DNA of 58,834 bases from a virus. Below are positions 1 to 58,834 of this stretch, piece after piece; within the stretch, counting starts at the first letter, position 1, and each line of letters begins with the position of its first letter. The stretch lies in the IMG/VR virus record IMGVR_UViG_3300042691_017652, positions 1 to 58,834 of that record. The stretch is one strand, 5' to 3'. Below the pieces are notes generated by a model, which saw nothing but the letters and a program-made list of their open reading frames with translations, was not told the origin of the DNA and ran no database searches. Made by a program: the position numbers and the translations under genes.

Positions 1-26
1 CAGGCGCCCCCAAAGAACGCGGCGTT
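1..26 (-). repeat. DGR variable repeat (VR), 5' part in gene sense
   Basis: Aligns without gaps to template positions 58364-58389. In gene sense, four of the six template adenines are changed (one A to T, two A to G, one A to C) and none of the 20 other bases. That adenine-only pattern is the signature of DGR mutagenic retrohoming. Similarity stops after base 26, giving the upstream VR boundary. The core corresponding to template 58292-58363 is absent because the window begins here. Confidence 0.93.
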
Positions 27-1019
27 TTCCATTTGATACGTTGAGCCTCGGCCTCCGGTATTAGCAGTCCATGCCGCGCCCGCTGCGCCGCCGCCAAAAT
101 TAGCACCCCACACCCAAAGGTTTCCAGTAGCTAACATGACACCCCACTTGGATGTGTAGGCGTTGCGCAAAATGGTTGATCCTGGATCTGTGCCGCCAGA
201 GCTGGCTTCGGTCGTGCCATAAGCAAGTGCTGCGAACTCATCGTAAGCAGGGGACCTCTTACCCCAAGATCGTAATACTTCGTTAGCTTCCCACCAGTTC
301 ATCGAACCGTAAGCGCTTGAGCCGTTGCCACCGAACTTTGTCGGGATTTTGGGCGGTGACGATCCGTCTGCAATGGTCACGTTATAGGCTGATGTGCCGT
401 TGGTAAGGTGGTCAACGCCGAGCAAATAGATATCTGCCCAAAACGAGTCAGCAATCAGTGTCATACCGCGAGGGTCTGAACACGCAGGTCTAAACTTAAG
501 ATCCCAGAACGAGTATTCATTGATGGCCGGTGTAGTGTCACCGCCCGATGTGCCACTTGCATTGCCTCCTGGCGCATAGTGGAATCCACCGATGCGACGC
601 CAGTTTCCCGCGCCCGGTGCAGATGAATAATTGCTGGTCGCTTGAATGGTTGCGTCGTCTTTGACCCAGATAGCGTAGTTTGTACCGGCGGTAAGCGCAG
701 GCATCGTAATCGAGGTGGCGCTGGCAAACGTTACAGTTGTGCCTCCAACCTCCACACGCGTCCCTGCTTTAATTTGGGCCGTGCCTGCACCTGTTTTGGT
801 AAACGCAACAGTGCTTGGATCTGCTTTGTAAAACAGGCCGTAGGAGGGTGATGCGACGGTACCGAACGATAGATTTCCAGAGCCATCGGTAATTATGGCT
901 TGACCTACACTGCCATCAACACCTGGGAGTGTAAATGTCGTGCTTGACGCAGTGTTTGCGCTTTGGATAGTGGTCGTACCGGCGCCACTCGCATTGCCTT
1001 GAATCTTAAGATTACTCAT
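1..1019 (-). CDS. DGR target protein, tail-fibre tip / Mtd-like receptor-binding protein (N-terminal 339 codons, runs off the left end)
   Basis: Starts at ATG 1019 (MSNLKIQGN) and is open to base 1. The N-terminal ~100 residues are fibre-like (Ser/Thr/Gly-rich, GVDGSVGQ, ITDGSGNLSFG). From about residue 140 there is a compact domain with the layout of C-type-lectin DGR targets (GNWRRIGGFHYAPGG, MNWWEANEVL, GNLWVWGANFGGG), ending at NAAFFGGA where the variable repeat begins. The rest of the gene is at the other end of the window (58795-58834). If the variable repeat has the template's length, the joined gene is 1131 nt, exactly 377 codons, close to the 381 aa of BPP-1 Mtd. Role by family knowledge: displays a hypervariable ligand-binding surface at the fibre tip for host recognition. 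It follows two other fibre genes. Confidence 0.9.
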   Translation of the reverse strand, partial: MSNLKIQGNASGAGTTTIQSANTASSTTFTLPGVDGSVGQAIITDGSGNLSFGTVASPSYGLFYKADPSTVAFTKTGAGTAQIKAGTRVEVGGTTVTFASATSITMPALTAGTNYAIWVKDDATIQATSNYSSAPGAGNWRRIGGFHYAPGGNASGTSGGDTTPAINEYSFWDLKFRPACSDPRGMTLIADSFWADIYLLGVDHLTNGTSAYNVTIADGSSPPKIPTKFGGNGSSAYGSMNWWEANEVLRSWGKRSPAYDEFAALAYGTTEASSGGTDPGSTILRNAYTSKWGVMLATGNLWVWGANFGGGAAGAAWTANTGGRGSTYQMENAAFFGGA

Positions 1020-1028
1020 AAAATTTCC

Positions 1029-1832
1029 TTAACCAAAAATTAACCAACGCTGATCGCTGCCAATTGTCACAGACACGCCCGTATTAACTGTGACAGGTCC
1101 AACACTTGAACCGTTATAACTGGAAGTGATTGTATAGTTTGAAGATATAGTTTGTTGATTCTCTGCTATAACACCACCACCAGAAGCCCATGACAAGGTG
1201 CCAGAACCATCTGTAGACAAGAACTGGCCGCTTGTGCCGTCGGCGCTTGGCAGGGTCCAAGTCACATTGGATGAGATGGTTGATGGTGCCTGGAATGCCA
1301 CCCAGTTACTGGAATCAGAATCGCCAAACCTTAGATCGCCTTGAGCGTTGATCGTGAGGTTTGAGCCATCCGTAACAAGGTTCGTAGCGCCAGCAAATGA
1401 TCCGGCGTTGTTGTACTGGACTTGCGTGGTGGCGCCCCCGGGAGCCGAAGTGACGCTAATATTTCCCGACCCCAAGATACTGATGCTATTGATAGTCTTG
1501 AAATCAGTGCCAGAGACGGCAGCAGCTACTGCGGTACCGTTTCCGACAAGCACCCCAGTGACTGAGGTTGAGATCGTGATCGCTGGGGTCGAGGTCGCAG
1601 TAGCCTGGGCGACGGTTCCGGCAAATCCGTTGGCCGACGCTACAGACACCGAAAGCTTGTCGGTGAGCAGCCTAACCGTCCCGGCGTTGTCCTTGTAATA
1701 CAGCTTCCCATCAGTGTAGTTTAGTGCGAGTTCAGCGCCATTAGCGGAAGAGGTAAGGTTCGCCGCTGCTGGAACTGCAGATGCGGTACTGCTACCGTAA
1801 AGAAGTATTGGGGTGTAACCTGTTTGTGACAT
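1029..1832 (-). CDS. Tail fibre / fibre-domain protein, 267 aa
   Basis: A low-complexity beta-rich protein with Ser/Thr/Gly/Ala-rich repeats and motifs typical of phage fibre shafts (ELALNYTDGKLYYKDNAGTV, GQFLSTDGSGTLSW, GSGNISV). The N-terminal ELALNYTDGKLYYKD segment is common in fibre proteins that bind a baseplate or neighbouring fibre. It overlaps the stop of the 1081-aa fibre gene by one base and lies just upstream of the DGR target, so the three form one fibre operon. Which one attaches to the particle cannot be read from the sequence. Confidence 0.75.
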   Translation of the reverse strand: MSQTGYTPILLYGSSTASAVPAAANLTSSANGAELALNYTDGKLYYKDNAGTVRLLTDKLSVSVASANGFAGTVAQATATSTPAITISTSVTGVLVGNGTAVAAAVSGTDFKTINSISILGSGNISVTSAPGGATTQVQYNNAGSFAGATNLVTDGSNLTINAQGDLRFGDSDSSNWVAFQAPSTISSNVTWTLPSADGTSGQFLSTDGSGTLSWASGGGVIAENQQTISSNYTITSSYNGSSVGPVTVNTGVSVTIGSDQRWLIFG

Positions 1833-4800
1833 TAAAATGCCCCTCCGGCGATGCCAGCCGTCATTTTGCCAGTTGATGGATTCGCTGTCAAGCCGGACGA
1901 TACCTGCGCGGCCTGATTACCACTGGTGGCTGCGACCAGCGTGAAATAGTAGTTAGCATTCGTAGTATTCGCAGCGGTGCCAATGTTCGTAGCATTAGTG
2001 GCCGTTGTAGCAGTCGTAGCCGTAGCGGCGTTACCACCGATAGAAAGACTCGCAGCAGTCCCAGTCAATCCCGTTCCGGGTCCGGTGAATTGCGTGGAAG
2101 CGGTGATCGTAGTTCCAGTGACAGCTGCAGCAGTCGTCGCGCCAATCGTGGTACCATTGATCGAACCACCAGTGATTGCGACGCTATTTGCATTCTGAGT
2201 GGCCATCGTACCGAGGCCAGTAATATCGGAACTGGGAATAGTAGCTGATGCAGTGAAAGCTGAAGTGCCGTTGCCCTTAATGTACCCGGTTAAAGTCGTC
2301 GCTCCAGATCCGCCATTTGCCACCGGTAGCGCAACCCCGGACAATGTGACCGCCAAGGTACCACTAGTTGTTATCGGGGTCCCCGTGACAGATAAAAAGG
2401 CTGGGACCGTCATCGCCACCGAAGTCACCGTGCCACCTGCAGCCGGGGTAGCCGAAACCGTGATACCGCCTGCGGTGTTTGAAATGGTGACGTTAGTTCC
2501 TGCGGTGAGTGTGCTCAGCGTGTAACCAGTGCCATTACCGATTAAAAGCTGTCCATTGGTGGGAGTCGCCGTGACGCCGGTTCCGCCATAACCGATCCCG
2601 ATCGTTGAACCATTCCAGGTACCCGCAGCAAGAGTGCCAACGCCGGTAATACCAGTGTAAGAACCAGACAGACGGGCAGTAGGCAAAGTGCCAGAAGTGA
2701 TATTAGCAGCGTTTGTAGTATCCGTAGTAGCCGATGCAGCCAAGCCGGAGACTGCTGCGGCAGCGATTGCGATCGAAGTGTTCGTAACGGATGTAACGCG
2801 TCCATAGGTGTCCACCGCGAAAACAGGTACTTGGGAGGCTGACCCGTAAGTCGCGGCTGTCACCCCGCTTGTGCCAAGCGAAATAGTTTTTGCCGCCGAC
2901 CCGTCAAAGGTAGTCCCGCTGTTTAGAACCAACCCGGTCCCGGCAGTCAGCGCCGCTGTAGTAGTAGCTGTAACCGTCGTTGATCCGCCCAGGCTTACCG
3001 AATTACCGTTGATGGTGATCGAGCTGTTAGTAAGCATCGAGTTACCAAAGGTACCCGAAGTGACCTGAGAGGCTGCGATCGCGATACTTGCGTCTGCGGC
3101 GAGCGTCAATTGACCTTGTGCGTTAACGGTAAAAGTCGGAACCTGCGAAGCGGACCCATAGGCTGCAGCCGTCACGCCGGTATTGGTGATCGAGAATTGC
3201 GTACCGGAAAGGGTTAGACCCGTGCCTGCGCTGTAAATCTGTGCTGAGGACACCTGAACGAACGTTATCGCCGTCGTTCCAAAGGTGATCGTACCTGAGG
3301 TATTGCAGACGTAAGTCTCGCCAGCTCCAGTAAGGCCCGAAGTAACAAAAAATGCGTCGCCCTCACCTAGAGCTGTTGGGCTTTTCAAGCCGTAACTATT
3401 CGCGTCGGTGGCTCGAGTCAGAACCCATGCGACCGACCCGCTGCCGACCGTAGTTACCGTGTAAACACCATTTTGAGCCGGTGCGGCTTGATTATATACT
3501 AAAATACGATCATTCAGCGAAGCTACCACTCCGTCGGGCGTGAAAGCCGTCAGAGCACCCGCGTTTGTTAAAGTGGCCCCGACACCTGCAGCCCCGTTGT
3601 TATAAGTCGCAGTTAGGGGGTTAGGCGCTTCGTATTTTACCGGTGTGTGGTAAGTGATGCCTTGTGCCGCGATCGTGTCGACGTAGGACTTGTTTGCAAT
3701 ATCAGTCGGGTTTGTAGGCGTTGTGCTAATCGTGCCTGATGTGGTCGTAACTGAAGTGAATGTACCAGCCGCAGCGGTGGACGCACCGATAGTCGTGCCA
3801 TTGATCGACCCTCCGGTGATTGTAACGCTGCTGGCGTTTTGCGTAGACATTGTCCCCAGGCCGGACACCTGAGTATTCGTAATCGCGATATTTGTATCGG
3901 CAAGTGCAGTTAACTGACCCTGCGCGTTAACCGTAGCGGTCAGGGTTTTGGAGGCCGCGCCATAGGAAGCAGCCGTTACGCCTGTGTTTGATATTGCGAT
4001 CGTTACTGGTGTCGAGCCGTCGTAGCTTGTTCCACTCAATCCCGTGCCAATTGTTAATGCATTAGGGTTAGCTGCAGTGATAGTACCTGATGCACCCAGT
4101 GCGACCGTTATGCCGTTGTAAGTGACTGAACTATTGGCGAGTTGAGCGTTGGAGATTGTCCCGGATAGGTCTGAAGTCGGAATTGTCGCGGAGGCCGTAA
4201 AAGCGGAAGAACCGTTCCCGACCACATATCCAGTTAGTGACGATGCACCCGTACCGCCATTCCCGACGTTTAATATGCCGGACAGAACGATATTCCCGCC
4301 CGTAGGCGCAGCGGGTAGGAACCCGGTGGTTCCAGCACTGAATGTAACTACGCCGCCTGTGAGTGAAAACTGCTGCCAGGAGCTGGACGTGTAACCCTCA
4401 AAAGCATTAAGTGTCGAATTGTATCGAAACTGCCCGTCGATACCACCTGGACGTTGAGCCGAGGACCCTGACGGAACCAATACCGCACCAGTGCCCGGTA
4501 GCGTCGGATTATCGGAGATCGCAATTGTCGGATTTCCGGCTACCGCATTGCCATTTGTGACGTTTATCTGACCCGCAGTTCCCGCGATCAACCGCAATCC
4601 GGTGGTTGTACCGGCATTGACGTAGGGGATTCCGGATCCTCCGAGGTTCGCGAAGGCTGCAGCCAGCCCGGAAAGCGAGAGCGTCGGATTCGCACCGGTA
4701 CCATCGGCGTTCGCTACCGAAAGACCGACTCCAGAAGTCGCGATCTGCCTTGCCACCACGGTGCTGGCCGAATTCTTAACGATGATACCCGAACCTGCAG

Positions 4801-5077
4801 CCTCGAGAGAACCTGATGCACCGTTAAGCGAAATCCGAAGGAAAGAGGTAGGACCACCATTCGTCAGCCCCAGACCAGTATTTACGGCCAAATAACGGCT
4901 GTTCGATAACGAAAGCTCCTGATTCATAGTCAGGAACGTCTGCGTCTGACTCGGAGTCGCAGCGATCGCGCCCGTAGTCGTCTGAACGGTCTGTCCGTTC
5001 TGTACAACCGGGACTATTTCCGAACCTGTGATCGCACCCGCTGGCGGGAGCTGATTAATGGGGATTTGTGCGGCCAT
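1832..5077 (-). CDS. Large tail fibre protein, 1081 aa
   Basis: A long Gly/Thr/Ser/Ala-rich protein with recurrent shaft modules: several copies of GITVALG- or SITINGNSVSLGG-like units, repeated VTAASYGAASK / VTAATYGSASQVP segments and repeated SVTITGGSINGTTIG blocks. The N terminus (INQLPPAGAITGSEIVPVVQNG) matches the start of the 194-aa protein at 6914-7498 (ISAMPTAATLTGAELIPMVQSG), suggesting a shared particle-attachment motif. A GNG-rich stretch repeats near the C terminus, which ends in AGGAF, as does the fibre protein at 53380-54576. Likely the main fibre shaft. Confidence 0.82.
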   Translation of the reverse strand: MAAQIPINQLPPAGAITGSEIVPVVQNGQTVQTTTGAIAATPSQTQTFLTMNQELSLSNSRYLAVNTGLGLTNGGPTSFLRISLNGASGSLEAAGSGIIVKNSASTVVARQIATSGVGLSVANADGTGANPTLSLSGLAAAFANLGGSGIPYVNAGTTTGLRLIAGTAGQINVTNGNAVAGNPTIAISDNPTLPGTGAVLVPSGSSAQRPGGIDGQFRYNSTLNAFEGYTSSSWQQFSLTGGVVTFSAGTTGFLPAAPTGGNIVLSGILNVGNGGTGASSLTGYVVGNGSSAFTASATIPTSDLSGTISNAQLANSSVTYNGITVALGASGTITAANPNALTIGTGLSGTSYDGSTPVTIAISNTGVTAASYGAASKTLTATVNAQGQLTALADTNIAITNTQVSGLGTMSTQNASSVTITGGSINGTTIGASTAAAGTFTSVTTTSGTISTTPTNPTDIANKSYVDTIAAQGITYHTPVKYEAPNPLTATYNNGAAGVGATLTNAGALTAFTPDGVVASLNDRILVYNQAAPAQNGVYTVTTVGSGSVAWVLTRATDANSYGLKSPTALGEGDAFFVTSGLTGAGETYVCNTSGTITFGTTAITFVQVSSAQIYSAGTGLTLSGTQFSITNTGVTAAAYGSASQVPTFTVNAQGQLTLAADASIAIAASQVTSGTFGNSMLTNSSITINGNSVSLGGSTTVTATTTAALTAGTGLVLNSGTTFDGSAAKTISLGTSGVTAATYGSASQVPVFAVDTYGRVTSVTNTSIAIAAAAVSGLAASATTDTTNAANITSGTLPTARLSGSYTGITGVGTLAAGTWNGSTIGIGYGGTGVTATPTNGQLLIGNGTGYTLSTLTAGTNVTISNTAGGITVSATPAAGGTVTSVAMTVPAFLSVTGTPITTSGTLAVTLSGVALPVANGGSGATTLTGYIKGNGTSAFTASATIPSSDITGLGTMATQNANSVAITGGSINGTTIGATTAAAVTGTTITASTQFTGPGTGLTGTAASLSIGGNAATATTATTATNATNIGTAANTTNANYYFTLVAATSGNQAAQVSSGLTANPSTGKMTAGIAGGAF

Positions 5078-5078
5078 A

Positions 5079-5420
5079 TCAGGTGCTCGGAGTCAAGGGG
5101 TTGATATTTCCGTTATTGCCCGGGGTGTTGTTGTTCTGCGTCGAAGAAATCTGCAGATTATTCCCCGTGCTCGTAACCAAGTACTCGTTGTCGTCCGCCA
5201 CCGAGACGTCCGGGCGAGGAAAGCGTAAATTAATACGCTCGGTCTTTCTGGCCGGTAGTCTGTACGGGTCGAATTGATCCGCGCACCCCTGGTCACACAC
5301 ACGAAGTCCTGGGAAATTCGGATCCTTGCGCATCACCGAGTAATAGCGCTTCATCTTGCAGCGATCGCAGATCGCAATTGCAAGCGAGGCGTTTCCGGTG
5401 GTGTCGAGAAAGATCGGCAT
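5079..5420 (-). CDS. Small Cys-containing structural-region protein, 113 aa, zinc-binding-like
   Basis: The N-terminal half has CDRCKMKRYYS, then CDQGCADQF, a four-Cys arrangement that could hold one zinc ion. The C-terminal half is polar and Asn/Thr-rich (NNNTPGNNGNINPLTPST). The start overlaps the stop of the 358-aa gene upstream by one base, so the two are translationally coupled. Function unknown; lying between an adaptor-like protein and the fibres suggests a head-tail accessory role. Confidence 0.6.
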   Translation of the reverse strand: MPIFLDTTGNASLAIAICDRCKMKRYYSVMRKDPNFPGLRVCDQGCADQFDPYRLPARKTERINLRFPRPDVSVADDNEYLVTSTGNNLQISSTQNNNTPGNNGNINPLTPST

Positions 5421-6496
5421 TATCGAGTGTACACAGCAATGTTAGGAGCCCAGTAAATCGGGGACTTATCGCGCTCTTCCTGTTCGGCTTCATTGAAATA
5501 TTGATCGGCGAGTTCTTTTAAGTACTTTGCACGATCTACGGCTACTGCGGGAAGTGAGAGCGCCATGTGTTGCGCGAGCATATACTGGATTGCCAGACAC
5601 CAGCGATCGGGAATTTCGAGGGTATTGGAGAGTTTGCCTACGTCTTGAACGAGTCGCGAGTACCAGACGGTCATTTGGATGAAAGCATCACTCGGCGTCG
5701 GCCACAAATAGAGCGTAGGCTTCGGGATCGTGCGATCGAACCAATACTGGTAGGGCTGGTTCGCCGTGAAGTTCTTGTTTGGCAAGTTTGTATAGTCGTC
5801 GCGGTTCAGGCGGGCCATCTGAATCTCTCGGCTATTATTACCCAGGTAGAACTCTCGGAGTGCAAGCGTGGTACCTCCGGAGGCCCGGACGCGGTATCCG
5901 GTAACATCCTGCCCAGGATCAATATCGGTCCATAGCCATTCATTATCGGTCACGGTCACGGTGCCAAGGTCGTGGAGCGTGTTCCAGGTCACCCCAAGAT
6001 CGTTCGAGTATTCGAGAGTCAACGTCCAGACCGCGTCACCGCCACCGGAGACGTAAGGTAGAAGACCGATTGAGCCTATGTATTCGGGATTTCCCGAACC
6101 GTATTGGATCGAAATATTACCATTTGGTGACGACTGCTGGCAATAAGTGCTGGTATCACTATCGAAAGCAAAAGCCACGGTACCACCGGCAGACGAAGCG
6201 TACGTACCCGAGGGGCGATTCATCGTGCGATAAAGCACATTTAGCGCGTCATTCGAACCCAGCGGTAACTCGTATTGGTACTGGTCGGGTTTAAGACCAA
6301 TTACCAGCTTGTCGATTGCCCAATACTGAATACCTTTGTTGATCAGCGCAGACAGCAGAAAAGTGAGATTCTGCTTTGCGGATCTGGTCTGTTCGTTGGT
6401 AAGCTCTTCCGCGAGTTTACCGCACTTGCGAGCACCCTCGTCTATGAACTCTTGAACCGTTACTATTGTGGTGCCGACTGTACCCGAAGTCGTCAT
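5420..6496 (-). CDS. Head-tail adaptor / tail-tube-like protein with inserted discoidin-like domain, 358 aa
   Basis: The N-terminal ~90 residues (TVQEFIDEGARKCGKLAEEL...) and C-terminal ~120 residues (YLWPTPSDAFIQMTVWYSRLV, then a helical tail) look like the adaptor/gatekeeper proteins of podovirus tails. Residues ~95-230 are a separate beta-rich insert (SSAGGTVAFAFDSDTSTYCQQSSPNGNISIQYGSG...VTGYRVRASGG) resembling a galactose-binding or F5/8 type C fold. The 209-aa protein at 54578-55207 has a similar C-terminal pattern without the insert. Assignment is by pattern only; the fold should be tested by structure prediction. Confidence 0.6.
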   Translation of the reverse strand: MTTSGTVGTTIVTVQEFIDEGARKCGKLAEELTNEQTRSAKQNLTFLLSALINKGIQYWAIDKLVIGLKPDQYQYELPLGSNDALNVLYRTMNRPSGTYASSAGGTVAFAFDSDTSTYCQQSSPNGNISIQYGSGNPEYIGSIGLLPYVSGGGDAVWTLTLEYSNDLGVTWNTLHDLGTVTVTDNEWLWTDIDPGQDVTGYRVRASGGTTLALREFYLGNNSREIQMARLNRDDYTNLPNKNFTANQPYQYWFDRTIPKPTLYLWPTPSDAFIQMTVWYSRLVQDVGKLSNTLEIPDRWCLAIQYMLAQHMALSLPAVAVDRAKYLKELADQYFNEAEQEERDKSPIYWAPNIAVYTR

Positions 6497-6505
6497 GAAA
6501 ATCCT

Positions 6506-6913
6506 TTACCATCCGGGGCATTTCCACCTGCGGAGACTTGCCTTGGCTCGTGGCGCATCGCCCGACGCGTTCTTCACGACACCCGACATTCTAGCACAGA
6601 AACTATCCTTTCGTGAACCCCCCTGTGGCTGGGGAGCTTTTAGGTTCGATCCGGTTTCCCGGTTGTATTTGGCTCTTCCTTTGGCCGTGAGGCCTGCGCC
6701 CTCAGATGTCGCAAGCTTTTCACCACGTCCGACAGCAAGTGCAACACCGCCCTTAGCTTTTCTTTCAGGTAGCTTCGCATAAGACTTGCCCTTTACGTTG
6801 CTGGAGGTATACTCGGAAGCTACCGAAGACGAAATTCCGACCTTCTTCGCGAATGCGGGGTTGTGTTCCGCCGCTTTCATTAGCCGAAATTGGGCCTTGG
6901 ACTTCGCTGGCAT
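6506..6913 (-). CDS. Basic conserved phage protein, 135 aa (DUF6321-like C terminus)
   Basis: Two parts: an N-terminal MPAKSKAQFRLMKAAEHNPAF segment seen in many phage head-region proteins, and a C-terminal GLTAKGRAKYNRETGSNLK...KDSFCARMSGV...SLRRWKC segment that I recall as DUF6321. Very Lys/Arg-rich and probably nucleic-acid associated. It also has a KGG motif (KAKGGVAL) like other virion-region proteins here. Its start abuts the upstream gene's stop. Function unknown. Confidence 0.7.
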   Translation of the reverse strand: MPAKSKAQFRLMKAAEHNPAFAKKVGISSSVASEYTSSNVKGKSYAKLPERKAKGGVALAVGRGEKLATSEGAGLTAKGRAKYNRETGSNLKAPQPQGGSRKDSFCARMSGVVKNASGDAPRAKASLRRWKCPGW

Positions 6914-7498
6914 TTAAGCCACCTGACTCATGGTAGCGATGACGGAAGGGATCGCGGGGTAAGCAGGCGATAAACTAGCCGGGAGTTGCTCCATAGTCAG
7001 AGTCGCAACCGTCGGAAGCCAAACGATTTCTACGTACTGCGCCGCAGTAAGCGAAAGAAATATATTCCAGGCTGCGACCCCGTATCCAAAAATGCTCGCC
7101 GATTTTCTAGCCGGAATCGTTACTTGAGTGCCCGAGTTAGCAAGATCCGCTCCATTCACACGAAACCAGATCGTGACATCCTCTTGAGTATTTTCGACGT
7201 TTTTAAACTGAGCGCTGAATTGTAGATTATAAATCCCGGTTTTCGGCACAGTGATCCGGCTATTACTAACCACCGTAACACCGTCTGAAACGTCGACCGA
7301 ATTATAAGTCATGACCGTTCCGGCGCTAATGCTACCGGTCTGGTCAAGGTTACTGCTAAAAGCGCCGTAAGAAGCGTCGTAGGCTCTGAGGGTGTCGAGT
7401 GTAGCCTTTACGTTTGCGCCGCTCTGAACCATAGGGATAAGTTCCGCGCCCGTCAGGGTAGCGGCTGTCGGCATCGCGGAGATTTTCTGATCAGCCAT
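6914..7498 (-). CDS. Fibre/spike protein with C1q/TNF-like C-terminal domain, 194 aa
   Basis: The N terminus (ISAMPTAATLTGAELIPMVQSG) is a short attachment motif shared with the 1081-aa fibre. From about residue 45 the pattern matches a trimeric C1q/TNF-like jelly roll (YNLQFSAQFKN, VTIWFRVNGADLANSGTQV, FLSLTAAQYVEIVW). Such proteins often form short head fibres or trimeric spikes. It sits among small head/tail genes. The domain call is pattern recognition from the translation. Confidence 0.65.
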   Translation of the reverse strand: MADQKISAMPTAATLTGAELIPMVQSGANVKATLDTLRAYDASYGAFSSNLDQTGSISAGTVMTYNSVDVSDGVTVVSNSRITVPKTGIYNLQFSAQFKNVENTQEDVTIWFRVNGADLANSGTQVTIPARKSASIFGYGVAAWNIFLSLTAAQYVEIVWLPTVATLTMEQLPASLSPAYPAIPSVIATMSQVA

Positions 7499-7737
7499 TA
7501 CGAGGCCTCCAATACGATCTTGCTGTTATCTTCCTGAAGGACATAACCTGGGGTTGCCTCATCAAGAATGTAAAAGGTGGTTATTGGTGCCGCACCATAC
7601 AGATCAACCACGCCGTTATCGCCAACGTCCAGGCCCCAATCAGTACCACCGATAACATTTTGCGCTCCAACGCCACGGGCGAATCCATCGGACGTATTTG
7701 CCTGATTAGCTACGCCGGAATATCCGACGATTCCCAT
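7498..7737 (-). CDS. Small hypothetical structural-region protein, 79 aa
   Basis: A Gly/Asp-rich short protein (VIGGTDWGLDVGDNGVVDLYG, then a C-terminal YVLQEDNSKIVLE strand pair). No signal peptide or membrane segment. Both ends overlap neighbouring genes by one base (7498 and 7737), the tight packing of a co-translated head/tail block. I do not recognise the family. Confidence 0.55.
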   Translation of the reverse strand: MGIVGYSGVANQANTSDGFARGVGAQNVIGGTDWGLDVGDNGVVDLYGAAPITTFYILDEATPGYVLQEDNSKIVLEAS

Positions 7738-8039
7738 CAGATACCTGCCTGAATCAGCTTCAGGGTCGCGGTACCTGAACCGGAATTTACCAACACTTTA
7801 ATACCAGTAACGGGAAAAGCATAATTTCCGTTAGCATTCGCCGCTTGCGAAGCTACCGTGGGATGCGAAAACCACGTTGAAAACCCCGTCGCAGGGTCAT
7901 CGAAAGTATGCTGTACGGTGTAATTTACCGTCCCGGTCACTATGACCCCGAATCCTACGTTGAAGGGGCTAATATTCGTGTTCATCACCAGAGAATCGCT
8001 CGATCCGACTCCGGTTTTCGATACTGTTTGAACCTTCAC
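7737..8039 (-). CDS. Small beta-rich structural-region protein, 100 aa (GTG start)
   Basis: Starts at GTG 8039, preceded by GGGGAA. The sequence is almost all short beta strands with Gly/Thr/Asn turns (VGFGVIVTGTVNYTVQHTFDD, YAFPVTGIKVLVNSGSGTATLKLIQAG), as in capsid decoration or head-spike proteins. Its leader carries the 8052-8079 hairpin. Function not recognised. Confidence 0.55.
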   Translation of the reverse strand: MKVQTVSKTGVGSSDSLVMNTNISPFNVGFGVIVTGTVNYTVQHTFDDPATGFSTWFSHPTVASQAANANGNYAFPVTGIKVLVNSGSGTATLKLIQAGI

Positions 8040-8051
8040 GTCGTTCCCCAG

Positions 8052-8079
8052 TAGTAGCGGGGGCCGAAGCCCCCTACTA
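8052..8079 (-). terminator. Intercistronic hairpin with UUCG loop
   Basis: On the minus strand GGGGGC-TTCG-GCCCCC forms a six-pair stem closed by a UUCG tetraloop, extended by a TAGTA/TACTA arm across a 2-nt bulge. It lies directly after the stop codon at 8080. There is no T-run, so it is more likely an RNA-stabilising or partial-termination element than a strong terminator. Confidence 0.55.
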
Positions 8080-8826
8080 TTAACAAGCTACCTTACCACC
8101 CTTCTTGAATGTCCCGGAAAGCTGGGAAATCGCGACGGGTTTAGAAGGAGCCTTTTTCGGCATTGCTACGGGTCGGCCCGAATCAACTACGCCCCCCGTA
8201 GCAAAATGCTTTTTTGTGGCACCACCTTTCTTGTAGCCACCAGCATTGCCCATCTTGACGTCGCCAGTCGGAGCCGAATTATGGTCGGGCTTAGCCTCCA
8301 CCACCTTCGTCGTCTTCTTGGCCATCGTCTTGATGATGCCGCCATTCTTGAACCCGCCTTGACCGTCCACCACGCCACCGGTCGCGTACTCACCCGGTTT
8401 CGTCGACTTGGCGACACCGCCCGTCCTCAATCCCTTGTGCGCTTTCGAGGCAGGTTTACCGGCATGCTCTTTGAGTGCTTCCAATGCGCCACCCTTCTTG
8501 CGCATCATCGGACGACCCATCGGCATTGCGGGAGCGGGAGCGGGTCCAACACGAGGAACCGATGCCGCCGCCGGAGTCGGAGCTTTCGCCATACGGCGAG
8601 TAGCCATTGCTCTTGCTGCAGCAGGGTTACCGATTGGGGTGGTCGGAGGGGGAGAACCCGCTAAAGCGCCCATCGCGCCACCGATCGCTTTTCCCATAGG
8701 TTTATGACCCATCTCGCCGCCCTCTTTCATGAGTCGCTTGTGAGAGGCAGATCCGCCGCTCTTGAGCTTCAACATGACCGAGGGCTCGGTAGTCATCATT
8801 TTGACCATTGGTTTAAATTGGCCCAT
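8080..8826 (-). CDS. Basic Gly-Gly-repeat protein of the head module, 248 aa
   Basis: Extremely Lys/Gly/Ala/Pro-rich and probably disordered. It carries about eight copies of a short motif of the form aromatic/basic-x-Gly-Gly-hydrophobic (KKGGALEA, LRTGGVAKS, YATGGVVDG, FKNGGIIKT, YKKGGATKK, FATGGVVDSG, FKKGGKVAC). Single copies of the same motif occur in at least three other virion-region proteins in this window. No enzymatic domain is visible. Possible roles are DNA binding inside the head or a tether; this is inference. Confidence 0.65.
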   Translation of the reverse strand: MGQFKPMVKMMTTEPSVMLKLKSGGSASHKRLMKEGGEMGHKPMGKAIGGAMGALAGSPPPTTPIGNPAAARAMATRRMAKAPTPAAASVPRVGPAPAPAMPMGRPMMRKKGGALEALKEHAGKPASKAHKGLRTGGVAKSTKPGEYATGGVVDGQGGFKNGGIIKTMAKKTTKVVEAKPDHNSAPTGDVKMGNAGGYKKGGATKKHFATGGVVDSGRPVAMPKKAPSKPVAISQLSGTFKKGGKVAC

Positions 8827-8835
8827 GATGCCCCC

Positions 8836-9228
8836 TTACGTTGGCGATCTGTAAACGATCGTTACACGAGCCGCGCCAGCAGATGCAGCGGTACCGGTTT
8901 GGCTGAAGGTCACAGTCGCGTAATCAACGTCGCTGTTTCCTACATCCGCCCAAGCACTGTACACCCCGGTCGTAGCCACCGATGCGCGACCAGCCGTGCC
9001 AACCGAAGTCGCAGCGACATAAGCCGCAGCGGATCCAGTCTTTCCGACCGTCACGGTGTTGGTCGTTCCTGCGTTGAATGCCGTGGTCACATCAATATTA
9101 ATATCGACGATCTGAGCATTTTTAGGCAGGGTGCCAATCATCACCGCCGAAGTATCGGTATAGGCAATGGTCGCCGTGATCGCGGAAAGCATACCCGCGA
9201 TATTGGTTACTTCATTATCGTACGCCAT
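8836..9228 (-). CDS. Putative head decoration / minor capsid protein, 130 aa
   Basis: A small, beta-strand-rich Ala/Thr/Val protein (AQIVDINIDVTTAF, TNTVTVGKTGSAAAYV, VDYATVTFSQTG, AARVTIVYRSPT) encoded immediately downstream of the major capsid gene, the usual position of decoration or cement proteins. It is separated from that gene by a stable hairpin. Assignment rests on composition and position. Confidence 0.55.
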   Translation of the reverse strand: MAYDNEVTNIAGMLSAITATIAYTDTSAVMIGTLPKNAQIVDINIDVTTAFNAGTTNTVTVGKTGSAAAYVAATSVGTAGRASVATTGVYSAWADVGNSDVDYATVTFSQTGTAASAGAARVTIVYRSPT

Positions 9229-9246
9229 TTGACTCTCCTAGTTGGA

Positions 9247-9266
9247 GCAGGGGCTCGCGCCCCCGC
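9247..9266 (-). terminator. Hairpin directly after the capsid gene
   Basis: An 8-bp stem on the minus strand with a GCGA tetraloop (GCGGGGGC / GCCCCTGC, one G-U pair), starting four bases after the MCP stop codon. No T-tract follows. A likely processing or 3'-end protection element for capsid mRNA, or a weak terminator. Confidence 0.55.
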
Positions 9267-9269
9267 AAT

Positions 9270-10184
9270 TTAGACGCCAGGAGTGCCGTACATTGCCCGA
9301 GGATCGGTGAAGCCGACGTCGTAACGCTCGGTCGCCTTGTAGCGCATCGAGTCAGTTTCGAAGTCACCTTCCATCGTCTTCTCAAGCGCACGACGCATCA
9401 TGAGCTTCATGCCTTCAGGAGCATCAGTCTGCACCCACCAAGCCGTTGCCGAGGTAAGACGCGAAAGAACTGCGGCACCTTCGTCGAGCAAGCCAATCGA
9501 CTTGACCGGGTTGATGTCGTTGTTCGCGGTACCTGCACGGAGCACGGACTTTAGCAACACTTCGGCCTGGAAGACGTTACCGGGTGCGACCACCAACTGG
9601 CGGGGCACGAGGCGGATCTTCTTGCCGTTGTTGTCCACTGCCTGACGGACCTGAATGAGCATCTGCTCAAGCGAGGTCTGCGAAAGGTTCGCAGCGGTGG
9701 AGAGCTGGTTGCTAAAGGAGCCGTTAACAATGGGGTGTGCAGTGTTAATCAATGACACACCGTCGCCACCGGGGTAGGAGCTGTTGAAGGCGCGGTTCAA
9801 CACGTTCGCCGACAGCGTCTCTTTGGTCTCGATGAGAGACTGTGCGAGGTGCTTGGCGTAAACCTGACCGATCCGGATGTGGTCGCCGTCTTCCACGAGC
9901 ACTTTGGTCAACGCAAAGGCCAAGCCATAAACGTTGTACACGTAGCGCTTGAGGAAGAGCACACCACCCTGCTGATAGGTCACTGGAGTACCATCAGGCA
10001 GTTGAGGTGCTGCGCCAAATCCGTACAGGACTGGCTCTTCGTGGTAATTACGAGGAATGCCTTGCTCCTCGCGGAAGACTCTCGACCACTCGTCCTTGCG
10101 TTGCTCGTAAATACCGTCAAAGCATTCGTTAAGGATAGGCTCGACTATCGACCGAAAGTCGGTACTGCGCATCGGGGCTGCCAT
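9270..10184 (-). CDS. Major capsid protein, 304 aa
   Basis: The size and motif pattern fit an HK97-fold coat protein: an N-terminal helical segment (SIVEPILNECFDGIYEQRKDEW), a central ALTKVLVEDGDHIRIGQVYAKHLAQSL helix, the loop motif LINTAHPIVNGSFSNQ (widespread in capsid proteins of this type), and a long VRQAVDNNGKKIRLVPRQLVVAP segment. It lies downstream of portal, GroES-like and scaffold-like genes and upstream of decoration-like genes. No N-terminal cleavage peptide is evident. Role: forms the icosahedral head shell. Confidence 0.88.
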   Translation of the reverse strand: MAAPMRSTDFRSIVEPILNECFDGIYEQRKDEWSRVFREEQGIPRNYHEEPVLYGFGAAPQLPDGTPVTYQQGGVLFLKRYVYNVYGLAFALTKVLVEDGDHIRIGQVYAKHLAQSLIETKETLSANVLNRAFNSSYPGGDGVSLINTAHPIVNGSFSNQLSTAANLSQTSLEQMLIQVRQAVDNNGKKIRLVPRQLVVAPGNVFQAEVLLKSVLRAGTANNDINPVKSIGLLDEGAAVLSRLTSATAWWVQTDAPEGMKLMMRRALEKTMEGDFETDSMRYKATERYDVGFTDPRAMYGTPGV

Positions 10185-10197
10185 TTCTTAGCCCTCC

Positions 10198-10797
10198 TTA
10201 GATAGCGTTAGAAGCGGCAACGTACTGGCTCTTCGAAATCTGAGCGCGTACGATGACGAAATTGTCACCCCAGGCATTGTCCGGGTACGGGGCGATGTCG
10301 ATAATGCGCATTTGAGCGTTATTACCGGAACCGGCCAGTGTGTTGGACAGGGTAGCCTGCGAGAGACCCGTGGTGGTGGAACCCGCCGTAGTATTGCTCA
10401 GGTTCGCCTCGTCGCCGATCGAAGTCTGGGCAAGAGTGCCGTCCGACTGGATCTCGTACACGATGTTGGGGTCCTGATAATAATAGGCGACTACCGAGCC
10501 GACCTGGAACGACTCACTGGCTGGCCAGTAATTCGAAACCCGGCGACGACCGGTAGCGTCGGTCCACTCAACACCGGCGAAAGCGCCCAGGAAGGCGTCA
10601 CCAGCGGCAGCGACCACGATGTAACCACCAGTGTCCATCTTCACGGGCTGACCCTTGAGAATGGTGGTGGCATAACCTAAAGAAACGTTTCCGGAAGTGG
10701 AAACGGCTTGAATACCGTTGGCAAGCGCGGCAGCTCTGTCCAGACCCGAAGGGTGAAATGCTGGACGCAAGCCAAACGGAGCAGATGTAGCAGACAT
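10198..10797 (-). CDS. Head structural protein, 199 aa (decoration/spike-like)
   Basis: The N terminus SAPFGLRPAFHPSG is a recurrent phage head-protein motif. The remainder is beta-rich, with a GQPVKMDTGGYIVVAAAGDAFLGAFAGVEW segment resembling the beta-tulip fold of decoration proteins. Encoded just before the major capsid protein. Likely virion-exposed head protein; assignment by motif and position. Confidence 0.65.
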   Translation of the reverse strand: MSATSAPFGLRPAFHPSGLDRAAALANGIQAVSTSGNVSLGYATTILKGQPVKMDTGGYIVVAAAGDAFLGAFAGVEWTDATGRRRVSNYWPASESFQVGSVVAYYYQDPNIVYEIQSDGTLAQTSIGDEANLSNTTAGSTTTGLSQATLSNTLAGSGNNAQMRIIDIAPYPDNAWGDNFVIVRAQISKSQYVAASNAI

Positions 10798-10822
10798 CGA
10801 TATCTCCTAAGAATAGAATCCG

Positions 10823-11359
10823 TCAGTTAAAAACTGGCACGGGGCGTTCTTCATCCATAGAAGCGATACCATCGCCTTCGAGCATACCGAGAGACCTACC
10901 GCGCGAATCTCGACCCAACTGCTGCTCGGCCTGAACGCGGATTTTGTCCGCTTCGTCCTGGGGAGCGTAGTGGTGAAATTCTTCCATGATCCCTTGGTAA
11001 ATGTCTTCGGGGATCTTGTACAGTAGCATTTCGTTACAAGCGATAAACCCTTCATGTTCCCCTGCTTTTACTCGGTAATTCTCAAAGCCAGGAACTTCCT
11101 CGGGTTTTACCGGCGTGTAACCCATCCTCAATCGCTTGTGGATTGGATCGTAGCCGTTGGTGGAGGATAGCCAACACAGATGAAATCCCGGAATTCCGGG
11201 TGGTTTGGGGAGGGATTCTTGAATCCACTCGTCTCTGAACATCCTACGACGTTCGCGGCTGCTTGCCAAGCTCTCGTCAGCTGACTGTCTTCCGTCCTGC
11301 ACTGCGCGGGACTCACGGCCACCTGCCGAAAGATTCTTTTTGAGTCGTTCGTCTCTCAT
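10823..11359 (-). CDS. Conserved phage head-module protein, 178 aa
   Basis: The preferred start is ATG 11359 (MRDERLKKNL), one base after the upstream stop and preceded by AAGGAA at good spacing. The first ~60 residues are charged and helical; the second half (GFHLCWLSSTNGYDPIHKRLRMGY, GFIACNEMLLYKIPEDIYQGIM) is compact and resembles conserved proteins next to scaffold genes in podovirus-like genomes. Exact function unknown. Confidence 0.65.
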   Translation of the reverse strand: MRDERLKKNLSAGGRESRAVQDGRQSADESLASSRERRRMFRDEWIQESLPKPPGIPGFHLCWLSSTNGYDPIHKRLRMGYTPVKPEEVPGFENYRVKAGEHEGFIACNEMLLYKIPEDIYQGIMEEFHHYAPQDEADKIRVQAEQQLGRDSRGRSLGMLEGDGIASMDEERPVPVFN

Positions 11360-11360
11360 T

Positions 11361-12365
11361 TCAGTTATTCCTTGTTCCGTGCATGCGGTCATATTCCATG
11401 TACTTTTGGATCATTTTCTTGCGTTCGGCGAGATTGTCCCACCTACCCGCTTCTTTGATCGCTAATACTCGCTCTGGCGACAAATGGAACCCTGCATTGC
11501 TATCGTTGCGATTGCCGTGTGCTGATTCTCTACCTGAGCCAGTAACCACCGAACGAGGTCTCCGATTGGATGACGAACGGTCATCGTTGGACGAATTGTA
11601 CCTGTGAGGCAGGTATTTTGTCAATCTATTATCCAGCTCCTCCCAGTAATCGGGGGTCTTCGGATCCCAGCCTTCTTTCGTCAGCTGCTCGTCGATCTTG
11701 GTGGTGATCTGCGAGTCCATATCCCGCCCGTTGGGGTCGTACCAGTCGTTGCGAGCCATCCAATTGGAGGCGTGCTTTTTCAGGGTAGGATCCGGAGCCT
11801 GGGGAACGTTCGAAGTAGGACCCGATTCGACGGCTTTACGCTTGAGTGCCTCCAGTGCTTCCGCCTGACGCCTCGCTTCGTACCACGCTTCTTGGGCTTC
11901 GGCTAGACTTGCACCATCCGCCTGTTCGGTCGCCTCTTTGATCTTCATCTTGGCGTACGTCATCCGCACCTGCGAGTCCTCGATCGCCTTGTCGAGTCGT
12001 GCAAGATCGGACCCCGCCGTTTTGCGCTCCAAGATCGCCAGCCTTTCGGCCATCCGTTCATTCTCGCGGCGCAGCGAATTGATGACGTGGCTCGACTCCT
12101 CGATTTTCGCTTTGGTCAAACGCTTTTTCAGGTGCCGCTCTTCACGCCTTGCCGCCCGGATTGCCTCGCGCTCGGGATCCACCTCTTCGCCGTCATCGTC
12201 GGCGTCGGTGTTCGAATTGGCGTTCGCCCGCTCGAACCCGTTCTGGACACCGATCTGCTCCATCTTCTGCTCGGTGTTTATCTCCTCGGGCGTCACCATC
12301 TCGACGATGGCTGAACCGTCCGGGGCTTCGGAGACCTGCATCTCCGCCTTTTCGGTCGCATTCAT
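11361..12365 (-). CDS. Scaffolding-like protein, 334 aa
   Basis: A highly charged protein between portal and capsid genes. An acidic N-terminal ~70 residues is followed by a long predicted coiled coil (about 75-190: EAIRAARREERHLKKRLTKAKIEESS..., RRENERMAERLAILERK) and a basic C-terminal third ending in a helical segment (ERVLAIKEAGRWDNLAERKKMIQKYM). Composition, coiled coil and position are typical of internal scaffolds for capsid assembly. No protease motif is seen, so the scaffold may exit intact. Confidence 0.65.
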   Translation of the reverse strand: MNATEKAEMQVSEAPDGSAIVEMVTPEEINTEQKMEQIGVQNGFERANANSNTDADDDGEEVDPEREAIRAARREERHLKKRLTKAKIEESSHVINSLRRENERMAERLAILERKTAGSDLARLDKAIEDSQVRMTYAKMKIKEATEQADGASLAEAQEAWYEARRQAEALEALKRKAVESGPTSNVPQAPDPTLKKHASNWMARNDWYDPNGRDMDSQITTKIDEQLTKEGWDPKTPDYWEELDNRLTKYLPHRYNSSNDDRSSSNRRPRSVVTGSGRESAHGNRNDSNAGFHLSPERVLAIKEAGRWDNLAERKKMIQKYMEYDRMHGTRNN

Positions 12366-12793
12366 AGGAAGGCCTTCACTTTCAACGGATCACCCGTCAC
12401 TTTAGAGATCACCTCGTGGTCATTGAAGATCGAGAACAGTGCGGTTTCACCCAGCTTCGGATCGCCGTACACGACCTCCCACCTGTCGCCGCCCCACTTC
12501 GGCATGCGAACGTAATCGCCCACCTCCACCCAATTGCCCTCCGGCCAGGGTTCGAGTGTGTCTCGCTTTTTGAATGCCAGCGGTCCAATCGCTATCACCT
12601 TCGCGACTTGATTGTTCCACTTTTCCGTTTCTTTCGTTTCTTCCACGATTAGTAGACCTGCAGCGGTCGCGGTTTTGCGGGTTTGACGCCACTGAACCAA
12701 AATGCGGCCACCTACGGGTACAGCACCGGGGTCGACAGCAGGAAATGCTTCCCGCAAAGCGGCTTCATTCGAAGCCTCCGGTTTATCAGTCAT
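12362..12793 (-). CDS. GroES-like co-chaperonin homologue, 143 aa
   Basis: Residues ~25-115 follow the Cpn10 pattern: PVGGRILVQWRQTRKTATAAGLLIVEE, with the T-x-x-G-L-I/L mobile-loop region, then AKVIAIGPLAFKKRD and VEVGDYVRMPKWGGDRWEV. Cpn10 relatives in phages (T4 gp31 type) help host GroEL fold the coat protein; the place in the capsid assembly module fits. The N-terminal ~24 residues and C-terminal extension are unusual for a host GroES. Overlaps both neighbours by a few bases. Confidence 0.72.
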   Translation of the reverse strand: MTDKPEASNEAALREAFPAVDPGAVPVGGRILVQWRQTRKTATAAGLLIVEETKETEKWNNQVAKVIAIGPLAFKKRDTLEPWPEGNWVEVGDYVRMPKWGGDRWEVVYGDPKLGETALFSIFNDHEVISKVTGDPLKVKAFL

Positions 12794-12971
12794 CGGAATC
12801 CTCTTCCATCAATAGATTGTTTAAAATATCCAGAGCTTTGTCAAGCCCTTGATTTTGGCCAACTAGGCGTTGGTAGGCCTCAAAGGTCGCAGGGGATCCT
12901 GCGGCCATTGCATCGCGCAAGCGTTGCTGCTCGTACTTCAGAGCCTCGACGAAGTCCGAGACGTAACGCAT
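12786..12971 (-). CDS. Small helical head-module protein, 61 aa
   Basis: A mostly helical polypeptide (DFVEALKYEQQRLRDAMAAG, AYQRLVGQNQGLDKALDILN) with an acidic C terminus. It overlaps the GroES-like gene by 8 bases and follows the 55-aa gene by one base, so it belongs to the portal-to-scaffold operon. No family recognised. Confidence 0.6.
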   Translation of the reverse strand: MRYVSDFVEALKYEQQRLRDAMAAGSPATFEAYQRLVGQNQGLDKALDILNNLLMEEDSDD

Positions 12972-12972
12972 G

Positions 12973-13140
12973 CTATTTCTTTTTCATCGAGGACAATGCG
13001 CCGCCCGACTTCTTGGCGGGTGCTTCGGTGCTCCCCTTCGACTGCAGGGACGAGCCGTCGAGCTTTTCGCCCATCGCGATCCGCTTGTGGTAAGGAACAT
13101 TTACCTTCGATGCGTTGATTTCGTACGTGGTGTTAGCCAT
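12973..13140 (-). CDS. Small basic protein, 55 aa
   Basis: Begins at ATG 13140 inside the end of the portal gene (8-base overlap) and ends at a TAG at 12973. It translates as MANTTYEINASKVNVPYHKR and ends in GGALSSMKKK. Lys-rich, with a Gly-Gly-Ala motif near the C terminus like other head-module proteins here. Small genes of this composition often sit directly after podovirus portal genes. Function unknown. Confidence 0.7.
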   Translation of the reverse strand: MANTTYEINASKVNVPYHKRIAMGEKLDGSSLQSKGSTEAPAKKSGGALSSMKKK

Positions 13141-15637
13141 TCATGCCTCCTAGTGCACGTTGTGCGCTGTCTTGCGCGGTGATTGCAGTTTCGAGCTGCT
13201 CGGATTGCAGCCTTTGCGCGTCGTGCGTAAGTTCTGCGGTCTTGATTCGCTCTTCGGTCAGGTTATCGCTGGCGTTGAGCGCAATGTCGATTTGCTGTTG
13301 GCGATTCTTGGCCAACGCCTCGAGCTTGATCTTCTCGGCGTCGAGCGCGAGTCGCGCCTTGTCGTTCTCGGCACGGCGTTGCGTTTCGGCCATTGAGGTC
13401 TCGAGGATCACTTGGTCACCGCCGTCCATCGGGGGCTTGGGCTTGAGCTGCATTAGCACCTGCTGAATCTGCTGGATCACCGGCATGACCTTCGCGAAAG
13501 CGTCTTTCGAGTCCATCATCACGTGTTGCGAGGCGAGTGCGTACAGCTTATCCACCTCTCCGGTGATTCCAGCGACGTCGTAGTCCTCGGGCTTCTTGCT
13601 GAGCGCTTTCTCGACATAACCGTTCATGTGGCCCAGGTACCAAAGGATCACGTGCTGCTTTATGTGTTCCACCAGCATCGGCATGAAAGTCGGGGCGATC
13701 ATTGGGTTCGCGCCCAGCATCGGGTTCATCGCGAAATCGAGGTGTGCTTGGATATGCGCGAGATGATTTTGGTGTGGATAGGCGAATGCTGCGCGACCGA
13801 TCGACATCGCACCATTCTCCTCCGCAGCGTTTATCTCCATCGGTTCGGCCACAGCGGGCATGATTTCGGTGATGTTCGGCACCTTCATCTGCTTGAGCAC
13901 CCGGTGCACAACCGCACGGCGATCGAAAAGGTCCGGATTCTTGTCCATCAGCGCCAGCACGGCTTGATTCTGTGCCATCCGCTGCGTTTCGGAGAATATA
14001 TGCGGATCCGACACCGGGATCACGTCCGAGTTCCTGTTGAAGTCCTCGCGCTTCACTTCGAGTTCCGCCGGAACGTCGTGCATGATCATTTCGTCGAGGT
14101 ACCAACGGTTGATGCGCTGCAGCACCATCAGCACCCGCTTTTGCGACTCGTGCAACCGGGCGTGAATCGCGCTAAATACCGCCGCGCCCTGCTCGATCAG
14201 CGCCTGGGTCGTACCGACCGGAGCAGTGGAGGCGATATCGGCGATCTTCTCTTCGCTCGTGGTCACCACGCCTTTCGCGGCTTCGGTCAGCCACCCCATC
14301 AGCTTGAACAGCACTTCGGACGGCGGGTTGAAAGGCATCGGCATTGCAATCTTGCGAATGTCGTCCACCCCCGGTGCACCCTCGATCTCGGTGATTTGGG
14401 TCACGTCGACGTTCTGGCTTTGGCCCGAAATCTTCGCCCCTTTGAGCTTGAGCATCGTCGCCGCGTTATTGATGTGCGCCGTGTCCAGCAGCGCCCGGAG
14501 TGCCCCAGTAAGTGCAGCCGACATGCCGCCGATCAAATGTGGAAACCCGATCGCCAGTGCTCCACGCCAAGGGATGAATTTGAACTCGATGATCCAGTCG
14601 AGCTTCGTGCGCGTCTCGTCCCCTTCTTCCCAATTTCGGTACCAGCCGACCACATCGGAGGTCTGCTCGTCGATCATCAAAATATAAGGGGCGATTTCGC
14701 CGTCGCATAGCGTATCCCACTCGCAAGACATGTTCACCATCACGTGGTACACACGCCGCAGCCCGTCCTCGTCATCGGTCCAAGTCTTGCCCTCGACCTT
14801 CTGGTTCGCCTTTTCGGGCTCGGTAAGCTCGGGCTCCTCGGCGACCCTAGTGACCGAAATGTCACGGTAAAGTCCCGCCTCGATCCGCTCGTTGAACATC
14901 TGCTCGGTGATGTCCTGCATCTCGGCGCAGCGGTTCGCGGTGTAGAAGCTCCCCGCCGCGTAAGGGATGATCAGATTGTCGATCGGGACAAATTCGGCGC
15001 AGGGGCGTTTTTTCTGCGGATCGTACCACAGCTTCAGGAACTGCGAACCCCCGAGTGGGAGCTGGGTGAGCATTTGCTCCTGCTCATCCCGGAATTCGAC
15101 GATCTGGTTCGTCAGCTGCCAGTTCATGAAATCGCGCTTGCGCTCGGCCCGATTCTTTTGCTCGTCGGTCACATCCCCCACCACATTCGTCCGTACGGGA
15201 CCGTCTGGCGGGAAAAGCTCTTTGATCGCCCTGGATTCGAAATCGACGCAGGCCTCGGCCATCACCGGGTGCACGACCTTGGATGCACCCTCGAAATTCG
15301 CACCACCCGGGGCGTCTTTCCCTAGACCCGTGCGTCGGATCCCCTCCTCGTACTGCTTGTCGCGCTCTTTCCGGGCTTCTTTATCCGCTTTGATCAGCTG
15401 GATCATCTTTAGCGCGAGCTTCGACAACTCCCAGGAGGGAACGGTCTCGGCCAGATTCTCGTAGAAGTCCGGATCCTCTTGTGGGCCCGCGAATTCACGC
15501 ATTCGGACGATCGCCGAGCCGTCGGGCTGCTCCTCGATCTCCGCGAACTCGTCGTCCAGGTCGACCATCAGACCTTCAGTATCCTCCGGCCCGGGGGTCA
15601 TTGGTGGCTGCTGCTGCGGAAAAGTGCTAGTGGCCAT
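13133..15637 (-). CDS. Portal protein, 834 aa
   Basis: A large protein two genes downstream of the large terminase. Portal-like features include a helical N-terminal third with GGANFEGASKVVHPVMAEACVDFESRAIKELFP, a central wing/stem region (FIEFKFIPWRGALAIGFPHLIGGM-type context, AALTGALRALLDTAHINNAATML), the YLDEMIMHDVPAE segment and a long C-terminal helical barrel-like coiled coil (ETSMAETQRRAENDKARLALDAEKIKLEAL). The length fits podovirus portals with a C-terminal barrel. Role: dodecameric DNA entry/exit ring at one capsid vertex. Confidence 0.85.
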   Translation of the reverse strand: MATSTFPQQQPPMTPGPEDTEGLMVDLDDEFAEIEEQPDGSAIVRMREFAGPQEDPDFYENLAETVPSWELSKLALKMIQLIKADKEARKERDKQYEEGIRRTGLGKDAPGGANFEGASKVVHPVMAEACVDFESRAIKELFPPDGPVRTNVVGDVTDEQKNRAERKRDFMNWQLTNQIVEFRDEQEQMLTQLPLGGSQFLKLWYDPQKKRPCAEFVPIDNLIIPYAAGSFYTANRCAEMQDITEQMFNERIEAGLYRDISVTRVAEEPELTEPEKANQKVEGKTWTDDEDGLRRVYHVMVNMSCEWDTLCDGEIAPYILMIDEQTSDVVGWYRNWEEGDETRTKLDWIIEFKFIPWRGALAIGFPHLIGGMSAALTGALRALLDTAHINNAATMLKLKGAKISGQSQNVDVTQITEIEGAPGVDDIRKIAMPMPFNPPSEVLFKLMGWLTEAAKGVVTTSEEKIADIASTAPVGTTQALIEQGAAVFSAIHARLHESQKRVLMVLQRINRWYLDEMIMHDVPAELEVKREDFNRNSDVIPVSDPHIFSETQRMAQNQAVLALMDKNPDLFDRRAVVHRVLKQMKVPNITEIMPAVAEPMEINAAEENGAMSIGRAAFAYPHQNHLAHIQAHLDFAMNPMLGANPMIAPTFMPMLVEHIKQHVILWYLGHMNGYVEKALSKKPEDYDVAGITGEVDKLYALASQHVMMDSKDAFAKVMPVIQQIQQVLMQLKPKPPMDGGDQVILETSMAETQRRAENDKARLALDAEKIKLEALAKNRQQQIDIALNASDNLTEERIKTAELTHDAQRLQSEQLETAITAQDSAQRALGGMNG

Positions 15638-15646
15638 ATTGGGTCC

Positions 15647-16882
15647 TTAGTCTTCCAGATTCGACATTTTGATATCGCGAGCCACCGATTTTAACTCATT
15701 GTACTTTTCCGGGTCTATGGCTCGTATGTCGCGCATCGTACGACGAAGTCCCATTGGGGATTCCTGGTAGGGCGACACCAATTGCCCGAAGATTTTCATT
15801 AACGGTGCATCACCCACATCCTCGGCGTATTCATACGGATCGCGCATAATTCCGGGCAGGTAATACAAATCACCGGCTATCGCCTCAGGATCTTCTTTTG
15901 GCATCGCACTTTGCACGAAACGAATGACCTCGTCTTCGTCCATACCCATTTTCAACGCCTGCGCCACCAGACCACCAATTGACGGGGTGGGGACGGGCTT
16001 CATCACAGTCTTGGCCACCTCGGACGCCACATCCCTCACGGGTTGCATAGCCACCGAGGGCAGCACCCGTTGCGCGGTTTGGGCAAGTGCGCCCTGCAAA
16101 ACCTGACGCCTGGACATCGGCGTTTGCGCGACCTTCTCGACCACTTTCTCCACCGAACCCGAGAGGGGATCGACCATGGTCTTCTCGGTCTGGAAGCGCT
16201 CCATGTCTTTGGCCGGTACCGGAAGCTTCGACTCCCTAGGACCGCCCAGATCCGGCAACCGCATGAACCCTCGCCTCGACAGGTCCGGCGTCTTCACACC
16301 TTTGGTGAGCAACTCGTCCGCCATCTGCTGTACGGTCTTTCCCTTAACACCACCACCCCCGGAGAAGGAATCGAGCGAATCCGTGTAAATCATTCGTCCG
16401 CCGTCGGCCATGTCCGGCGTGGTGTGCTCGATCATACCACCCTCGGCGTACCTGCGGAATCGCCCTTCGGGGATGGTCGCCTCGTGCCGCGCGGCGGGAG
16501 GGGCGGGGGGCTTGGCACGTGGACCGGTCATCCGGGCCTGTTGCGCTTCGTCCTGCAGCCCTTGCTTGATTAACCCCTGCAGCATCAGGTCGGCGTGCTG
16601 TCCGTACTGCTTGCGGAGATCGCCCACGAACTGCTCGTACCGGAGTCGATTTACGAAATCCCGCATTTCGGGAGTCTGTACGGTTTCACGTGGAGCAGCG
16701 ACTGGGGGGCGCATCGCCCGGAGCTTGTCCAACTCCTCGGCCTCGTTTTCGTTCAAGCTCGGTGCGTACAGCGCGGCGGTGATCCCGGCTGTGGGCTTGA
16801 ACCCCGCGAGCGGTCCGGCCAGGGTGAGCACATCCTCGGGGTTGAGGTAATCGCCGATCGTTTTCAGTAGATCATTGGGCAT
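15647..16882 (-). CDS. Hypothetical virion-module protein with Gly-Gly motifs, 411 aa
   Basis: Lies between the large terminase and portal genes, overlapping the terminase end by 11 bases. Residues 1-130 are helical and Pro-rich; near 140-160 there is RYAEGGMIEHTTPDMADGGRM, the same Y/F-x-x-GG-hydrophobic motif seen in other structural-region proteins. The middle has a curious SRRQVLQGALAQTAQRV stretch that resembles a twin-arginine motif but is internal, so it is not a signal peptide. The C terminus is helical. No enzyme motif recognised. Confidence 0.6.
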   Translation of the reverse strand: MPNDLLKTIGDYLNPEDVLTLAGPLAGFKPTAGITAALYAPSLNENEAEELDKLRAMRPPVAAPRETVQTPEMRDFVNRLRYEQFVGDLRKQYGQHADLMLQGLIKQGLQDEAQQARMTGPRAKPPAPPAARHEATIPEGRFRRYAEGGMIEHTTPDMADGGRMIYTDSLDSFSGGGGVKGKTVQQMADELLTKGVKTPDLSRRGFMRLPDLGGPRESKLPVPAKDMERFQTEKTMVDPLSGSVEKVVEKVAQTPMSRRQVLQGALAQTAQRVLPSVAMQPVRDVASEVAKTVMKPVPTPSIGGLVAQALKMGMDEDEVIRFVQSAMPKEDPEAIAGDLYYLPGIMRDPYEYAEDVGDAPLMKIFGQLVSPYQESPMGLRRTMRDIRAIDPEKYNELKSVARDIKMSNLED

Positions 16883-18314
16883 AAGGATTCACCCTGCGTG
16901 GTCGTTCGTCGTCGTAGTAATCCGGCGCGACTTCGGCCGGGTCGATGCGTAAAAAGTCCATGTCCTTGAGCAGCCGCAGCACCTGCGTGGTCGTGTCGGT
17001 CAGGTCGTCGCGCTCGGCCTCGGGGAAAGAGCAGATCTGGGACACGAGCTTTTCCGCCCAGTCACGCGGCTGGCCCCGGTGCACGACCGATTCGGGGATG
17101 TAGACGCGACCGCAAGCGATGATATTTGCCACGATGTGCAGCCGTTGGACCTTGTCGGCTCGCCCCGGATTGTAGCCACGGCACGGCACCCCGGCGTAGC
17201 GCAGGTCCTGGAGGATCGAAATGCCCGAGGCTTTCTCCTCGACGAGCACCAAGTCGGTCTTTTTGCCCGGTTCGCCGTACACGGACTCTTTGTACTCGTT
17301 GATCACCCGTGGGCGTAACTCGGGGTAGGCGAGAAATTCCTCCCAGCAGTCGATCAGCATCACGCAAAGAGGTGAATCCTCACTCGGCCTGAACACTCCC
17401 CAGACGGAACATGCGGTTGGGTCGTTGATAGTCTTTTCGGTGTAAGCACAATCGTAGGACTGCACAATGTACATAAAATCGGGGAATGGCCGATCGGAGT
17501 CCCAAAGCTTGAACCACTCGCGTTTGACGATTCCGTAATCTTCCGGGTCGATGACCTCGGCGTAAAGCTCTTGCCGTCCGAGTCGAGTGCCCTCGTACTG
17601 GGCGATGATTTCATCACGGAATGTAGGTGCAAGGTTTCCGAAATTCTCATGCGTGGTCCCTGAGGTGACGAAGACGCGCGGGTTTTCGAGCAGCTCCCGC
17701 ACGATGGGGATCGGTTTAGGCGTGGTGGTGACGACACCGCGTGGACGTTGGCCGAGACGAAGCCCGAACATAAGGTTCGACCACATTTCTTTGGCGTTGC
17801 GGAATTTCGCCAACTCGTCGACCCAAAACAGGTCGTGCTGTGGACCACGCAGGGTCTCGGGGTCGTTGTCCGAGTAGATCGTCGCGATCGCCCCGTTGGG
17901 CCACTCGAGTCGGCGCTTGGACGGCACCCAATTCGGACGGTTTGAGGGGTGCGAAATGGCCAGGAGCCCGGATTCGCCCTCGATCATCACGTCCCGGGCG
18001 TCCCCCGCGTCTTCGGCGATCAGCGCAACGCGTGAAGCAAGCTTTCGTTCCACGTGAAACCGCACGAATTCACCACCACACCGAGTCTTCCCCCACCCAC
18101 GACCGGCAAGAATGAGCCAAATCGTCCAATCCTCACCGGGTGGGACCATCTGGTTGGGTCGAGCCCAGGTCGGCCAGTCGTAGTAAAGCTCCACCACCTC
18201 TTGATCGCTCATCTCGGACACAAAATCCGAGAAATTGTGCGGATCAATCGGGGCTTTCTTCGCCTTGTATCTTCGACTTGGCGACCGCCTGTAATCGCTG
18301 GGCAAGTCGATCAC
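16872..18314 (-). CDS. terL: Terminase large subunit, 480 aa
   Basis: ATP-driven DNA packaging motor and headful/cos nuclease. Walker A is AGRGWGKT at residues 70-77 and Walker B with catalytic Glu is LFWVDEL near 162-168. The nuclease domain shows YIVQSYDCAYTEK, DLVLVEEKASG and a late DDLTDTTTQ segment carrying the acidic metal ligands in order. The length is normal for the family. It overlaps the preceding small terminase gene by 71 bases, an unusually long overlap that may mean an internal start is used. Confidence 0.93.
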   Translation of the reverse strand: MIDLPSDYRRSPSRRYKAKKAPIDPHNFSDFVSEMSDQEVVELYYDWPTWARPNQMVPPGEDWTIWLILAGRGWGKTRCGGEFVRFHVERKLASRVALIAEDAGDARDVMIEGESGLLAISHPSNRPNWVPSKRRLEWPNGAIATIYSDNDPETLRGPQHDLFWVDELAKFRNAKEMWSNLMFGLRLGQRPRGVVTTTPKPIPIVRELLENPRVFVTSGTTHENFGNLAPTFRDEIIAQYEGTRLGRQELYAEVIDPEDYGIVKREWFKLWDSDRPFPDFMYIVQSYDCAYTEKTINDPTACSVWGVFRPSEDSPLCVMLIDCWEEFLAYPELRPRVINEYKESVYGEPGKKTDLVLVEEKASGISILQDLRYAGVPCRGYNPGRADKVQRLHIVANIIACGRVYIPESVVHRGQPRDWAEKLVSQICSFPEAERDDLTDTTTQVLRLLKDMDFLRIDPAEVAPDYYDDERPRRVNPYAQ

Positions 18315-18939
18315 GGAGTCCCTCGATGTTAACGTTCGTGTTAAGTTGGCCCGATACCGCGACGTTCACGTCTTTGGCTCGGAATTTCGCGTCGTACCCC
18401 ATTAAGGTAAACTGCAGCAGGGAATCGGAATACTTTTTGATCGTTTCGCCCGTCTTGAGACCCTGGTGTACCAAGGGCTCGTCGACTCCGACCACCGAGC
18501 GTCGGTAGGCCTCGGCTTTCATGGTGTCGACCATTTCGAGTTGGATGTCCTCCATCAGACGATCGAAGGTCGGATGTTCCGCCCTCCACGTGGACATCGC
18601 ACCACGGCTAACTTCAGCGGACGTGTACGCGTGTCTTAAAGAGAACTTCTCGTTCGCGGGTCCGTCCCTGAACTCGGCCAAGATTTGCAGCATACGGTAG
18701 GCTTTGGTACGCTCATAGCGGCGCAGTCGTCCAACACCCTCAACACCCGGGACGCAGAATTTAAGCGATTCCGGGTCGTCTTCGACCCCGCGCTCCTTAA
18801 AACGAACACGATCCTGCTTCACCATGTCGTAAAGCATTGCGTACGTGATCCCCGCGCGGCGTCCGTACTCGCGCAGTGTTTCTTCGCCCACCGCGTCGAC
18901 GTCCACCACCGGTAAAGGCTCTATTTTCACTCCAGCCAT
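18244..18939 (-). CDS. terS: Terminase small subunit, 231 aa
   Basis: First gene of the late head module, directly upstream of the large terminase. The N-terminal region has an HTH-like segment (GEETLREYGRRAGITYAMLYDMVKQDRVRF), and a second helical block (SAEVSRGAMSTWRAEHPTFDRLMEDIQLEMVDTMKAEAYRRSV) resembles Terminase_1-type small subunits, with HPTF followed by a helical oligomerisation region. Role: recognises concatemeric phage DNA and stimulates the large subunit. Two TGGAAC-type half-sites lie 30-45 bases upstream of its start. Confidence 0.82.
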   Translation of the reverse strand: MAGVKIEPLPVVDVDAVGEETLREYGRRAGITYAMLYDMVKQDRVRFKERGVEDDPESLKFCVPGVEGVGRLRRYERTKAYRMLQILAEFRDGPANEKFSLRHAYTSAEVSRGAMSTWRAEHPTFDRLMEDIQLEMVDTMKAEAYRRSVVGVDEPLVHQGLKTGETIKKYSDSLLQFTLMGYDAKFRAKDVNVAVSGQLNTNVNIEGLRDRLAQRLQAVAKSKIQGEESPD

Positions 18940-18967
18940 GACGCGAAGTGTACCATAAACGCAACAT

Positions 18968-18984
18968 GTTCCACAACTGTTCCA
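18968..18984. promoter_or_regulatory. Two GTTCCA half-sites upstream of terS
   Basis: GTTCCA occurs at 18968-18973 and 18979-18984 on the plus strand (TGGAAC on the coding strand), spaced 11 bp and ending about 30 bases before the terS start. The same half-site makes up the arrays at 19108-19360 and 40834-41084. A binding site for the same factor, placed to control late transcription, is the simplest reading. Confidence 0.5.
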
Positions 18985-19107
18985 CCAAATGTTTCAAATT
19001 TGCCTTTTGTGCGCTTACGTACGATACCGAGGTGCAGCCCTATGTGGTGAGTGACGATACCTTGTCGTCTGGAAGTCTGCAGGTGTAGTACGGGTGTGGT
19101 CATATCC

Positions 19108-19360
19108 GTTCCATCGTTCCATCATAATGGAACAGCAATGGAACAGCCCCACTTGTCCAAAGGCCCCGTCCCTCGGGGCTTCTCTTGATGTGTCCTCTTC
19201 TGTTCCACCGTTCCACCTCATATCCCCCCATATTCAGGTTTTCGAACACGAGATATATACGGGTATATGCATGGAACAATGGAACAATTGCCGCTTTGGT
19301 CCGTCGTACGGGGCTTCTGACCGTTCCATCTGTGTTCCATCATGATGGAACAATGGAACA
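19108..19360. repeat. Half-site array A, inverted relative to array B
   Basis: In the 514-bp gap between terS and the early genes (18940-19453). Twelve GTTCCA/TGGAAC half-sites form groups of 4, 2, 2 and 4; the outer quartets contain 18-bp palindromes (GTTCCATCATGATGGAAC is perfect). Between the inner pairs is an AT-rich core with ATTCAGG, TTCGAACACG and GATATATAC...GTATATGCAT. A GC hairpin (GCCCCG-5 nt-CGGGGC) lies between quartet and pair. The reverse complement of array B follows the same layout and sequence. No gene, tRNA or clear promoter is visible here; the remaining bases (19361-19453) show nothing else. Confidence 0.8.
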
Positions 19361-19453
19361 CGCTCGGCTGCTGCCAAGCTCGGCACGAGACGGGTCTCGG
19401 CCAGTGTAGCGAGGGTGCCACACACCGCCCAAGGGTGGACGGATCCGCGAATC

Positions 19454-19945
19454 TTACCACGGCTGGTGCAGCGTGTCAATTAGCCGTCGCGTTTGTGTTT
19501 CACGTGAAGTCTTTTGGTCCACGCACAGCCCCCGGACGCGAAGCTTGTGCAGCGTCTCCTCGTGTGGCACCTGCATTTCGACCAGTCGTGCCGCCTCATG
19601 CCCGGGGATGAGGTAGAATTCCTGGCGTTCGAGCACCTGCAGCCCCAGGAAGCACCAAGCCCCGTGCCGGTGTGCGGACACCGCCCAATTGCGCTGCCCG
19701 GAGGTCCACTTCGGGAGCCGGAGAGGGGTGCCGGGGCGCTTGGGCAGGTCGGTGAGGACCTTGAGTTCGATCCAGCCCGAGACCGCGCGGAGCTTGTACA
19801 GCGCGAACCACACGTCCGGGGTGTCACGGCCGACCTCGTTTTCGACTCGTTGCGCGAACCAGTGACCCCCGAGGCGCAGGTCGAGCCAGCCCCAGAGGTT
19901 CTTTTCCGCGCTCACAGCTGTGCCTTCATTCCGGCCAACCGCCAT
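19454..19945 (-). CDS. PD-(D/E)XK-type nuclease, probable junction-resolving or VRR-NUC-like endonuclease, 163 aa
   Basis: Contains VENEVGRDTPDVWFALYKLRAVSGWIELKV in two parts: a conserved Glu, then G-x-x-D-x-P-D-V-W and W-I-E-L-K-V, the metal-binding core of small phage PD-(D/E)XK nucleases that process branched replication DNA. The later WTSGQRNW segment is the common Q-containing helix. Two starts are possible: ATG 19945 with AGGTGA upstream, or GTG 19915, which overlaps the upstream stop as GTGA. Last gene of the early block. Confidence 0.7.
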   Translation of the reverse strand: MAVGRNEGTAVSAEKNLWGWLDLRLGGHWFAQRVENEVGRDTPDVWFALYKLRAVSGWIELKVLTDLPKRPGTPLRLPKWTSGQRNWAVSAHRHGAWCFLGLQVLERQEFYLIPGHEAARLVEMQVPHEETLHKLRVRGLCVDQKTSRETQTRRLIDTLHQPW

Positions 19946-20097
19946 AACCGTTTCACCTGCGTTTCGGTGACTGCCCACCCGTCGAGCCTGAGCATCGAGG
20001 CGATTTTGCGGTACCCGCAAGTGGGGTAACGCTCCGCTTTGGCTTTCATTTCCTGGGTGACCCACACTTGGTCCATTGCACTTAATCGTTTCGCCAT
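19912..20097 (-). CDS. Small HTH-like protein, 61 aa
   Basis: A basic protein with a likely helix-turn-helix (YPTCGYRKIASMLRLDGWAVTETQVKRLWRLAGM) resembling the HTH of transposase-like or replication-associated DNA-binding proteins. The start is preceded by the early leader ATAGAGGACAGTGAA. Ends within the nuclease gene. Candidate DNA-binding regulator, for example of the TGGAAC half-sites 550 bp downstream, but no sequence feature links them. Confidence 0.6.
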   Translation of the reverse strand: MAKRLSAMDQVWVTQEMKAKAERYPTCGYRKIASMLRLDGWAVTETQVKRLWRLAGMKAQL

Positions 20098-20136
20098 TTC
20101 ACTGTCCTCTATCAGTGGTTTAAAGGGTAAATAACG

Positions 20137-20595
20137 TCAGCCTTTCGACGAACGGCGGAGCGCGTTCACGACTCGCATCGTAGCCACCCCAGCATTTGGT
20201 GCCCCCTCGATGAGCGCCGCGTAGTCGATGCCGTACTGGGCGCAGAGCCTTGAACGGGCGTCGGGGCACTTCCCGGCCTCACGGAGCGCATCGGAGGCCC
20301 AGTCCGGTACATTAGCCTTAACCCGGGGCTTCGAATGCAACGGAAGTACCTCCGGAGGGCTCGGCGGGGCCATCTCTGTCGGAGCGACCTCGGGCTTCGT
20401 GTGCATCACCGCCTCGAACCCCCGGAAGGAGGTACCACGCGAGACGATCTTCCCACCCCGGATTTCGGTGCCGTCCCAGGCACGGTACGTTTTCGCTTCA
20501 CCGTCCAATCGGCGAATCTTCGCCCACCACGGGACGTAGAAGGGGTCCCCGACTCCTCGGGGGGCGTGTTCGTCGATGGCAAGTTCAAAGCTCAT
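20137..20595 (-). CDS. Hypothetical early protein, 152 aa
   Basis: The start at ATG 20595 (MSFELAIDEH) is chosen because GGAGGACTCA precedes it. An in-frame ATG at 20697 (MDNWPFPFGD) overlapping the upstream stop is the alternative and would give 186 aa. The N-terminal half is compact (PFYVPWWAKIRRLDGEAKTYRAWDG), the middle is Pro/Glu-rich, and the C terminus is helical (GIDYAALIEGAPNAGVATMRVVNALRRS). Not recognised. Confidence 0.6.
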   Translation of the reverse strand: MSFELAIDEHAPRGVGDPFYVPWWAKIRRLDGEAKTYRAWDGTEIRGGKIVSRGTSFRGFEAVMHTKPEVAPTEMAPPSPPEVLPLHSKPRVKANVPDWASDALREAGKCPDARSRLCAQYGIDYAALIEGAPNAGVATMRVVNALRRSSKG

Positions 20596-20689
20596 TGAGT
20601 CCTCCACAAGTGCTCGAGTAGGTGGTGCGGCGGGTTCCCCGATCGCGCGGTGGGTGCCGTCGGGTCGATCGCCGAAGGGAAAGGGCCAA

Positions 20690-20938
20690 TTATCCATGGA
20701 GGTTCGCCTCGATCCAGGCCTCGAGCGCTCGGAAAAGCTCCCAACGGTCGAAGGGCTCTTCGCCCACCGTCCTGAATTCGGCGTCGATGTCCTGCCCCGA
20801 GATCGAGCAGTCGAACTGGAAGACTCGACCCTGGTGCAGCATTTCACCGGCTAACCGCCCCTTCGCGAGGCGGATCCGGGTGTTCGGGGTTTCGGTGGCC
20901 ATAATGCTAGTAGGGAAAATCGGTGTGGTGGTCATCAT
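20690..20938 (-). CDS. Small hypothetical early protein, 82 aa
   Basis: The start overlaps the upstream stop as ATGATGA. The core GRVFQFDCSISGQDIDAEFRTVGEEPFDRWELFRALEAWIEANLHG suggests an alpha/beta fold with an acidic surface. No signal peptide or membrane segment. Part of the operon driven from 21.5 kb. Function unknown. Confidence 0.6.
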   Translation of the reverse strand: MMTTTPIFPTSIMATETPNTRIRLAKGRLAGEMLHQGRVFQFDCSISGQDIDAEFRTVGEEPFDRWELFRALEAWIEANLHG

Positions 20939-21444
20939 GCTCCTTTGAGGTAGCGGCGCAGCATGTTGCCGAGGTTCATGCGCTGCATGCCGACGTTGAG
21001 GTGAGCGAACCGGGAGACCAAATCGGCACGGGAGAGTCCCATCTGGCTCGCGACGAAAGTGTACACTTGCTCGAGTGTCTCGCACTTGCGAAGCTCAACC
21101 GCCACGAAATCGCCCTTGTCCATCGAGCGGACGACTTGGCCGTTCACGGTCTTGCTGTAATTCTGGTAAAACTGCAGGTAGAGCGAATCCACCACGCCGT
21201 TCTTGCGCTGGTCGAGGGGGAGCTTTTCGCGAGCAGCAGCAGTCTTCGGTGCACGGACTTCCTCGGCCAGGACCGGGGGCTTGACTGGGGTCTCGACGAT
21301 CATGTGCAAAGCGGAGTTGCGGACCTTGTACTCGCGACCGTTGCCGACATCGGCCACGGTGGTCCAGCCGCCTTTGACGGCGAGGATCTTTACGAGGTCG
21401 TCGGTGGGGATTACACGAGCGGTGGTGATGGTGGCTTGGTTCAT
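20935..21444 (-). CDS. Early protein, 169 aa, unknown function
   Basis: Begins at ATG 21444 (MNQATITTARVIPTDDLV), just after leader ATAGAGGAAAACGCA and 52 bases downstream of a consensus promoter; an in-frame start further upstream would lie across the promoter and is unlikely. The N-terminal part has a short GNGREYKVRNSALHMIV strand segment; the C-terminal ~70 residues are helical (TLEQVYTFVASQMGLSRADLVSRFAHLNVGMQRMNLGNMLRRYL) and could bind DNA or protein. Family not recognised. Confidence 0.7.
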   Translation of the reverse strand: MNQATITTARVIPTDDLVKILAVKGGWTTVADVGNGREYKVRNSALHMIVETPVKPPVLAEEVRAPKTAAAREKLPLDQRKNGVVDSLYLQFYQNYSKTVNGQVVRSMDKGDFVAVELRKCETLEQVYTFVASQMGLSRADLVSRFAHLNVGMQRMNLGNMLRRYLKGA

Positions 21445-21495
21445 TGCGTTTTCCTCTATCGGTTTGGGTGGGGTGTTTGCTACTAACGAACCTCT

Positions 21496-21524
21496 ATTAT
21501 AACACCGGTGCGATACTTTGTCAA
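21496..21524 (-). promoter_or_regulatory. Consensus sigma70 promoter
   Basis: On the minus strand TTGACA (21524-21519), a 17-bp spacer and TATAAT (21501-21496) form a perfect consensus. It faces the 169-aa gene and is followed by the ATAGAGGA leader motif. Near-identical promoters stand at 23.5, 27.3, 29.7 and 34.4 kb. Confidence 0.9.
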
Positions 21525-21593
21525 GCCGGAAACGGGTTTCGAACCTACCGCTCGTCGGATCGGATGAACGGTAACATTTGATTATTTCACCGC

Positions 21594-21815
21594 TCATATC
21601 TTACCTCTTTCTCGTATGGCGGTGGCGCACCAAGTTGCCAGTACATCCTTGCCTTCGTATTCGGTGTCTATGTCTTCACACACCTTCGCACACGCCTCAC
21701 GCTCGGCAGCAGCAACAAGGGCAGCAAAACGTGTTACAGAACCTAATGGCTTTTCGTCAGGCCCGTAAGCCAATCCAGCCTCCCGCGCCATGCGGATGAT
21801 TTCGTCGCGATTCAT
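21594..21815 (-). CDS. Small conserved phage protein, 73 aa
   Basis: MNRDEIIRMAREAGL...RFAALVAAAEREACAKVCE is a widespread accessory protein of phages of Gram-negative bacteria, seen in many annotations as hypothetical. Helical, with a single Cys pair (CAKVCE). It overlaps the DUF551-like gene by 4 bases. Function unknown. Confidence 0.68.
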   Translation of the reverse strand: MNRDEIIRMAREAGLAYGPDEKPLGSVTRFAALVAAAEREACAKVCEDIDTEYEGKDVLATWCATAIRERGKI

Positions 21816-22030
21816 TCCTTCGCTTTCATAATATCTTTTTTCCCATAGATGATGATGCTTTTCATTTCAGGTGTGATCTTTGGCAGCGGAGCCCAGGCCA
21901 ACGCCCAGTCGGCCCAGGTCCCGATCACGCACACGCCACTCGGGTTCAGAAGCAACATTCTCACGCCCATCGGGGGAGGGTGCTCCTGCGGTGACCGCCA
22001 TGTGGCTTCACCGGCGATGTAGCTCTTCAC
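21812..22030 (-). CDS. DUF551-like small protein, 72 aa
   Basis: Ends with the DUF551-type pattern GVRMLLLNPSGVCVIGTW, then WAPLPK. I prefer the GTG start at 22030, which overlaps the upstream stop (GTGTGA); an ATG at 22069 would overlap the upstream gene by 43 bases. Proteins of this family are common in phage accessory regions and have no assigned function. Confidence 0.62.
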   Translation of the reverse strand: MKSYIAGEATWRSPQEHPPPMGVRMLLLNPSGVCVIGTWADWALAWAPLPKITPEMKSIIIYGKKDIMKAKE

Positions 22031-22401
22031 ACCCGGGACTCGGCGGAAACGTACCAGCGTTTCACACAATCGTTGGTCGAGTACACTTCGACCTCCTCCA
22101 ACCCGAGCCAGTCGGCGAGGATTTTGGTCAGTACCGCGTTGGTCTTGAAGGGCAGCGGCAAAATCGCCCCGGTGAGCATTTCGTACACCTGCGAATGGGT
22201 CGAAGATTCACATTCGTAGGAGGCGATCGTGTGAATCGCTTCATCGCGTGTGTACCGGGTCTTTTCGGGTTCGGACGGGGGTTCAGGCTCCGGGGTGGGC
22301 TCGGGCTCCTCGAACACCTTCTTCGGGTCGAGCGGGTGAAAGACGTCCGCTTCATGCTCGTCGATCTCGGGGGTGGTAAGTTTACCTTTTTTGCGTACCA
22401 T
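22027..22401 (-). CDS. Hypothetical early protein with Glu/Pro linker, 124 aa
   Basis: Starts at ATG 22401 after the leader ATAGAGGACTTTTCACCC. A basic N terminus (MVRKKGKL), an acidic EEPEPTPEPEPPSEPE linker around residues 31-46, then a folded C-terminal domain (YTRDEAIHTIASYECESSTHSQVYEMLTGAILPL..., LADWLGLEEVEVYST). The terminator-like hairpin in its leader suggests attenuation. Not recognised. Confidence 0.62.
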   Translation of the reverse strand: MVRKKGKLTTPEIDEHEADVFHPLDPKKVFEEPEPTPEPEPPSEPEKTRYTRDEAIHTIASYECESSTHSQVYEMLTGAILPLPFKTNAVLTKILADWLGLEEVEVYSTNDCVKRWYVSAESRV

Positions 22402-22424
22402 GGGTGAAAAGTCCTCTATTTGTG

Positions 22425-22458
22425 TGTAAAAAATGGGGGGCCCATTGCGTGACCCCCC
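22425..22458 (-). terminator. Rho-independent terminator-like hairpin
   Basis: On the minus strand GGGGGG (22458-22453), a 12-nt loop, CCCCCC (22440-22435), then ATTTTTTA. Strong GC stem followed by six T is the classic intrinsic terminator. It lies between the promoter at 22517-22544 and the gene starting at 22401. Confidence 0.75.
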
Positions 22459-22488
22459 GAAACGTCGAAAACCCAATCAACAGGAGAA

Positions 22489-22509
22489 GCGGACCGAGGA
22501 GAGGTCCGC
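22489..22509 (-). other. Perfect 7-bp hairpin at a transcript 5' end
   Basis: GCGGACC, a 7-nt loop and GGTCCGC. It begins about 8 bases downstream of the TATAAT box at 22522-22517, so it would be at or next to the 5' end of the RNA. Could stabilise the RNA or act with the downstream terminator. Confidence 0.6.
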
Positions 22510-22516
22510 ACTCGAC

Positions 22517-22544
22517 ATTATACCAGAGCGAGAGCCGCAGTCAA
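22517..22544 (-). promoter_or_regulatory. Sigma70 promoter inside the end of the DUF932 gene
   Basis: On the minus strand TTGACT (22544-22539), 16-bp spacer, TATAAT (22522-22517). It overlaps the last codons of the DUF932 gene and reads toward the 124-aa gene through a hairpin and a terminator. Confidence 0.75.
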
Positions 22545-23492
22545 TGCATTGCGTTTCATCCGGGCACCGGCACCGAACCAAGCGGACTGCAGCCGGGTAT
22601 CTGCGCTCGTGGCTTTACGCTCATGATCCGTGAACCGGGTGATCGCGTTCACCAACCCCCAGGCTGTACCCTGCGCGGTGCGGGTGTTCTGGCCAATGCC
22701 GTTCAGGTAGATCGAAGTCACGAGTTCGAGCATCGGGCGATGCGCGTCGAGGTCGACCTCTTCCTGGTCGGGGTAGAGCACGTCGAGGAAATACTTGGTC
22801 GCCTCGGCTTTGGACACCGTACGCTTCGAAAGCTCGACTGCGTCTTTCTTGAACCGCTCCCAGGTCCCGCCGATCAGCCCGAGGTCAGCCTTGACGCGTT
22901 CGGCGTTGAACTTCGTCGAATGCGGAATGCGGATCTGCCCTGCGGTGTCTTGCAGCGCGGCGTTGAGCGTGTTCTGGCACACGGTCCGCACCGTGGTAAA
23001 CTGGGCGACATTCGAAAGCGTCCCGTCGCAGGAGGTCGCGACCTGGACGTAGGGGCGGACTTCGTCCCCGCCGCCGACGTCGAACGAATCGTCGATCCGA
23101 GCCAGCGCCCAATAGGTAGCACCACCGCGCAGCATCCCGGCGGTTTCCATCTTAAACCCGCCGATATCGATCAGGTTCCGGAAGAACTCCATAACGTCGC
23201 GCGGCTGGGTGATGTTGTAATTCGAGGACATGACCGAGAGCGGTTTGCCGGTGTCCGAGCGGTAAAGCGCCCAACGGTTAGGGACCGTGTTCACGCAGAC
23301 GGGGTGATTCTCCTCGTCGCGCACCTCGTACTGGATCGCGCCCTTCTTGACTTCCCAGTTAAACCCCGCTTGCTCGATCCAGGTGTCGAGCGTCGCGTTC
23401 GCGTCCAGTTCCTGCCCGAGTCCGTGCCAGGGGGTGCGACCGACGTAGGCCATGTTCGCGCGACCATTTGAAAAATCGAGTTCGTGTGCCAT
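22518..23492 (-). CDS. DUF932 (phage/plasmid-like) protein, 324 aa
   Basis: Matches the DUF932 / TIGR03299 pattern: an early TPWHGLGQELDANATLDTWIEQAGFNW segment, a central YNITQPRDVMEFFRNLIDIGGFKMETAGMLRGGATYWALARI, a conserved VRTVCQNTLNAAL and a C-terminal helical region. These proteins are common on phages and plasmids, often early and abundant, with no established biochemical role. It has its own strong promoter and ATAGAGGACAGTAGAA leader. Confidence 0.82.
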   Translation of the reverse strand: MAHELDFSNGRANMAYVGRTPWHGLGQELDANATLDTWIEQAGFNWEVKKGAIQYEVRDEENHPVCVNTVPNRWALYRSDTGKPLSVMSSNYNITQPRDVMEFFRNLIDIGGFKMETAGMLRGGATYWALARIDDSFDVGGGDEVRPYVQVATSCDGTLSNVAQFTTVRTVCQNTLNAALQDTAGQIRIPHSTKFNAERVKADLGLIGGTWERFKKDAVELSKRTVSKAEATKYFLDVLYPDQEEVDLDAHRPMLELVTSIYLNGIGQNTRTAQGTAWGLVNAITRFTDHERKATSADTRLQSAWFGAGARMKRNALTAALALV

Positions 23493-23526
23493 TTCTACTG
23501 TCCTCTATTGTGATTGATGAACCTCT

Positions 23527-23555
23527 ATTATAACACCAGTGGGACAATTCGTCAA
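23527..23555 (-). promoter_or_regulatory. Sigma70 promoter for the DUF932 gene
   Basis: On the minus strand TTGACG (23555-23550), 17-bp spacer and TATAAT (23532-23527), one mismatch from consensus, 35 bases upstream of the start codon at 23492. The sequence around the -10 (GGTGTTATAATAGAGGTT) is the same as at the 21.5-kb promoter. Confidence 0.87.
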
Positions 23556-23583
23556 TGGGCTAAAGCTACCGTTCGTCGGACGA

Positions 23584-23721
23584 TCAATACTTGTAAGGCT
23601 CGAGAAAAATCAGCGCCAGGATCACGGCCGTCGTGGTGAAAAAATCGCCGGTGCTCACTCCGGTGCAAATACCGCAACCGAGGAGGGCGCATAACCGAAA
23701 CCACATATCGAATTCACGCAT
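23584..23721 (-). CDS. Possible small membrane protein, 45 aa
   Basis: ATG 23721 overlaps the end of the preceding gene by 8 bases. The translation starts MREFDMWFRLCALLGCGICT and contains TAVILALIFLEPYKY. Two hydrophobic stretches (about 7-20 and 29-40) suggest a short membrane hairpin. No clear Shine-Dalgarno sequence, so translation would rely on coupling. It fills most of a gap otherwise holding only a promoter. Confidence 0.45.
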   Translation of the reverse strand: MREFDMWFRLCALLGCGICTGVSTGDFFTTTAVILALIFLEPYKY

Positions 23722-23953
23722 GACTATTCAGCTTGTTAAAAGATGTTCCGCACTTACCACACCACCACCACGTCCAGCCGAGCCCGTTGTCGTGGAACTT
23801 CCCCTGGGTGTGACCCTCTTTCTCGCAGTCTTCGACCAATCGCTTTCTCGCCGGATAGTACACGGTTCGATCGTACTCGTCCATAAGCTCCTTCATCTTG
23901 TCGTGCCGTGCTTTGTCGATCTCGTGTCTACGCGTCCAAATGCTTTTATCCAT
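23714..23953 (-). CDS. Small zinc-ribbon-like protein, 79 aa
   Basis: The start at ATG 23953 (MDKSIWTRRHEIDKARHDK) is preceded by AAGGAACGCAATC. A helical charged N-terminal half is followed by CEKEGHTQGKFHDNGLGWTWWW and CGKCGTSF; Cys/His residues in CxxxGH and CxxC could bind one zinc. Unknown function; accessory region. Confidence 0.6.
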   Translation of the reverse strand: MDKSIWTRRHEIDKARHDKMKELMDEYDRTVYYPARKRLVEDCEKEGHTQGKFHDNGLGWTWWWCGKCGTSFNKLNSHA

Positions 23954-24212
23954 GATTGCGTTCCTTAAGCTTGACTTCGACGTCTCGGGCAAATCGGTAC
24001 ATTTTCCGATCTTCCTCGTACCCGCTCATATCGTGTATCTCCGCATCCGTCAGCCCCCGCCATTCACGTTCAGGCTTCCCCAATTCCTGAGCCGCGAACG
24101 ACATGGCTTGTCCGAGTTTTTTCACCAGCACCTGCTCAATCAAAGGAACTATGGACGCTTGTAACCACTCCCGGATCGCTTGATCCTGCTTAGGTGTCGT
24201 CTCGTAGGTCAT
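23946..24212 (-). CDS. Small early protein, 88 aa
   Basis: Starts at ATG 24212 after the recurring junction AAGGAGAAGAACACATG. Helical (QDQAIREWLQASIVPLIEQVLVKKLGQAMSF) followed by the common phage motif WRGLTDAEIHDMSGYEEDRKMYRFARDVEVKLKERNHG. The GLTDAEI motif also appears in three neighbouring genes of this cassette, so these genes share modules. Function unknown. Confidence 0.62.
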   Translation of the reverse strand: MTYETTPKQDQAIREWLQASIVPLIEQVLVKKLGQAMSFAAQELGKPEREWRGLTDAEIHDMSGYEEDRKMYRFARDVEVKLKERNHG

Positions 24213-24225
24213 GTGTTCTTCTCCT

Positions 24226-24459
24226 TTATACTTCAATTCCGAAGTGTTTCTTCAAATCTGCGATAGGATGTCCACCATCAAAGTTTACCATCCTAATGGC
24301 ATAGGGGCTTACAATGTCAATACATTCCCTGACAATCAACAGGGCGAACTTTTCTTTGTTGAACTTGTAATACACCAGTTCTTTTTGATTATACGAGTCC
24401 CAAGTTGTATAATCGTGTTCAGTGGCCTGTTCGGCAAGTTCTCGAATTCGTTCGTTCAT
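24226..24459 (-). CDS. Small conserved phage protein, 77 aa
   Basis: MNERIRELAEQATEH... followed by FNKEKFALLIVRECIDIV...GHPIADLKKHFGIEV is a recurrent accessory protein of phages of proteobacteria (annotated hypothetical). The start has GGGGGAGAA upstream and overlaps the preceding stop. Function unknown. Confidence 0.68.
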   Translation of the reverse strand: MNERIRELAEQATEHDYTTWDSYNQKELVYYKFNKEKFALLIVRECIDIVSPYAIRMVNFDGGHPIADLKKHFGIEV

Positions 24460-24665
24460 TTCTCCCCCGCTCTTAGCATAGCGTCTGCAATTTTGTATGC
24501 GTTGCGTGAAATATCCCCTTCATGGCTGTATTTCTGCGTCAGTGCTTGCATCGCCTTAGCCGCAAAGTAATCGCGCAGGGTCATGCCGACATTGTGCCCA
24601 CTTGGACTGATACCGTTTACATATTGCGTTGTCGGAAACGCTGGCCCGCCTGTATCTCTGCTCAT
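24456..24665 (-). CDS. Small conserved phage protein, 69 aa
   Basis: The pattern GGPAFPTTQY...GMTLRDYFAAKAMQAL...AYKIADAMLRAGEK is a frequent accessory ORF in tailed phages, function unknown. It begins at a copy of the repeated junction AAGGAGAAGAACACATGA. Confidence 0.72.
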   Translation of the reverse strand: MSRDTGGPAFPTTQYVNGISPSGHNVGMTLRDYFAAKAMQALTQKYSHEGDISRNAYKIADAMLRAGEK

Positions 24666-24850
24666 GTGTTCTTCTCCTTTAGCTTGGCTTGAATGGATTC
24701 AATTTTTGTTTCATACCAACTTGTTTCTTGTCCGCGCTTTGCCCAGCCGTACTGCGTTATTAGCACTGGCGATGCGTATGCAGGTTGATTGACTATTTTC
24801 GAACGTTGTACTTGGTAGTTACCTTCAAGGTCTTCGCTCATATCACCCAT
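24662..24850 (-). CDS. Small hypothetical protein, 62 aa
   Basis: Start at ATG 24850 (MGDMSEDLEGNY), preceded by AAGGAG and a 7-base spacer; the longer reading frame upstream overlaps the previous gene and is unlikely. The C terminus is QAKLKEKNT, the last five residues being encoded by the Shine-Dalgarno junction of the next gene. Confidence 0.6.
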   Translation of the reverse strand: MGDMSEDLEGNYQVQRSKIVNQPAYASPVLITQYGWAKRGQETSWYETKIESIQAKLKEKNT

Positions 24851-25685
24851 TGTTTTTCTCCTTGAGTTGTAACTGCGCCCATTCAACGCCATCACGCCAA
24901 GCACCAGCATTCTTCATTGCGTAGTTAGTGCGTAGCAAACCTTGGTCAATCTCCTCATCCGTCAGCCCAACCCATTGCTTTGGTGGTGCGGCGTAAAGGG
25001 GCACTGTGTGGTGCAGGTCAGGACATGTCCGCACTTTCATGTCAAAGTTTTTCAGGTCGAATGAATTGGCCCACGCCACCGGCTCTTTCTCATGCTTTGG
25101 TGGCGCGGTGTAGCGTTTTTTCTCACCTTCCACTACTGCAATCGCATCAGACAGTCTAATAAGCGCATCCCCTGAATCTTGTTCTGTGATGCCATCTGTA
25201 TCAAATAGCCCTTGCAAATCGTCGATGATTGCGTCTGCCCACGCCACTGGCTCTTTCTCATGCTTTGGTGCGTACACCAGCAAGTGCTGCCAAACGCGTG
25301 GATCAACAGTGTCAGCCTCAGACCCCAACCGATCAACGCAGTCCATCAATTCATCGGTCAATGAACGTGCTTGGGGGCGGGTGTCGTCGGCATCGACTTC
25401 CTTCGGTAGCGGTTCAAAATGGTCAGCCACCTGCTGGTTCGTGTACTGACCGACATGCCCATCAGGAAATTTCACATACTGACGATCCGTTCCGCTAATG
25501 TGGATGACGCAGTACTCTTCCGTCTCTAGGCACAAGAGCCTGTCACCTCGGCGGTATTTAGGTTTCTCCAGTGCTTGGCGCAAGGCCGTTGTAACCCTTT
25601 CTAGCCGCTCGTAGTCATCCTTGTTTGACATGTACGGCACATCCTCCAACGCCTCAAGCGCCAGCTTCATAGCTTCACGGCTCAT
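24843..25685 (-). CDS. Mosaic accessory protein, 280 aa, with internal duplication
   Basis: Starts MSREAMKLALEALE...ALRQALE, a module also found at the start of the 91-aa gene upstream. A KEPVAWA-type segment preceded by APKHE/PPKHE occurs twice (encoded near 25070 and 25235), a ~35-bp direct repeat in DNA. The C terminus has QWVGLTDEEIDQGL and ends LKEKNNG within the next junction. The residue 45-90 region (RRGDRLLCLETEEYCVIHISG) looks like an inserted beta domain. It appears assembled from recurrent phage accessory modules; function unknown. Confidence 0.65.
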   Translation of the reverse strand: MSREAMKLALEALEDVPYMSNKDDYERLERVTTALRQALEKPKYRRGDRLLCLETEEYCVIHISGTDRQYVKFPDGHVGQYTNQQVADHFEPLPKEVDADDTRPQARSLTDELMDCVDRLGSEADTVDPRVWQHLLVYAPKHEKEPVAWADAIIDDLQGLFDTDGITEQDSGDALIRLSDAIAVVEGEKKRYTAPPKHEKEPVAWANSFDLKNFDMKVRTCPDLHHTVPLYAAPPKQWVGLTDEEIDQGLLRTNYAMKNAGAWRDGVEWAQLQLKEKNNG

Positions 25686-25987
25686 GTGTTCTTCTCCTTA
25701 AGTCTTTCTTCGATCTCCTCGGCGAAGGCCCAGATGTCGAAGTCCGGTCGTCGCGCGGCGAAATAGCACTCGTCGATGTCGCGGTCGGTCAGCCCTACCC
25801 ACTCGCGTTGTTTGTGGAATCCGGCGCTGTTCAGGATCTGCTCGAGACCGGGACCGAAGATCTTGGTGGGCTGCTCGTGAATAGCCTTTTCAACGCTTGA
25901 TTGCATCTGGCGCTGCATACCATCGATAAATCCGCGCTCGTAATCCGGTCCATCTGCCGGTGTCTTCGCATTCTTGTTCTCACTCAT
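25682..25987 (-). CDS. Small accessory protein with GLTDRDI module, 101 aa
   Basis: Starts at ATG 25987 (MSENKNAKTPADGPDYERGF) within a junction copy. Helical middle (IDGMQRQMQSSVEKAIHEQ) and C-terminal REWVGLTDRDIDECYFAARRP module, ending LKEKNT encoded by the next junction. Function unknown. Confidence 0.62.
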   Translation of the reverse strand: MSENKNAKTPADGPDYERGFIDGMQRQMQSSVEKAIHEQPTKIFGPGLEQILNSAGFHKQREWVGLTDRDIDECYFAARRPDFDIWAFAEEIEERLKEKNT

Positions 25988-26259
25988 GTGTTCTTCTCCC
26001 GCAGCTTCGCTTCGAGAGATTCCGCAAAATCTAATACGTTCTGATGTTCGTAACAAATGTGAAACTCCACAGCACTGCCTCTCGCTTTATTGCATTTCCA
26101 GATTTCATCTGCGGTCAGACCAACCCATTCACGCTTTGTCTCCAGTGCTTGGCGCAGGGCGGTGATGGCTTCGTATGCCTTACCTCTTGGATCATCGGTA
26201 CTGTTGTGGGCAATAGGCTCTATTAGTTCTAGCGCCATCTGCATAGCTTCTCTGCTCAT
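25984..26259 (-). CDS. Small accessory protein with MSREAM and GLTADEI modules, 91 aa
   Basis: The N terminus MSREAMQMALELIEPIAHNS...ALRQALE resembles that of the 280-aa protein; the C-terminal part is REWVGLTADEIWKCN...FAESLEAKLREKNT. The gene starts and ends in junction copies. Probably a paralogue assembled from the same modules. Function unknown. Confidence 0.65.
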   Translation of the reverse strand: MSREAMQMALELIEPIAHNSTDDPRGKAYEAITALRQALETKREWVGLTADEIWKCNKARGSAVEFHICYEHQNVLDFAESLEAKLREKNT

Positions 26260-26450
26260 GTGTTTTTCTCCTTGGGTTTCACCGTCGGCGATCGCTCGAC
26301 GGTATGGAATACTGCGTCACACACCTTGCACACGCGGCGTCGCTCGGTGAAGTAACGCCGAGCATTCGCGTCCCAATAGTGCCGAGAATCCGCAACACGG
26401 GTAGAACCGGCGTGACCTGTCCGGTCGTCGTGGCAAAAAGGGCAAAGCAT
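26256..26450 (-). CDS. NrdR-like zinc-ribbon protein, 64 aa
   Basis: CPFC near the N terminus and CKVC in the middle with an RRYFTERRRVCKVCDAVFHTVE segment match the zinc ribbon of NrdR, but the ATP-cone domain is absent. It may act as a small DNA-binding protein. Ends KEKNT at the first copy of the repeated junction. A second NrdR-like ribbon is at 29658-29858. Confidence 0.68.
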   Translation of the reverse strand: MLCPFCHDDRTGHAGSTRVADSRHYWDANARRYFTERRRVCKVCDAVFHTVERSPTVKPKEKNT

Positions 26451-26454
26451 CCGT

Positions 26455-26805
26455 TCACCCCTTCCACCACGTGCGCATCGATTCGTCGATCAGCTTCATC
26501 GAATCCCTGAGCATCCGGTCCCTCGCACGGACCGAGATCCCCAGGTCCCCCATTCCTCGACGCTTCCGATCGAGCCAATCCTGGTGTCGCTCGACGTCGT
26601 GTTTAAGCACGTACCAGGGGCGATTGCGAAAGAATGCCAGCTCCACGATATCGCCGTGATTCTTGAGCAACCGGATCACCCGCTCGGCTTCGCGCTTGGT
26701 GATTCCGATCTCGTTCTGCATATCGCCCGAGGGGCAGGGTCCGAATCGTCGGAAATACTCAATGGCCTGCTGCAGCTGATCGGCTAGATTAGACTGCCTA
26801 CCCAT
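26455..26805 (-). CDS. Winged-helix-like regulatory protein, 116 aa
   Basis: ATG 26805 (MGRQSNLADQLQQ) has AAGGAG 8 bases upstream. Residues ~5-75 read as a winged helix: LQQAIEYFRRFGPCPSGDMQNEIGITKREAERVIRLLKNHGDIV, then a strand pair FFRNRPWYVL. The C-terminal helix is basic. Candidate DNA-binding regulator of the early or late region; no target is visible from the sequence. Confidence 0.65.
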   Translation of the reverse strand: MGRQSNLADQLQQAIEYFRRFGPCPSGDMQNEIGITKREAERVIRLLKNHGDIVELAFFRNRPWYVLKHDVERHQDWLDRKRRGMGDLGISVRARDRMLRDSMKLIDESMRTWWKG

Positions 26806-27020
26806 TCGTAAAGCTCCTTGGCCCAAAAAAGTGAGAGTAGTGCAGCTATCCCGATCGTGTAGGCAAGCAGGTCTTTCGCTCCCGCCCAGGCACTTCCTCG
26901 TCGGTGCAGTAGTGCGGTCTGCAGCCGGTCCATGTCGCCGCTTTGATCGTAAACCGGACGGGGCACGTACGTGTACCCGATCCGGACCCCTTTACGCGTA
27001 GTCACGTATCGGGGCTTCAT
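26784..27020 (-). CDS. Small membrane-anchored protein, 78 aa
   Basis: Start at ATG 27020 overlapping the preceding stop as ATGA. A basic N terminus (MKPRYVTTRKGVRIGYTYVPRP) and one membrane helix near the C terminus (DLLAYTIGIAALLSLFWAKEL). Overlaps the next gene by 22 bases. Function unknown. Confidence 0.6.
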   Translation of the reverse strand: MKPRYVTTRKGVRIGYTYVPRPVYDQSGDMDRLQTALLHRRGSAWAGAKDLLAYTIGIAALLSLFWAKELYEWVGSLI

Positions 27021-27304
27021 CACACCAGGACCATCGATCGGATATTCATCTGCTCCACCGCTTTCTGGTGCTCGGCAATCCACTTCGGCCCAAGGGCATC
27101 CTTCACCGCTTGCGAGTCTAACCGACTCTGGGATGAGAACGTAATTTCGACCTGGAACTGCTGGCCCCGGTAGACGGCTGCACCCGCCTCGCGAAAGGTC
27201 TCCTTCAGTGCTTTCTCCCGCGCCACAAGCTCGGCAAGCTGCTGGCGGACTTGTGCTAACTCGTCGACCATCTGCTCGGTGATTACTGGTGCTTTCTTTG
27301 CCAT
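27020..27304 (-). CDS. Small coiled-coil early protein, 94 aa
   Basis: The N-terminal half is a coiled coil (VDELAQVRQQLAELVAREKALKETFREA), followed by a compact segment (AVYRGQQFQVEITFSSQSRLDSQAVKDALGPKWIAEHQK). The leader is ATAGAGGACAAAA and a consensus promoter lies 36 bases upstream. Resembles conserved small phage proteins of unknown function. Confidence 0.65.
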   Translation of the reverse strand: MAKKAPVITEQMVDELAQVRQQLAELVAREKALKETFREAGAAVYRGQQFQVEITFSSQSRLDSQAVKDALGPKWIAEHQKAVEQMNIRSMVLV

Positions 27305-27339
27305 TTTTGTCCTCTATCGGTTTGTTTACTGGAGACTCT

Positions 27340-27368
27340 ATTATAACACGGGTGCTACAATCTGTCAA
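27340..27368 (-). promoter_or_regulatory. Consensus sigma70 promoter
   Basis: Minus strand TTGACA (27368-27363), 17-bp spacer, TATAAT (27345-27340). Drives the 94-aa gene and the accessory run downstream. Perfect in both hexamers. Confidence 0.9.
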
Positions 27369-27375
27369 TACCCCT

Positions 27376-27648
27376 TCACTTTTGTAGTCGGTCTGCAACG
27401 AGTGTGGCATATCCGGCGATATCCGCCCATGAGTCAACGTTCCGAGAGTTTCCATTAACGATCCTCGAGATTTTGTGTAAAATCATAAAAAGCGCCTCTT
27501 TCTGGAAGGTGTCCATCGTGACGTAGCTGCGCCCCGCCCTCGTTACTTCCTGCAAGGCCTGGGAGATCTTCGCTTGTTCCGTGAAATCCCCGTATTCCGA
27601 CCCGCGCTGTTCAAGTATTGCCTTCAAATCAGTCGATGATTGCTGCAC
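27376..27648 (-). CDS. DUF6378-like protein, 90 aa
   Basis: The pattern LEQRGSEYGDFTEQAKISQAL...FQKEALFMILHKISRIVNGNSRNVDSWADIAGYATLV matches the small phage family I recall as DUF6378, usually annotated as unknown and often near nucleotide-metabolism genes. Helical. Overlaps the upstream 393-aa gene by 20 bases. Confidence 0.75.
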   Translation of the reverse strand: MQQSSTDLKAILEQRGSEYGDFTEQAKISQALQEVTRAGRSYVTMDTFQKEALFMILHKISRIVNGNSRNVDSWADIAGYATLVADRLQK

Positions 27649-28810
27649 GTGCTAACCCCCCTTGTTTATAACGACCTTTGTACCCTTCCTCCAGGTTCAT
27701 GCCGCGACGCTTGGACTGATTAAGAATCTCCTCCGTCGCTCCCTCTCCGGTGCGACCCGCGAGGATCTTCTCGATCAACTGCTCCACCGTCGCCGCGCGG
27801 CCCAGGGTATTGGGACCGATGCCCCTCTGCATGCCGTAGGCGTTGGGGTCAGTGAGTGCGGGGACCGCTAAATGACGAAGCAGACCCGGATCCGCCGCCT
27901 CGAGCATGATTGGTTCACGTACCGGACCTGCGATACGATTCAACTGCGCTTCTTTCAGACCTAACACCCCGGTGATTTGGTCCGGAGTCATGTCGGCCAA
28001 GTCCACGGGCTTCAGCGCCACCGCTTGATCAAAAATCGGACTGCCCTTACCCTGCTGCAAGATGTCCATCAAAGGGCGAGCTAACCAGTCCGCGTATTCT
28101 GCACGACCGAAAAGCTGTGGTGATCGATTCATCGCGCTTATGACCGGAGCGATATTCTCGTAGTCGCCGTGCCGGAGACCGTAGGACATCACATTACCCA
28201 GCCTGCGTAACTCGTTGACATCGGTGAGTGCGGTGGGGCCCGAGAAAGCACCCGCAGCACGAAGCTGGTCGTAAAGCGCCGCGTACTGCATGGCACCCAT
28301 CCCCGCACCAGCATTCAGCGCCCCAATATCGTACACGCCGACATCATCCGGAACGGTTTTCGCCCGTTGTGCATCCTCGGCACGATTGTACATCCGATGG
28401 TAAAGCTCTTCGGGATAGCTAGTAGCGAAAAGCATGTCCTCATCCGGAGTCGCCGTGAGTTCAGACAGCGGGTTGTGAGGGTCCGAGGGGTCCACCACCT
28501 GCTGCACTATCTTCTTTTGCAGCGGTAGCTTCCCCTGCGCCATCCGCGCCTGATCGCTCACCGACAACGAGGAAGATCTGAAGTGTGGGGACTGGACCAA
28601 CTGCCTCACTATACCCGTCTTCGGATCTTTCCCGAACATCTGCGCCTTATTGTACTGCTCGATAATCTCGTCGGGAGTCATCGTTTTTTGCGCTTTGGCA
28701 AAAGACTCCGGGATGCGCTTCGCCCCCGGGATATTTGCCATCGTGCGGGTTCCCGCTCCGACGTGACCCATAAGGTCCAAGAATGTGAGTGCTTTGCTAG
28801 GTCCCGCCAT
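27629..28810 (-). CDS. Hypothetical protein with C-terminal Gly-Gly motif, 393 aa
   Basis: A mostly helical protein of unrecognised family (PDEIIEQYNKAQMFGKDPKTGIV, ADMTPDQITGVLGLKEAQLNRIAG). It ends with GYKGRYKQGGLARAAIID, the same Y-x-x-GG-hydrophobic motif found in the head-module proteins, although the gene sits inside the early region next to the deacetylase-like enzyme. It overlaps that gene by 14 bases. Could be a virion protein made early or a partner of the deacetylase; both are guesses. Confidence 0.55.
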   Translation of the reverse strand: MAGPSKALTFLDLMGHVGAGTRTMANIPGAKRIPESFAKAQKTMTPDEIIEQYNKAQMFGKDPKTGIVRQLVQSPHFRSSSLSVSDQARMAQGKLPLQKKIVQQVVDPSDPHNPLSELTATPDEDMLFATSYPEELYHRMYNRAEDAQRAKTVPDDVGVYDIGALNAGAGMGAMQYAALYDQLRAAGAFSGPTALTDVNELRRLGNVMSYGLRHGDYENIAPVISAMNRSPQLFGRAEYADWLARPLMDILQQGKGSPIFDQAVALKPVDLADMTPDQITGVLGLKEAQLNRIAGPVREPIMLEAADPGLLRHLAVPALTDPNAYGMQRGIGPNTLGRAATVEQLIEKILAGRTGEGATEEILNQSKRRGMNLEEGYKGRYKQGGLARAAIID

Positions 28811-29627
28811 AATACACCTCGTCGCTGGTTCTGAGTGTCTGAATATGCACGTCTACCGTGCGTTGAACATCTTTGCAGTATCCACCGGCGAGATTCCACA
28901 CGAGAGGGATCTTAGACTTCCTGGCTGCGCGAAAGATCCCGAGGTCACGATTCCGCAGACCCTCGAGCGAGAGGTACCCGGAACCATAAGGGTCCTCGAT
29001 CCACGCGTCAGCACCGGCTTGGTACATTATTATACTAGGCTTCGACGACGAAATCAAGCCAGAGGCCCACACTTCCCAGTCATGAGCGTTTGGCTTGTAG
29101 CGCGAGACGAACGATCGCATATCCAGATTCGTCACGTGCCGCACTCGGTCGTGCGCGGCCAGCGCCGCAATGACATCGTCCGTCCCATCCCCGTAGTGGC
29201 CGTCACCGTCGAAGATTAGCGCCGGTTTGATCGCTCCACTGCTGAGCGCCGCGATCATCAGCCCGTTGAATGTGCAGAACCCTCCTCCGAAGTCGAACCC
29301 CGCGTGGTGGAAGCCCTGAGTGGCTGAGCATGCGACCTCCGCTTTCTTTTCGCTCACGTGCCGGGTCGCGGCCAAGAAGTTCGCGTTCGTGTACCTGAGT
29401 GTCTCGTTAAGCACCGTGTCGGTATTTCCGAATCCATTGGGGGTCTTGCCCGAGAACACGTTCACCACGTACTTCAGCGAATGCGCGGTGATTAACTCGA
29501 CGTTCTTCAACGGCTCAAAATCGGTAAGCAGTGGTCGCGCGGCCTGTCGCACGAACATCGGGATCTTGCGATAAGACGGAAAGTCGAAGTCGCAGGACTG
29601 GCGGAGATTGTAGAAAATCGGGGTCAT
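28797..29627 (-). CDS. Histone-deacetylase-superfamily (acetylpolyamine amidohydrolase/HDAC-like) enzyme, 276 aa
   Basis: The arginase/deacetylase-fold active site appears intact. GFHHAGFDFGGGFCTFN near residues 106-121 has the catalytic His pair; FDGDGHYGDGT at 139-149 carries the zinc ligands Asp and His; GADAW at 205-209 supplies the third ligand; DPYGSGYLSLEGL follows, then NLAGGY late in the protein. It is shorter than most bacterial members because the N-terminal part is reduced. Substrate unknown: acetyl-lysine on host proteins, acetylpolyamines or another amide. It has its own promoter and lies next to the 2-aminoadenine genes. Confidence 0.83.
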   Translation of the reverse strand: MTPIFYNLRQSCDFDFPSYRKIPMFVRQAARPLLTDFEPLKNVELITAHSLKYVVNVFSGKTPNGFGNTDTVLNETLRYTNANFLAATRHVSEKKAEVACSATQGFHHAGFDFGGGFCTFNGLMIAALSSGAIKPALIFDGDGHYGDGTDDVIAALAAHDRVRHVTNLDMRSFVSRYKPNAHDWEVWASGLISSSKPSIIMYQAGADAWIEDPYGSGYLSLEGLRNRDLGIFRAARKSKIPLVWNLAGGYCKDVQRTVDVHIQTLRTSDEVYYGGT

Positions 29628-29656
29628 TAAGTTCCTCTATGTGTGTTAAGACCCTA

Positions 29657-29686
29657 ATTATACCACGGGCGGGGTATCTGTGTCAA
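29657..29686 (-). promoter_or_regulatory. Sigma70 promoter for the deacetylase-like gene
   Basis: Minus strand TTGACA (29686-29681), 18-bp spacer and TATAAT (29662-29657), 30 bases upstream of the start at 29627. It overlaps the last codons of the zinc-ribbon gene, so the deacetylase can be transcribed apart from the Z cassette. Confidence 0.85.
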
Positions 29687-29858
29687 CATCCGTTTCCAAA
29701 TAGTACTCTTTTAGCTTCGGATCTGTGATCGACGGGTACTCGCGCGTGGTGAATCGGAATTGGCAGACCGTGCATGCCCTGCGGCGACGCGTTCCACCGT
29801 CCGCGTTCTGGTACACGGTCGTAACCTGGGTGATACCGCCACATTTAACGCATTTCAT
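29658..29858 (-). CDS. NrdR-like zinc-ribbon protein, 66 aa
   Basis: MKCVKCGG...VTTVYQNADGGTRRRRACTVCQFRFTTREYP matches the NrdR zinc ribbon closely (two CxxC pairs, RRRRxCxxCxxRFTTxE), but the ATP-cone domain is missing and replaced by a short acidic tail. NrdR represses ribonucleotide reductase genes; a stand-alone ribbon could modify host nucleotide supply or simply bind DNA. It overlaps the datZ-like stop by 4 bases and so travels with the Z genes. Confidence 0.75.
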   Translation of the reverse strand: MKCVKCGGITQVTTVYQNADGGTRRRRACTVCQFRFTTREYPSITDPKLKEYYLETDVDTDTPPVV

Positions 29859-30403
29859 ATCCCGATCTCCTCGCTTACGCGGCGCACCGCGAAATCAATA
29901 TCCAATTCCTCGAAAACCCCATGCCACTTCTGCACACAGCGGTCGAGCGACGCCTCAAGACCCGATTGAACATCGAGTGCGTTCTGCCCGATCCCGTGGT
30001 CACGCAGGAACCAAATCGCCTCGATCAGGTCCGCGATCTCCACGTACATTTCGATCGGCGTCCCAGCGATCCGACGCTTGTCGGCGATGTATCCCGGGTC
30101 CACGACCTCCTCGGACTTGTCGATGATGTCCAACCCACCCACCTGCCTCAGCACCCGCTTGTAGGGCGTCGGGGTGTCCCCGGTGCGGACCTCGACCATG
30201 TCGTGCGAGAGCGACCAGTGCATGAGCCTCAATGCGTACTGGGGGTCGAGCAGCTGCTTGTCCCTGCAATGCCGAGCGAGTTGGCCGACGATGAGGGTGA
30301 CGTTAAAATGATGCTCCGCAAGATTCTGAGTGCGCGAGACGTTGACGATCTGCCACCGTTTGACGTGCGAAGCACGGAGCTGTTCAGCTAGAGAAAGACC
30401 CAT
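29855..30403 (-). CDS. datZ: HD-domain dATP triphosphohydrolase (DatZ-like), 182 aa
   Basis: A YfbR-like HD phosphohydrolase: RWQIVNVSRTQNLAEHHFNV gives the first His (31-32), LSHDMVEVRTGDTPTP the central His-Asp (67-68), and a later Asp in VEIADLIEAIWF completes the metal site. Phage DatZ proteins of this size remove dATP (and dADP/dAMP) from the pool so that 2-aminoadenine, not adenine, enters DNA. Presence beside purZ, mazZ and dpoZ makes DatZ far more likely than a generic nucleotidase. Catalytic residues look intact. Confidence 0.88.
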   Translation of the reverse strand: MGLSLAEQLRASHVKRWQIVNVSRTQNLAEHHFNVTLIVGQLARHCRDKQLLDPQYALRLMHWSLSHDMVEVRTGDTPTPYKRVLRQVGGLDIIDKSEEVVDPGYIADKRRIAGTPIEMYVEIADLIEAIWFLRDHGIGQNALDVQSGLEASLDRCVQKWHGVFEELDIDFAVRRVSEEIGI

Positions 30404-30408
30404 CCTGA

Positions 30409-30624
30409 TTACCTTATCGCTTTAAGACGCTCAAGCCGGTCGATGATCTGCCCACTTTCGAGTGGTTCGAAGTTCTCGAACTCGAAGTGATCCACGGCAC
30501 GACTAAGCGCCTGATTCCATATCTCCCGCACGAACTCCCTAGTGTGCGAGTCCTGTTCACCTAGTAACTCGCCAAACCGACGCGAGTACCAGATCTCGAA
30601 TACTTCATTACGGCTTTTCATCAT
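30409..30624 (-). CDS. Small hypothetical protein in the Z cassette, 71 aa
   Basis: A charged, helical protein (EVFEIWYSRRFGELLGEQDSHTREFVREIWNQALSRAVDHFEFENFEPLESGQIIDRLERLK) between mazZ and datZ. It overlaps the mazZ end by 17 bases. No family recognised; it could be an extra component of the Z pathway or a passenger. Confidence 0.6.
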   Translation of the reverse strand: MMKSRNEVFEIWYSRRFGELLGEQDSHTREFVREIWNQALSRAVDHFEFENFEPLESGQIIDRLERLKAIR

Positions 30625-31126
30625 GTGTATGCCTCATAATACGGGTTTGAGAGTCCACGGTCCAAGTACGTCCAACGTTGATCGCCATTTTCTCGGTCAC
30701 TGCCCTTCGAATATCGATGCCATTAATCGCCGCTAGATCGAGCAGCAGAATCATTATATCCGCGAACTCTGCCGCCGCCTTCGGATCACGGGCGTACTCG
30801 CCCACCTCCTCGTAGAGCTTAAGCAACACGTCGGGTGTCTTCCTATTCGGGAACACCTCGTCCGCCCAAGTGGTGACCACCTGCTGCAGCCGCCGGATAT
30901 CCGCCCCTCCGCGCTTCGCGAAAGCATTGACGGACCGTACGGCCAAGTCCGCGTTCTTCTCGCAGTTCCCGAGCACGCCGTTGTACTGATGTTTCACTTC
31001 GAAGTTCGCCACCGCTGCACCGTTAGCATCAATGACCACCATATCGTTCCCCGGGTGTATGCTCCAGGGAAGGGGGTTCTGTTCGTGCGTGTGCAGCAGC
31101 GAGTTCATGATAAATTCATTAGACAT
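30608..31126 (-). CDS. mazZ: MazG-like nucleotide pyrophosphohydrolase (MazZ-like), 172 aa
   Basis: The C-terminal half is a MazG-type helical domain with KLYEEVGEYARD (E106, E107, E110) and EFADIMILLLD (E120, D123), the metal-binding E-E-x-x-E and E-x-x-D sets. The N-terminal ~75 residues (WSIHPGNDMVVIDANGAAVANFEV...) form a separate beta segment of a type often joined to phage MazG domains. In Z phages MazZ turns dGTP (and dATP) into monophosphates, feeding dGMP to PurZ. It lies 3 bases after purZ. Confidence 0.86.
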   Translation of the reverse strand: MSNEFIMNSLLHTHEQNPLPWSIHPGNDMVVIDANGAAVANFEVKHQYNGVLGNCEKNADLAVRSVNAFAKRGGADIRRLQQVVTTWADEVFPNRKTPDVLLKLYEEVGEYARDPKAAAEFADIMILLLDLAAINGIDIRRAVTEKMAINVGRTWTVDSQTRIMRHTHDEKP

Positions 31127-31129
31127 CTT

Positions 31130-32245
31130 TTAAGCTCCAGCCTTGTTGCGGAATTTGTAGCGCTGCCATTTGGATACGATCTCTTTACGTCTCGCCGTGT
31201 AGTTCTCACCCTCGGACAGCAGCACCACCGAGTGGATATCGGGACCGAGACCCAGCCATTTTACCCTAGCGCCGGTCTCTTCAATAGAGTTCACGATATG
31301 GAGCAGGTATTGCTCGTCCTGCACGTAATTCGCGAAGTTCAAGAACACCTCGCTCGCGCCCGACAGGTCGATCGCCTCGCGGATCTGGTCGCGACTGAAC
31401 GTGAAAATGCGCCTCGGGAGCTTGGTCACCGTGGTGAGTTCGATCGGCTGGCCGATCTCCTCGAATGAGATCTCCTTTTGGTCCAGGTGCGCCGGTCCGC
31501 TGTACCCCACCTGCCTACCCTCCGAATCGTACCGGTTCGCCACCCGGATTGGATACGTACGCGCTGTACCGATCACGCGGCACGAAGCCTCGTTGAAAAG
31601 TGTGGCCGGGATCCCACAGTCGGCCAGGATCTGGAAGGTGCTCACATCCCGCGAGGTGGTGTAGGGGTAGAAGCCGTGGTACATGGAAAGGCCCACGCCC
31701 TGTGCACCTTCGATCAAGATATGTTCCGAATCTCGAATCGCTCGTTGGTACTGCGCAGTGGTGCACACCATAGACGCAAGCTCCAGAAAGTCCTTCGCGA
31801 CGGCGGGTTTGTTCGGCTGACGACGGATCCGGGAAATCATCGCCGCACCCACACCCTTCTTGGTCGAGCCGATCGCCGTCATGCTTTGCGCCTCTTCCTC
31901 CAAGTGTTCCTCGGTCACCACCGCTGCATGCGGATGGATAAGGATCTGGATATTTTTCGCGTCGATTATATCCTTGCACTGTTCGATCTCGGCCAGGAGC
32001 TGCGCCGGATTAATCACCGAGCCTGGGCCCAGTAACACCCTACGCAGGTAGGGGGCGACGATTCCGTTCGCCAAATGTGTATGCACGAATTTACGCCCCT
32101 TGGCGTCAATGAACGTATGCCCCGCGTTGGGTGCCCACGCGGTGATCACCGTGTCGTATCCCTCATAAGTCGCCAGGGTGCCTACGATCAGCCCCTTGCC
32201 CGTGCTGCCGAATTGAAGGTCAATGACCAAATCTATTTTCTTCAT
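31130..32245 (-). CDS. purZ: 2-aminoadenylosuccinate synthetase (PurZ), 371 aa
   Basis: A full adenylosuccinate-synthetase fold: DLQFGSTGKG (9-18), NAGHTF, THLANGIVAPYL, GSTKKGVGAA, EGAQGVGLSMYHGFYPYTTSRD, a late WLGLGPD. The decisive feature is the P-loop: host PurA has G-D-E-G-K-G with the catalytic Asp, while here it is G-S-T-G-K-G (Ser14), the substitution reported for phage PurZ. Reaction by family knowledge: dGMP + aspartate + ATP to N6-succino-2-amino-dAMP, which host PurB turns into dZMP. It overlaps the polymerase stop as ATGA. Confidence 0.93.
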   Translation of the reverse strand: MKKIDLVIDLQFGSTGKGLIVGTLATYEGYDTVITAWAPNAGHTFIDAKGRKFVHTHLANGIVAPYLRRVLLGPGSVINPAQLLAEIEQCKDIIDAKNIQILIHPHAAVVTEEHLEEEAQSMTAIGSTKKGVGAAMISRIRRQPNKPAVAKDFLELASMVCTTAQYQRAIRDSEHILIEGAQGVGLSMYHGFYPYTTSRDVSTFQILADCGIPATLFNEASCRVIGTARTYPIRVANRYDSEGRQVGYSGPAHLDQKEISFEEIGQPIELTTVTKLPRRIFTFSRDQIREAIDLSGASEVFLNFANYVQDEQYLLHIVNSIEETGARVKWLGLGPDIHSVVLLSEGENYTARRKEIVSKWQRYKFRNKAGA

Positions 32246-34080
32246 CCTTTTGCCTCGTACCAGTCTTCACCCAAGCCCCAATCACAGGTAATCGGTACCC
32301 GGAGCTTGATCGGGCAATCGATTCCATCAAATGTAGTGTAAATCTGCGCGATCTTGTCCGCGTGATCCAGCGAGTCCTTATCGAGCGAGATCCCGACCTC
32401 GTCGTGCACGGACAGCAGCAGCCGTCCCACCCCGTGACCGGTGAGATAACGGTGCAGCTCGATGAGCTTCATCTTCATGCAGTCGGCGGAAGTCGCTTGG
32501 TAAATCAGCCCCGACGCCTTGTGCACGAACTGCCCACCCGGGAACCGAATATGCCGCCCCATAATCGAGTGTACGTACCCGCGCTCTTTGGCGATCGAAC
32601 TCGCCTTGTTCGCCATATTCCGCATCCCGGGGTTCGCCGCATGATACCGCTCGAAGAGTTCCATCGCCTCGGGCCCCGCCTTCAGGTACAGATTCCCATT
32701 TGGCCCGGTCTCCTCGGTGTAGGGTAGTCCGCACTCTTGGGCCAGTCGCCCGGACCCCATATTGAAGGCGAGCCCTAGATTAATGGCCTTCGAGGAGGGG
32801 CCCCCCGCGTACTGAGCGTTCCTCGGGATGCCGGTCATGTCGGAGACCAATTGGTGAAAATCCAGGTTCGGATTCTCGCGGTAGGCCTCCAGAATAGACG
32901 GTACCTGCCCGTAATGGTTCGCGACCCGAAATTCGAACTGCGACCAGTCGAGACCCAGCCATTTCGCGCCGTGATCCGCCTTGAAGATCGGACGCACGAG
33001 CGATTTGATCGCCACGTCCCGCGACGGGATTTGCTGCAGCGCAGGATTGGTGATCGAGAGTCGTCCGGTGCCGGTCCCCGCTTCCGAATCGTTCTTGGTC
33101 TGGTTATAATTGCAGTGAATCACCCCGTCCTGCTGGTGCCCGAGGATATGACCCTGAATGAAAGTGTCTCGGGTCTTGAGCATTTTGCGAAGATCGAGAA
33201 TCATCTTCGCCGCCGGGTGCTTCATGCGACGTAGACAATCGGCATCGATCGACGCCTTGCCGCCATCGGTCTTCCCGGCCCGGGTGCCATCGATCAGGTA
33301 CCACTCATTGTCCTCACCCAGGGTCGGCTTGAATAGCTGCGCGATCGATCCGGAGGGGTTCGGGTTGATCTCGAACCCGGCCTCCCTATTTAGATCCCGC
33401 TGCATATCGTCGATGCGCTTCGTGAGGTGACGAGAGGCCCTCTCGGCCATATCGACGTCGACCCGCACTCCCTCGGTCTCCATGTCGATAATAACGGGCA
33501 TCAGATCCCGCTCGAGTCTGTGCACTCGATGAAGATTTTGCTTCTCGATCTCGCTCCGCTGCCACAGGTAGAGCTGCCGGGTGACTACCGCATCCTGGAT
33601 TGCATACCGCGCCACGACCTCCTGAGGAGCGCGTGAAATGTTCGGCATCTGCGCGTTGCGTGTAGCACGACCCCCAAATAGCTTCGCCAGTTCATCGTAG
33701 ATCTCCGTGTCTTTCTGCGCTCCGACGTACTTCCGCGCCAAAAAATCGAGTCCATAAGTCGGCTCATGCTCGTTAATTAGCGCCGCCCGAATCATCGTAC
33801 AATCGATCCGATCGGTCGGGATTCCGACTCGGGCTTCGCGCAGGAAGTGCAGGTCGAACTTGAAATTATGCCCGACCCAGACGCCCACGCGATCCTCGGC
33901 GATCAGGTCGACCATCCAATCCAGGATCTTCGGAGTCGCCCGTACGTCCCAATACCCAGCGGTGCCATCGGGAAGTGCGATAGAGACCCCGAACACATGG
34001 TCCTCCCACCACTTGAGCCCGGTGGTCTCGGTATCTACCACCAAGTAGGGGATCTGGCCGTCAATGCGTGGGATATTCAT
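32242..34080 (-). CDS. dpoZ: Family A DNA polymerase with 3'-5' exonuclease, DpoZ type, 612 aa
   Basis: The N-terminal ~180 residues are a DnaQ-like exonuclease (YLVVDTETTGL near 12-22, GHNFKFDLHFL near 70-80, ARYAIQDAVVTRQLY near 160). The C-terminal ~350 residues hold the family A palm and fingers: LGLDWSQFEFRVANHYG (motif A), AQYAGGPSSKAINLGLAFNMGSG (motif B) and LLLSVHDEVG (motif C). No 5'-3' exonuclease domain is present. Start codon overlaps the preceding gene by one base. Located 5' of purZ, mazZ and datZ, it is most likely DpoZ, which prefers dZTP over dATP; that preference cannot be read from sequence alone. Confidence 0.9.
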   Translation of the reverse strand: MNIPRIDGQIPYLVVDTETTGLKWWEDHVFGVSIALPDGTAGYWDVRATPKILDWMVDLIAEDRVGVWVGHNFKFDLHFLREARVGIPTDRIDCTMIRAALINEHEPTYGLDFLARKYVGAQKDTEIYDELAKLFGGRATRNAQMPNISRAPQEVVARYAIQDAVVTRQLYLWQRSEIEKQNLHRVHRLERDLMPVIIDMETEGVRVDVDMAERASRHLTKRIDDMQRDLNREAGFEINPNPSGSIAQLFKPTLGEDNEWYLIDGTRAGKTDGGKASIDADCLRRMKHPAAKMILDLRKMLKTRDTFIQGHILGHQQDGVIHCNYNQTKNDSEAGTGTGRLSITNPALQQIPSRDVAIKSLVRPIFKADHGAKWLGLDWSQFEFRVANHYGQVPSILEAYRENPNLDFHQLVSDMTGIPRNAQYAGGPSSKAINLGLAFNMGSGRLAQECGLPYTEETGPNGNLYLKAGPEAMELFERYHAANPGMRNMANKASSIAKERGYVHSIMGRHIRFPGGQFVHKASGLIYQATSADCMKMKLIELHRYLTGHGVGRLLLSVHDEVGISLDKDSLDHADKIAQIYTTFDGIDCPIKLRVPITCDWGLGEDWYEAKG

Positions 34081-34355
34081 TAAAATGGGATTTCGTCGTC
34101 TATATCGTCGAAATCCGTCGCCGCGTTCTTGCGACCCGTGTTCCCGCGATTCGGTGCATCCTTCGGGGAGAGCTTGATCGAGAAGTAACGCTTTCCCTCG
34201 ATCTTGGACCCGGGCTTGCCGGTATTGACCCAGGCGGATACCCAGAAGTCCCGGCCCTCGACGTTGAGCGATCCGGTGAACTCGGGGTGCGAGTCCGTGG
34301 TGCGATTCTCGTTCCGCATCAGCAGCCCGGAATTGGTGTTGTCGTACTGTTTCAT
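34080..34355 (-). CDS. Small SSB-like protein with acidic C-terminal tail, 91 aa
   Basis: The pattern NSGLLMRNENRTTDSHPEFTGSLNVEGRDFWVSAWVN resembles small OB-fold-like phage/plasmid proteins (DUF736-like). The C-terminal tail DDIDDEIPF is acidic with a terminal Phe, like the protein-binding tail of single-stranded DNA-binding proteins. Its own consensus promoter and position before the polymerase fit a high-copy replication protein. Not a canonical SSB; the tail is the main support. Confidence 0.62.
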   Translation of the reverse strand: MKQYDNTNSGLLMRNENRTTDSHPEFTGSLNVEGRDFWVSAWVNTGKPGSKIEGKRYFSIKLSPKDAPNRGNTGRKNAATDFDDIDDEIPF

Positions 34356-34382
34356 GTAGTCCTCTATAGTGGTGAAGGGTCT

Positions 34383-34411
34383 ATTATATCACTCGTGGGA
34401 TTATCTGTCAA
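34383..34411 (-). promoter_or_regulatory. Consensus sigma70 promoter upstream of the SSB-like/polymerase/Z cassette
   Basis: Minus strand TTGACA (34411-34406), 17-bp spacer and TATAAT (34388-34383), 28 bases upstream of the start at 34355. It would drive the SSB-like gene, dpoZ, purZ, mazZ and datZ as one transcript. Confidence 0.9.
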
Positions 34412-35829
34412 TTATCTAGGTTATAGCCATTGTAGCCCTCCACGATATCCAGTACGTCTTTGCTTCGCGTTAGCGCCACATACCACACCCGAATCTCGTC
34501 GTCCGGCTTAGCATGAGCACTGTCCGCCACGCGATTCGTCATATCCGTAAGTACGATGACGCGATCCGCCTCATGGCCTTTAGCTGCGTGAATAGTGGAG
34601 AGTCGAATAGTAGGCTCCACATCGATGTCGACCTCCTGGTAGTAATCGATGACGCGGTGCGGCATTTCGATCGCAATGTAGAAAGGGGACGCGACGATCG
34701 CCATGTAATCGTTTCTTTCGAGCGCTGCCTTTGTCTCTGCTGATCCCACTGCAAAGAGAGCCGATCGATCAGAGTCTGATAGACGTTTTCCGTCGCGAAT
34801 CTTGTTGTATGATCGAAGGCCAATGGCATACCGATTCTGGAACATTCCCGGACGGCCCGACTCCCGAACGTAGGGGATGCGGCGGTCGATGAGCGCGTTC
34901 TCAGCTTCGCGCAGGATTGAATGCGTCCGTGCCAAAACCAGCGTATCCTCGCCGTGTTCAACATCAATCGACGCCATTGACCCATGGTTCCGTACTGTGC
35001 CTGGGCGTCCACAAGAATCGAACTCCTTATCCACGCGGAAAAGGACTCGACGAATGAGAGACTGGGACTTCTGGTGCACTGCAACAGGAAGTCGATGCGA
35101 GAGCGAGAGCACAACGCTATCACCCTTGTGCTTCGCGCAGAATTTTGCCATACCGTGTGGATCAGCGCCCGACCAAGCATATATTGCTTGGTCATCATCC
35201 CCCGCGACAAAGACTTGATGTGCGCGTTTTGCGAGCCGCTCAATAACACGCCACTGCAAAGGTGAAAGGTCTTGTGCCTCGTCGACGAATAGGACCTCAA
35301 TTCCCTGTCGAACAGCTCCGGCGCTGGCCCTCTCGAGCATGTCGGTGAAGTCGTAGTAGCCGTAGGTCTTCTTCCAGTTCGCGTACGCTGAGACGAACAT
35401 TTCATATTCTGCACGAGTGCCCGGACGATCCGAAATCTCGTAGACTTCGGAAGGGTGACTGAAGGTGTTTCGCGCATAGTTCAACAGATCCAAGTAGGCG
35501 TCCCCATCGGTGCGCTCTTCATCGTCCTCGGGGGACTTGCCGACGATCGGAATACCGGTGACTTTCGAGAATTCACGCAGCTTAATATGGTCCACCACCT
35601 GGGCTTGCTTCAATCCCAAGGAGCGAAACGCCATCGCGTGAATCGTGGATACATTATCGGACCTCTTCAGGCCGAGCCTAGATAACGCCTCACTCGCCGC
35701 CGCACGGGTGAACGACAGAAACGCTATCCGCTCGGCCTGGACACCGGTCTCGCGCGTGTGCTGCACTAACCGCAGCAACTCCGTGGTCTTACCGGTGCCA
35801 GGAGGACCGTAGATGGCCCGAACGTGCAT
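34408..35829 (-). CDS. SF1 UvrD/Rep-like DNA helicase, 473 aa
   Basis: Helicase motifs in order: I GPPGTGKTT (residues 8-16), Ia FLSFTRAAASEALSR, II VLFVDEAQDLSPLQW, III AGDDDQAIYAWSGA, IV-V region RLSTIHAAKGHEADRVIVL, and VI VWYVALTRSKD. The length is short for UvrD because subdomains 1B and 2B are reduced, as in phage versions. Role: unwinds DNA during replication or recombination. It starts one base inside the preceding stop and ends inside the 34.4-kb promoter. Confidence 0.9.
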   Translation of the reverse strand: MHVRAIYGPPGTGKTTELLRLVQHTRETGVQAERIAFLSFTRAAASEALSRLGLKRSDNVSTIHAMAFRSLGLKQAQVVDHIKLREFSKVTGIPIVGKSPEDDEERTDGDAYLDLLNYARNTFSHPSEVYEISDRPGTRAEYEMFVSAYANWKKTYGYYDFTDMLERASAGAVRQGIEVLFVDEAQDLSPLQWRVIERLAKRAHQVFVAGDDDQAIYAWSGADPHGMAKFCAKHKGDSVVLSLSHRLPVAVHQKSQSLIRRVLFRVDKEFDSCGRPGTVRNHGSMASIDVEHGEDTLVLARTHSILREAENALIDRRIPYVRESGRPGMFQNRYAIGLRSYNKIRDGKRLSDSDRSALFAVGSAETKAALERNDYMAIVASPFYIAIEMPHRVIDYYQEVDIDVEPTIRLSTIHAAKGHEADRVIVLTDMTNRVADSAHAKPDDEIRVWYVALTRSKDVLDIVEGYNGYNLDN

Positions 35830-36578
35830 TAGTACTCGGTTTCGCCAACGTCAGCCGCATCGTAGTCATTGCTGACCTTCACGCCACCGGACTTGATTGT
35901 GGTGAAGAGCTGCAGCGCACGATCGTAAAGCGGTTTACTCACGAACCCCAACGGTGCGATGTTGAAGTTGTAGTAAGACTCGTTCCGTGCGTTGGTCTCT
36001 TCAACCGAAGACAGCGTATAGGCACGGGCAAACGAATCCATGTTGGTCATACGTACCAACGAATTCCAACGCTTACTCACCTTCATCTTGGACTTGCTCA
36101 TCGAGAGCACGGCCTCGGTGACCTGCCCTAGGTGGTGCACGAGTACGAAATGCTGCGCGGTATCGATAGCCTCGAGTCCATCCTCGCCGAGCTTCGAGAT
36201 TTCGGCCAACGCGTCCTCGCGGGTGTTGAATGCACCACGGAACCCATTACTACCGCCACCCCCGAGCTTGCGATCCTTCCAGATCAAGTACTGTTTGGTG
36301 TAGAACACCGGAATAACGGTGACCGACTCGCCGTAAAGCTCGCGGGTGACGTTATTGAATAACATCCCCTCTTCGGCCCCCTCGATGTAGGAGGAGTCCT
36401 TTTTGTTCCGCGCAGGAGAGAGCGCTTGGATCACCTCGATTCGAGGAATGATCATATCGTCCGTCGTAATGTTCTCCGTTCCACGCGTGGTGCCGGTCGG
36501 GAGCCAATCGGGAGCGTCCGTAGTGATAATATCGAATTCGCTCTTCGCGGTAGTTACTAACTCTTTAGCTTTCGCCAT
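35829..36578 (-). CDS. Conserved phage replication-region protein, 249 aa
   Basis: ATG 36578 (MAKAKELVTTAKSE) is preferred, with GGAG upstream; a TTG two codons earlier is possible. Residues ~45-120 (PRIEVIQALSPARNKKDSSYIEGAEEGMLFNNVTRELYG, VTVIPVFYTKQYLIWKDR) match a family common in replication modules of podo- and siphoviruses, usually annotated as hypothetical. The C-terminal tail DAADVGETEY is acidic, suggesting an SSB-like protein-interaction tail. Possibly ssDNA-binding; unproven. Confidence 0.65.
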   Translation of the reverse strand: MAKAKELVTTAKSEFDIITTDAPDWLPTGTTRGTENITTDDMIIPRIEVIQALSPARNKKDSSYIEGAEEGMLFNNVTRELYGESVTVIPVFYTKQYLIWKDRKLGGGGSNGFRGAFNTREDALAEISKLGEDGLEAIDTAQHFVLVHHLGQVTEAVLSMSKSKMKVSKRWNSLVRMTNMDSFARAYTLSSVEETNARNESYYNFNIAPLGFVSKPLYDRALQLFTTIKSGGVKVSNDYDAADVGETEY

Positions 36579-36647
36579 TTGCAATTACTCCATTACAATT
36601 AACAGACGGGAAGCCCCGCCAGTATCCGGCTTGCGCCGAATTCGGTG

Positions 36648-37091
36648 TTATGCCTTCGTAATCGAGGCACGGGTGAAGGGGGAGACGTTCAAAAGCTCAT
36701 CCGGGTACGCCTCGCCGGTCTTGACCATATTCTTAACTGTAGCTTTTAGTGTCGACGGATTCACGGTCTCGGCGATCAGATCCGACCGTCCGTTGTCGCG
36801 CAGCCACTGGTAAAAGTCGCCCTTCTTTTCCGCCTTGATCGACACGTGCATGTCTGCGGTGAGCGACACCCGGCCCACGCCGGTGACATTGATGCGATCG
36901 ATCCCGTCCTCTTCCATCTGCGCCGGAATCTTGGTGATGCGCAAGAAGTCGAAATGCTTATTAAGATCCTTCACCTGCGCCTCGAGCCGATCCTTCTTGC
37001 CCTGGATCTCGTGCATGCGGATGATTAGCTCCGTGAGCTTCAGCCCATCGTAGATCCGGAATTCAGCATTCAATGCGTCTTCAGATGACAT
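36648..37091 (-). CDS. Conserved replication-region protein, 147 aa
   Basis: The N-terminal ~50 residues are a coiled coil (LTELIIRMHEIQGKKDRLEAQVKDLNKHFDFLR), then a beta segment (INVTGVGRVSLTADMHVSI) and a conserved RSDLIAETVNPSTLKATVKNMVKTGE block also seen in other phages next to the preceding protein family. Function unknown; probably works with the 249-aa protein. Followed by a 69-bp gap in which only a short GC hairpin is visible. Confidence 0.62.
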   Translation of the reverse strand: MSSEDALNAEFRIYDGLKLTELIIRMHEIQGKKDRLEAQVKDLNKHFDFLRITKIPAQMEEDGIDRINVTGVGRVSLTADMHVSIKAEKKGDFYQWLRDNGRSDLIAETVNPSTLKATVKNMVKTGEAYPDELLNVSPFTRASITKA

Positions 37092-37428
37092 CTTCCACCT
37101 CCGATATATCGATTTCTACAAGCACCAGAGTGTATATCCGGTCTCGGTTATTCCATTTAAGTACTGGGAATTTGCGGATGCCTTCAGCTGCCAGTACAGC
37201 GAATACAATCCCCGTGACAATTGGGGATCCAGACGGCGCGATATAGTCACGCTTTGGGTCAAAGGTCTCGAGCTTCGACCGGATGACGTGTACCAGTTTA
37301 CGGTTATGGACCGAAGTTCGTACATTCGACACCTCAGACGCGGTTAAGAATACTGACTCGCCCCACCGGTCCAGGTCGGTGTAGTTCGCAGTGGTGACCT
37401 CTTGGGTCACGAATACTCGGGATGACAT
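37081..37428 (-). CDS. Hypothetical early protein, 115 aa
   Basis: Alpha/beta composition with VRTSVHNRKLVHVIRSKLETFDPKRDYIAPSG and a beta-rich C-terminal part (RDRIYTLVLVEIDISEVED). Leader with AGAGGAATAGAGCG upstream of the start. No family recognised. It overlaps the following gene by 11 bases. Confidence 0.55.
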   Translation of the reverse strand: MSSRVFVTQEVTTANYTDLDRWGESVFLTASEVSNVRTSVHNRKLVHVIRSKLETFDPKRDYIAPSGSPIVTGIVFAVLAAEGIRKFPVLKWNNRDRIYTLVLVEIDISEVEDVI

Positions 37429-37457
37429 CGCTCTATTCCTCTATGTAGCAGACCCCT

Positions 37458-37487
37458 ATTATACCACTAGGAGAGTAATCGGCGTAA
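37458..37487 (-). promoter_or_regulatory. Probable promoter, good -10 and weak -35
   Basis: Minus strand TATAAT (37463-37458) with surroundings like the other early promoters (GGTATAATAGGGG). The best -35 at 18 bp is TTACGC (37487-37482), which is poor. It overlaps the end of the SNF2-like helicase gene and reads into the 115-aa gene. Confidence 0.6.
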
Positions 37488-39221
37488 GATATCTTCGTTT
37501 GCATCGTTAATGCTCCGGCGCACGTACTCGGAGACGTCCTTTTTACCGCGTAGTGCATCGAGCACGATCTCGTCCACCGATCCTTCGCACACCAGATCGA
37601 TGTAGGTTACCGACTTCGTCTGCCCTATCCGGTGCGCCCGATCTTCGGACTGGTCGCGGTCGGTGAAGGAGAATGAATTCGAGAAATAAATCACGGTCTC
37701 CGCCCGGGTCATATTGAGCCCCACCCCACCGGTCGCGGCGTTACCGACCAAAAATCGCGCCTCACCCCGCTGAAACGCCTGGACGTTATCGTCCCGCTGC
37801 TGCTCCCCGATCCCGCCGTGAATCTCGACCACCGATCGCCTCCCGTAAGTCTCGCGTAAGGCCTCGCTCACCATCGCAATTTCCTCCAGGAACCGGCACC
37901 AGACGATCACCGCGCCCTCGGTCTCCTCAATAATCGCCTTTAGCTCTTCGACCTTCGGATTCTTACCCGGGATACGACAATGCTCGTACTTGTCCGGGTT
38001 GTAAAGGTCAGGATTTCGCTCGTACGCAATGATCCCGCCACAGATCTCTTGTAGTCTGAGCATTCGCTCGAGCACGGACTTGACGGTGATACCCCGATCT
38101 CCAGATACTGCTTTGTCTTCTTTAGAAATCTGTCTATATAGTCTTTTTTGCTCATCAGTCATCTGTACTTCACGCACCGCGAACACCTTCGGTGGTAACT
38201 CGGTCAACACCTCGGACTTCCGCACCTGGAAGATGAAGGGCGAAATCAGCTCGATCAATTCATCGAGATTCTGGTACCCGATGATCTCCTTCCCCTCGTA
38301 TCCGCCCATTACCGCGTAGCGATTCCGGAACGAATAGAAATCTCCGATCCCGATTATGTTCGGATCCAGGAATTCGAACTGCATGAATACGTCCATCGGG
38401 CCATTCGCCACCGGGGTGCCGGTCATGATAAATCGATATTCGGCCTTACGCCCGAGCGAAACGCAAGCCTTACTTCTCACCGCCGAGTGATTCTTAATCA
38501 TGTGCGCCTCGTCCACCACCATCGCAGCGCGAGTGGAGACCATCAGAAACGCATCGGCATAATTCACCGCTGACCCTGCGGCGAGGGATTCGGTACCGAC
38601 GATCAAGATCTTGAACTTGTCACCCGTCGTGTTCCAATTCTGGAAGAGCTTCGGCTTCGTGGTATCCAGCACCAAGACATCGGCTTCGAAAGGCAGGTGA
38701 ATGCCGACCTCGCGCTCCCAATTCTTGCGGGTCGTGAACTTAGTGACTACAAGCAGTCGGTCGACTTTCTGGTCAAGGAAGAGTGCGCCTAAGAGGTCCA
38801 GAGAGACCTTCGTTTTCCCTGTACCCATGTCCATATAATATGCAAAGACATTTTTGTCGAATGCGCGATCAAGAGCTTCTCTCTGATATGGCCGAGGAGT
38901 CGTTCGGAAAGTGTAACCAGCCGGGAACATAGAGCCCTGAACAGGACGGGATTTCTCGAGAGCCGCTTGAGCCGCAGCAGAAGCTCGGTCAGTAAAACAA
39001 CGGCTTTGAAAAGCCCCGAGTATATATTCAGCATTAGCACGGAGTGCAGGAGCAGTCCATACTCTTCGACGAGAATCCCAGCGACGATTAGGAATCTGTC
39101 GAACTTTTTCCAGAAGCCAAGGCGGAGAGTAGACGACGAAGCGTCCGGTTTTGGGATCATAATCTATGCTCGTTTCATTAGAATTCGGTGGTAAATTCGG
39201 GCTCATCGACCTTGACCTCAT
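37467..39221 (-). CDS. SNF2-like SF2 helicase/ATPase, 584 aa
   Basis: Motif I YYMDMGTGKT (about 131-140), Ia LLVVTKFTTRKNWERE, II MVVDEAHMIKN, III IMTGTPVANGPMDVF, then a C-terminal RecA lobe with VIVWCRFLEEI, LVGNAATGGVGLNM (V) and DQSEDRAHRIGQ (VI), the SNF2 signature. The N-terminal ~75 residues (FVVYSPPWLLEKVRQIPNRRWDSRRRVWTAP) resemble a HARP-like or substrate-binding segment found in annealing helicases. Starts at ATG 39221 or 39206, inside the end of the primase gene. Likely branch remodelling in replication. Confidence 0.9.
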   Translation of the reverse strand: MRSRSMSPNLPPNSNETSIDYDPKTGRFVVYSPPWLLEKVRQIPNRRWDSRRRVWTAPALRANAEYILGAFQSRCFTDRASAAAQAALEKSRPVQGSMFPAGYTFRTTPRPYQREALDRAFDKNVFAYYMDMGTGKTKVSLDLLGALFLDQKVDRLLVVTKFTTRKNWEREVGIHLPFEADVLVLDTTKPKLFQNWNTTGDKFKILIVGTESLAAGSAVNYADAFLMVSTRAAMVVDEAHMIKNHSAVRSKACVSLGRKAEYRFIMTGTPVANGPMDVFMQFEFLDPNIIGIGDFYSFRNRYAVMGGYEGKEIIGYQNLDELIELISPFIFQVRKSEVLTELPPKVFAVREVQMTDEQKRLYRQISKEDKAVSGDRGITVKSVLERMLRLQEICGGIIAYERNPDLYNPDKYEHCRIPGKNPKVEELKAIIEETEGAVIVWCRFLEEIAMVSEALRETYGRRSVVEIHGGIGEQQRDDNVQAFQRGEARFLVGNAATGGVGLNMTRAETVIYFSNSFSFTDRDQSEDRAHRIGQTKSVTYIDLVCEGSVDEIVLDALRGKKDVSEYVRRSINDANEDILRRLLS

Positions 39222-40731
39222 ATTCCTCGGTGATTGGGGCGTACCAGACGTTCAGGGTCTTGCCACCCGGTACGCGGATTTTGTCGTGTGAAGCGTTGCA
39301 ATCGCGCCGTAGCGTCGTCCATAGATCCATGCCGGTCTGGACCTCGGCCTTGTTACGCTTCAGATACTCGGAGAATGCGGTCCCTCGGAACACCACGCAT
39401 CGAACCCCGTCGATGACCTGCACGATCGGGATGTTGCGCAACAGTGCTTTACGCTCGTTCGTATCCTTGCCGTCCTTGGAGAGATCCGCCTTCTGTACGA
39501 ACTCAGCGAATTTCGCCTGAACGATCCCCGAGGCTGACGCTTCTTTTGGCACCTCGATCGTTCGTAAATTCGGCACCAACGGATCCAGCACCCGAGAACG
39601 CCAATTGTCGAGGGTGATCTTCGGGATGTTGATCTTGAGGCGCTCGAAAATCAGCGTCCCCATCAGGCTCGGATCACGCAGCACCACGGTCGGGATGTTT
39701 GAAATCAGCTGCCCATTCACGTGGATACCCCACCTGGGAGGATCGGACAGGTACTCGATCAACTCCGAGAACTGCGGGAGCGCATCGTGCGCGTCGAGTT
39801 CCTTTTTCTCGTCCATCGAGATCCCAAACTCCCGGGTGACGCAGACCTTCCGATCGCAAAGCGACTTGCAGGGCTCCTCCGCACACCGGTACAGATAGTC
39901 GCGACGGGAGGCGGAGCGAATGACCTTTTTCGCTTCGGCAGCACCCAAGGGCTTATCGAACATCGTCCCGTTAAGCGCTACCGCATCGTCGAAGAAGTTA
40001 TCTGGCCTTGCCCTCTTCAAGTACACGGTGACGTTGTACAGCGCTTCATTCCGGGCACCCGACTCGACCCCCGAGTGGATCATCTTCTGGATGCAGGGTG
40101 GGGCCTCAAGGTGCTCACGAAGCGTGAGTTCGGCCAGCTGCTCGACGGTGACGCGCTTGCTTTGCGCGTACTGCAGGAAGAGATCGAACGAGAGCTTGTT
40201 GCAGTCGTCATCGAATCCATACCTCAGCGTATGTTCAGCGTCGAAATAGCAAAGGTTAATCCAGTTCCCCAGCGCCTTCTCGCCACTTGACGTCACGAGC
40301 GAATCCTGCTTCGGGAAGATCTCGGTCTTGTGCTTAATTCCCAGCACGTCCCGCCACGATCCCAACACCCGCCGCACCTGCTTGGCCGGGAGGTACTCCT
40401 CGCCGAAGAGGTACAAGTGCGCACCCCCGCGCTTGGTCCGGCACATCACCAGCGGGAGCCTGTACTCGTTGATCTTGGCCTGAAGCGCCTCGAAATCGAT
40501 ATCCTCTGGTGACTCATGCTTGTCGACGTCAATCGCCCCGAACTTGCAGGTACCACCATCAGTCACCGGTACTATACCTAACCCGATCCCACCTTCCAGG
40601 TGCTCGAGGTATTGATCGTTCGTTACCTCACCTTTTACCGTCGACATGTTCCCGGACGTCGGATCCCAGCGCCCGTAAGAGCGGAGATTCCCCGAGAACA
40701 GATCGGCGAAGTCGTTTACTAACCCTTCCAT
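39178..40731 (-). CDS. AEP-family primase / primase-polymerase, 517 aa
   Basis: The N-terminal catalytic core has FGAIDVDKHESPEDIDF (D-x-D near residue 67), KRGGAHLYLFGEE (the S/G-x-H motif near 100) and a following strand region, as in archaeo-eukaryotic primases. A PriCT-like segment follows (HSGVESGARNEALYNVTVYLKRA near 220-240), then a Cys cluster (CAEEPCKSLCDRKVC) that could bind metal. The C-terminal ~170 residues are a separate domain. First gene of the early operon, with leader ATAGAGGAACGTAAAGG after the array-B promoter. No DnaB-type helicase is encoded, so this enzyme likely starts replication. Confidence 0.85.
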   Translation of the reverse strand: MEGLVNDFADLFSGNLRSYGRWDPTSGNMSTVKGEVTNDQYLEHLEGGIGLGIVPVTDGGTCKFGAIDVDKHESPEDIDFEALQAKINEYRLPLVMCRTKRGGAHLYLFGEEYLPAKQVRRVLGSWRDVLGIKHKTEIFPKQDSLVTSSGEKALGNWINLCYFDAEHTLRYGFDDDCNKLSFDLFLQYAQSKRVTVEQLAELTLREHLEAPPCIQKMIHSGVESGARNEALYNVTVYLKRARPDNFFDDAVALNGTMFDKPLGAAEAKKVIRSASRRDYLYRCAEEPCKSLCDRKVCVTREFGISMDEKKELDAHDALPQFSELIEYLSDPPRWGIHVNGQLISNIPTVVLRDPSLMGTLIFERLKINIPKITLDNWRSRVLDPLVPNLRTIEVPKEASASGIVQAKFAEFVQKADLSKDGKDTNERKALLRNIPIVQVIDGVRCVVFRGTAFSEYLKRNKAEVQTGMDLWTTLRRDCNASHDKIRVPGGKTLNVWYAPITEEYEVKVDEPEFTTEF

Positions 40732-40757
40732 CCTTTACGTTCCTCTATCTATTACTA

Positions 40758-40786
40758 TTGACACCACCTCGGTGGGCTGGTATAAT
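40758..40786 (+). promoter_or_regulatory. Consensus sigma70 promoter on the plus strand, facing into array B
   Basis: TTGACA (40758-40763), 17-bp spacer, TATAAT (40781-40786): perfect consensus, but pointing away from the early genes, into the half-site array and then antisense to the end of the late genes. There is no plus-strand gene for it to express. It could make a primer RNA for replication or an antisense/regulatory RNA. Confidence 0.78.
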
Positions 40787-40813
40787 TATAATACATCTCT
40801 CCCCGGAGCACAA
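40785..40813 (-). promoter_or_regulatory. Early promoter for the primase operon
   Basis: Minus strand TATAAT (40790-40785) with TTGTGC at 17 bp (40813-40808), 54 bases upstream of the primase start. The -35 is imperfect. The -10 overlaps the -10 of the opposing plus-strand promoter, so the two would compete for RNA polymerase. Confidence 0.6.
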
Positions 40814-40833
40814 GTCTCAGCATTGCTCCACCC

Positions 40834-41084
40834 GTTCCACCGTTCCATCATAATGGAACACAGATGGAACAGTCAGAACCCCCGTCACGTAAGGCCTCCC
40901 GGCATCTGTTCCATTGTTCCATGCATATATACGTATACCTTGCGTGTTCAGAAACCTGAATATGTATATATATCAGATGGAACGGTGGAACAGAGATACC
41001 ACTGCCTCAGAACGCCCGTCGTACGGGGCCTCGGAGCCAGTAGGCTGTTCCATCTCCGTTCCATCATAATGGAACAGTGGAACG
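40834..41084. repeat. Half-site array B, inverted copy of array A
   Basis: In the 499-bp gap between the early operon and the late ejection genes (40732-41230). Twelve GTTCCA/TGGAAC half-sites in groups of 4, 2, 2 and 4, with GTTCCATCATAATGGAAC palindromes in the outer groups and an AT-rich core containing GTTCAGAAACCTGAATATG and runs of TATATA. Its reverse complement matches array A in order, spacing and length (about 251 versus 253 bp), best around TTCTGACYGTTCCATCTG and ATTCAGGTTT. The rest of the gap holds two opposed promoters and a terminator. Confidence 0.82.
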
Positions 41085-41175
41085 GTCTCGAGGGGTTCTA
41101 GACGGCAACCCTGTCCCACGAACCACATAGGTCGTCGCCAGGATAGGGTTCACACGGGTGCGCGAAATGAAGATT

Positions 41176-41201
41176 GGAAAGAGAGCCTCTCGGAGGCGCT
41201 C
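41176..41201 (-). terminator. Terminator for the late ejection-protein operon
   Basis: Minus strand GAGCGCCTC-CGA-GAGGCTCTC (one internal mismatch) followed by TTTCC, 30 bases after the stop at 41231. A short U-tract makes it a moderate candidate. It would separate late transcription from array B and the early promoter. Confidence 0.6.
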
Positions 41202-41230
41202 GAGCCCCCGGTGGCTATTAATGTAGCTTA

Positions 41231-43249
41231 CTACCTCTGCAAGCTCAACGGAGACCCCAAGGAGCCAGCCGGAGACCCATCCTCGCGCCCCTGGGTGTCC
41301 TCTGGATATTGAGGAGTGGGCTTCCTTGCTGCCGCTTGGCTTCCGGCGAGTGCTCCACCGATATTCGCCAGGGTGGATTGGGATTTGAGCGCGGCTTCTT
41401 CGGCCTGAAGGTTACGCATGATCCCCTCGATCACCGGGTCGAGCTGCGTGGTCGGAGTGGTGAGTTTACCTGCCACGGATTGTGCCGTCTGTTCCGGCAT
41501 CCCGGTCACCCGGGGGAACGTGGCGCGGAGGGCTTCAAGCGTCGCCTGGACCGGGCTACCCGACAGGAGCGCACGAGCTGCACCCACTCCGGAGGCCCCC
41601 TGAGTATCGAGGTCGGTATCCAGCGCGGTCCGGCGGAACCCGGCTTTTTCGGTGCCGAGCATCTTCGATTCCTCGAGTAACCGGCGCTTAAACTCATCAA
41701 ATGCTTGGTCGTCCCTAAATGCTTGCCGGATCCGGGCTTCTGAGTCTTTGCCGAATATTGTCCGCATAGGGTCCGCCGCCCCACCACCCGCGCGGAGCTT
41801 TTCGAGCATCGTTTGCGCGATCCCTGCGCGGTAGGCATCGTAAACGGAGGGGTTCTTCGAGAAATCCGCGATCTCGCGCCGCACCATGAGTTCGGGGGTC
41901 TGGTAAATGCGCTTGCCCTTCTCCATCGCGTCCAGCATCTCGGAATCCCCGGCGTACTGAAGTCGGGCCTGCTGGTATTGGGGCGAGAGCTTCTCCATTT
42001 CGCGCACCAGCCGGTTCCGCATGTCCATGTAGGTGACTCCCTGGTGGGATACCTTACGGGTGATCGAGTCCGTTTGCGCGTCGATCAGATCGTCGAGTGC
42101 GAGCTTGGTCTCGTGCAGTCCGCGTAGAACGTTTTGCGGTTTCGAAATGTCGATCCCTTGATCTTCCATCCGACGTTGACCGACTTTCATCGCCTCTTTG
42201 AAAGACGGCAGATTCGAAAGCCTCGCCAGATCCCGCGAATTCTGTGGGGTGAAGGTGGGAGCGTTTGCCCACGCGTCCTGGTAAAGTGCGTTGGCCGATG
42301 CGCGGCGTGAGTCGAGCAGATTCTGGACGTCGGTGTAAAAGTCCTTGCTGCCTGACATTAAAGTGCGGAGATCATCGGACACCCTAGGTACCCGTCCCAC
42401 CTCGCGCTGCACGAGCGCGGTCTTGGTCGCTTCTCGGGCTTGTCCCGGTGCCTGGGAGGCACGTCTGAGGAGATTCGCTGTGGCTTCCCCAACGTCGGCT
42501 AGGGTCATCTCACCGCGCTGCATGGCCTGCAATGCCGCCAGTGCTTGATCCGGAGTCTTGCCGTCTTGCTGCAGCGCCCGGGCGATAACGATGTCCGCCG
42601 CCTTGTTCTGGTCGTCGAATCCCATCGCGGATTTAAGCGCCCGAAAGGAGGGCATCACCACGTACTTGCCGAGTACGCCAAGTCCACCAGCGAACAGTGA
42701 CCCTTGCGCTGCACCTCGGGTCATCTCGCCGGGAAGTTCGCTCAACGGCTTCTCGGTGGTTCCCGCTGCAGTGATAGCACCCTGTCCTGCACCGTACCCC
42801 ATGGCTCTCGGGATCGAGGGGGAGGAGCCGAAAAGAAACTGCGCAAGCCTCGGTGCGATTCGAGCCGGGACCTGGGGTGCTAGTGATGCGCCGCCGGTAA
42901 AGACTGCAGGGACTGCGGCACCGGCCACTTCGGCCAGTGTGCTCTTTATTGGATGTTCTTCTTGGTACTTGCGGAGTGATTCACGTTCGGCTTTGACTAG
43001 ATCCGAGTAGTCGCCACCACCAAGCGACCGGGCACGGGCCATGGCTTCGTCCGCGAATCCCATCGTGAGTCCCTGGGCAAACGCAGCGGGCATGCCGGAG
43101 AGATTCGGCTCTTCGCGCTTCACCGGCGTCCTCGGGGTCCAGCCTTGGGCCGTCCCGGTCTTCCGGGCCACGAACCGCTCGATCGTCTCGTCCGACGCGT
43201 TATCGGGGAATTCGTAAATGACGCCGTTGATTAGCCGCTCTTTTGCCAT
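41231..43249 (-). CDS. Large internal/ejection-type virion protein, 672 aa
   Basis: N-terminal INGVIYEFPDNASDETIERFVARKTG is a small domain common at the start of phage internal proteins. It is followed by an Ala/Gly-rich membrane-active-looking region (AGAAVPAVFTGGASL) and long amphipathic helices (ALQQDGKTPDQALAALQAM, EREVGR-type coiled segments). Large helical proteins encoded together after the tail genes of podoviruses are ejected into the cell envelope with the DNA. No lysozyme or protease motif seen. One-base overlap with the gene upstream. Confidence 0.65.
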   Translation of the reverse strand: MAKERLINGVIYEFPDNASDETIERFVARKTGTAQGWTPRTPVKREEPNLSGMPAAFAQGLTMGFADEAMARARSLGGGDYSDLVKAERESLRKYQEEHPIKSTLAEVAGAAVPAVFTGGASLAPQVPARIAPRLAQFLFGSSPSIPRAMGYGAGQGAITAAGTTEKPLSELPGEMTRGAAQGSLFAGGLGVLGKYVVMPSFRALKSAMGFDDQNKAADIVIARALQQDGKTPDQALAALQAMQRGEMTLADVGEATANLLRRASQAPGQAREATKTALVQREVGRVPRVSDDLRTLMSGSKDFYTDVQNLLDSRRASANALYQDAWANAPTFTPQNSRDLARLSNLPSFKEAMKVGQRRMEDQGIDISKPQNVLRGLHETKLALDDLIDAQTDSITRKVSHQGVTYMDMRNRLVREMEKLSPQYQQARLQYAGDSEMLDAMEKGKRIYQTPELMVRREIADFSKNPSVYDAYRAGIAQTMLEKLRAGGGAADPMRTIFGKDSEARIRQAFRDDQAFDEFKRRLLEESKMLGTEKAGFRRTALDTDLDTQGASGVGAARALLSGSPVQATLEALRATFPRVTGMPEQTAQSVAGKLTTPTTQLDPVIEGIMRNLQAEEAALKSQSTLANIGGALAGSQAAARKPTPQYPEDTQGREDGSPAGSLGSPLSLQR

Positions 43250-44871
43250 TACTCTTTCTCCCTACCCTTTTCGTCTACTTTTACTCTCGGAGCCGAGAAG
43301 TAGGTGGTGTACGGCACCCAATTCGGATTCATGACTAATTTACCGTTTTTATCTCGAGCAGTGAGTGGATTAGCATCAAGATATCTTCGCCACTCAGCAG
43401 TAGCACGAGGAGTAATAGCACCATTAACCGCCGCATAATTGGACATATAGTTCTGGAAATCGCGGTCGCGTAGTCTTTGAGCCAACTGGTATTGAATAAT
43501 CGTGTCATTGCTACTTGGCTCCTTGTCCGAGGAGAACGTCCCGAGGCGCATCATTTGCACGTCGACGTTCGACACATTGGAGTCACCCGGGATCTTGTTC
43601 TGCTTTGCCGAGAGTGCGGCCAGCGCGTCGAATTCGTTGAACTTCGCACGGTCACCGGAGAGATATTTCGCGGTCTCGCCGATCCCGTAACCCATTCCCT
43701 TCACCATCCCGGTGTTTATCTGTTTGTTCAGCTCCAGAGCGCGACGCAGGTTCGTCACATCGTCGTCCAACCCCGCGAGGAATGGATTAATCTTCTCGGC
43801 CACATACTTGTCCGCAGCCTCGCGATCCTTGGTTTGCTTCTCCGCTCTCTCCTTCGGCGTGAGCCCTGCGTACCGATCGGTGGTGTCCAGCGGCACCCCG
43901 GCTGCCCGTGCTGTTTCGGCAACCGCAGGAGCATTCCCTGTGCGGCGATTCTCTTCGATTTCCTGCCGAAGACGATCCGCCTGGAGTTTAGCCGTCGCGA
44001 TGCTTTGCGATTTTGAGGATTCTTCAAGATTCCGGGCCCGTGTAACGATCTGCTCTGCGCGTTGACGATCGGCTATCTTGAGCGGGTCACCACCAAAGGA
44101 GGCTAATGCCTTCGCCACCTCGGGGTTTTCTTTGCGGAAGGCCTCGCGCTGCAATTCGGCTTGCGCTAACTGTCGACCCTCGGCGGTGCGGACATCGACT
44201 CCGAGCCTCGCCGCCACATCGGTCAGAGGCTTTGCAGCCTGCGCCGCCTTGAATGCTGCGGGGAACATCGGATCGGTGAGTTTAATGTTCGCGGACGCTG
44301 CGAACTCCCGCATCTCGGGTGTAGCCTTCTCGATCGCCTGCAGTTCTAGGATTCGTTCGATCCCTTTCGGGGACCGAGGGTCAATACCTTCGGACTGTAC
44401 TTGCTGCTGGAAGGCGGTGAGCTTTGGAGTGAGCTTTGATGCCACGTTGAGGCCCAATGCTGCTGCCTCCTTCTCTTCTCGGACTGCAGCGTTTGCCAGT
44501 TCAAGACGCATTTTCGCGAGTTCAGCAGCACGGGACTCCTCCCTAGCTTGGGCTTGTTGATAGGAACCTACGGCGGTCCCCAGTGATTCGCCGAAAGAAC
44601 CGGTTCTCGTGGGTGCCAAGAATCCCTGAGCAAGTGCGAGCATCGTCGGATCGACACGCCCTTTGCGATTCTCGAGTGCCGCTTTCATTGCTTCGCGTGC
44701 TGCCGTCACCTCGGCCATTGCCGCTTTGTAGGCTTCGGTCTCCGACCCCATCGCTTGTCTTCCGAGCGCGGACAAGGAGACCTCCCCGAGTTTATTCGGG
44801 TCGATTTTGAGCATTTGCGCCAGGAGTGGGCTGTAGCCTTCCGCGCCTGAATCTTCAGCAGATGTGGTCAT
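43249..44871 (-). CDS. Helical internal/ejection-type virion protein, 540 aa
   Basis: Largely alpha-helical and Ala/Glu/Lys-rich (YKAAMAEVTAAREAMKAALENRKG, AREESRAAELAKMRLELANAAVREEKEAAAL). A mid-region motif DLTDVAARLGVDVRTAEGRQLA-like block and the C-terminal GVNGAITPRATAEWRRYLDANPLTARDKNGK complete it. Similar long helical proteins sit in ejectosome operons. Assignment by composition and position; no enzyme domain. Confidence 0.62.
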   Translation of the reverse strand: MTTSAEDSGAEGYSPLLAQMLKIDPNKLGEVSLSALGRQAMGSETEAYKAAMAEVTAAREAMKAALENRKGRVDPTMLALAQGFLAPTRTGSFGESLGTAVGSYQQAQAREESRAAELAKMRLELANAAVREEKEAAALGLNVASKLTPKLTAFQQQVQSEGIDPRSPKGIERILELQAIEKATPEMREFAASANIKLTDPMFPAAFKAAQAAKPLTDVAARLGVDVRTAEGRQLAQAELQREAFRKENPEVAKALASFGGDPLKIADRQRAEQIVTRARNLEESSKSQSIATAKLQADRLRQEIEENRRTGNAPAVAETARAAGVPLDTTDRYAGLTPKERAEKQTKDREAADKYVAEKINPFLAGLDDDVTNLRRALELNKQINTGMVKGMGYGIGETAKYLSGDRAKFNEFDALAALSAKQNKIPGDSNVSNVDVQMMRLGTFSSDKEPSSNDTIIQYQLAQRLRDRDFQNYMSNYAAVNGAITPRATAEWRRYLDANPLTARDKNGKLVMNPNWVPYTTYFSAPRVKVDEKGREKE

Positions 44872-44872
44872 G

Positions 44873-45925
44873 TTAAATATCCCCGAAGTCCTTGCCCCAC
44901 GAATTGTCGACGTTCGTAGCAGGCGACCATTCTACATTCGATTTGTACCAATCGGAAAGTGCGCCACCACCATCGCTGCCCGAACCAAAAAGGCTCTTGA
45001 AGGTGTCGGTGATTCCCTGGACTGCCGAGGTCCCACCCGCACCTGCGGCGAAGAGCGATCCGAGTCCGGCGATTTGCGAGAGTGGTGAGTTTGAATATGC
45101 ACCCGGCATCGGACCCTTGAAGTCCTCGGTCACCGTGGTCGGAACCTTTAAATTTGCGAAAATGTTCCCAGCACCGGTAGCGGTAGCAATTGGTGCAAGA
45201 AGCTTTGCCTGCTCTTGCGCTTGACTCTTCGCACCGAGGTCGAATTGACCGGTGATCGATTTAATCGCGGCGTCCAGGTCCGCTTGTCCAAGACCTTTGG
45301 TGGTCTCCGCCGCACTGCGGTAAAGACCGGCTTGAGTACCCGCAGTTCTCATCGCTTCGTTGTAGGCGTCCGCCATTGCTTTCGTTTGTGCACCGGTAAG
45401 ATTCGCTTGAACATCTGCGCCCATCTGCCCCAAGGCACCCATCATGCGTTGCGATCCGGTGCCGCCCGTGCCACCAAAGAACGATTTTAGCGCTGGCATC
45501 AGATTCCGCTGCATGTTTTGCTGCGAAAGCCTTTCCATCTCGTCCACCACCCCGGGCATTCTTGCGCCGCCACCCTCGGGGGTGTATCCTGAAATGAATG
45601 GGTTCAGGTATTGAGAGATTAGCTCCGGTGTGATCCCTTGTCCGGCCTTCTCGGCAAGACTGGCCGCGTCAGTAAAATAATCGCCATACCCCTCGAGATC
45701 GGTAGCACCCCGGGCCAACGCTGAGGTCTGCAGCGGGTCGAATCCAGCGACCAGTTCCGCACCGGTCTTCGGCGTGAATACCCCCTCTGCCGACGTCGTA
45801 CCAAGAGCACCCGATCCGGCTTTAGCTAGATTCTCCAGGTATGCGTTATACCAGTCGGGACCCGCCGTACCGGTCGTCTTTTTAGTCGTTACATCGGGTA
45901 ACGGTGATCCTTGGGTGAGGCTCAT
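44873..45925 (-). CDS. Tail/internal virion protein, 350 aa
   Basis: N-terminal DWYNAYLENLAKAGSGALG is a conserved start in this type of phage protein. Residues 50-230 are Ala/Gly/Gln-rich helices (EMERLSQQNMQRNLMPALKSFFGGTGGTGSQRMMGALGQM), then a Gly-rich hydrophobic segment (IAGLGSLFAAGAGGTSAV) and polar C terminus. Position and the membrane-active look suggest an ejected protein. Overlaps its neighbours by a few bases. Confidence 0.6.
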   Translation of the reverse strand: MSLTQGSPLPDVTTKKTTGTAGPDWYNAYLENLAKAGSGALGTTSAEGVFTPKTGAELVAGFDPLQTSALARGATDLEGYGDYFTDAASLAEKAGQGITPELISQYLNPFISGYTPEGGGARMPGVVDEMERLSQQNMQRNLMPALKSFFGGTGGTGSQRMMGALGQMGADVQANLTGAQTKAMADAYNEAMRTAGTQAGLYRSAAETTKGLGQADLDAAIKSITGQFDLGAKSQAQEQAKLLAPIATATGAGNIFANLKVPTTVTEDFKGPMPGAYSNSPLSQIAGLGSLFAAGAGGTSAVQGITDTFKSLFGSGSDGGGALSDWYKSNVEWSPATNVDNSWGKDFGDI

Positions 45926-48900
45926 TTGTTCGCTTCCTTAAAGTACGCGAGTGGATTCTTGGCCGGTGGTGGGATCTTTTTCAGGGATCCCGATCGCTTG
46001 TGCTTCCTGATCGCCTCTCGCATGGCATCCAATTTCCGCGCCCCTTCTTTGTTCGACCCGTCACCCAGCGCCGCCACGATTTCCGCATCGAACACGTACT
46101 CACCGTCCGCGAGTCTCGCCGGGATTAAATCGTCCTGTCCACCACCCGCACCCTGCACGTAGTGAGAGCCTTTGTGTGGTGTCCCACCCGTTGCGGCCTG
46201 CAGTGCTGAAGGCATTATTATACCACCTTGCGCGTACTTTTGGACAGATCCTCCGTTAAGAAACGGTTCAAGTACGCTATCTATTGATGGTTCTTTACCA
46301 TATGCGTAATAGTCCATGTCTTCCTTCTTAGGTACTTGGGGTTCAACACCTGACGCTCGGCGCAATGCGGAAAAAGCGTCATTCTCGGCTTTTTCTTGGC
46401 TCGGGAACAGGAACGGAAACATCGCGGCCAGCGACGGAAGGTCGGTGCGGAATCGCCCACCCAGCCATGCCTCTTGGGGCATATCGATCTTCGATGTCAC
46501 CGCAGGTGCAGCGCCCATGAGCATCCCGCCGTCCCCAGTAGGCACTGCCGCGCGAGAGGAAGTGGGAGTGCTCGTCGACTTTTGCGCAGTCTGCACGGTT
46601 TGTGCGGTGACGGGCTCAGGGTCTTTAACCTCGACCTTCTCGATCTCTTCCTGGGTGAGGTCTTGCACCGTTTTGGTTTCGGTCCTTACCACTTCGCCCG
46701 ACCCTGTAATCACCTCGGTCACCACTACCTCCCCCGTGTCGGTGTTGACGCGAGTTTCGGTCGTAGTGTTCGTGTTGTTGCTTACAGTGACATTGGTCGT
46801 CACATTCGATGACGTGTCCTTAGTCGTAGTCGAGGTCCCGTCAACGGTTTCGGTAACTTGAGTTACAGTTCCGAGATTCGTGTCTGAAGTGATGGTGGTG
46901 ACCGCACCGGTTTTCAGATCCGTGGACACTGAGGTGGTAGTCCCACTATTGGTGTCTGTAGTAGTGTCTGTAATCACTCCAGTCTTGCTCTCGACTACCG
47001 TGCTGCTGTTCACTCCAGTGCTGTCGTTTAGGACGACCGTGTTTTTCGTTCCGGTATTCGGATCCGTAATCAGCGTAGTTGATGCCCCGGTGTTCGCGTC
47101 GATTTTGGTGTCAGTAGTAACTCCAGTCGTCGGATTTACTTGAACACCGGCCTCGATCTTCACCCCGGTATCTGCTTTTACCCCGGTATCTGCTTTTACC
47201 CCGGTATCCGCTACGACTCCAGTATCTGCTTTTACCCCGGTATCCGCTACGACTCCAGTATCTGCTTTTACCCCGGTATCCGCTACGACTCCAGTGTCAG
47301 CTTTTACCCCGGTATCTGTCGCCACAGTGTCGGTTTTTACCCCGGTATCTGTCGCCACAGTGTCGGTTTTTACATCCAGAACCACACCCGTGTTGATGTC
47401 AGTCTTGGTCTCTGTAACTACTCCAGATCCTTGATCAGTTTTGGTCTCAACGACTACCCCGGATCCCGGATCAGTTTTGGTCTCAACAACTACTCCAGAT
47501 CCTTGATCAGTTTTGGTCTCTGTAACTACTCCGGTTCCTGGATCAGTCTTAGTCTCAACAACTACTCCGGTTCCTGGATCAGTCTTAGTCTCAACAACTA
47601 CTCCGGTTCCTGGATCAGTCTTAGTCTCAACAACTACTCCGGTGTCCGCTTTAATCCCGGTATCCACTGCAGCGCCGGACCCTGCTGTCGCTCCGGTTTC
47701 CGCTGTAATTCCAGTATCAGCCTTCACCCCAGTATCCACTACAGCGCTGGACCCCGATTTCACTACGTTCGTAAGTTCGCCGAGAGTGAGATCGGTTCCA
47801 TCTGCTTTGGTTCCTACGACTACATTGGTGGACGCACCAGCACCATTCCCCGTAATCGCTGACCCTAAAGCGTCGCCGAGTGTCACGTCTTTACCGTTAT
47901 CCGTTGCGACTACGGTGGCTAGGTCATTAACGCTTAGCCCTTGATCGGCAAGAACGGAATCGGATTTCGAGACTGCAAGATTTCCGACTAATGTGTTCGC
48001 AGTGGTCACCGCCGCGTTGTCGCCCATAATGTTTGACAAATCGTTCGCCAGTGTTTGCCCTGCCGCCCCGAGATCTGTGGTGTTCACGAGATCGCCGACC
48101 AAGGTCGAAGCTTTCTCCCCACCGTACACGGTTTCGAGATTTCCGATCGCGTTATTTACCGCGTTTTGATTCGCCGCCGTTCCGGAGCCTATAAAGGTCG
48201 ATTGTTGGTCCAGGGTATCGAGTTTAGTCCCCTGTAAGGTCCCGCTTGTCGGACCACCGTAGAGTGCACCACCCACCATCGAGGTGAGTGCCTTGGTGGC
48301 ATCAACAGACCCGGTAAGTGCGAGGTCCACGGCAGCGGAAATCGCACCTTCTTCACCGGCCTCCTTAGCTGACTCTTTTACTATTGTTTTTGTTACACCC
48401 ATCGCACCAGTGGCTGCGTCATCCGCCGTGCTTCCAAGCACCTTGCCGACGACCTTGCTCGCACCGGCTGCCGCCCCAGCCAGGGCCACCGTGGTGCCTG
48501 CCGCTACCCCCGCCGCTTTTTGGGCTGAATCGTGTGCAGCCTGCGGTGTCGCACCTGCTTTAATTTGATTATCATACTCGGTGTTGTAGGCCGCACCGCC
48601 GTTCTCCATTGCGGAAGCGATCGTCTCTTTTACCCAAAACCCGGGCGCGCCTTTAAGGGTCGCGATTTGTAGAATCTCTTCAACGACTTCACTACCTATT
48701 GTAGCACCGAACGCTTTCGGGTTGTTGAAAACCGTTGAGACTAAATTCCCGAAATTCTCAGCTGCATCTTTGACGCCTGTGGACGACCCGAGCTTGCTGA
48801 TAGCAGAGTCAATGTCTTTCTTACCCTGCGTAATATCAGCACCTTCTGCTGCAGTCGCCGCAGCGGAGAGCGCGTTAGCTTTATCGAGTGCTGCAGCACC

Positions 48901-51135
48901 AGCATTCGTGAATCCGAGTGCGTTTAGCACTCCGGCGACACTATTTGCTCCGAAGCTTGCTACCCCCTGTGCGGCGACGCTCCCGAGTACCGAATCCACG
49001 CGTGGTGCCTCGACCGTAACCGCACCCTTAGTAGAGGGTAAGTCTTTCCCTTCACTGTTCACCGAAGAGGGTTTAATAAGATCCGCGCTTTTACCTTCTG
49101 CTAAAACGGCATTAACTGCTTGTACGTATTTCGCGTAATCCGAGTCGCTTGTACCACCACCCGCCGCGATAAACGCCGCGCGATTATGCATACCATTCGG
49201 CGCCACATAAGGAGTGTCCGTCGTGGTACTTGCTGCGCCTGTCGCGGCGGTAGTCTTGGTTGCAAGATCTGGTCGTTCTTCAGCGGTCGCGGTGCTGTAG
49301 AGTTTACCCTGGTAATTAAAGGTCGAGTTAGGTCCGAAGGCTTCTCTTGCTGCAGCGTAAGCTGCACTAAAATTCGGTGCGTTTGCGATTTTTGCATTTG
49401 CAGCTTCGACCGCAGTCGTATCGGTAAATTCACCAGCCCCAGCTTTAATTTCTGCTGAACCCTCAGCTTCCCCCGCGCCCATTCGCACCGCTTCTTGCGC
49501 ATTCGCGATTTGAGTAGCGAGCGCTTGCCCTGCGGTAGCATCGACGAGATCTGGATCGTAGCTGGTGTCGCGCGAAGCTATAGCTGTTGCTGGTGTTACT
49601 GCACCGGTGGTTACTGCTTTCGAGGCTTCGAACGCGGTCTGGTCATCCGCTCCTGCGGCTTTAGCAGCCACAAAGGCTGAAGCTCCTAAATCCTGCTTGG
49701 CGTCGAGACTCTCGGCACCCGCAGTTACTAAAGGATCCGAGCCTGTTATCGGAAGTTTACCACTTATAGCTAATTGTCCAAGAGTGGAAAGCGCTCCGAA
49801 CTCATTACCCTTGTACGCTTGCATCCCCGCGTTGATTAGCTTTCCTGCTGTTGCCTTATCTAGTCCAGTTTCACTCGCTAGAGCATCCGACGCATAAGAT
49901 AAGCCTGTTGACGTGAGTAAGGCTTGCGGATCTATTTTCCCAGTCGTTACTAATTGTGTGACCGTATTTTTTGCGAGAGATTGGAACTCGTCCGGCACCA
50001 TCGAGCCTATTTGGTTCGCGAGCTCTCCCGCGCCATAGGATAACACCGAACCTTTAAGTGCATCTAGCGGGTCAGCGCCTCTAGCTACTTGAGATGCGAA
50101 ATTTAGAGCACCACTTCCTAAAGCTGTGGCGCTGGTTCCGGTCAGTGCTCCCCCGGATAGATAATTTCCGAGAGACTCGGTTAACCCCGAGCCTCCAACG
50201 CCTGCAGATACGACAGCTAGAAAATAAGGTAATGCGCTGCTTTCGGATTTTGGCCCTACTTGCTCGGTGACCGAGCCATCGCTATAAGTTTGAATTATTT
50301 TTTCAAACCCGTTTCCTAGATCGATAGTCTCCGCACTTACAGGCTTCCTCTCCGCTGTCGGATTGAATCCAGCGTTCTCTTTAGCTAACCGCTCCTCGTT
50401 GCTCATGTACCTTCCGAGGTCCGGATAAAACATCCCCCCTTCCTTTGGGTAATAAGCCGGGAATTTGTCATTTTTCCCGATAGGATTCACGAATGTTCGC
50501 GACTGAGGGTCCCAATAATTTCCCGCACTGGTGACGTAGGCTCCGGGAATCGAAGAAAGATCTAGTTCGCCAGAAGAGCTAGAAGTCGTGGATAAAGCGC
50601 CGCTAATTGGTGCCGTGCTGGTACCGCTGGCCATTGATCCTAAGGGTCCAACACCTGGAACACCCCCGGCAGGAGCACCCATGTTGTCATCTACGGGTTT
50701 AACTCGCGAAGCTATCTCTGTCGCTGATGCTAGTTCAAATGCGGCCCGTTCTTCTGGTGAAACATCGCTACCAAAGACTGATGCCCAGTAGGAAAGACCA
50801 CCAGGATCGGCCTCTCGACCTAGAATGTCTAGATAAAGCTGCTTGACCGCGTCGAGATTCGGTGTTTCCGGTGCGAATTTACGGCCTTCAGTGGCGCCAA
50901 AGAGTGCGTAGTGGCGTTGAGCTTCTGTCGGTGTGTCAATACCAGCTGCCACCAGATCGGGGTAAAGCTTCGTGTAGGTCTCCCAATCAAAGCCAGTGGG
51001 TACCTTCGAAGGGTCAAATGCGTATCCCATCATCCAGTTGTCTATAGGGCCAACGACGGCGGGTGCAGGAACTACAGGGTCATCAAGGCTGTCTTCTGAC
51101 GCTAAACTTTGTAGGCCGCGAATAGGTAGTGCCAT
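45922..51135 (-). CDS. Giant virion protein with DUF4214-like N terminus and repetitive central region, 1737 aa
   Basis: Residues ~85-145 read VKQLYLDILGREADPGGLSYWASVFGSDVSPEERAAFELASATE, the DUF4214 pattern found in extracellular and cell-surface proteins. Residues ~160-1000 are Ala/Ser/Gly-rich. Residues ~1130-1330 are tandem 12-residue units (VVVETKTDPGTG and GVKADTGVVADT types). A Thr/Asn/Ser-rich part follows. The last ~110 residues contain YAQGGIIMPS, GGGQDDLIPARLADGEYVFDAEIVAALGDGS and LDAMREAIRKHK, a domain frequent at the end of phage injection proteins. Likely ejected or tail-internal; the repeats may act as an extended linker. Confidence 0.7.
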   Translation of the reverse strand: MALPIRGLQSLASEDSLDDPVVPAPAVVGPIDNWMMGYAFDPSKVPTGFDWETYTKLYPDLVAAGIDTPTEAQRHYALFGATEGRKFAPETPNLDAVKQLYLDILGREADPGGLSYWASVFGSDVSPEERAAFELASATEIASRVKPVDDNMGAPAGGVPGVGPLGSMASGTSTAPISGALSTTSSSSGELDLSSIPGAYVTSAGNYWDPQSRTFVNPIGKNDKFPAYYPKEGGMFYPDLGRYMSNEERLAKENAGFNPTAERKPVSAETIDLGNGFEKIIQTYSDGSVTEQVGPKSESSALPYFLAVVSAGVGGSGLTESLGNYLSGGALTGTSATALGSGALNFASQVARGADPLDALKGSVLSYGAGELANQIGSMVPDEFQSLAKNTVTQLVTTGKIDPQALLTSTGLSYASDALASETGLDKATAGKLINAGMQAYKGNEFGALSTLGQLAISGKLPITGSDPLVTAGAESLDAKQDLGASAFVAAKAAGADDQTAFEASKAVTTGAVTPATAIASRDTSYDPDLVDATAGQALATQIANAQEAVRMGAGEAEGSAEIKAGAGEFTDTTAVEAANAKIANAPNFSAAYAAAREAFGPNSTFNYQGKLYSTATAEERPDLATKTTAATGAASTTTDTPYVAPNGMHNRAAFIAAGGGTSDSDYAKYVQAVNAVLAEGKSADLIKPSSVNSEGKDLPSTKGAVTVEAPRVDSVLGSVAAQGVASFGANSVAGVLNALGFTNAGAAALDKANALSAAATAAEGADITQGKKDIDSAISKLGSSTGVKDAAENFGNLVSTVFNNPKAFGATIGSEVVEEILQIATLKGAPGFWVKETIASAMENGGAAYNTEYDNQIKAGATPQAAHDSAQKAAGVAAGTTVALAGAAAGASKVVGKVLGSTADDAATGAMGVTKTIVKESAKEAGEEGAISAAVDLALTGSVDATKALTSMVGGALYGGPTSGTLQGTKLDTLDQQSTFIGSGTAANQNAVNNAIGNLETVYGGEKASTLVGDLVNTTDLGAAGQTLANDLSNIMGDNAAVTTANTLVGNLAVSKSDSVLADQGLSVNDLATVVATDNGKDVTLGDALGSAITGNGAGASTNVVVGTKADGTDLTLGELTNVVKSGSSAVVDTGVKADTGITAETGATAGSGAAVDTGIKADTGVVVETKTDPGTGVVVETKTDPGTGVVVETKTDPGTGVVTETKTDQGSGVVVETKTDPGSGVVVETKTDQGSGVVTETKTDINTGVVLDVKTDTVATDTGVKTDTVATDTGVKADTGVVADTGVKADTGVVADTGVKADTGVVADTGVKADTGVKADTGVKIEAGVQVNPTTGVTTDTKIDANTGASTTLITDPNTGTKNTVVLNDSTGVNSSTVVESKTGVITDTTTDTNSGTTTSVSTDLKTGAVTTITSDTNLGTVTQVTETVDGTSTTTKDTSSNVTTNVTVSNNTNTTTETRVNTDTGEVVVTEVITGSGEVVRTETKTVQDLTQEEIEKVEVKDPEPVTAQTVQTAQKSTSTPTSSRAAVPTGDGGMLMGAAPAVTSKIDMPQEAWLGGRFRTDLPSLAAMFPFLFPSQEKAENDAFSALRRASGVEPQVPKKEDMDYYAYGKEPSIDSVLEPFLNGGSVQKYAQGGIIMPSALQAATGGTPHKGSHYVQGAGGGQDDLIPARLADGEYVFDAEIVAALGDGSNKEGARKLDAMREAIRKHKRSGSLKKIPPPAKNPLAYFKEANK
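47160..47660 (-). repeat. In-frame tandem repeats within the giant virion gene
   Basis: Two blocks. About 47400-47650 has 36-bp units coding for 12-residue V-V-V-E-T-K-T-D-P-G-T-G-type repeats, several nearly identical. About 47160-47340 has 18/36-bp units coding for G-V-K-A-D-T / G-V-V-A-D-T. Units remain multiples of three, so copy number could change without breaking the frame. Confidence 0.85.
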
Positions 51136-51377
51136 TATTTCACCGATGTGCTAACCACGTTAACCAATTCTTCTGCCCAATCCTTCCAATCAGTAAAGAT
51201 ATAAGGACTAGGCACCGCGTCTTTAACAAATACGTCGATCCCGGCGAATCCTGCGGCCCAAGATTTCCAGTCGTCTTCACTTCCTGGGATCTCGAGCTGC
51301 TGTGCGCCATAGGCCTCGACCATGAGCGCCGCCCAAGAATCCCAGGTGTGATAACGAGGATCGTAAACGAGCGCCAT
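51135..51377 (-). CDS. Small acidic Trp-rich protein, 80 aa
   Basis: A short protein with repeated W-x-x-W-A patterns (TWDSWAALMVEAYG, DDWKSWAAGFAG, TDWKDWAEELVN), suggesting three similar helical hairpins. Overlaps both neighbours by one base. The place between the nozzle-like protein and the giant protein suggests a tail accessory or chaperone role. Not recognised. Confidence 0.58.
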   Translation of the reverse strand: MALVYDPRYHTWDSWAALMVEAYGAQQLEIPGSEDDWKSWAAGFAGIDVFVKDAVPSPYIFTDWKDWAEELVNVVSTSVK

Positions 51378-53380
51378 CAGGAGTAACCCCGAACATCGCC
51401 AAGATCTGCACTTAGCAGCAGCTTTCCGAGTTGATAATTGCCACCCGCGACGTTCGACACGAACTGTAGCCGCAACTCCCGGCGCTGCTCACGCAGGTCG
51501 ATTTTGGTGGTAGAGGAATCGAAGGTGTACGGCCCCGTGGTGTCGTCCGACCCCTGTGCATAAGACCGACCCTTGACGTACATTTGCATTTCGCCGGAGA
51601 GAACAAAATCGGGTTCTACGCGCTCTAGGTGTAGCCAATTATTCTGACCGGTTGGTGCGGGTTCCGAAGGACCGCCCGAGACCCACCCGAGATCGTTGGT
51701 CTCGAAATAAGACTCGATCGCTAGCACCGACGTACCGTTCACCTCGTCGGTCCCGTATTCGTGCTGCCACATAGTGACGTAATTTCCGGCCGTAGCAACA
51801 GTAAGTACAAGCCCAGCACCAGCGGGGATGGAAGCGGAGAGTGCGTCTCCGACCGTGTAGCCCTGCCCCGGATTGTAGATGATAGCCGAGGTGATCACGC
51901 CACCAGCGACGATGATGTTCGCGGTTGCGCCCGTTCCAGTGCCGCCAGTTAAGGCTTGATTGTTGTAGGTACCGTCCGTGTATCCAGCACCCGGATTCGT
52001 GATCGTGAGGCTCTCAATACCGTTTGCTGAAGTGATATCATCACCAGTCTCGATCGGTCGGGCGAACACTTGCGAGAAGTACCCGGCGGATCTTCGTGCA
52101 CCAACTGCAGTACCGACGTCGTACCAGCAGTTTTCGCGAATATTATAGATCACCGCGTCGTTACACTCGGACTCAGATGACCCATTCGGGAAGAACCACC
52201 AGACTTCGCCAAATCGGGGAACCTTGGTCACCCACACCTTTTCGCGGTAGTTGTAATTCAGATTATCGAAAAAGTAGTTCTGATTGAACGGGTTGGGAAT
52301 CTCTTTAACCACCCCGTTGTACAACAAGAATCGATCGACACCGCACCAGTAGTAAATACCGTCGTATTCGATGACGCATTGCGAAGACATGATCGAAGAC
52401 TGAGTCGAAATAATATCGTAACGCCAGTATTGGGTGATCGTCGTCGCGCCTGCAGTGATCGTGGTCGGAGCGTAACTGACGCGAACCAAAGAGTCCAGCG
52501 ACCAAAAAAGTCCCGAGGGCGAATTCGAGCCACCCCTGACAGGGAGCCCTTGCACGATTTTACCAGTGGCGACGTTCACCTCGTTCGCATCAGCGGTAAC
52601 CCAGTCCTGGAAATTACCACTTGAGCAATTACGGATCAGGCCATTGTTACCATAGACGAACACATAGGGATGCAGGACCACCACGCCACCCGAGACGCTG
52701 ACGTTATTGTCGAAGGTGAGTGTAGCTGCACCGGTGGTCAAGGCGTTGGTCGAGAATGTTACCGTAGTGCCTACGATGCTCACTACCGTGGTACCTGCCG
52801 CGAAATTAGTGGTCGGTCCTACAGTCTGCCCCGCGCCGATAAGTGGATTTGCAGCTGCTATAGTACCCGTGTTCAAACCGGTGGTGAGAGTGACCGAGTC
52901 GGTGAACGTCCCGATCTTCCCAAGTGTGGACCCCGTTATGTCACCAGCCAGCACCGGGGTGTTCGCCGAGCTATTAATATCCGCGAGATTTTGTCCAGGA
53001 TGTGCAAGAAGATAGGTAAGACCAGAACCCAATGTGTCCGTGAAGGAGTCGAATTGCCAAAGATTATTCGCGCTGGCCGTGAAATCGCTCAGTGTCATAT
53101 CCGACACTCCAGAGCCCACACCATTGTTGTCAACGGGAGTCTTCTGGAGACCGCCCGAATAACCCGTAAATACGTTATTAAGTAACCCTTGGGGATTCAC
53201 GAACATCCCACGCACTGGTCCACGGATAGAACCGGTGATCTTCGAATACCCACCGATTTTTCTGGGTCTTCCACGTTGGAATCGTACCCATCGACCGTCC
53301 GTGTAATACAGCTTGTCGAAAAGCGTACCGTCCCGCTGAATCCCGGGTTTTGTATCTAGGGCGAAGACTTTAGAGGTCAT
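51377..53380 (-). CDS. Tail nozzle/hub-like structural protein, 667 aa
   Basis: Typical podovirus tail-nozzle pattern: LYYTDGRWVRFQRGRPRKIGGY at the N terminus, a TYLLAHPGQ segment, FWSLDSLVRVSY, YYWCGVDRFLLYNGVVKEIPNPFNQNYFF, VWWFFPNGSSESECNDAVIYNIRENCWYDVG, and a C-terminal jelly-roll-like part ending LREQRRELRLQFVSN...LGKLLLSADLGD. This is the beta-propeller layout of P22 gp10-type proteins. A Gly-rich insert (SLTITNPGAGYTDGTYNN...) interrupts it. Role: closes the end of the short tail. Confidence 0.75.
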   Translation of the reverse strand: MTSKVFALDTKPGIQRDGTLFDKLYYTDGRWVRFQRGRPRKIGGYSKITGSIRGPVRGMFVNPQGLLNNVFTGYSGGLQKTPVDNNGVGSGVSDMTLSDFTASANNLWQFDSFTDTLGSGLTYLLAHPGQNLADINSSANTPVLAGDITGSTLGKIGTFTDSVTLTTGLNTGTIAAANPLIGAGQTVGPTTNFAAGTTVVSIVGTTVTFSTNALTTGAATLTFDNNVSVSGGVVVLHPYVFVYGNNGLIRNCSSGNFQDWVTADANEVNVATGKIVQGLPVRGGSNSPSGLFWSLDSLVRVSYAPTTITAGATTITQYWRYDIISTQSSIMSSQCVIEYDGIYYWCGVDRFLLYNGVVKEIPNPFNQNYFFDNLNYNYREKVWVTKVPRFGEVWWFFPNGSSESECNDAVIYNIRENCWYDVGTAVGARRSAGYFSQVFARPIETGDDITSANGIESLTITNPGAGYTDGTYNNQALTGGTGTGATANIIVAGGVITSAIIYNPGQGYTVGDALSASIPAGAGLVLTVATAGNYVTMWQHEYGTDEVNGTSVLAIESYFETNDLGWVSGGPSEPAPTGQNNWLHLERVEPDFVLSGEMQMYVKGRSYAQGSDDTTGPYTFDSSTTKIDLREQRRELRLQFVSNVAGGNYQLGKLLLSADLGDVRGYS

Positions 53381-54576
53381 TAAAATGCGCCTCCGGCTAG
53401 GCCCTCGGAAGTTAGAAGGAACTTATTCACCCCAGTCACCGCGAATGCCAATTGACCCGCTGCAGGACGCCAAAGCCCGGTGCCGGTTTCGGAGGCAAAG
53501 GACAGGGAGGGATTTGTGACAGTACCATCCACCAGGGTAACCGTCGCCGAAGTTACCGAAGCCGAACTCGCGGTGTAAAAATTCGTACCGTCGCAAATCA
53601 CCGTGGCTCTTGTACCTTGTACCACTGTCGTCGTAGCACCCAGGCCAGTGCTCAGAGTAAGCGTAAATGAACCCGAAGTCTGATTGTTTACTACGTAAAG
53701 ATTCACGACCGGGGGGTAAATCACCGTAGCATTACTGGTAAGTGCACCAGTAAAGGTCTGGATGTTGTTTTGCGCTTCGCTTGAATTCAACGTCGACGTA
53801 CCACCCGGAGCGACGGATTTCACTAAGGCTGTGAAAGCGAAGTTCGCATTTACCCCATAACCAACCGTAATGTAAGCGCTGCCGGTGCAGACGATGAAGG
53901 CGGACTCGCCAGGATTAAAAACCTTAGCCGATGCCCCATCGATAAGTTCGGCACCGGTGGTTGAAATCGTGAAAGTTCCGGTGCCATTGTTTTTAACCAG
54001 AACAAACCAATTGTCGCCTAATGTAGCTGCAGCTGGTAATGTGTAACTCCCTGCACCACCGGACCACAATCGCGTTTGCGCACGATCGGTAGTGGCGAAA
54101 GTGCTGCCTGAGGACGCAGCCAGAACCGGGTGGCTTTGGTTCAGTGTGGTGGTGATCGCCAGGAGTCCCTTTCCGGCGAGTGCTGCTGCATCTGCCCCCG
54201 AGGACCCAATCCCAAAAGCAATCACGCCCCAAGTGCCTGCAGCGGTCGAATTGGTCGTGACGTAAACGTATTGCGCTTCTCCTGCGGCGATCGTAACAAT
54301 CGTGTCCCCGGCGTTGTCCGCTACTGTAAAAGAACTCGCTCCCAGGTTACGAATAAGCGAGTCCGTGCCGACCGATGTGGCATTCGCGGCAGGCATTCGC
54401 AGCGTGAGCCCCGCAGTCGTCGGCAACACCTCCATGATCCTGGAAGCGTAAGTCCCGGTGTTACTGTTAGCCAGTGGCCACTCGAGCGTTGTGTTCGCGG
54501 AAAGCGTAAATGACCGGTAGCTTACATCGGTAGGCTGAACAATATCGCCGGTAAAGGGGGAGACGTAAGTAGGCAT
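53380..54576 (-). CDS. Tail fibre/spike structural protein, 398 aa
   Basis: Beta-rich and Ser/Thr/Ala/Gly-rich with fibre-type modules (YRSFTLSANTTLEWPLAN, GLTLRMPAANATSVGTDSLIRN, GDNWFVLVKNNGTGTFTI, SFASETGTGLWRPAAGQLAFAVTGVNKFLL). The C terminus LAGGAF is shared with the 1081-aa fibre. Sits between the adaptor-like and nozzle-like genes, so it may be a fibre or spike bound near the tail hub. One-base overlap with the next gene. Confidence 0.7.
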   Translation of the reverse strand: MPTYVSPFTGDIVQPTDVSYRSFTLSANTTLEWPLANSNTGTYASRIMEVLPTTAGLTLRMPAANATSVGTDSLIRNLGASSFTVADNAGDTIVTIAAGEAQYVYVTTNSTAAGTWGVIAFGIGSSGADAAALAGKGLLAITTTLNQSHPVLAASSGSTFATTDRAQTRLWSGGAGSYTLPAAATLGDNWFVLVKNNGTGTFTISTTGAELIDGASAKVFNPGESAFIVCTGSAYITVGYGVNANFAFTALVKSVAPGGTSTLNSSEAQNNIQTFTGALTSNATVIYPPVVNLYVVNNQTSGSFTLTLSTGLGATTTVVQGTRATVICDGTNFYTASSASVTSATVTLVDGTVTNPSLSFASETGTGLWRPAAGQLAFAVTGVNKFLLTSEGLAGGAF

Positions 54577-54577
54577 A

Positions 54578-55207
54578 TCATGTGTCCACGGCTACGGCCT
54601 GACGATCGGCGATGCGAAGTTTATCTTCGGTCTTAAGCTCGGCTACGTACTTGTCGTACATCGACTGCCAAGTCGGAATCCGAGGATCATTCTTCAGGAA
54701 CGGCATCGCTTGCAAAAGCGAACCGTAAAGCATAGCCTGTGGTGCGTACTCGGTGAACCAGTTCGTTTGATTTGTCGAATCCAGCGGCACCGGGCGCTCG
54801 TAGTACAGCACTTCGAAGGAGTAAGCTGCAGCCGGAGTAGGCCCTAAAAACCAATGCGTATAATCGTAATCCGCGTAGTAAAGCGGCACTCCGGTCTCGG
54901 TCGGGTCCGGCCAGTAATTACGAATGTATTCGTAGCGGCGCTCAAGCACCGGTCGACGTTCTCCGGCGACAGTGATATTTAAAGAAACCGTTTTGCGCCA
55001 GCGGGCGGGTTTAGCCACCACCGGGTCGCTTGCGGTGAGGGTTGAGGTGTCAACTGTTAAGTTACCGAGGAATTTAATCTCCGCCGCCAGGATCTGCTCG
55101 GCAAGCATGATGAACGTAGGGATCTTGTCGATCGTGGCCGTATCTGTGCGCTCCAGATAGGATTGAACGTCCGCAGCAAGGCTCGTGTAAGTCATCGTTA
55201 CTGCCAT
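54578..55207 (-). CDS. Head-tail adaptor / tail tubular-like protein, 209 aa
   Basis: N-terminal helical segment (YTSLAADVQSYLERTDTATIDKIPTFIMLAEQILAAEIKFLGN) followed by beta strands and YDYTHWFLGPTPAAAYSFEVLYYERPVPLDSTNQTNWFTEYAPQAML, then a helical end. Matches the phage adaptor proteins that join portal and nozzle (gp4 or tubular A type). A relative with an inserted domain is at 5420-6496. Confidence 0.72.
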   Translation of the reverse strand: MAVTMTYTSLAADVQSYLERTDTATIDKIPTFIMLAEQILAAEIKFLGNLTVDTSTLTASDPVVAKPARWRKTVSLNITVAGERRPVLERRYEYIRNYWPDPTETGVPLYYADYDYTHWFLGPTPAAAYSFEVLYYERPVPLDSTNQTNWFTEYAPQAMLYGSLLQAMPFLKNDPRIPTWQSMYDKYVAELKTEDKLRIADRQAVAVDT

Positions 55208-55211
55208 GATT

Positions 55212-55673
55212 TCATCCTATTAGTGCACACTCGGCTTGCCTACGGATCACCAGACCTCGCAACACTTTACCACCCCCTCGAGTCCAGAGCATGAGCTGCT
55301 CTTTCACGCCTTCCCAGTCCTGAGCGTTGATCTTTCGCTTGAGTGTCGATGTTTGCAATCGTCCGACACCCAAATTGTAACAGAAATCGACTATAGCGTT
55401 CAATTTACCCCAGTCGCGATCTTTTACGGCTACGGCGAGAAGCACCGGGCACTGCCTCACCGTTCCGGGTGCATAGGTGTGCAAAAGTTCGTGCATCAAC
55501 AATTGTTCGGCATACTCACGCGTTATCTGGGGGTCATCCTTAGTAACACGATCACCGCTCTGGTAATAGGTGGATCCGTATCCAATCGTCCACACGCCTG
55601 CAGGACAGAGGTAAGGCTTCGCGGAAAACCCCTCGAATCTGCGGCAAAGCTCTGCTGCGAGATCGAGCTTCAC
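55212..55673 (-). CDS. Endolysin, GH24 (T4-type) lysozyme, 153 aa
   Basis: RRFEGF carries the catalytic Glu (E14), followed by PYLCPAGVWTIGYGSTYY with the typical G-x-G-x-T region, then FCYNLGVGRLQTSTL and a C-terminal TRGGGKVLRGLVIRRQAECALI, the usual end of the fold. No N-terminal signal-anchor, so release needs the holin. It starts 4 bases inside the holin gene. Cleaves peptidoglycan glycan strands. Confidence 0.9.
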   Translation of the reverse strand: MKLDLAAELCRRFEGFSAKPYLCPAGVWTIGYGSTYYQSGDRVTKDDPQITREYAEQLLMHELLHTYAPGTVRQCPVLLAVAVKDRDWGKLNAIVDFCYNLGVGRLQTSTLKRKINAQDWEGVKEQLMLWTRGGGKVLRGLVIRRQAECALIG

Positions 55674-56167
55674 GCGAGACCTCGAGCTTTCAGAGTGCGG
55701 TCAAGGAACCAATAGTTGAACGTACCCGCCACCAATGCGGCGAAATCGGGTGACATGATCATCTTGAACACTTCCTGCACGGGAAGACCTTCACGCGAGG
55801 CGATGATCGCGAACCAAATGTGCGAAGCGGACCAAATCGCGAGAATCCAATAGGTTACTACGGGTCTCACTGAGGCTGATAACGAAGCTACCCAACCACC
55901 GGCAGCTTTAGCCATCTCGGTCTGTGAATTGATCGCCGCTTCGAATGCGGACATAACACCGGTGTCTATAGCTTTATCGCGCTCAGCTCCAATCTCGGCG
56001 AGCTTTTGTGCGCCACGCAACTGCTCAAGTTCGCACTGGCGATTGAACATGGAGAGTTCGTGTTGCCGCTCGTTTTTGCGGTCCAGGAATTTTAAGACTT
56101 CGGGAGCCAGCCGAAATAGACCCCCAAAGATCGTGCCAAAAAGACCACCACCAATAATGTCCAGCAT
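55670..56167 (-). CDS. Holin, 3-TM type (GTA-holin-like), 165 aa
   Basis: An N-terminal Gly-rich hydrophobic segment (IIGGGLFGTIFGGLF), a charged helical linker (about 30-75), then SASVRPVVTYWILAIWSASHIWFAI (TM) and SPDFAALVAGTFNYWFLDRTLKARG (TM), which match the family of 3-TM holins found with gene-transfer agents and phages (PF11351-like). Start is ATG 56167, overlapping the upstream stop; a GTG just before is possible. Pore for endolysin release. Confidence 0.82.
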   Translation of the reverse strand: MLDIIGGGLFGTIFGGLFRLAPEVLKFLDRKNERQHELSMFNRQCELEQLRGAQKLAEIGAERDKAIDTGVMSAFEAAINSQTEMAKAAGGWVASLSASVRPVVTYWILAIWSASHIWFAIIASREGLPVQEVFKMIMSPDFAALVAGTFNYWFLDRTLKARGLA

Positions 56168-56436
56168 CACCGCTTCCCCATCTTCTCGCGCTCTTCAAGC
56201 AGGCGGACCTTAACTTGCAATTCATTGATGTGTTGCATCAATTGCTCTTTTAGGACAGCACGTTTCTCGGCACTTATGGGAGAGTCAGTCGGCACACCTT
56301 CCTTAGTAATTAAGGCAGGCATTGCGCCTTCGATCTTCGTTAAGCGTGTTGAAAAGTCCGCGACTTGCCCAAGCAGCCACGCCAGCGAGGCCACGATGAC
56401 CGGGATAACTGCCTTGAGAACGTCGCTCCAGTTCAT
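56167..56436 (-). CDS. Small membrane protein of the lysis module (i-spanin-like), 89 aa
   Basis: One N-terminal membrane segment (LKAVIPVIVASLAWLLG) followed by a helical, charged periplasm-type domain (TRLTKIEGAMPALIT, AVLKEQLMQHINELQVKVRLLEEREKMG). This single-pass plus coiled-coil layout fits an inner-membrane spanin component or a holin regulator. Starts overlapping the preceding stop (ATATGA). Confidence 0.6.
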   Translation of the reverse strand: MNWSDVLKAVIPVIVASLAWLLGQVADFSTRLTKIEGAMPALITKEGVPTDSPISAEKRAVLKEQLMQHINELQVKVRLLEEREKMGKR

Positions 56437-56630
56437 ATACCAAGAAAACGCTTGACGAACGTTGCGGCGACACCCGGACCGAACAGTACAGCGAGGATGG
56501 TGGCGTAAAGCAGCCACTCGATGTGTTTCATTCGAGCCTTACCGTTATCGAGTGACTCCTCGATATTTTTATAGCGTTGCTCGCAAATCGCTTCGTGCAC
56601 CGATAAGCGCTTGTCCAGGTCGTCGCTCAT
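56433..56630 (-). CDS. Small membrane protein of the lysis module, 65 aa
   Basis: A charged N-terminal helix (LSVHEAICEQRYKNIEESLDNGKARMKHIEW) and one C-terminal membrane segment (LLYATILAVLFGPGVAATFVK). Resembles haemolysin XhlA/holin-associated proteins: a tail-anchored helix plus single TM. Just after a one-base gap from the 53-aa gene. Likely helps lysis; unproven. Confidence 0.62.
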   Translation of the reverse strand: MSDDLDKRLSVHEAICEQRYKNIEESLDNGKARMKHIEWLLYATILAVLFGPGVAATFVKRFLGI

Positions 56631-56631
56631 G

Positions 56632-56793
56632 TCAAGCTGCCTCTTGTTCCTCGGTCGGTGGCACCTGTTGAAGTGTGGGTGGCTTTGCAGACTCTTTCAT
56701 GCCATCGATGAGTTGGTAAACCTCCTGGTACGGGCGCGTGCCCAGGTAGCCGATAATCTGATTTGCAAGCTCGATTGGTAAGTTAAGGGTCAT
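56632..56793 (-). CDS. Small conserved protein, 53 aa
   Basis: ATG 56793 is preceded by CCGGAGTAAAGT (the stop of the previous small gene). The translation starts MTLNLPIELANQIIGYLGTR, has YQEVYQLIDGMK, then a Pro/Gln-rich acidic tail. Similar small proteins often lie between tail-fibre-assembly genes and lysis genes in phages. Function unknown. Confidence 0.68.
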   Translation of the reverse strand: MTLNLPIELANQIIGYLGTRPYQEVYQLIDGMKESAKPPTLQQVPPTEEQEAA

Positions 56794-56796
56794 ACT

Positions 56797-56934
56797 TTAC
56801 TCCGGTTGAGTGGGCCACTGGATTTCCAAAGGGAAACCCGCTTGAGAAGGTACATCACGCAGGGCTTGGCGGTAAATTGCCCATGCAGCTTGATCGACAG
56901 GTGCGTCATACCAAATCCGACTTTTGAAAGCCAA
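56797..56934 (-). CDS. Tail-fibre-assembly-like C-terminal domain, 45 aa (TTG start, +1 frame of the previous gene)
   Basis: Reads as WYDAPVDQAAWAIYRQALRD, then VPSQAGFPLEIQWPTQPE: the ending pattern of phage tail fibre assembly chaperones (YRQALRD...FP..I.WP). There is no ATG; TTG 56934 is the nearest start, and the frame overlaps the end of the 82-aa gene by 29 bases. Either a small separate gene or the C-terminal part of the 82-aa protein reached by +1 frameshift. Confidence 0.55.
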   Translation of the reverse strand: MAFKSRIWYDAPVDQAAWAIYRQALRDVPSQAGFPLEIQWPTQPE

Positions 56935-57154
56935 ACCGCTCAATTATGCTGAGGTCTTCAACATCCTGCCAAACAGGCTCTATTGCTTCACCTTTGTATC
57001 CAGGCTGACCGTAGCCATCTGGATACACGGCAACGTTTTGTTTACGGGTCATGCTGCCGCGAAGAAAGTCCATAAATTGCGCATGTTCAGGCGTACCCTG
57101 AATAGCGTCTAAGTCTTCGCGTGTGTTAATGATGGTTCTGGATAGCAATGCCAT
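56906..57154 (-). CDS. Small DGR-adjacent protein, 82 aa
   Basis: ATG 57154 (MALLSRTIINTREDLDAIQG) has GGAG upstream and lies inside the end of the reverse-transcriptase gene. The sequence ends in VWQDVEDLSIIERFGFQKSDLV. Its N-terminal part (TREDLDAIQGTPEHAQFMDFLRGSM) resembles small proteins paired with tail-assembly chaperones. The next open frame (+1) encodes the typical chaperone C terminus, so the two may make one product. Confidence 0.65.
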   Translation of the reverse strand: MALLSRTIINTREDLDAIQGTPEHAQFMDFLRGSMTRKQNVAVYPDGYGQPGYKGEAIEPVWQDVEDLSIIERFGFQKSDLV

Positions 57155-58121
57155 GTTTATTCTCCAACCAATTAAAAAGATGATGGGTGTCTGCCCAACA
57201 TGCGTGGCCAGACCAAGAAGCAAGAAACTGTTTTAGGGACGTTTGGTCGTCGTGGCGAACAAATTTGGCGACTTTTCTCTTAGCTCTTACGACTGAGTCG
57301 CGGCGCAAAAGTTTATGCGTTTTCCAGATTCGAAAGCCAAGGAAGTTAATACCTTTCGCTGTTGACGACACTTGCCATTTGCTAATGCTTAAGCGCAGCG
57401 CTGTATTGGAAAACTTTTTGATACCGGCAAAGGTCTCACGCAGCGATGCAACACTATGTCCAAGCACAATAATATCGTCCATGTAGCGCGCCCAGTGTCG
57501 TATACCTAAATCGAAGTGTATGTAACGATCCACTGCGTTGCCATACACGTTGGCAAAAAGCTGACTGGTAAGACTTCCGATAGGAATGCCGCGACCCTCC
57601 ACTGGAATAATTTCTCTCAGTATCAAAAGCGTTTTAGCGCAGGCAATTTTACGGTCAATCATCTGATGCAACACCGCATGGTCAACTGAAGGGAAAAACT
57701 TCGCAAAGTCTGTTTTTAAGAAATAAGGCGCGTTTGTTTTACGTAGCGCGGATTGAACGTGACGGACGCCCGCGTGGGTTCCTAGACCTACTCGACAAGC
57801 AAACGTTTGAGGTAGTAGCGCTCGTTCAAAGATTGGGCCAACGATATTGCACAAAGCGTGTTGAACGAGACGGTCCTTGAAATCCAAGGCGGAAATCAAA
57901 CGTGCTTTAGGCTCATAGACTGTGAACTCTCGGTAGGGGCCAATTCTATAACCACCATCCAGCAATTCTTGTTGCACAAGCAGCAGATTAGCCTCGGCGT
58001 ACTCTTTGAATTCAAGATAACCGAACGTCATGCGTTTGTTGCGCGAAGTCTTCTCCAAAGCTATGCGAAGATTTTCGATGTTTGCTATTTGACCAATAAG
58101 GTTCTTGTGCGTTCTAGCCAT
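57126..58121 (-). CDS. DGR reverse transcriptase, 331 aa
   Basis: Starts at ATG 58121 (MARTHKNLIGQIANIENL). The frame stays open upstream through the template repeat and avd, but the RT family begins here. Catalytic Asp in FLKTDFAKFFPSVD (D138), the DGR-specific IPIGSLTSQLFANVY (179-193, Gln in the position that group-II-intron RTs also vary), and YMDD at 213-216. The C-terminal NFLGFRIWKTHKLLRRDSV, KFVRHDD and SWSGHACWADTH continue the fold. Very similar throughout to what I recall of BPP-1 Brt. Copies template RNA with errors at adenines. Start lies 148 bp downstream of the template repeat. Confidence 0.96.
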   Translation of the reverse strand: MARTHKNLIGQIANIENLRIALEKTSRNKRMTFGYLEFKEYAEANLLLVQQELLDGGYRIGPYREFTVYEPKARLISALDFKDRLVQHALCNIVGPIFERALLPQTFACRVGLGTHAGVRHVQSALRKTNAPYFLKTDFAKFFPSVDHAVLHQMIDRKIACAKTLLILREIIPVEGRGIPIGSLTSQLFANVYGNAVDRYIHFDLGIRHWARYMDDIIVLGHSVASLRETFAGIKKFSNTALRLSISKWQVSSTAKGINFLGFRIWKTHKLLRRDSVVRAKRKVAKFVRHDDQTSLKQFLASWSGHACWADTHHLFNWLENKHGIAIQNHH

Positions 58122-58269
58122 AAGAATGCTGGCCGCGCCGTTCAATTGCTTACTAGGCGCTATGCCAGACCGCTGAGTGTATTTCCCGAAGGAGGACAAA
58201 ACCGGCTGACCACATGTTAAATGACCGGCTTGCAAAGCCTTAGCGATTGCAAAGCGATAAACGAATGTC

Positions 58270-58389
58270 GTCACAGACGCCGCGCGCCCCGATGTTGTTG
58301 TTCGAGTTCGTGGGAGAGTTGTTCCAGTTCGAGCTTCGTGATCCGGAGTTCGACCCGTTGTTCCAGTTGCCCTCAAAGATCGCGGCGTT
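58270..58389 (-). repeat. DGR template repeat (TR), 120 bp
   Basis: Boundaries follow from matches to the two VR parts: 58364-58389 pairs with 1-26, and 58270-58291 is identical to 58813-58834. In sense the TR reads as N-rich codons (GNWNNGSNSGSRSSNWNN, then SPTNSNNNIGARGVCD) with 11 AAC codons in the variable core, the classic DGR codon for access to many residues by A-only change. It lies between avd and the RT, as in BPP-1. Confidence 0.95.
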
Positions 58390-58765
58390 AATGCCCGGTC
58401 TGCCCCTGCTTTTGCCTTTTCTTGATCCAACTGCCCAACATTGCACCAACTTCCGCGACGAGTATTTGTGCTGTCTGAAGTTGATGTGGTGTAAGACATT
58501 TGATCGAGACAAGGAATCGCATCCAAAACCGCAGTTGCGCCAACCCTGCGTCTGCGGCGTAAATTTTTGAGATCTGATTGCTTTTTCCGGCCTGAAAAAA
58601 CAGATCGGGTTGACTTAGCAAGCAGTGGAGAAACATGTCGCGAGCGACGCCGTGCTTGCGCGGTATAGACTGCGCAATCGGATACAAATAGCTGATCACG
58701 CGTTCGTACTTCTCGCTGATAGCCATTTGGTCGTAGCATTGCGTTGTCTCTCCTATAGGGTTCAT
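58388..58765 (-). CDS. avd: DGR accessory variability determinant (Avd), 125 aa
   Basis: ATG 58765 (MNPIGETTQCYDQM) is chosen because BPP-1 Avd, as I recall it, begins with the same EATKCYDQM-type segment. The body ERVISYLYPIAQSIPRKHGV, GKSNQISKIYAADAGLAQLRFWMR and ILVAEVGAMLGSWI form the helices of the four-helix bundle (23S-IVP fold). Avd forms a pentamer that binds RT and template RNA and is needed for cDNA synthesis. Ends 2 bases inside the TR. Confidence 0.95.
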   Translation of the reverse strand: MNPIGETTQCYDQMAISEKYERVISYLYPIAQSIPRKHGVARDMFLHCLLSQPDLFFQAGKSNQISKIYAADAGLAQLRFWMRFLVSIKCLTPHQLQTAQILVAEVGAMLGSWIKKRQKQGQTGH

Positions 58766-58776
58766 CAAGTCTTGAT

Positions 58777-58794
58777 GGCGCCCTTTCGGGCGCC
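58777..58794 (-). promoter_or_regulatory. DGR target-site hairpin downstream of VR
   Basis: GGCGCCC-GAAA-GGGCGCC on the minus strand, a perfect 7-bp stem with GAAA loop, one base after the target gene's TAA and about 20 bases past the VR. BPP-1 has a stem of similar size with a GAAA loop at the same place, required for efficient retrohoming and target choice. The TR lacks it, which explains one-way information transfer. Confidence 0.9.
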
Positions 58795-58834
58795 TTAATC
58801 AAGAATCAGGTGGTCACAGACGCCGCGCGCCCCG
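58795..58834 (-). CDS. DGR target protein, C-terminal 12 codons and stop (continues the gene at 1-1019)
   Basis: Reads GARGVCDHLILD and TAA. The RGVCDHLIL ending is typical of C-type-lectin DGR targets of the BPP-1 group. The gene continues through the missing VR core to base 1, assuming a circular or terminally redundant genome. Confidence 0.93.
   Translation of the reverse strand, partial: GARGVCDHLILD
58813..58834 (-). repeat. DGR variable repeat (VR), 3' part with IMH-like GC segment
   Basis: Identical over 22 bp to template positions 58270-58291. In gene sense it ends CGGCGTCTGTGAC; VR then reads CACCTG while the TR reads GACATT, so the two differ just past the shared block, as IMH and IMH* do in BPP-1. 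No A-differences occur in this part, consistent with the protected 3' end of a VR. Confidence 0.92.

Follow-up and report, generated by a model that had tools for sequence, protein, structure and literature searches.

The gene sets with which the present locus can be compared most closely are those of the Salmonella phage PMBT28, the Pseudomonas phage PSA28 and the Acinetobacter phage SH-Ab 15497, in which a UvrD-like helicase, the polymerase DpoZ, a single-strand DNA-binding protein (SSB), PurZ, MazZ and DatZ are encoded in a single gene run. The same genes form a single run in the 58,834-base virus record from an uncultured phage analysed here in its whole length (hereafter the window), with 45-46% identity to these phages in PurZ and 48-49% in DpoZ. 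However, the SSB gene lies between dpoZ and purZ in the three phages and ahead of dpoZ in the window; their MazZ is a longer N-terminal fusion (of the DUF5664 type in the literature, PMC12884076), whereas that of the window has a different N-terminal domain; and the window is further distinguished by a gene for a 71-aa protein between mazZ and datZ and by a glutamate, Glu122, in DatZ. The Vibrio phage phiVC8 shares with the window its PurZ (48% identity), its DpoZ (42% identity) and three residues that mark the DpoZ clade, but its MazZ is short, of the MazZ-2 type, and its dpoZ and purZ are separated by a primase gene. The cyanophage S-2L has the same purZ-mazZ-datZ order and a MazZ of the same MazZ-1 type, but it encodes a PrimPol, lacks DpoZ and has a PurZ with 42% identity to that of the window.

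No cultured phage close to the window at the DNA level was found. Searches of IMG/VR recovered 63 loci with PurZ and 61 with DpoZ, the two sets overlapping, and the block occurs whole in an uncultured clade of phages of about 55-60 kb, whose contigs reach about 59 kb. The cassette stays together across tens of contigs, and chance is excluded, most of the 63 related viral loci having the same block. The gene set is complete and intact, and known phages exchange adenine for 2-aminoadenine (Z) by means of it. It is of a known kind, to which the window adds a member from an uncultured clade.

Organization of the Z cassette

The genes of the run, all on the minus strand, are given in order of transcription:

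34408..35829, minus strand: UvrD/PcrA-like helicase (phrog_1967), in the same gene run and with the same neighbour in cultured Z phages
34080..34355, minus strand: single-strand DNA-binding protein (phrog_7364/18154)
32242..34080, minus strand: dpoZ, family A DNA polymerase with 3'-5' exonuclease and polymerase domains and no 5' nuclease, 612 aa (NF038380; DpoZ clade)
31130..32245, minus strand: purZ, 2-aminoadenylosuccinate (dSMP) synthetase, 371 aa (NF038379; PurZ clade)
30608..31126, minus strand: mazZ, MazZ-1-type dGTP pyrophosphohydrolase, 172 aa, with an unassigned N-terminal domain of about 75 aa (PF04447)
30409..30624, minus strand: 71-aa helical protein between mazZ and datZ, with a 17-bp overlap with the 3' end of mazZ; clade accessory
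29855..30403, minus strand: datZ, HD-domain dATP triphosphohydrolase, 182 aa (phrog_7076), with Glu122 in place of S-2L Lys116
29658..29858, minus strand: NrdR-type zinc ribbon without the ATP cone, 66 aa (PF22811); clade accessory
28797..29627, minus strand: histone-deacetylase (HDAC)-family zinc hydrolase, 276 aa (PF00850); clade accessory
27629..28810, minus strand: 393-aa protein with no assigned function, in strict co-occurrence with the deacetylase-family gene

The preliminary description had recognised dpoZ, purZ, mazZ and datZ, and each of the four is recovered at its position by family-level matches. PurZ scores 334.5 bits against the curated NCBI model NF038379 (cut-off 300), and DpoZ scores 803.7 bits against NF038380 (cut-off 500). 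PHROG matches were obtained to 2-aminoadenylosuccinate synthetase (5.9e-85), dATP triphosphohydrolase (1.4e-26) and dATP/dGTP pyrophosphohydrolase (3.7e-10), and Pfam matches to DNA_pol_A with DNA_pol_A_exo1, dATP-dGTP_PPHyd and YfbR-like/HD_3. Pfam detects no 5' nuclease domain in the polymerase, which agrees with its earlier description as a family A enzyme with exonuclease and no 5' nuclease in the DpoZ position. The SSB and helicase genes extend the run upstream of dpoZ. Two further genes had been described as embedded in the cassette; this holds for the 71-aa ORF, which lies between mazZ and datZ, but not for the ribbon (29658-29858), which is downstream of datZ and outside the range first given.

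Residues and phylogeny of PurZ and DpoZ

Alignment with E. coli PurA places Ser14 of the window PurZ at the position of the catalytic Asp, as the preliminary description had read it. The protein shares Ser14, N40, T128, Q182, V235, N303, F304 and N306 with phiVC8 PurZ, the last three forming a PurZ-type ATP site (N303-F304-x-N306). Of the residues given for the dGMP pocket in the literature on S-2L and phiVC8, all are retained except at two positions, where Tyr21 is replaced by Phe12, also Phe in phiVC8, and Cys204 by Thr196, which is the same in most of the clade. The DpoZ exonuclease triad D16/E18/D76 is retained together with R141 and M145, as are the three clade marks L435, F439 and G524, corresponding to Leu455, Phe459 and Gly548 of phiVC8; these are invariant in all 75 environmental relatives. 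Phe459 is the sole phiVC8 DpoZ mark common to the Wayne-type DpoZ; E. coli PolA and the four phage polymerases taken as outgroups have Tyr at this position.

Quick trees with several long branches, from which no deeper branching order is claimed, were built for both enzymes. In the first, the outgroup consisted of PurA from E. coli and from large phages, and the window PurZ falls within the PurZ side of a PurZ/PurA split with 100% SH-aLRT support. In the second, the window polymerase forms a clade with those of phiVC8, ZP6, Bm1, PMBT28 and SH-Ab 15497 (98%), from which E. coli PolA and the other phage polymerases are separate. This phylogeny had been proposed earlier as a check on the Z reading, and both proteins group with the enzymes of Z phages, neither of them with PurA or ordinary PolA. 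The substitution of Ser for Asp, the model score above cut-off and the clade position identify the one as a PurZ, and the curated model, the clade and the Leu455/Phe459/Gly548 marks identify the other as a phiVC8-like DpoZ.

Variant features of MazZ and DatZ

The MazG-type motifs reported earlier for MazZ are borne out by alignment: the catalytic and guanine-reading residues E107, E110, D123 and D130 (the last equivalent to guanine-reading Asp60) and the second-chain residues are retained, as expected of a MazZ-1 enzyme, as are all the S-2L MazZ ligand residues (W15, K31, E35, D53, D60, K76, N80, W85, M93, R94 and H95). At the position of the base-contacting Asn20 the protein has Phe92, which it shares with the other members of its clade. 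That MazZ-1 can carry N-terminal fusions is generally known (PMC8342488), the described partner being DUF5664 (PMC12884076). The extra N-terminal domain of about 75 aa carried by MazZ of the present clade, which the preliminary description does not mention, has no Pfam or PHROG match and is absent among the N-terminal fusion partners of the cultured-phage MazZ proteins aligned.

In DatZ the metal ligands of the HD site (H31, H67, D68, E71, D76 and D125) are all retained, as the preliminary description had noted, together with W17 and I19, the equivalents of the base and sugar selectors Trp20 and Ile22 of S-2L, and the equivalents of Arg19 and Lys81. The protein departs from other DatZ enzymes near this site, at Lys116, which contacts the triphosphate and is reported to be strictly conserved among close homologues (PMC8065100). 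Here the residue is Glu122, which is fixed in the genus of the window (10/10 sequences), whereas the aligned sequences outside that genus have Lys (114/115) or Thr (1/115). Homology and the HD site place the gene in the DatZ lineage, although its name is more secure than its dATPase activity, and Glu122 calls for caution over any claim of full dATP removal.

A predicted pathway for adenine replacement

The chemistry proposed below is carried over in its entirety from characterised homologues (PMC8342488, PMC8065100, PMC8599892, PMC12884076) onto the observed genes, families, residues, clades and synteny. MazZ would convert dGTP, and probably GTP too, to the monophosphate; PurZ would join dGMP and aspartate, with (d)ATP, to give dSMP; and host PurB and host kinases would take dSMP to dZTP. 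DatZ would hydrolyse dATP, to an extent that is uncertain for the Glu122 variant, while DpoZ, as a proofreading polymerase, would favour dZTP opposite T. PurB and the kinases must be supplied by the host, which we have counted against the scheme, as we have Glu122 of DatZ and Phe92 of MazZ. The curated models, active-site residues, synteny and the two trees all support the A-to-Z pathway first proposed for this DNA: we hold it highly probable that the block functions as a Z cassette and that virion DNA should carry 2-aminoadenine for adenine. Genomic replacement of A by Z is a prediction, and a very likely one; sequence records write Z as A.

The alternative that survives best is that substitution is leaky, dZTP being made while a DatZ without the triphosphate-binding Lys clears dATP poorly or prefers another substrate, so that the DNA is an A/Z mixture or A is kept out by DpoZ together with a PurZ that draws its energy from dATP. 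The glutamate that characterises the genus, at a position that is Lys almost everywhere else, speaks for it, as do two precedents: the S-2L PurZ is able to consume dATP (PMC8342488) and the phiVC8 DpoZ is Z-selective by itself (PMC8599892). Nevertheless, this DatZ retains every metal ligand, the counterparts of Arg19 and Lys81 and both the base and the sugar selectors, and datZ is therefore under selection as a hydrolase; we regard leaky substitution as unlikely, if the most serious competitor to a fully working cassette.

Accessory genes of the clade

Accessory genes were counted over 115 loci that span the block, some of which are overlapping pieces of one contig. The zinc ribbon is present in all 115; in the ribbon alignment its four Cys and an RRR..RFTT.E motif are invariant. 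The HDAC-family and 393-aa genes always go together, as 101 loci have the pair, 14 have neither gene and none has only one; the 71-aa gene is variable across the loci and conserved in the clade of the window. The model of the 71-aa protein has three helices (pLDDT 78) and no confident fold match. In the HDAC-family protein the catalytic residues H107, H108, D142, H144, D207 and Y250 are intact and invariant, and its model (pLDDT 89) has V. cholerae HdaH as best fold match, the nearest solved folds being this enzyme and Leptospira HDAC11. Among these nearest folds are entries with fatty acids bound, and we offer as a guess only that the protein may deacylate a lysine or a small amide. A search of named phages with the protein yielded a single partial match, which lies in an uncultured record of 595 kb, and its relatives on bacterial contigs reach 49% identity. 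Linkage of HDAC and PurZ-like genes in large-phage contigs was considered as independent functional evidence and rejected, as the latter encode ordinary PurA with Asp; the bacterial relatives were likewise rejected as evidence of the host, their contigs being without Z genes.

The preliminary description had raised the possibility that the pathway includes the 71-aa protein and the ribbon as unrecognised parts, an idea that can be extended to the deacetylase-family enzyme. These genes are tightly linked to the cassette within the clade, and viral genes of the HDAC family, at 47% identity or more, always occur in a Z-cassette context where the contig extends far enough. However, the eight loci from cultured Z phages that were compared, that of S-2L among them, contain neither the ribbon nor the 71-aa, HDAC-family or 393-aa gene, and because of this absence the first three are not required pathway parts. 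In addition, the 71-aa gene, and likewise the HDAC pair, is missing in sister lineages that retain dpoZ, purZ, mazZ and datZ, and relatives of the HDAC gene are found on bacterial contigs that have no Z genes. The suggestion is thus not supported, and a pathway role is improbable; all four genes are clade accessories not required for the Z pathway. Least of all can we credit that the run encodes ordinary phage homologues in a phage with normal adenine DNA: PurZ is indeed homologous to PurA and DpoZ to PolA, but the Ser for Asp, the PurZ and DpoZ clades, the model cut-offs passed and the co-occurrence of all four genes make this exceedingly improbable.

A diversity-generating retroelement at the ends of the window

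The ends of the window cut a tail gene within the variable repeat (VR) of a diversity-generating retroelement of the BPP-1 type, whose components are:

58726-58388, minus strand: Avd protein (bAvd, 106.6 bits)
58389-58270, minus strand: template repeat (TR), 120 bp
58031-57126, minus strand: reverse transcriptase (RVT_1, 57.8 bits), 66% identical to BPP-1 Brt
1019-3, minus strand: tail protein with Mtd second domain (Mtd domain, 72.3 bits)

Bordetella phage BPP-1 has the same components, namely Avd, TR, the reverse transcriptase Brt and an Mtd-domain target; the 42,493-base record compared for it (G057) has no PurZ match. An independent contig, G034 (31,572 bp), spans the junction of the window with 99.6-100% identity over the common parts and provides the missing piece of the VR. 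Over their 120 positions the TR and the VR show 16 differences, and all 16 are at TR adenines, of which there are 33; the chance of this is about 4e-11 if differences are random. With a TR/VR pair differing at TR A, an Avd, a reverse transcriptase and a variable target protein, the element is a diversity-generating retroelement, and, judged from the repeats, the tail adhesin is diversified at adenines and the retroelement is active. In a close relative, G009 (94% identical along a single long segment), the sequence likewise continues through this junction, but the tail module there is another one and a reverse transcriptase is lacking. As both contigs cross the junction, the genome of the window is circularly permuted and near complete.

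Pairing of the Z cassette with the retroelement

The most surprising feature of the window is that adenine-directed mutagenesis occurs together with a gene set predicted to leave the DNA without adenine. No PurZ match was found in 29 other records with related reverse transcriptases and no RVT_1 match in 29 Z-cassette records other than the window, which served as positive control, some records of either set possibly being fragments; nor was any paper on the pairing of Z-DNA with a diversity-generating retroelement found among the open-access literature. The pairing was thus found nowhere else among the records and literature searched.

We think it probable that this phage runs adenine-directed retroelement mutagenesis in an adenine-free genome. 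The template RNA would keep A, so that the reverse transcriptase could misread it; the cDNA would be made in a dZTP-rich, dATP-poor cell, which would need the reverse transcriptase to accept dZTP, and would then be copied by a Z-selective polymerase.

Through this clade, uncultured phages with complete Z cassettes join a small experimental set, and two of their natural variants are worth assaying, a DatZ without the triphosphate-binding Lys and a MazZ whose N-terminal domain is undescribed. If the pairing operates as proposed, it would provide a natural test of adenine-directed mutagenesis in which the dATP of the cell is replaced by dZTP, and the source of A-specific infidelity would become testable with a natural base analogue.

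A retroelement and further repeats in the window

The ends of the contig meet within the variable repeat (VR) of a diversity-generating retroelement of the type seen in Bordetella phage BPP-1, and the junction between them was filled in from an independent contig, L376:
58834-57126 plus 1019-1, minus strand: Mtd-domain tail protein, Avd, template repeat (TR) and reverse transcriptase
Of the 120 bases compared between TR and VR, 16 are mismatched, each of them where TR has an adenine. Repeats of other kinds lie elsewhere in the window:
19106-19359 and 40834-41085, opposite orientation: two copies of a ~255-bp element
47134-47767: tandem repeats in 36-bp steps, within a 1737-aa ORF (45922-51135)
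The two copies of the ~255-bp element are 77% identical, each bears ~40-bp terminal inverted repeats, and both sit within apparent intergenic gaps; the element may serve as an origin or be a small mobile element.

An HDAC-family gene and its partner

Two genes have been gained or lost jointly within the window's phage clade, and their products are almost missing from named phages:
27629-28810: 393-aa protein without known function
28797-29627: zinc hydrolase of the histone-deacetylase (HDAC) family
Separately, on contigs of large-phage type (L134, L140) an HDAC-family gene shares a region with an ordinary PurA that keeps its Asp.

Departures in DatZ and PurZ

Residue 122 of DatZ (29855-30403), at the position of the triphosphate-binding Lys116 of cyanophage S-2L, is Glu, a substitution restricted among the aligned DatZ sequences to the window's genus. 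A sister lineage (loci L265, L268, L270, L282, L292 and nine further loci) retains DpoZ, MazZ and DatZ, and a long stem leads to its PurZ. Here the base-pocket Asn, invariant elsewhere, is replaced by Gln, and the N-F-x-N of the nucleotide site has become T-F-x-D, nearer to the T-K-x-D of PurA. The sister-lineage PurZ may use a different substrate or phosphate donor.
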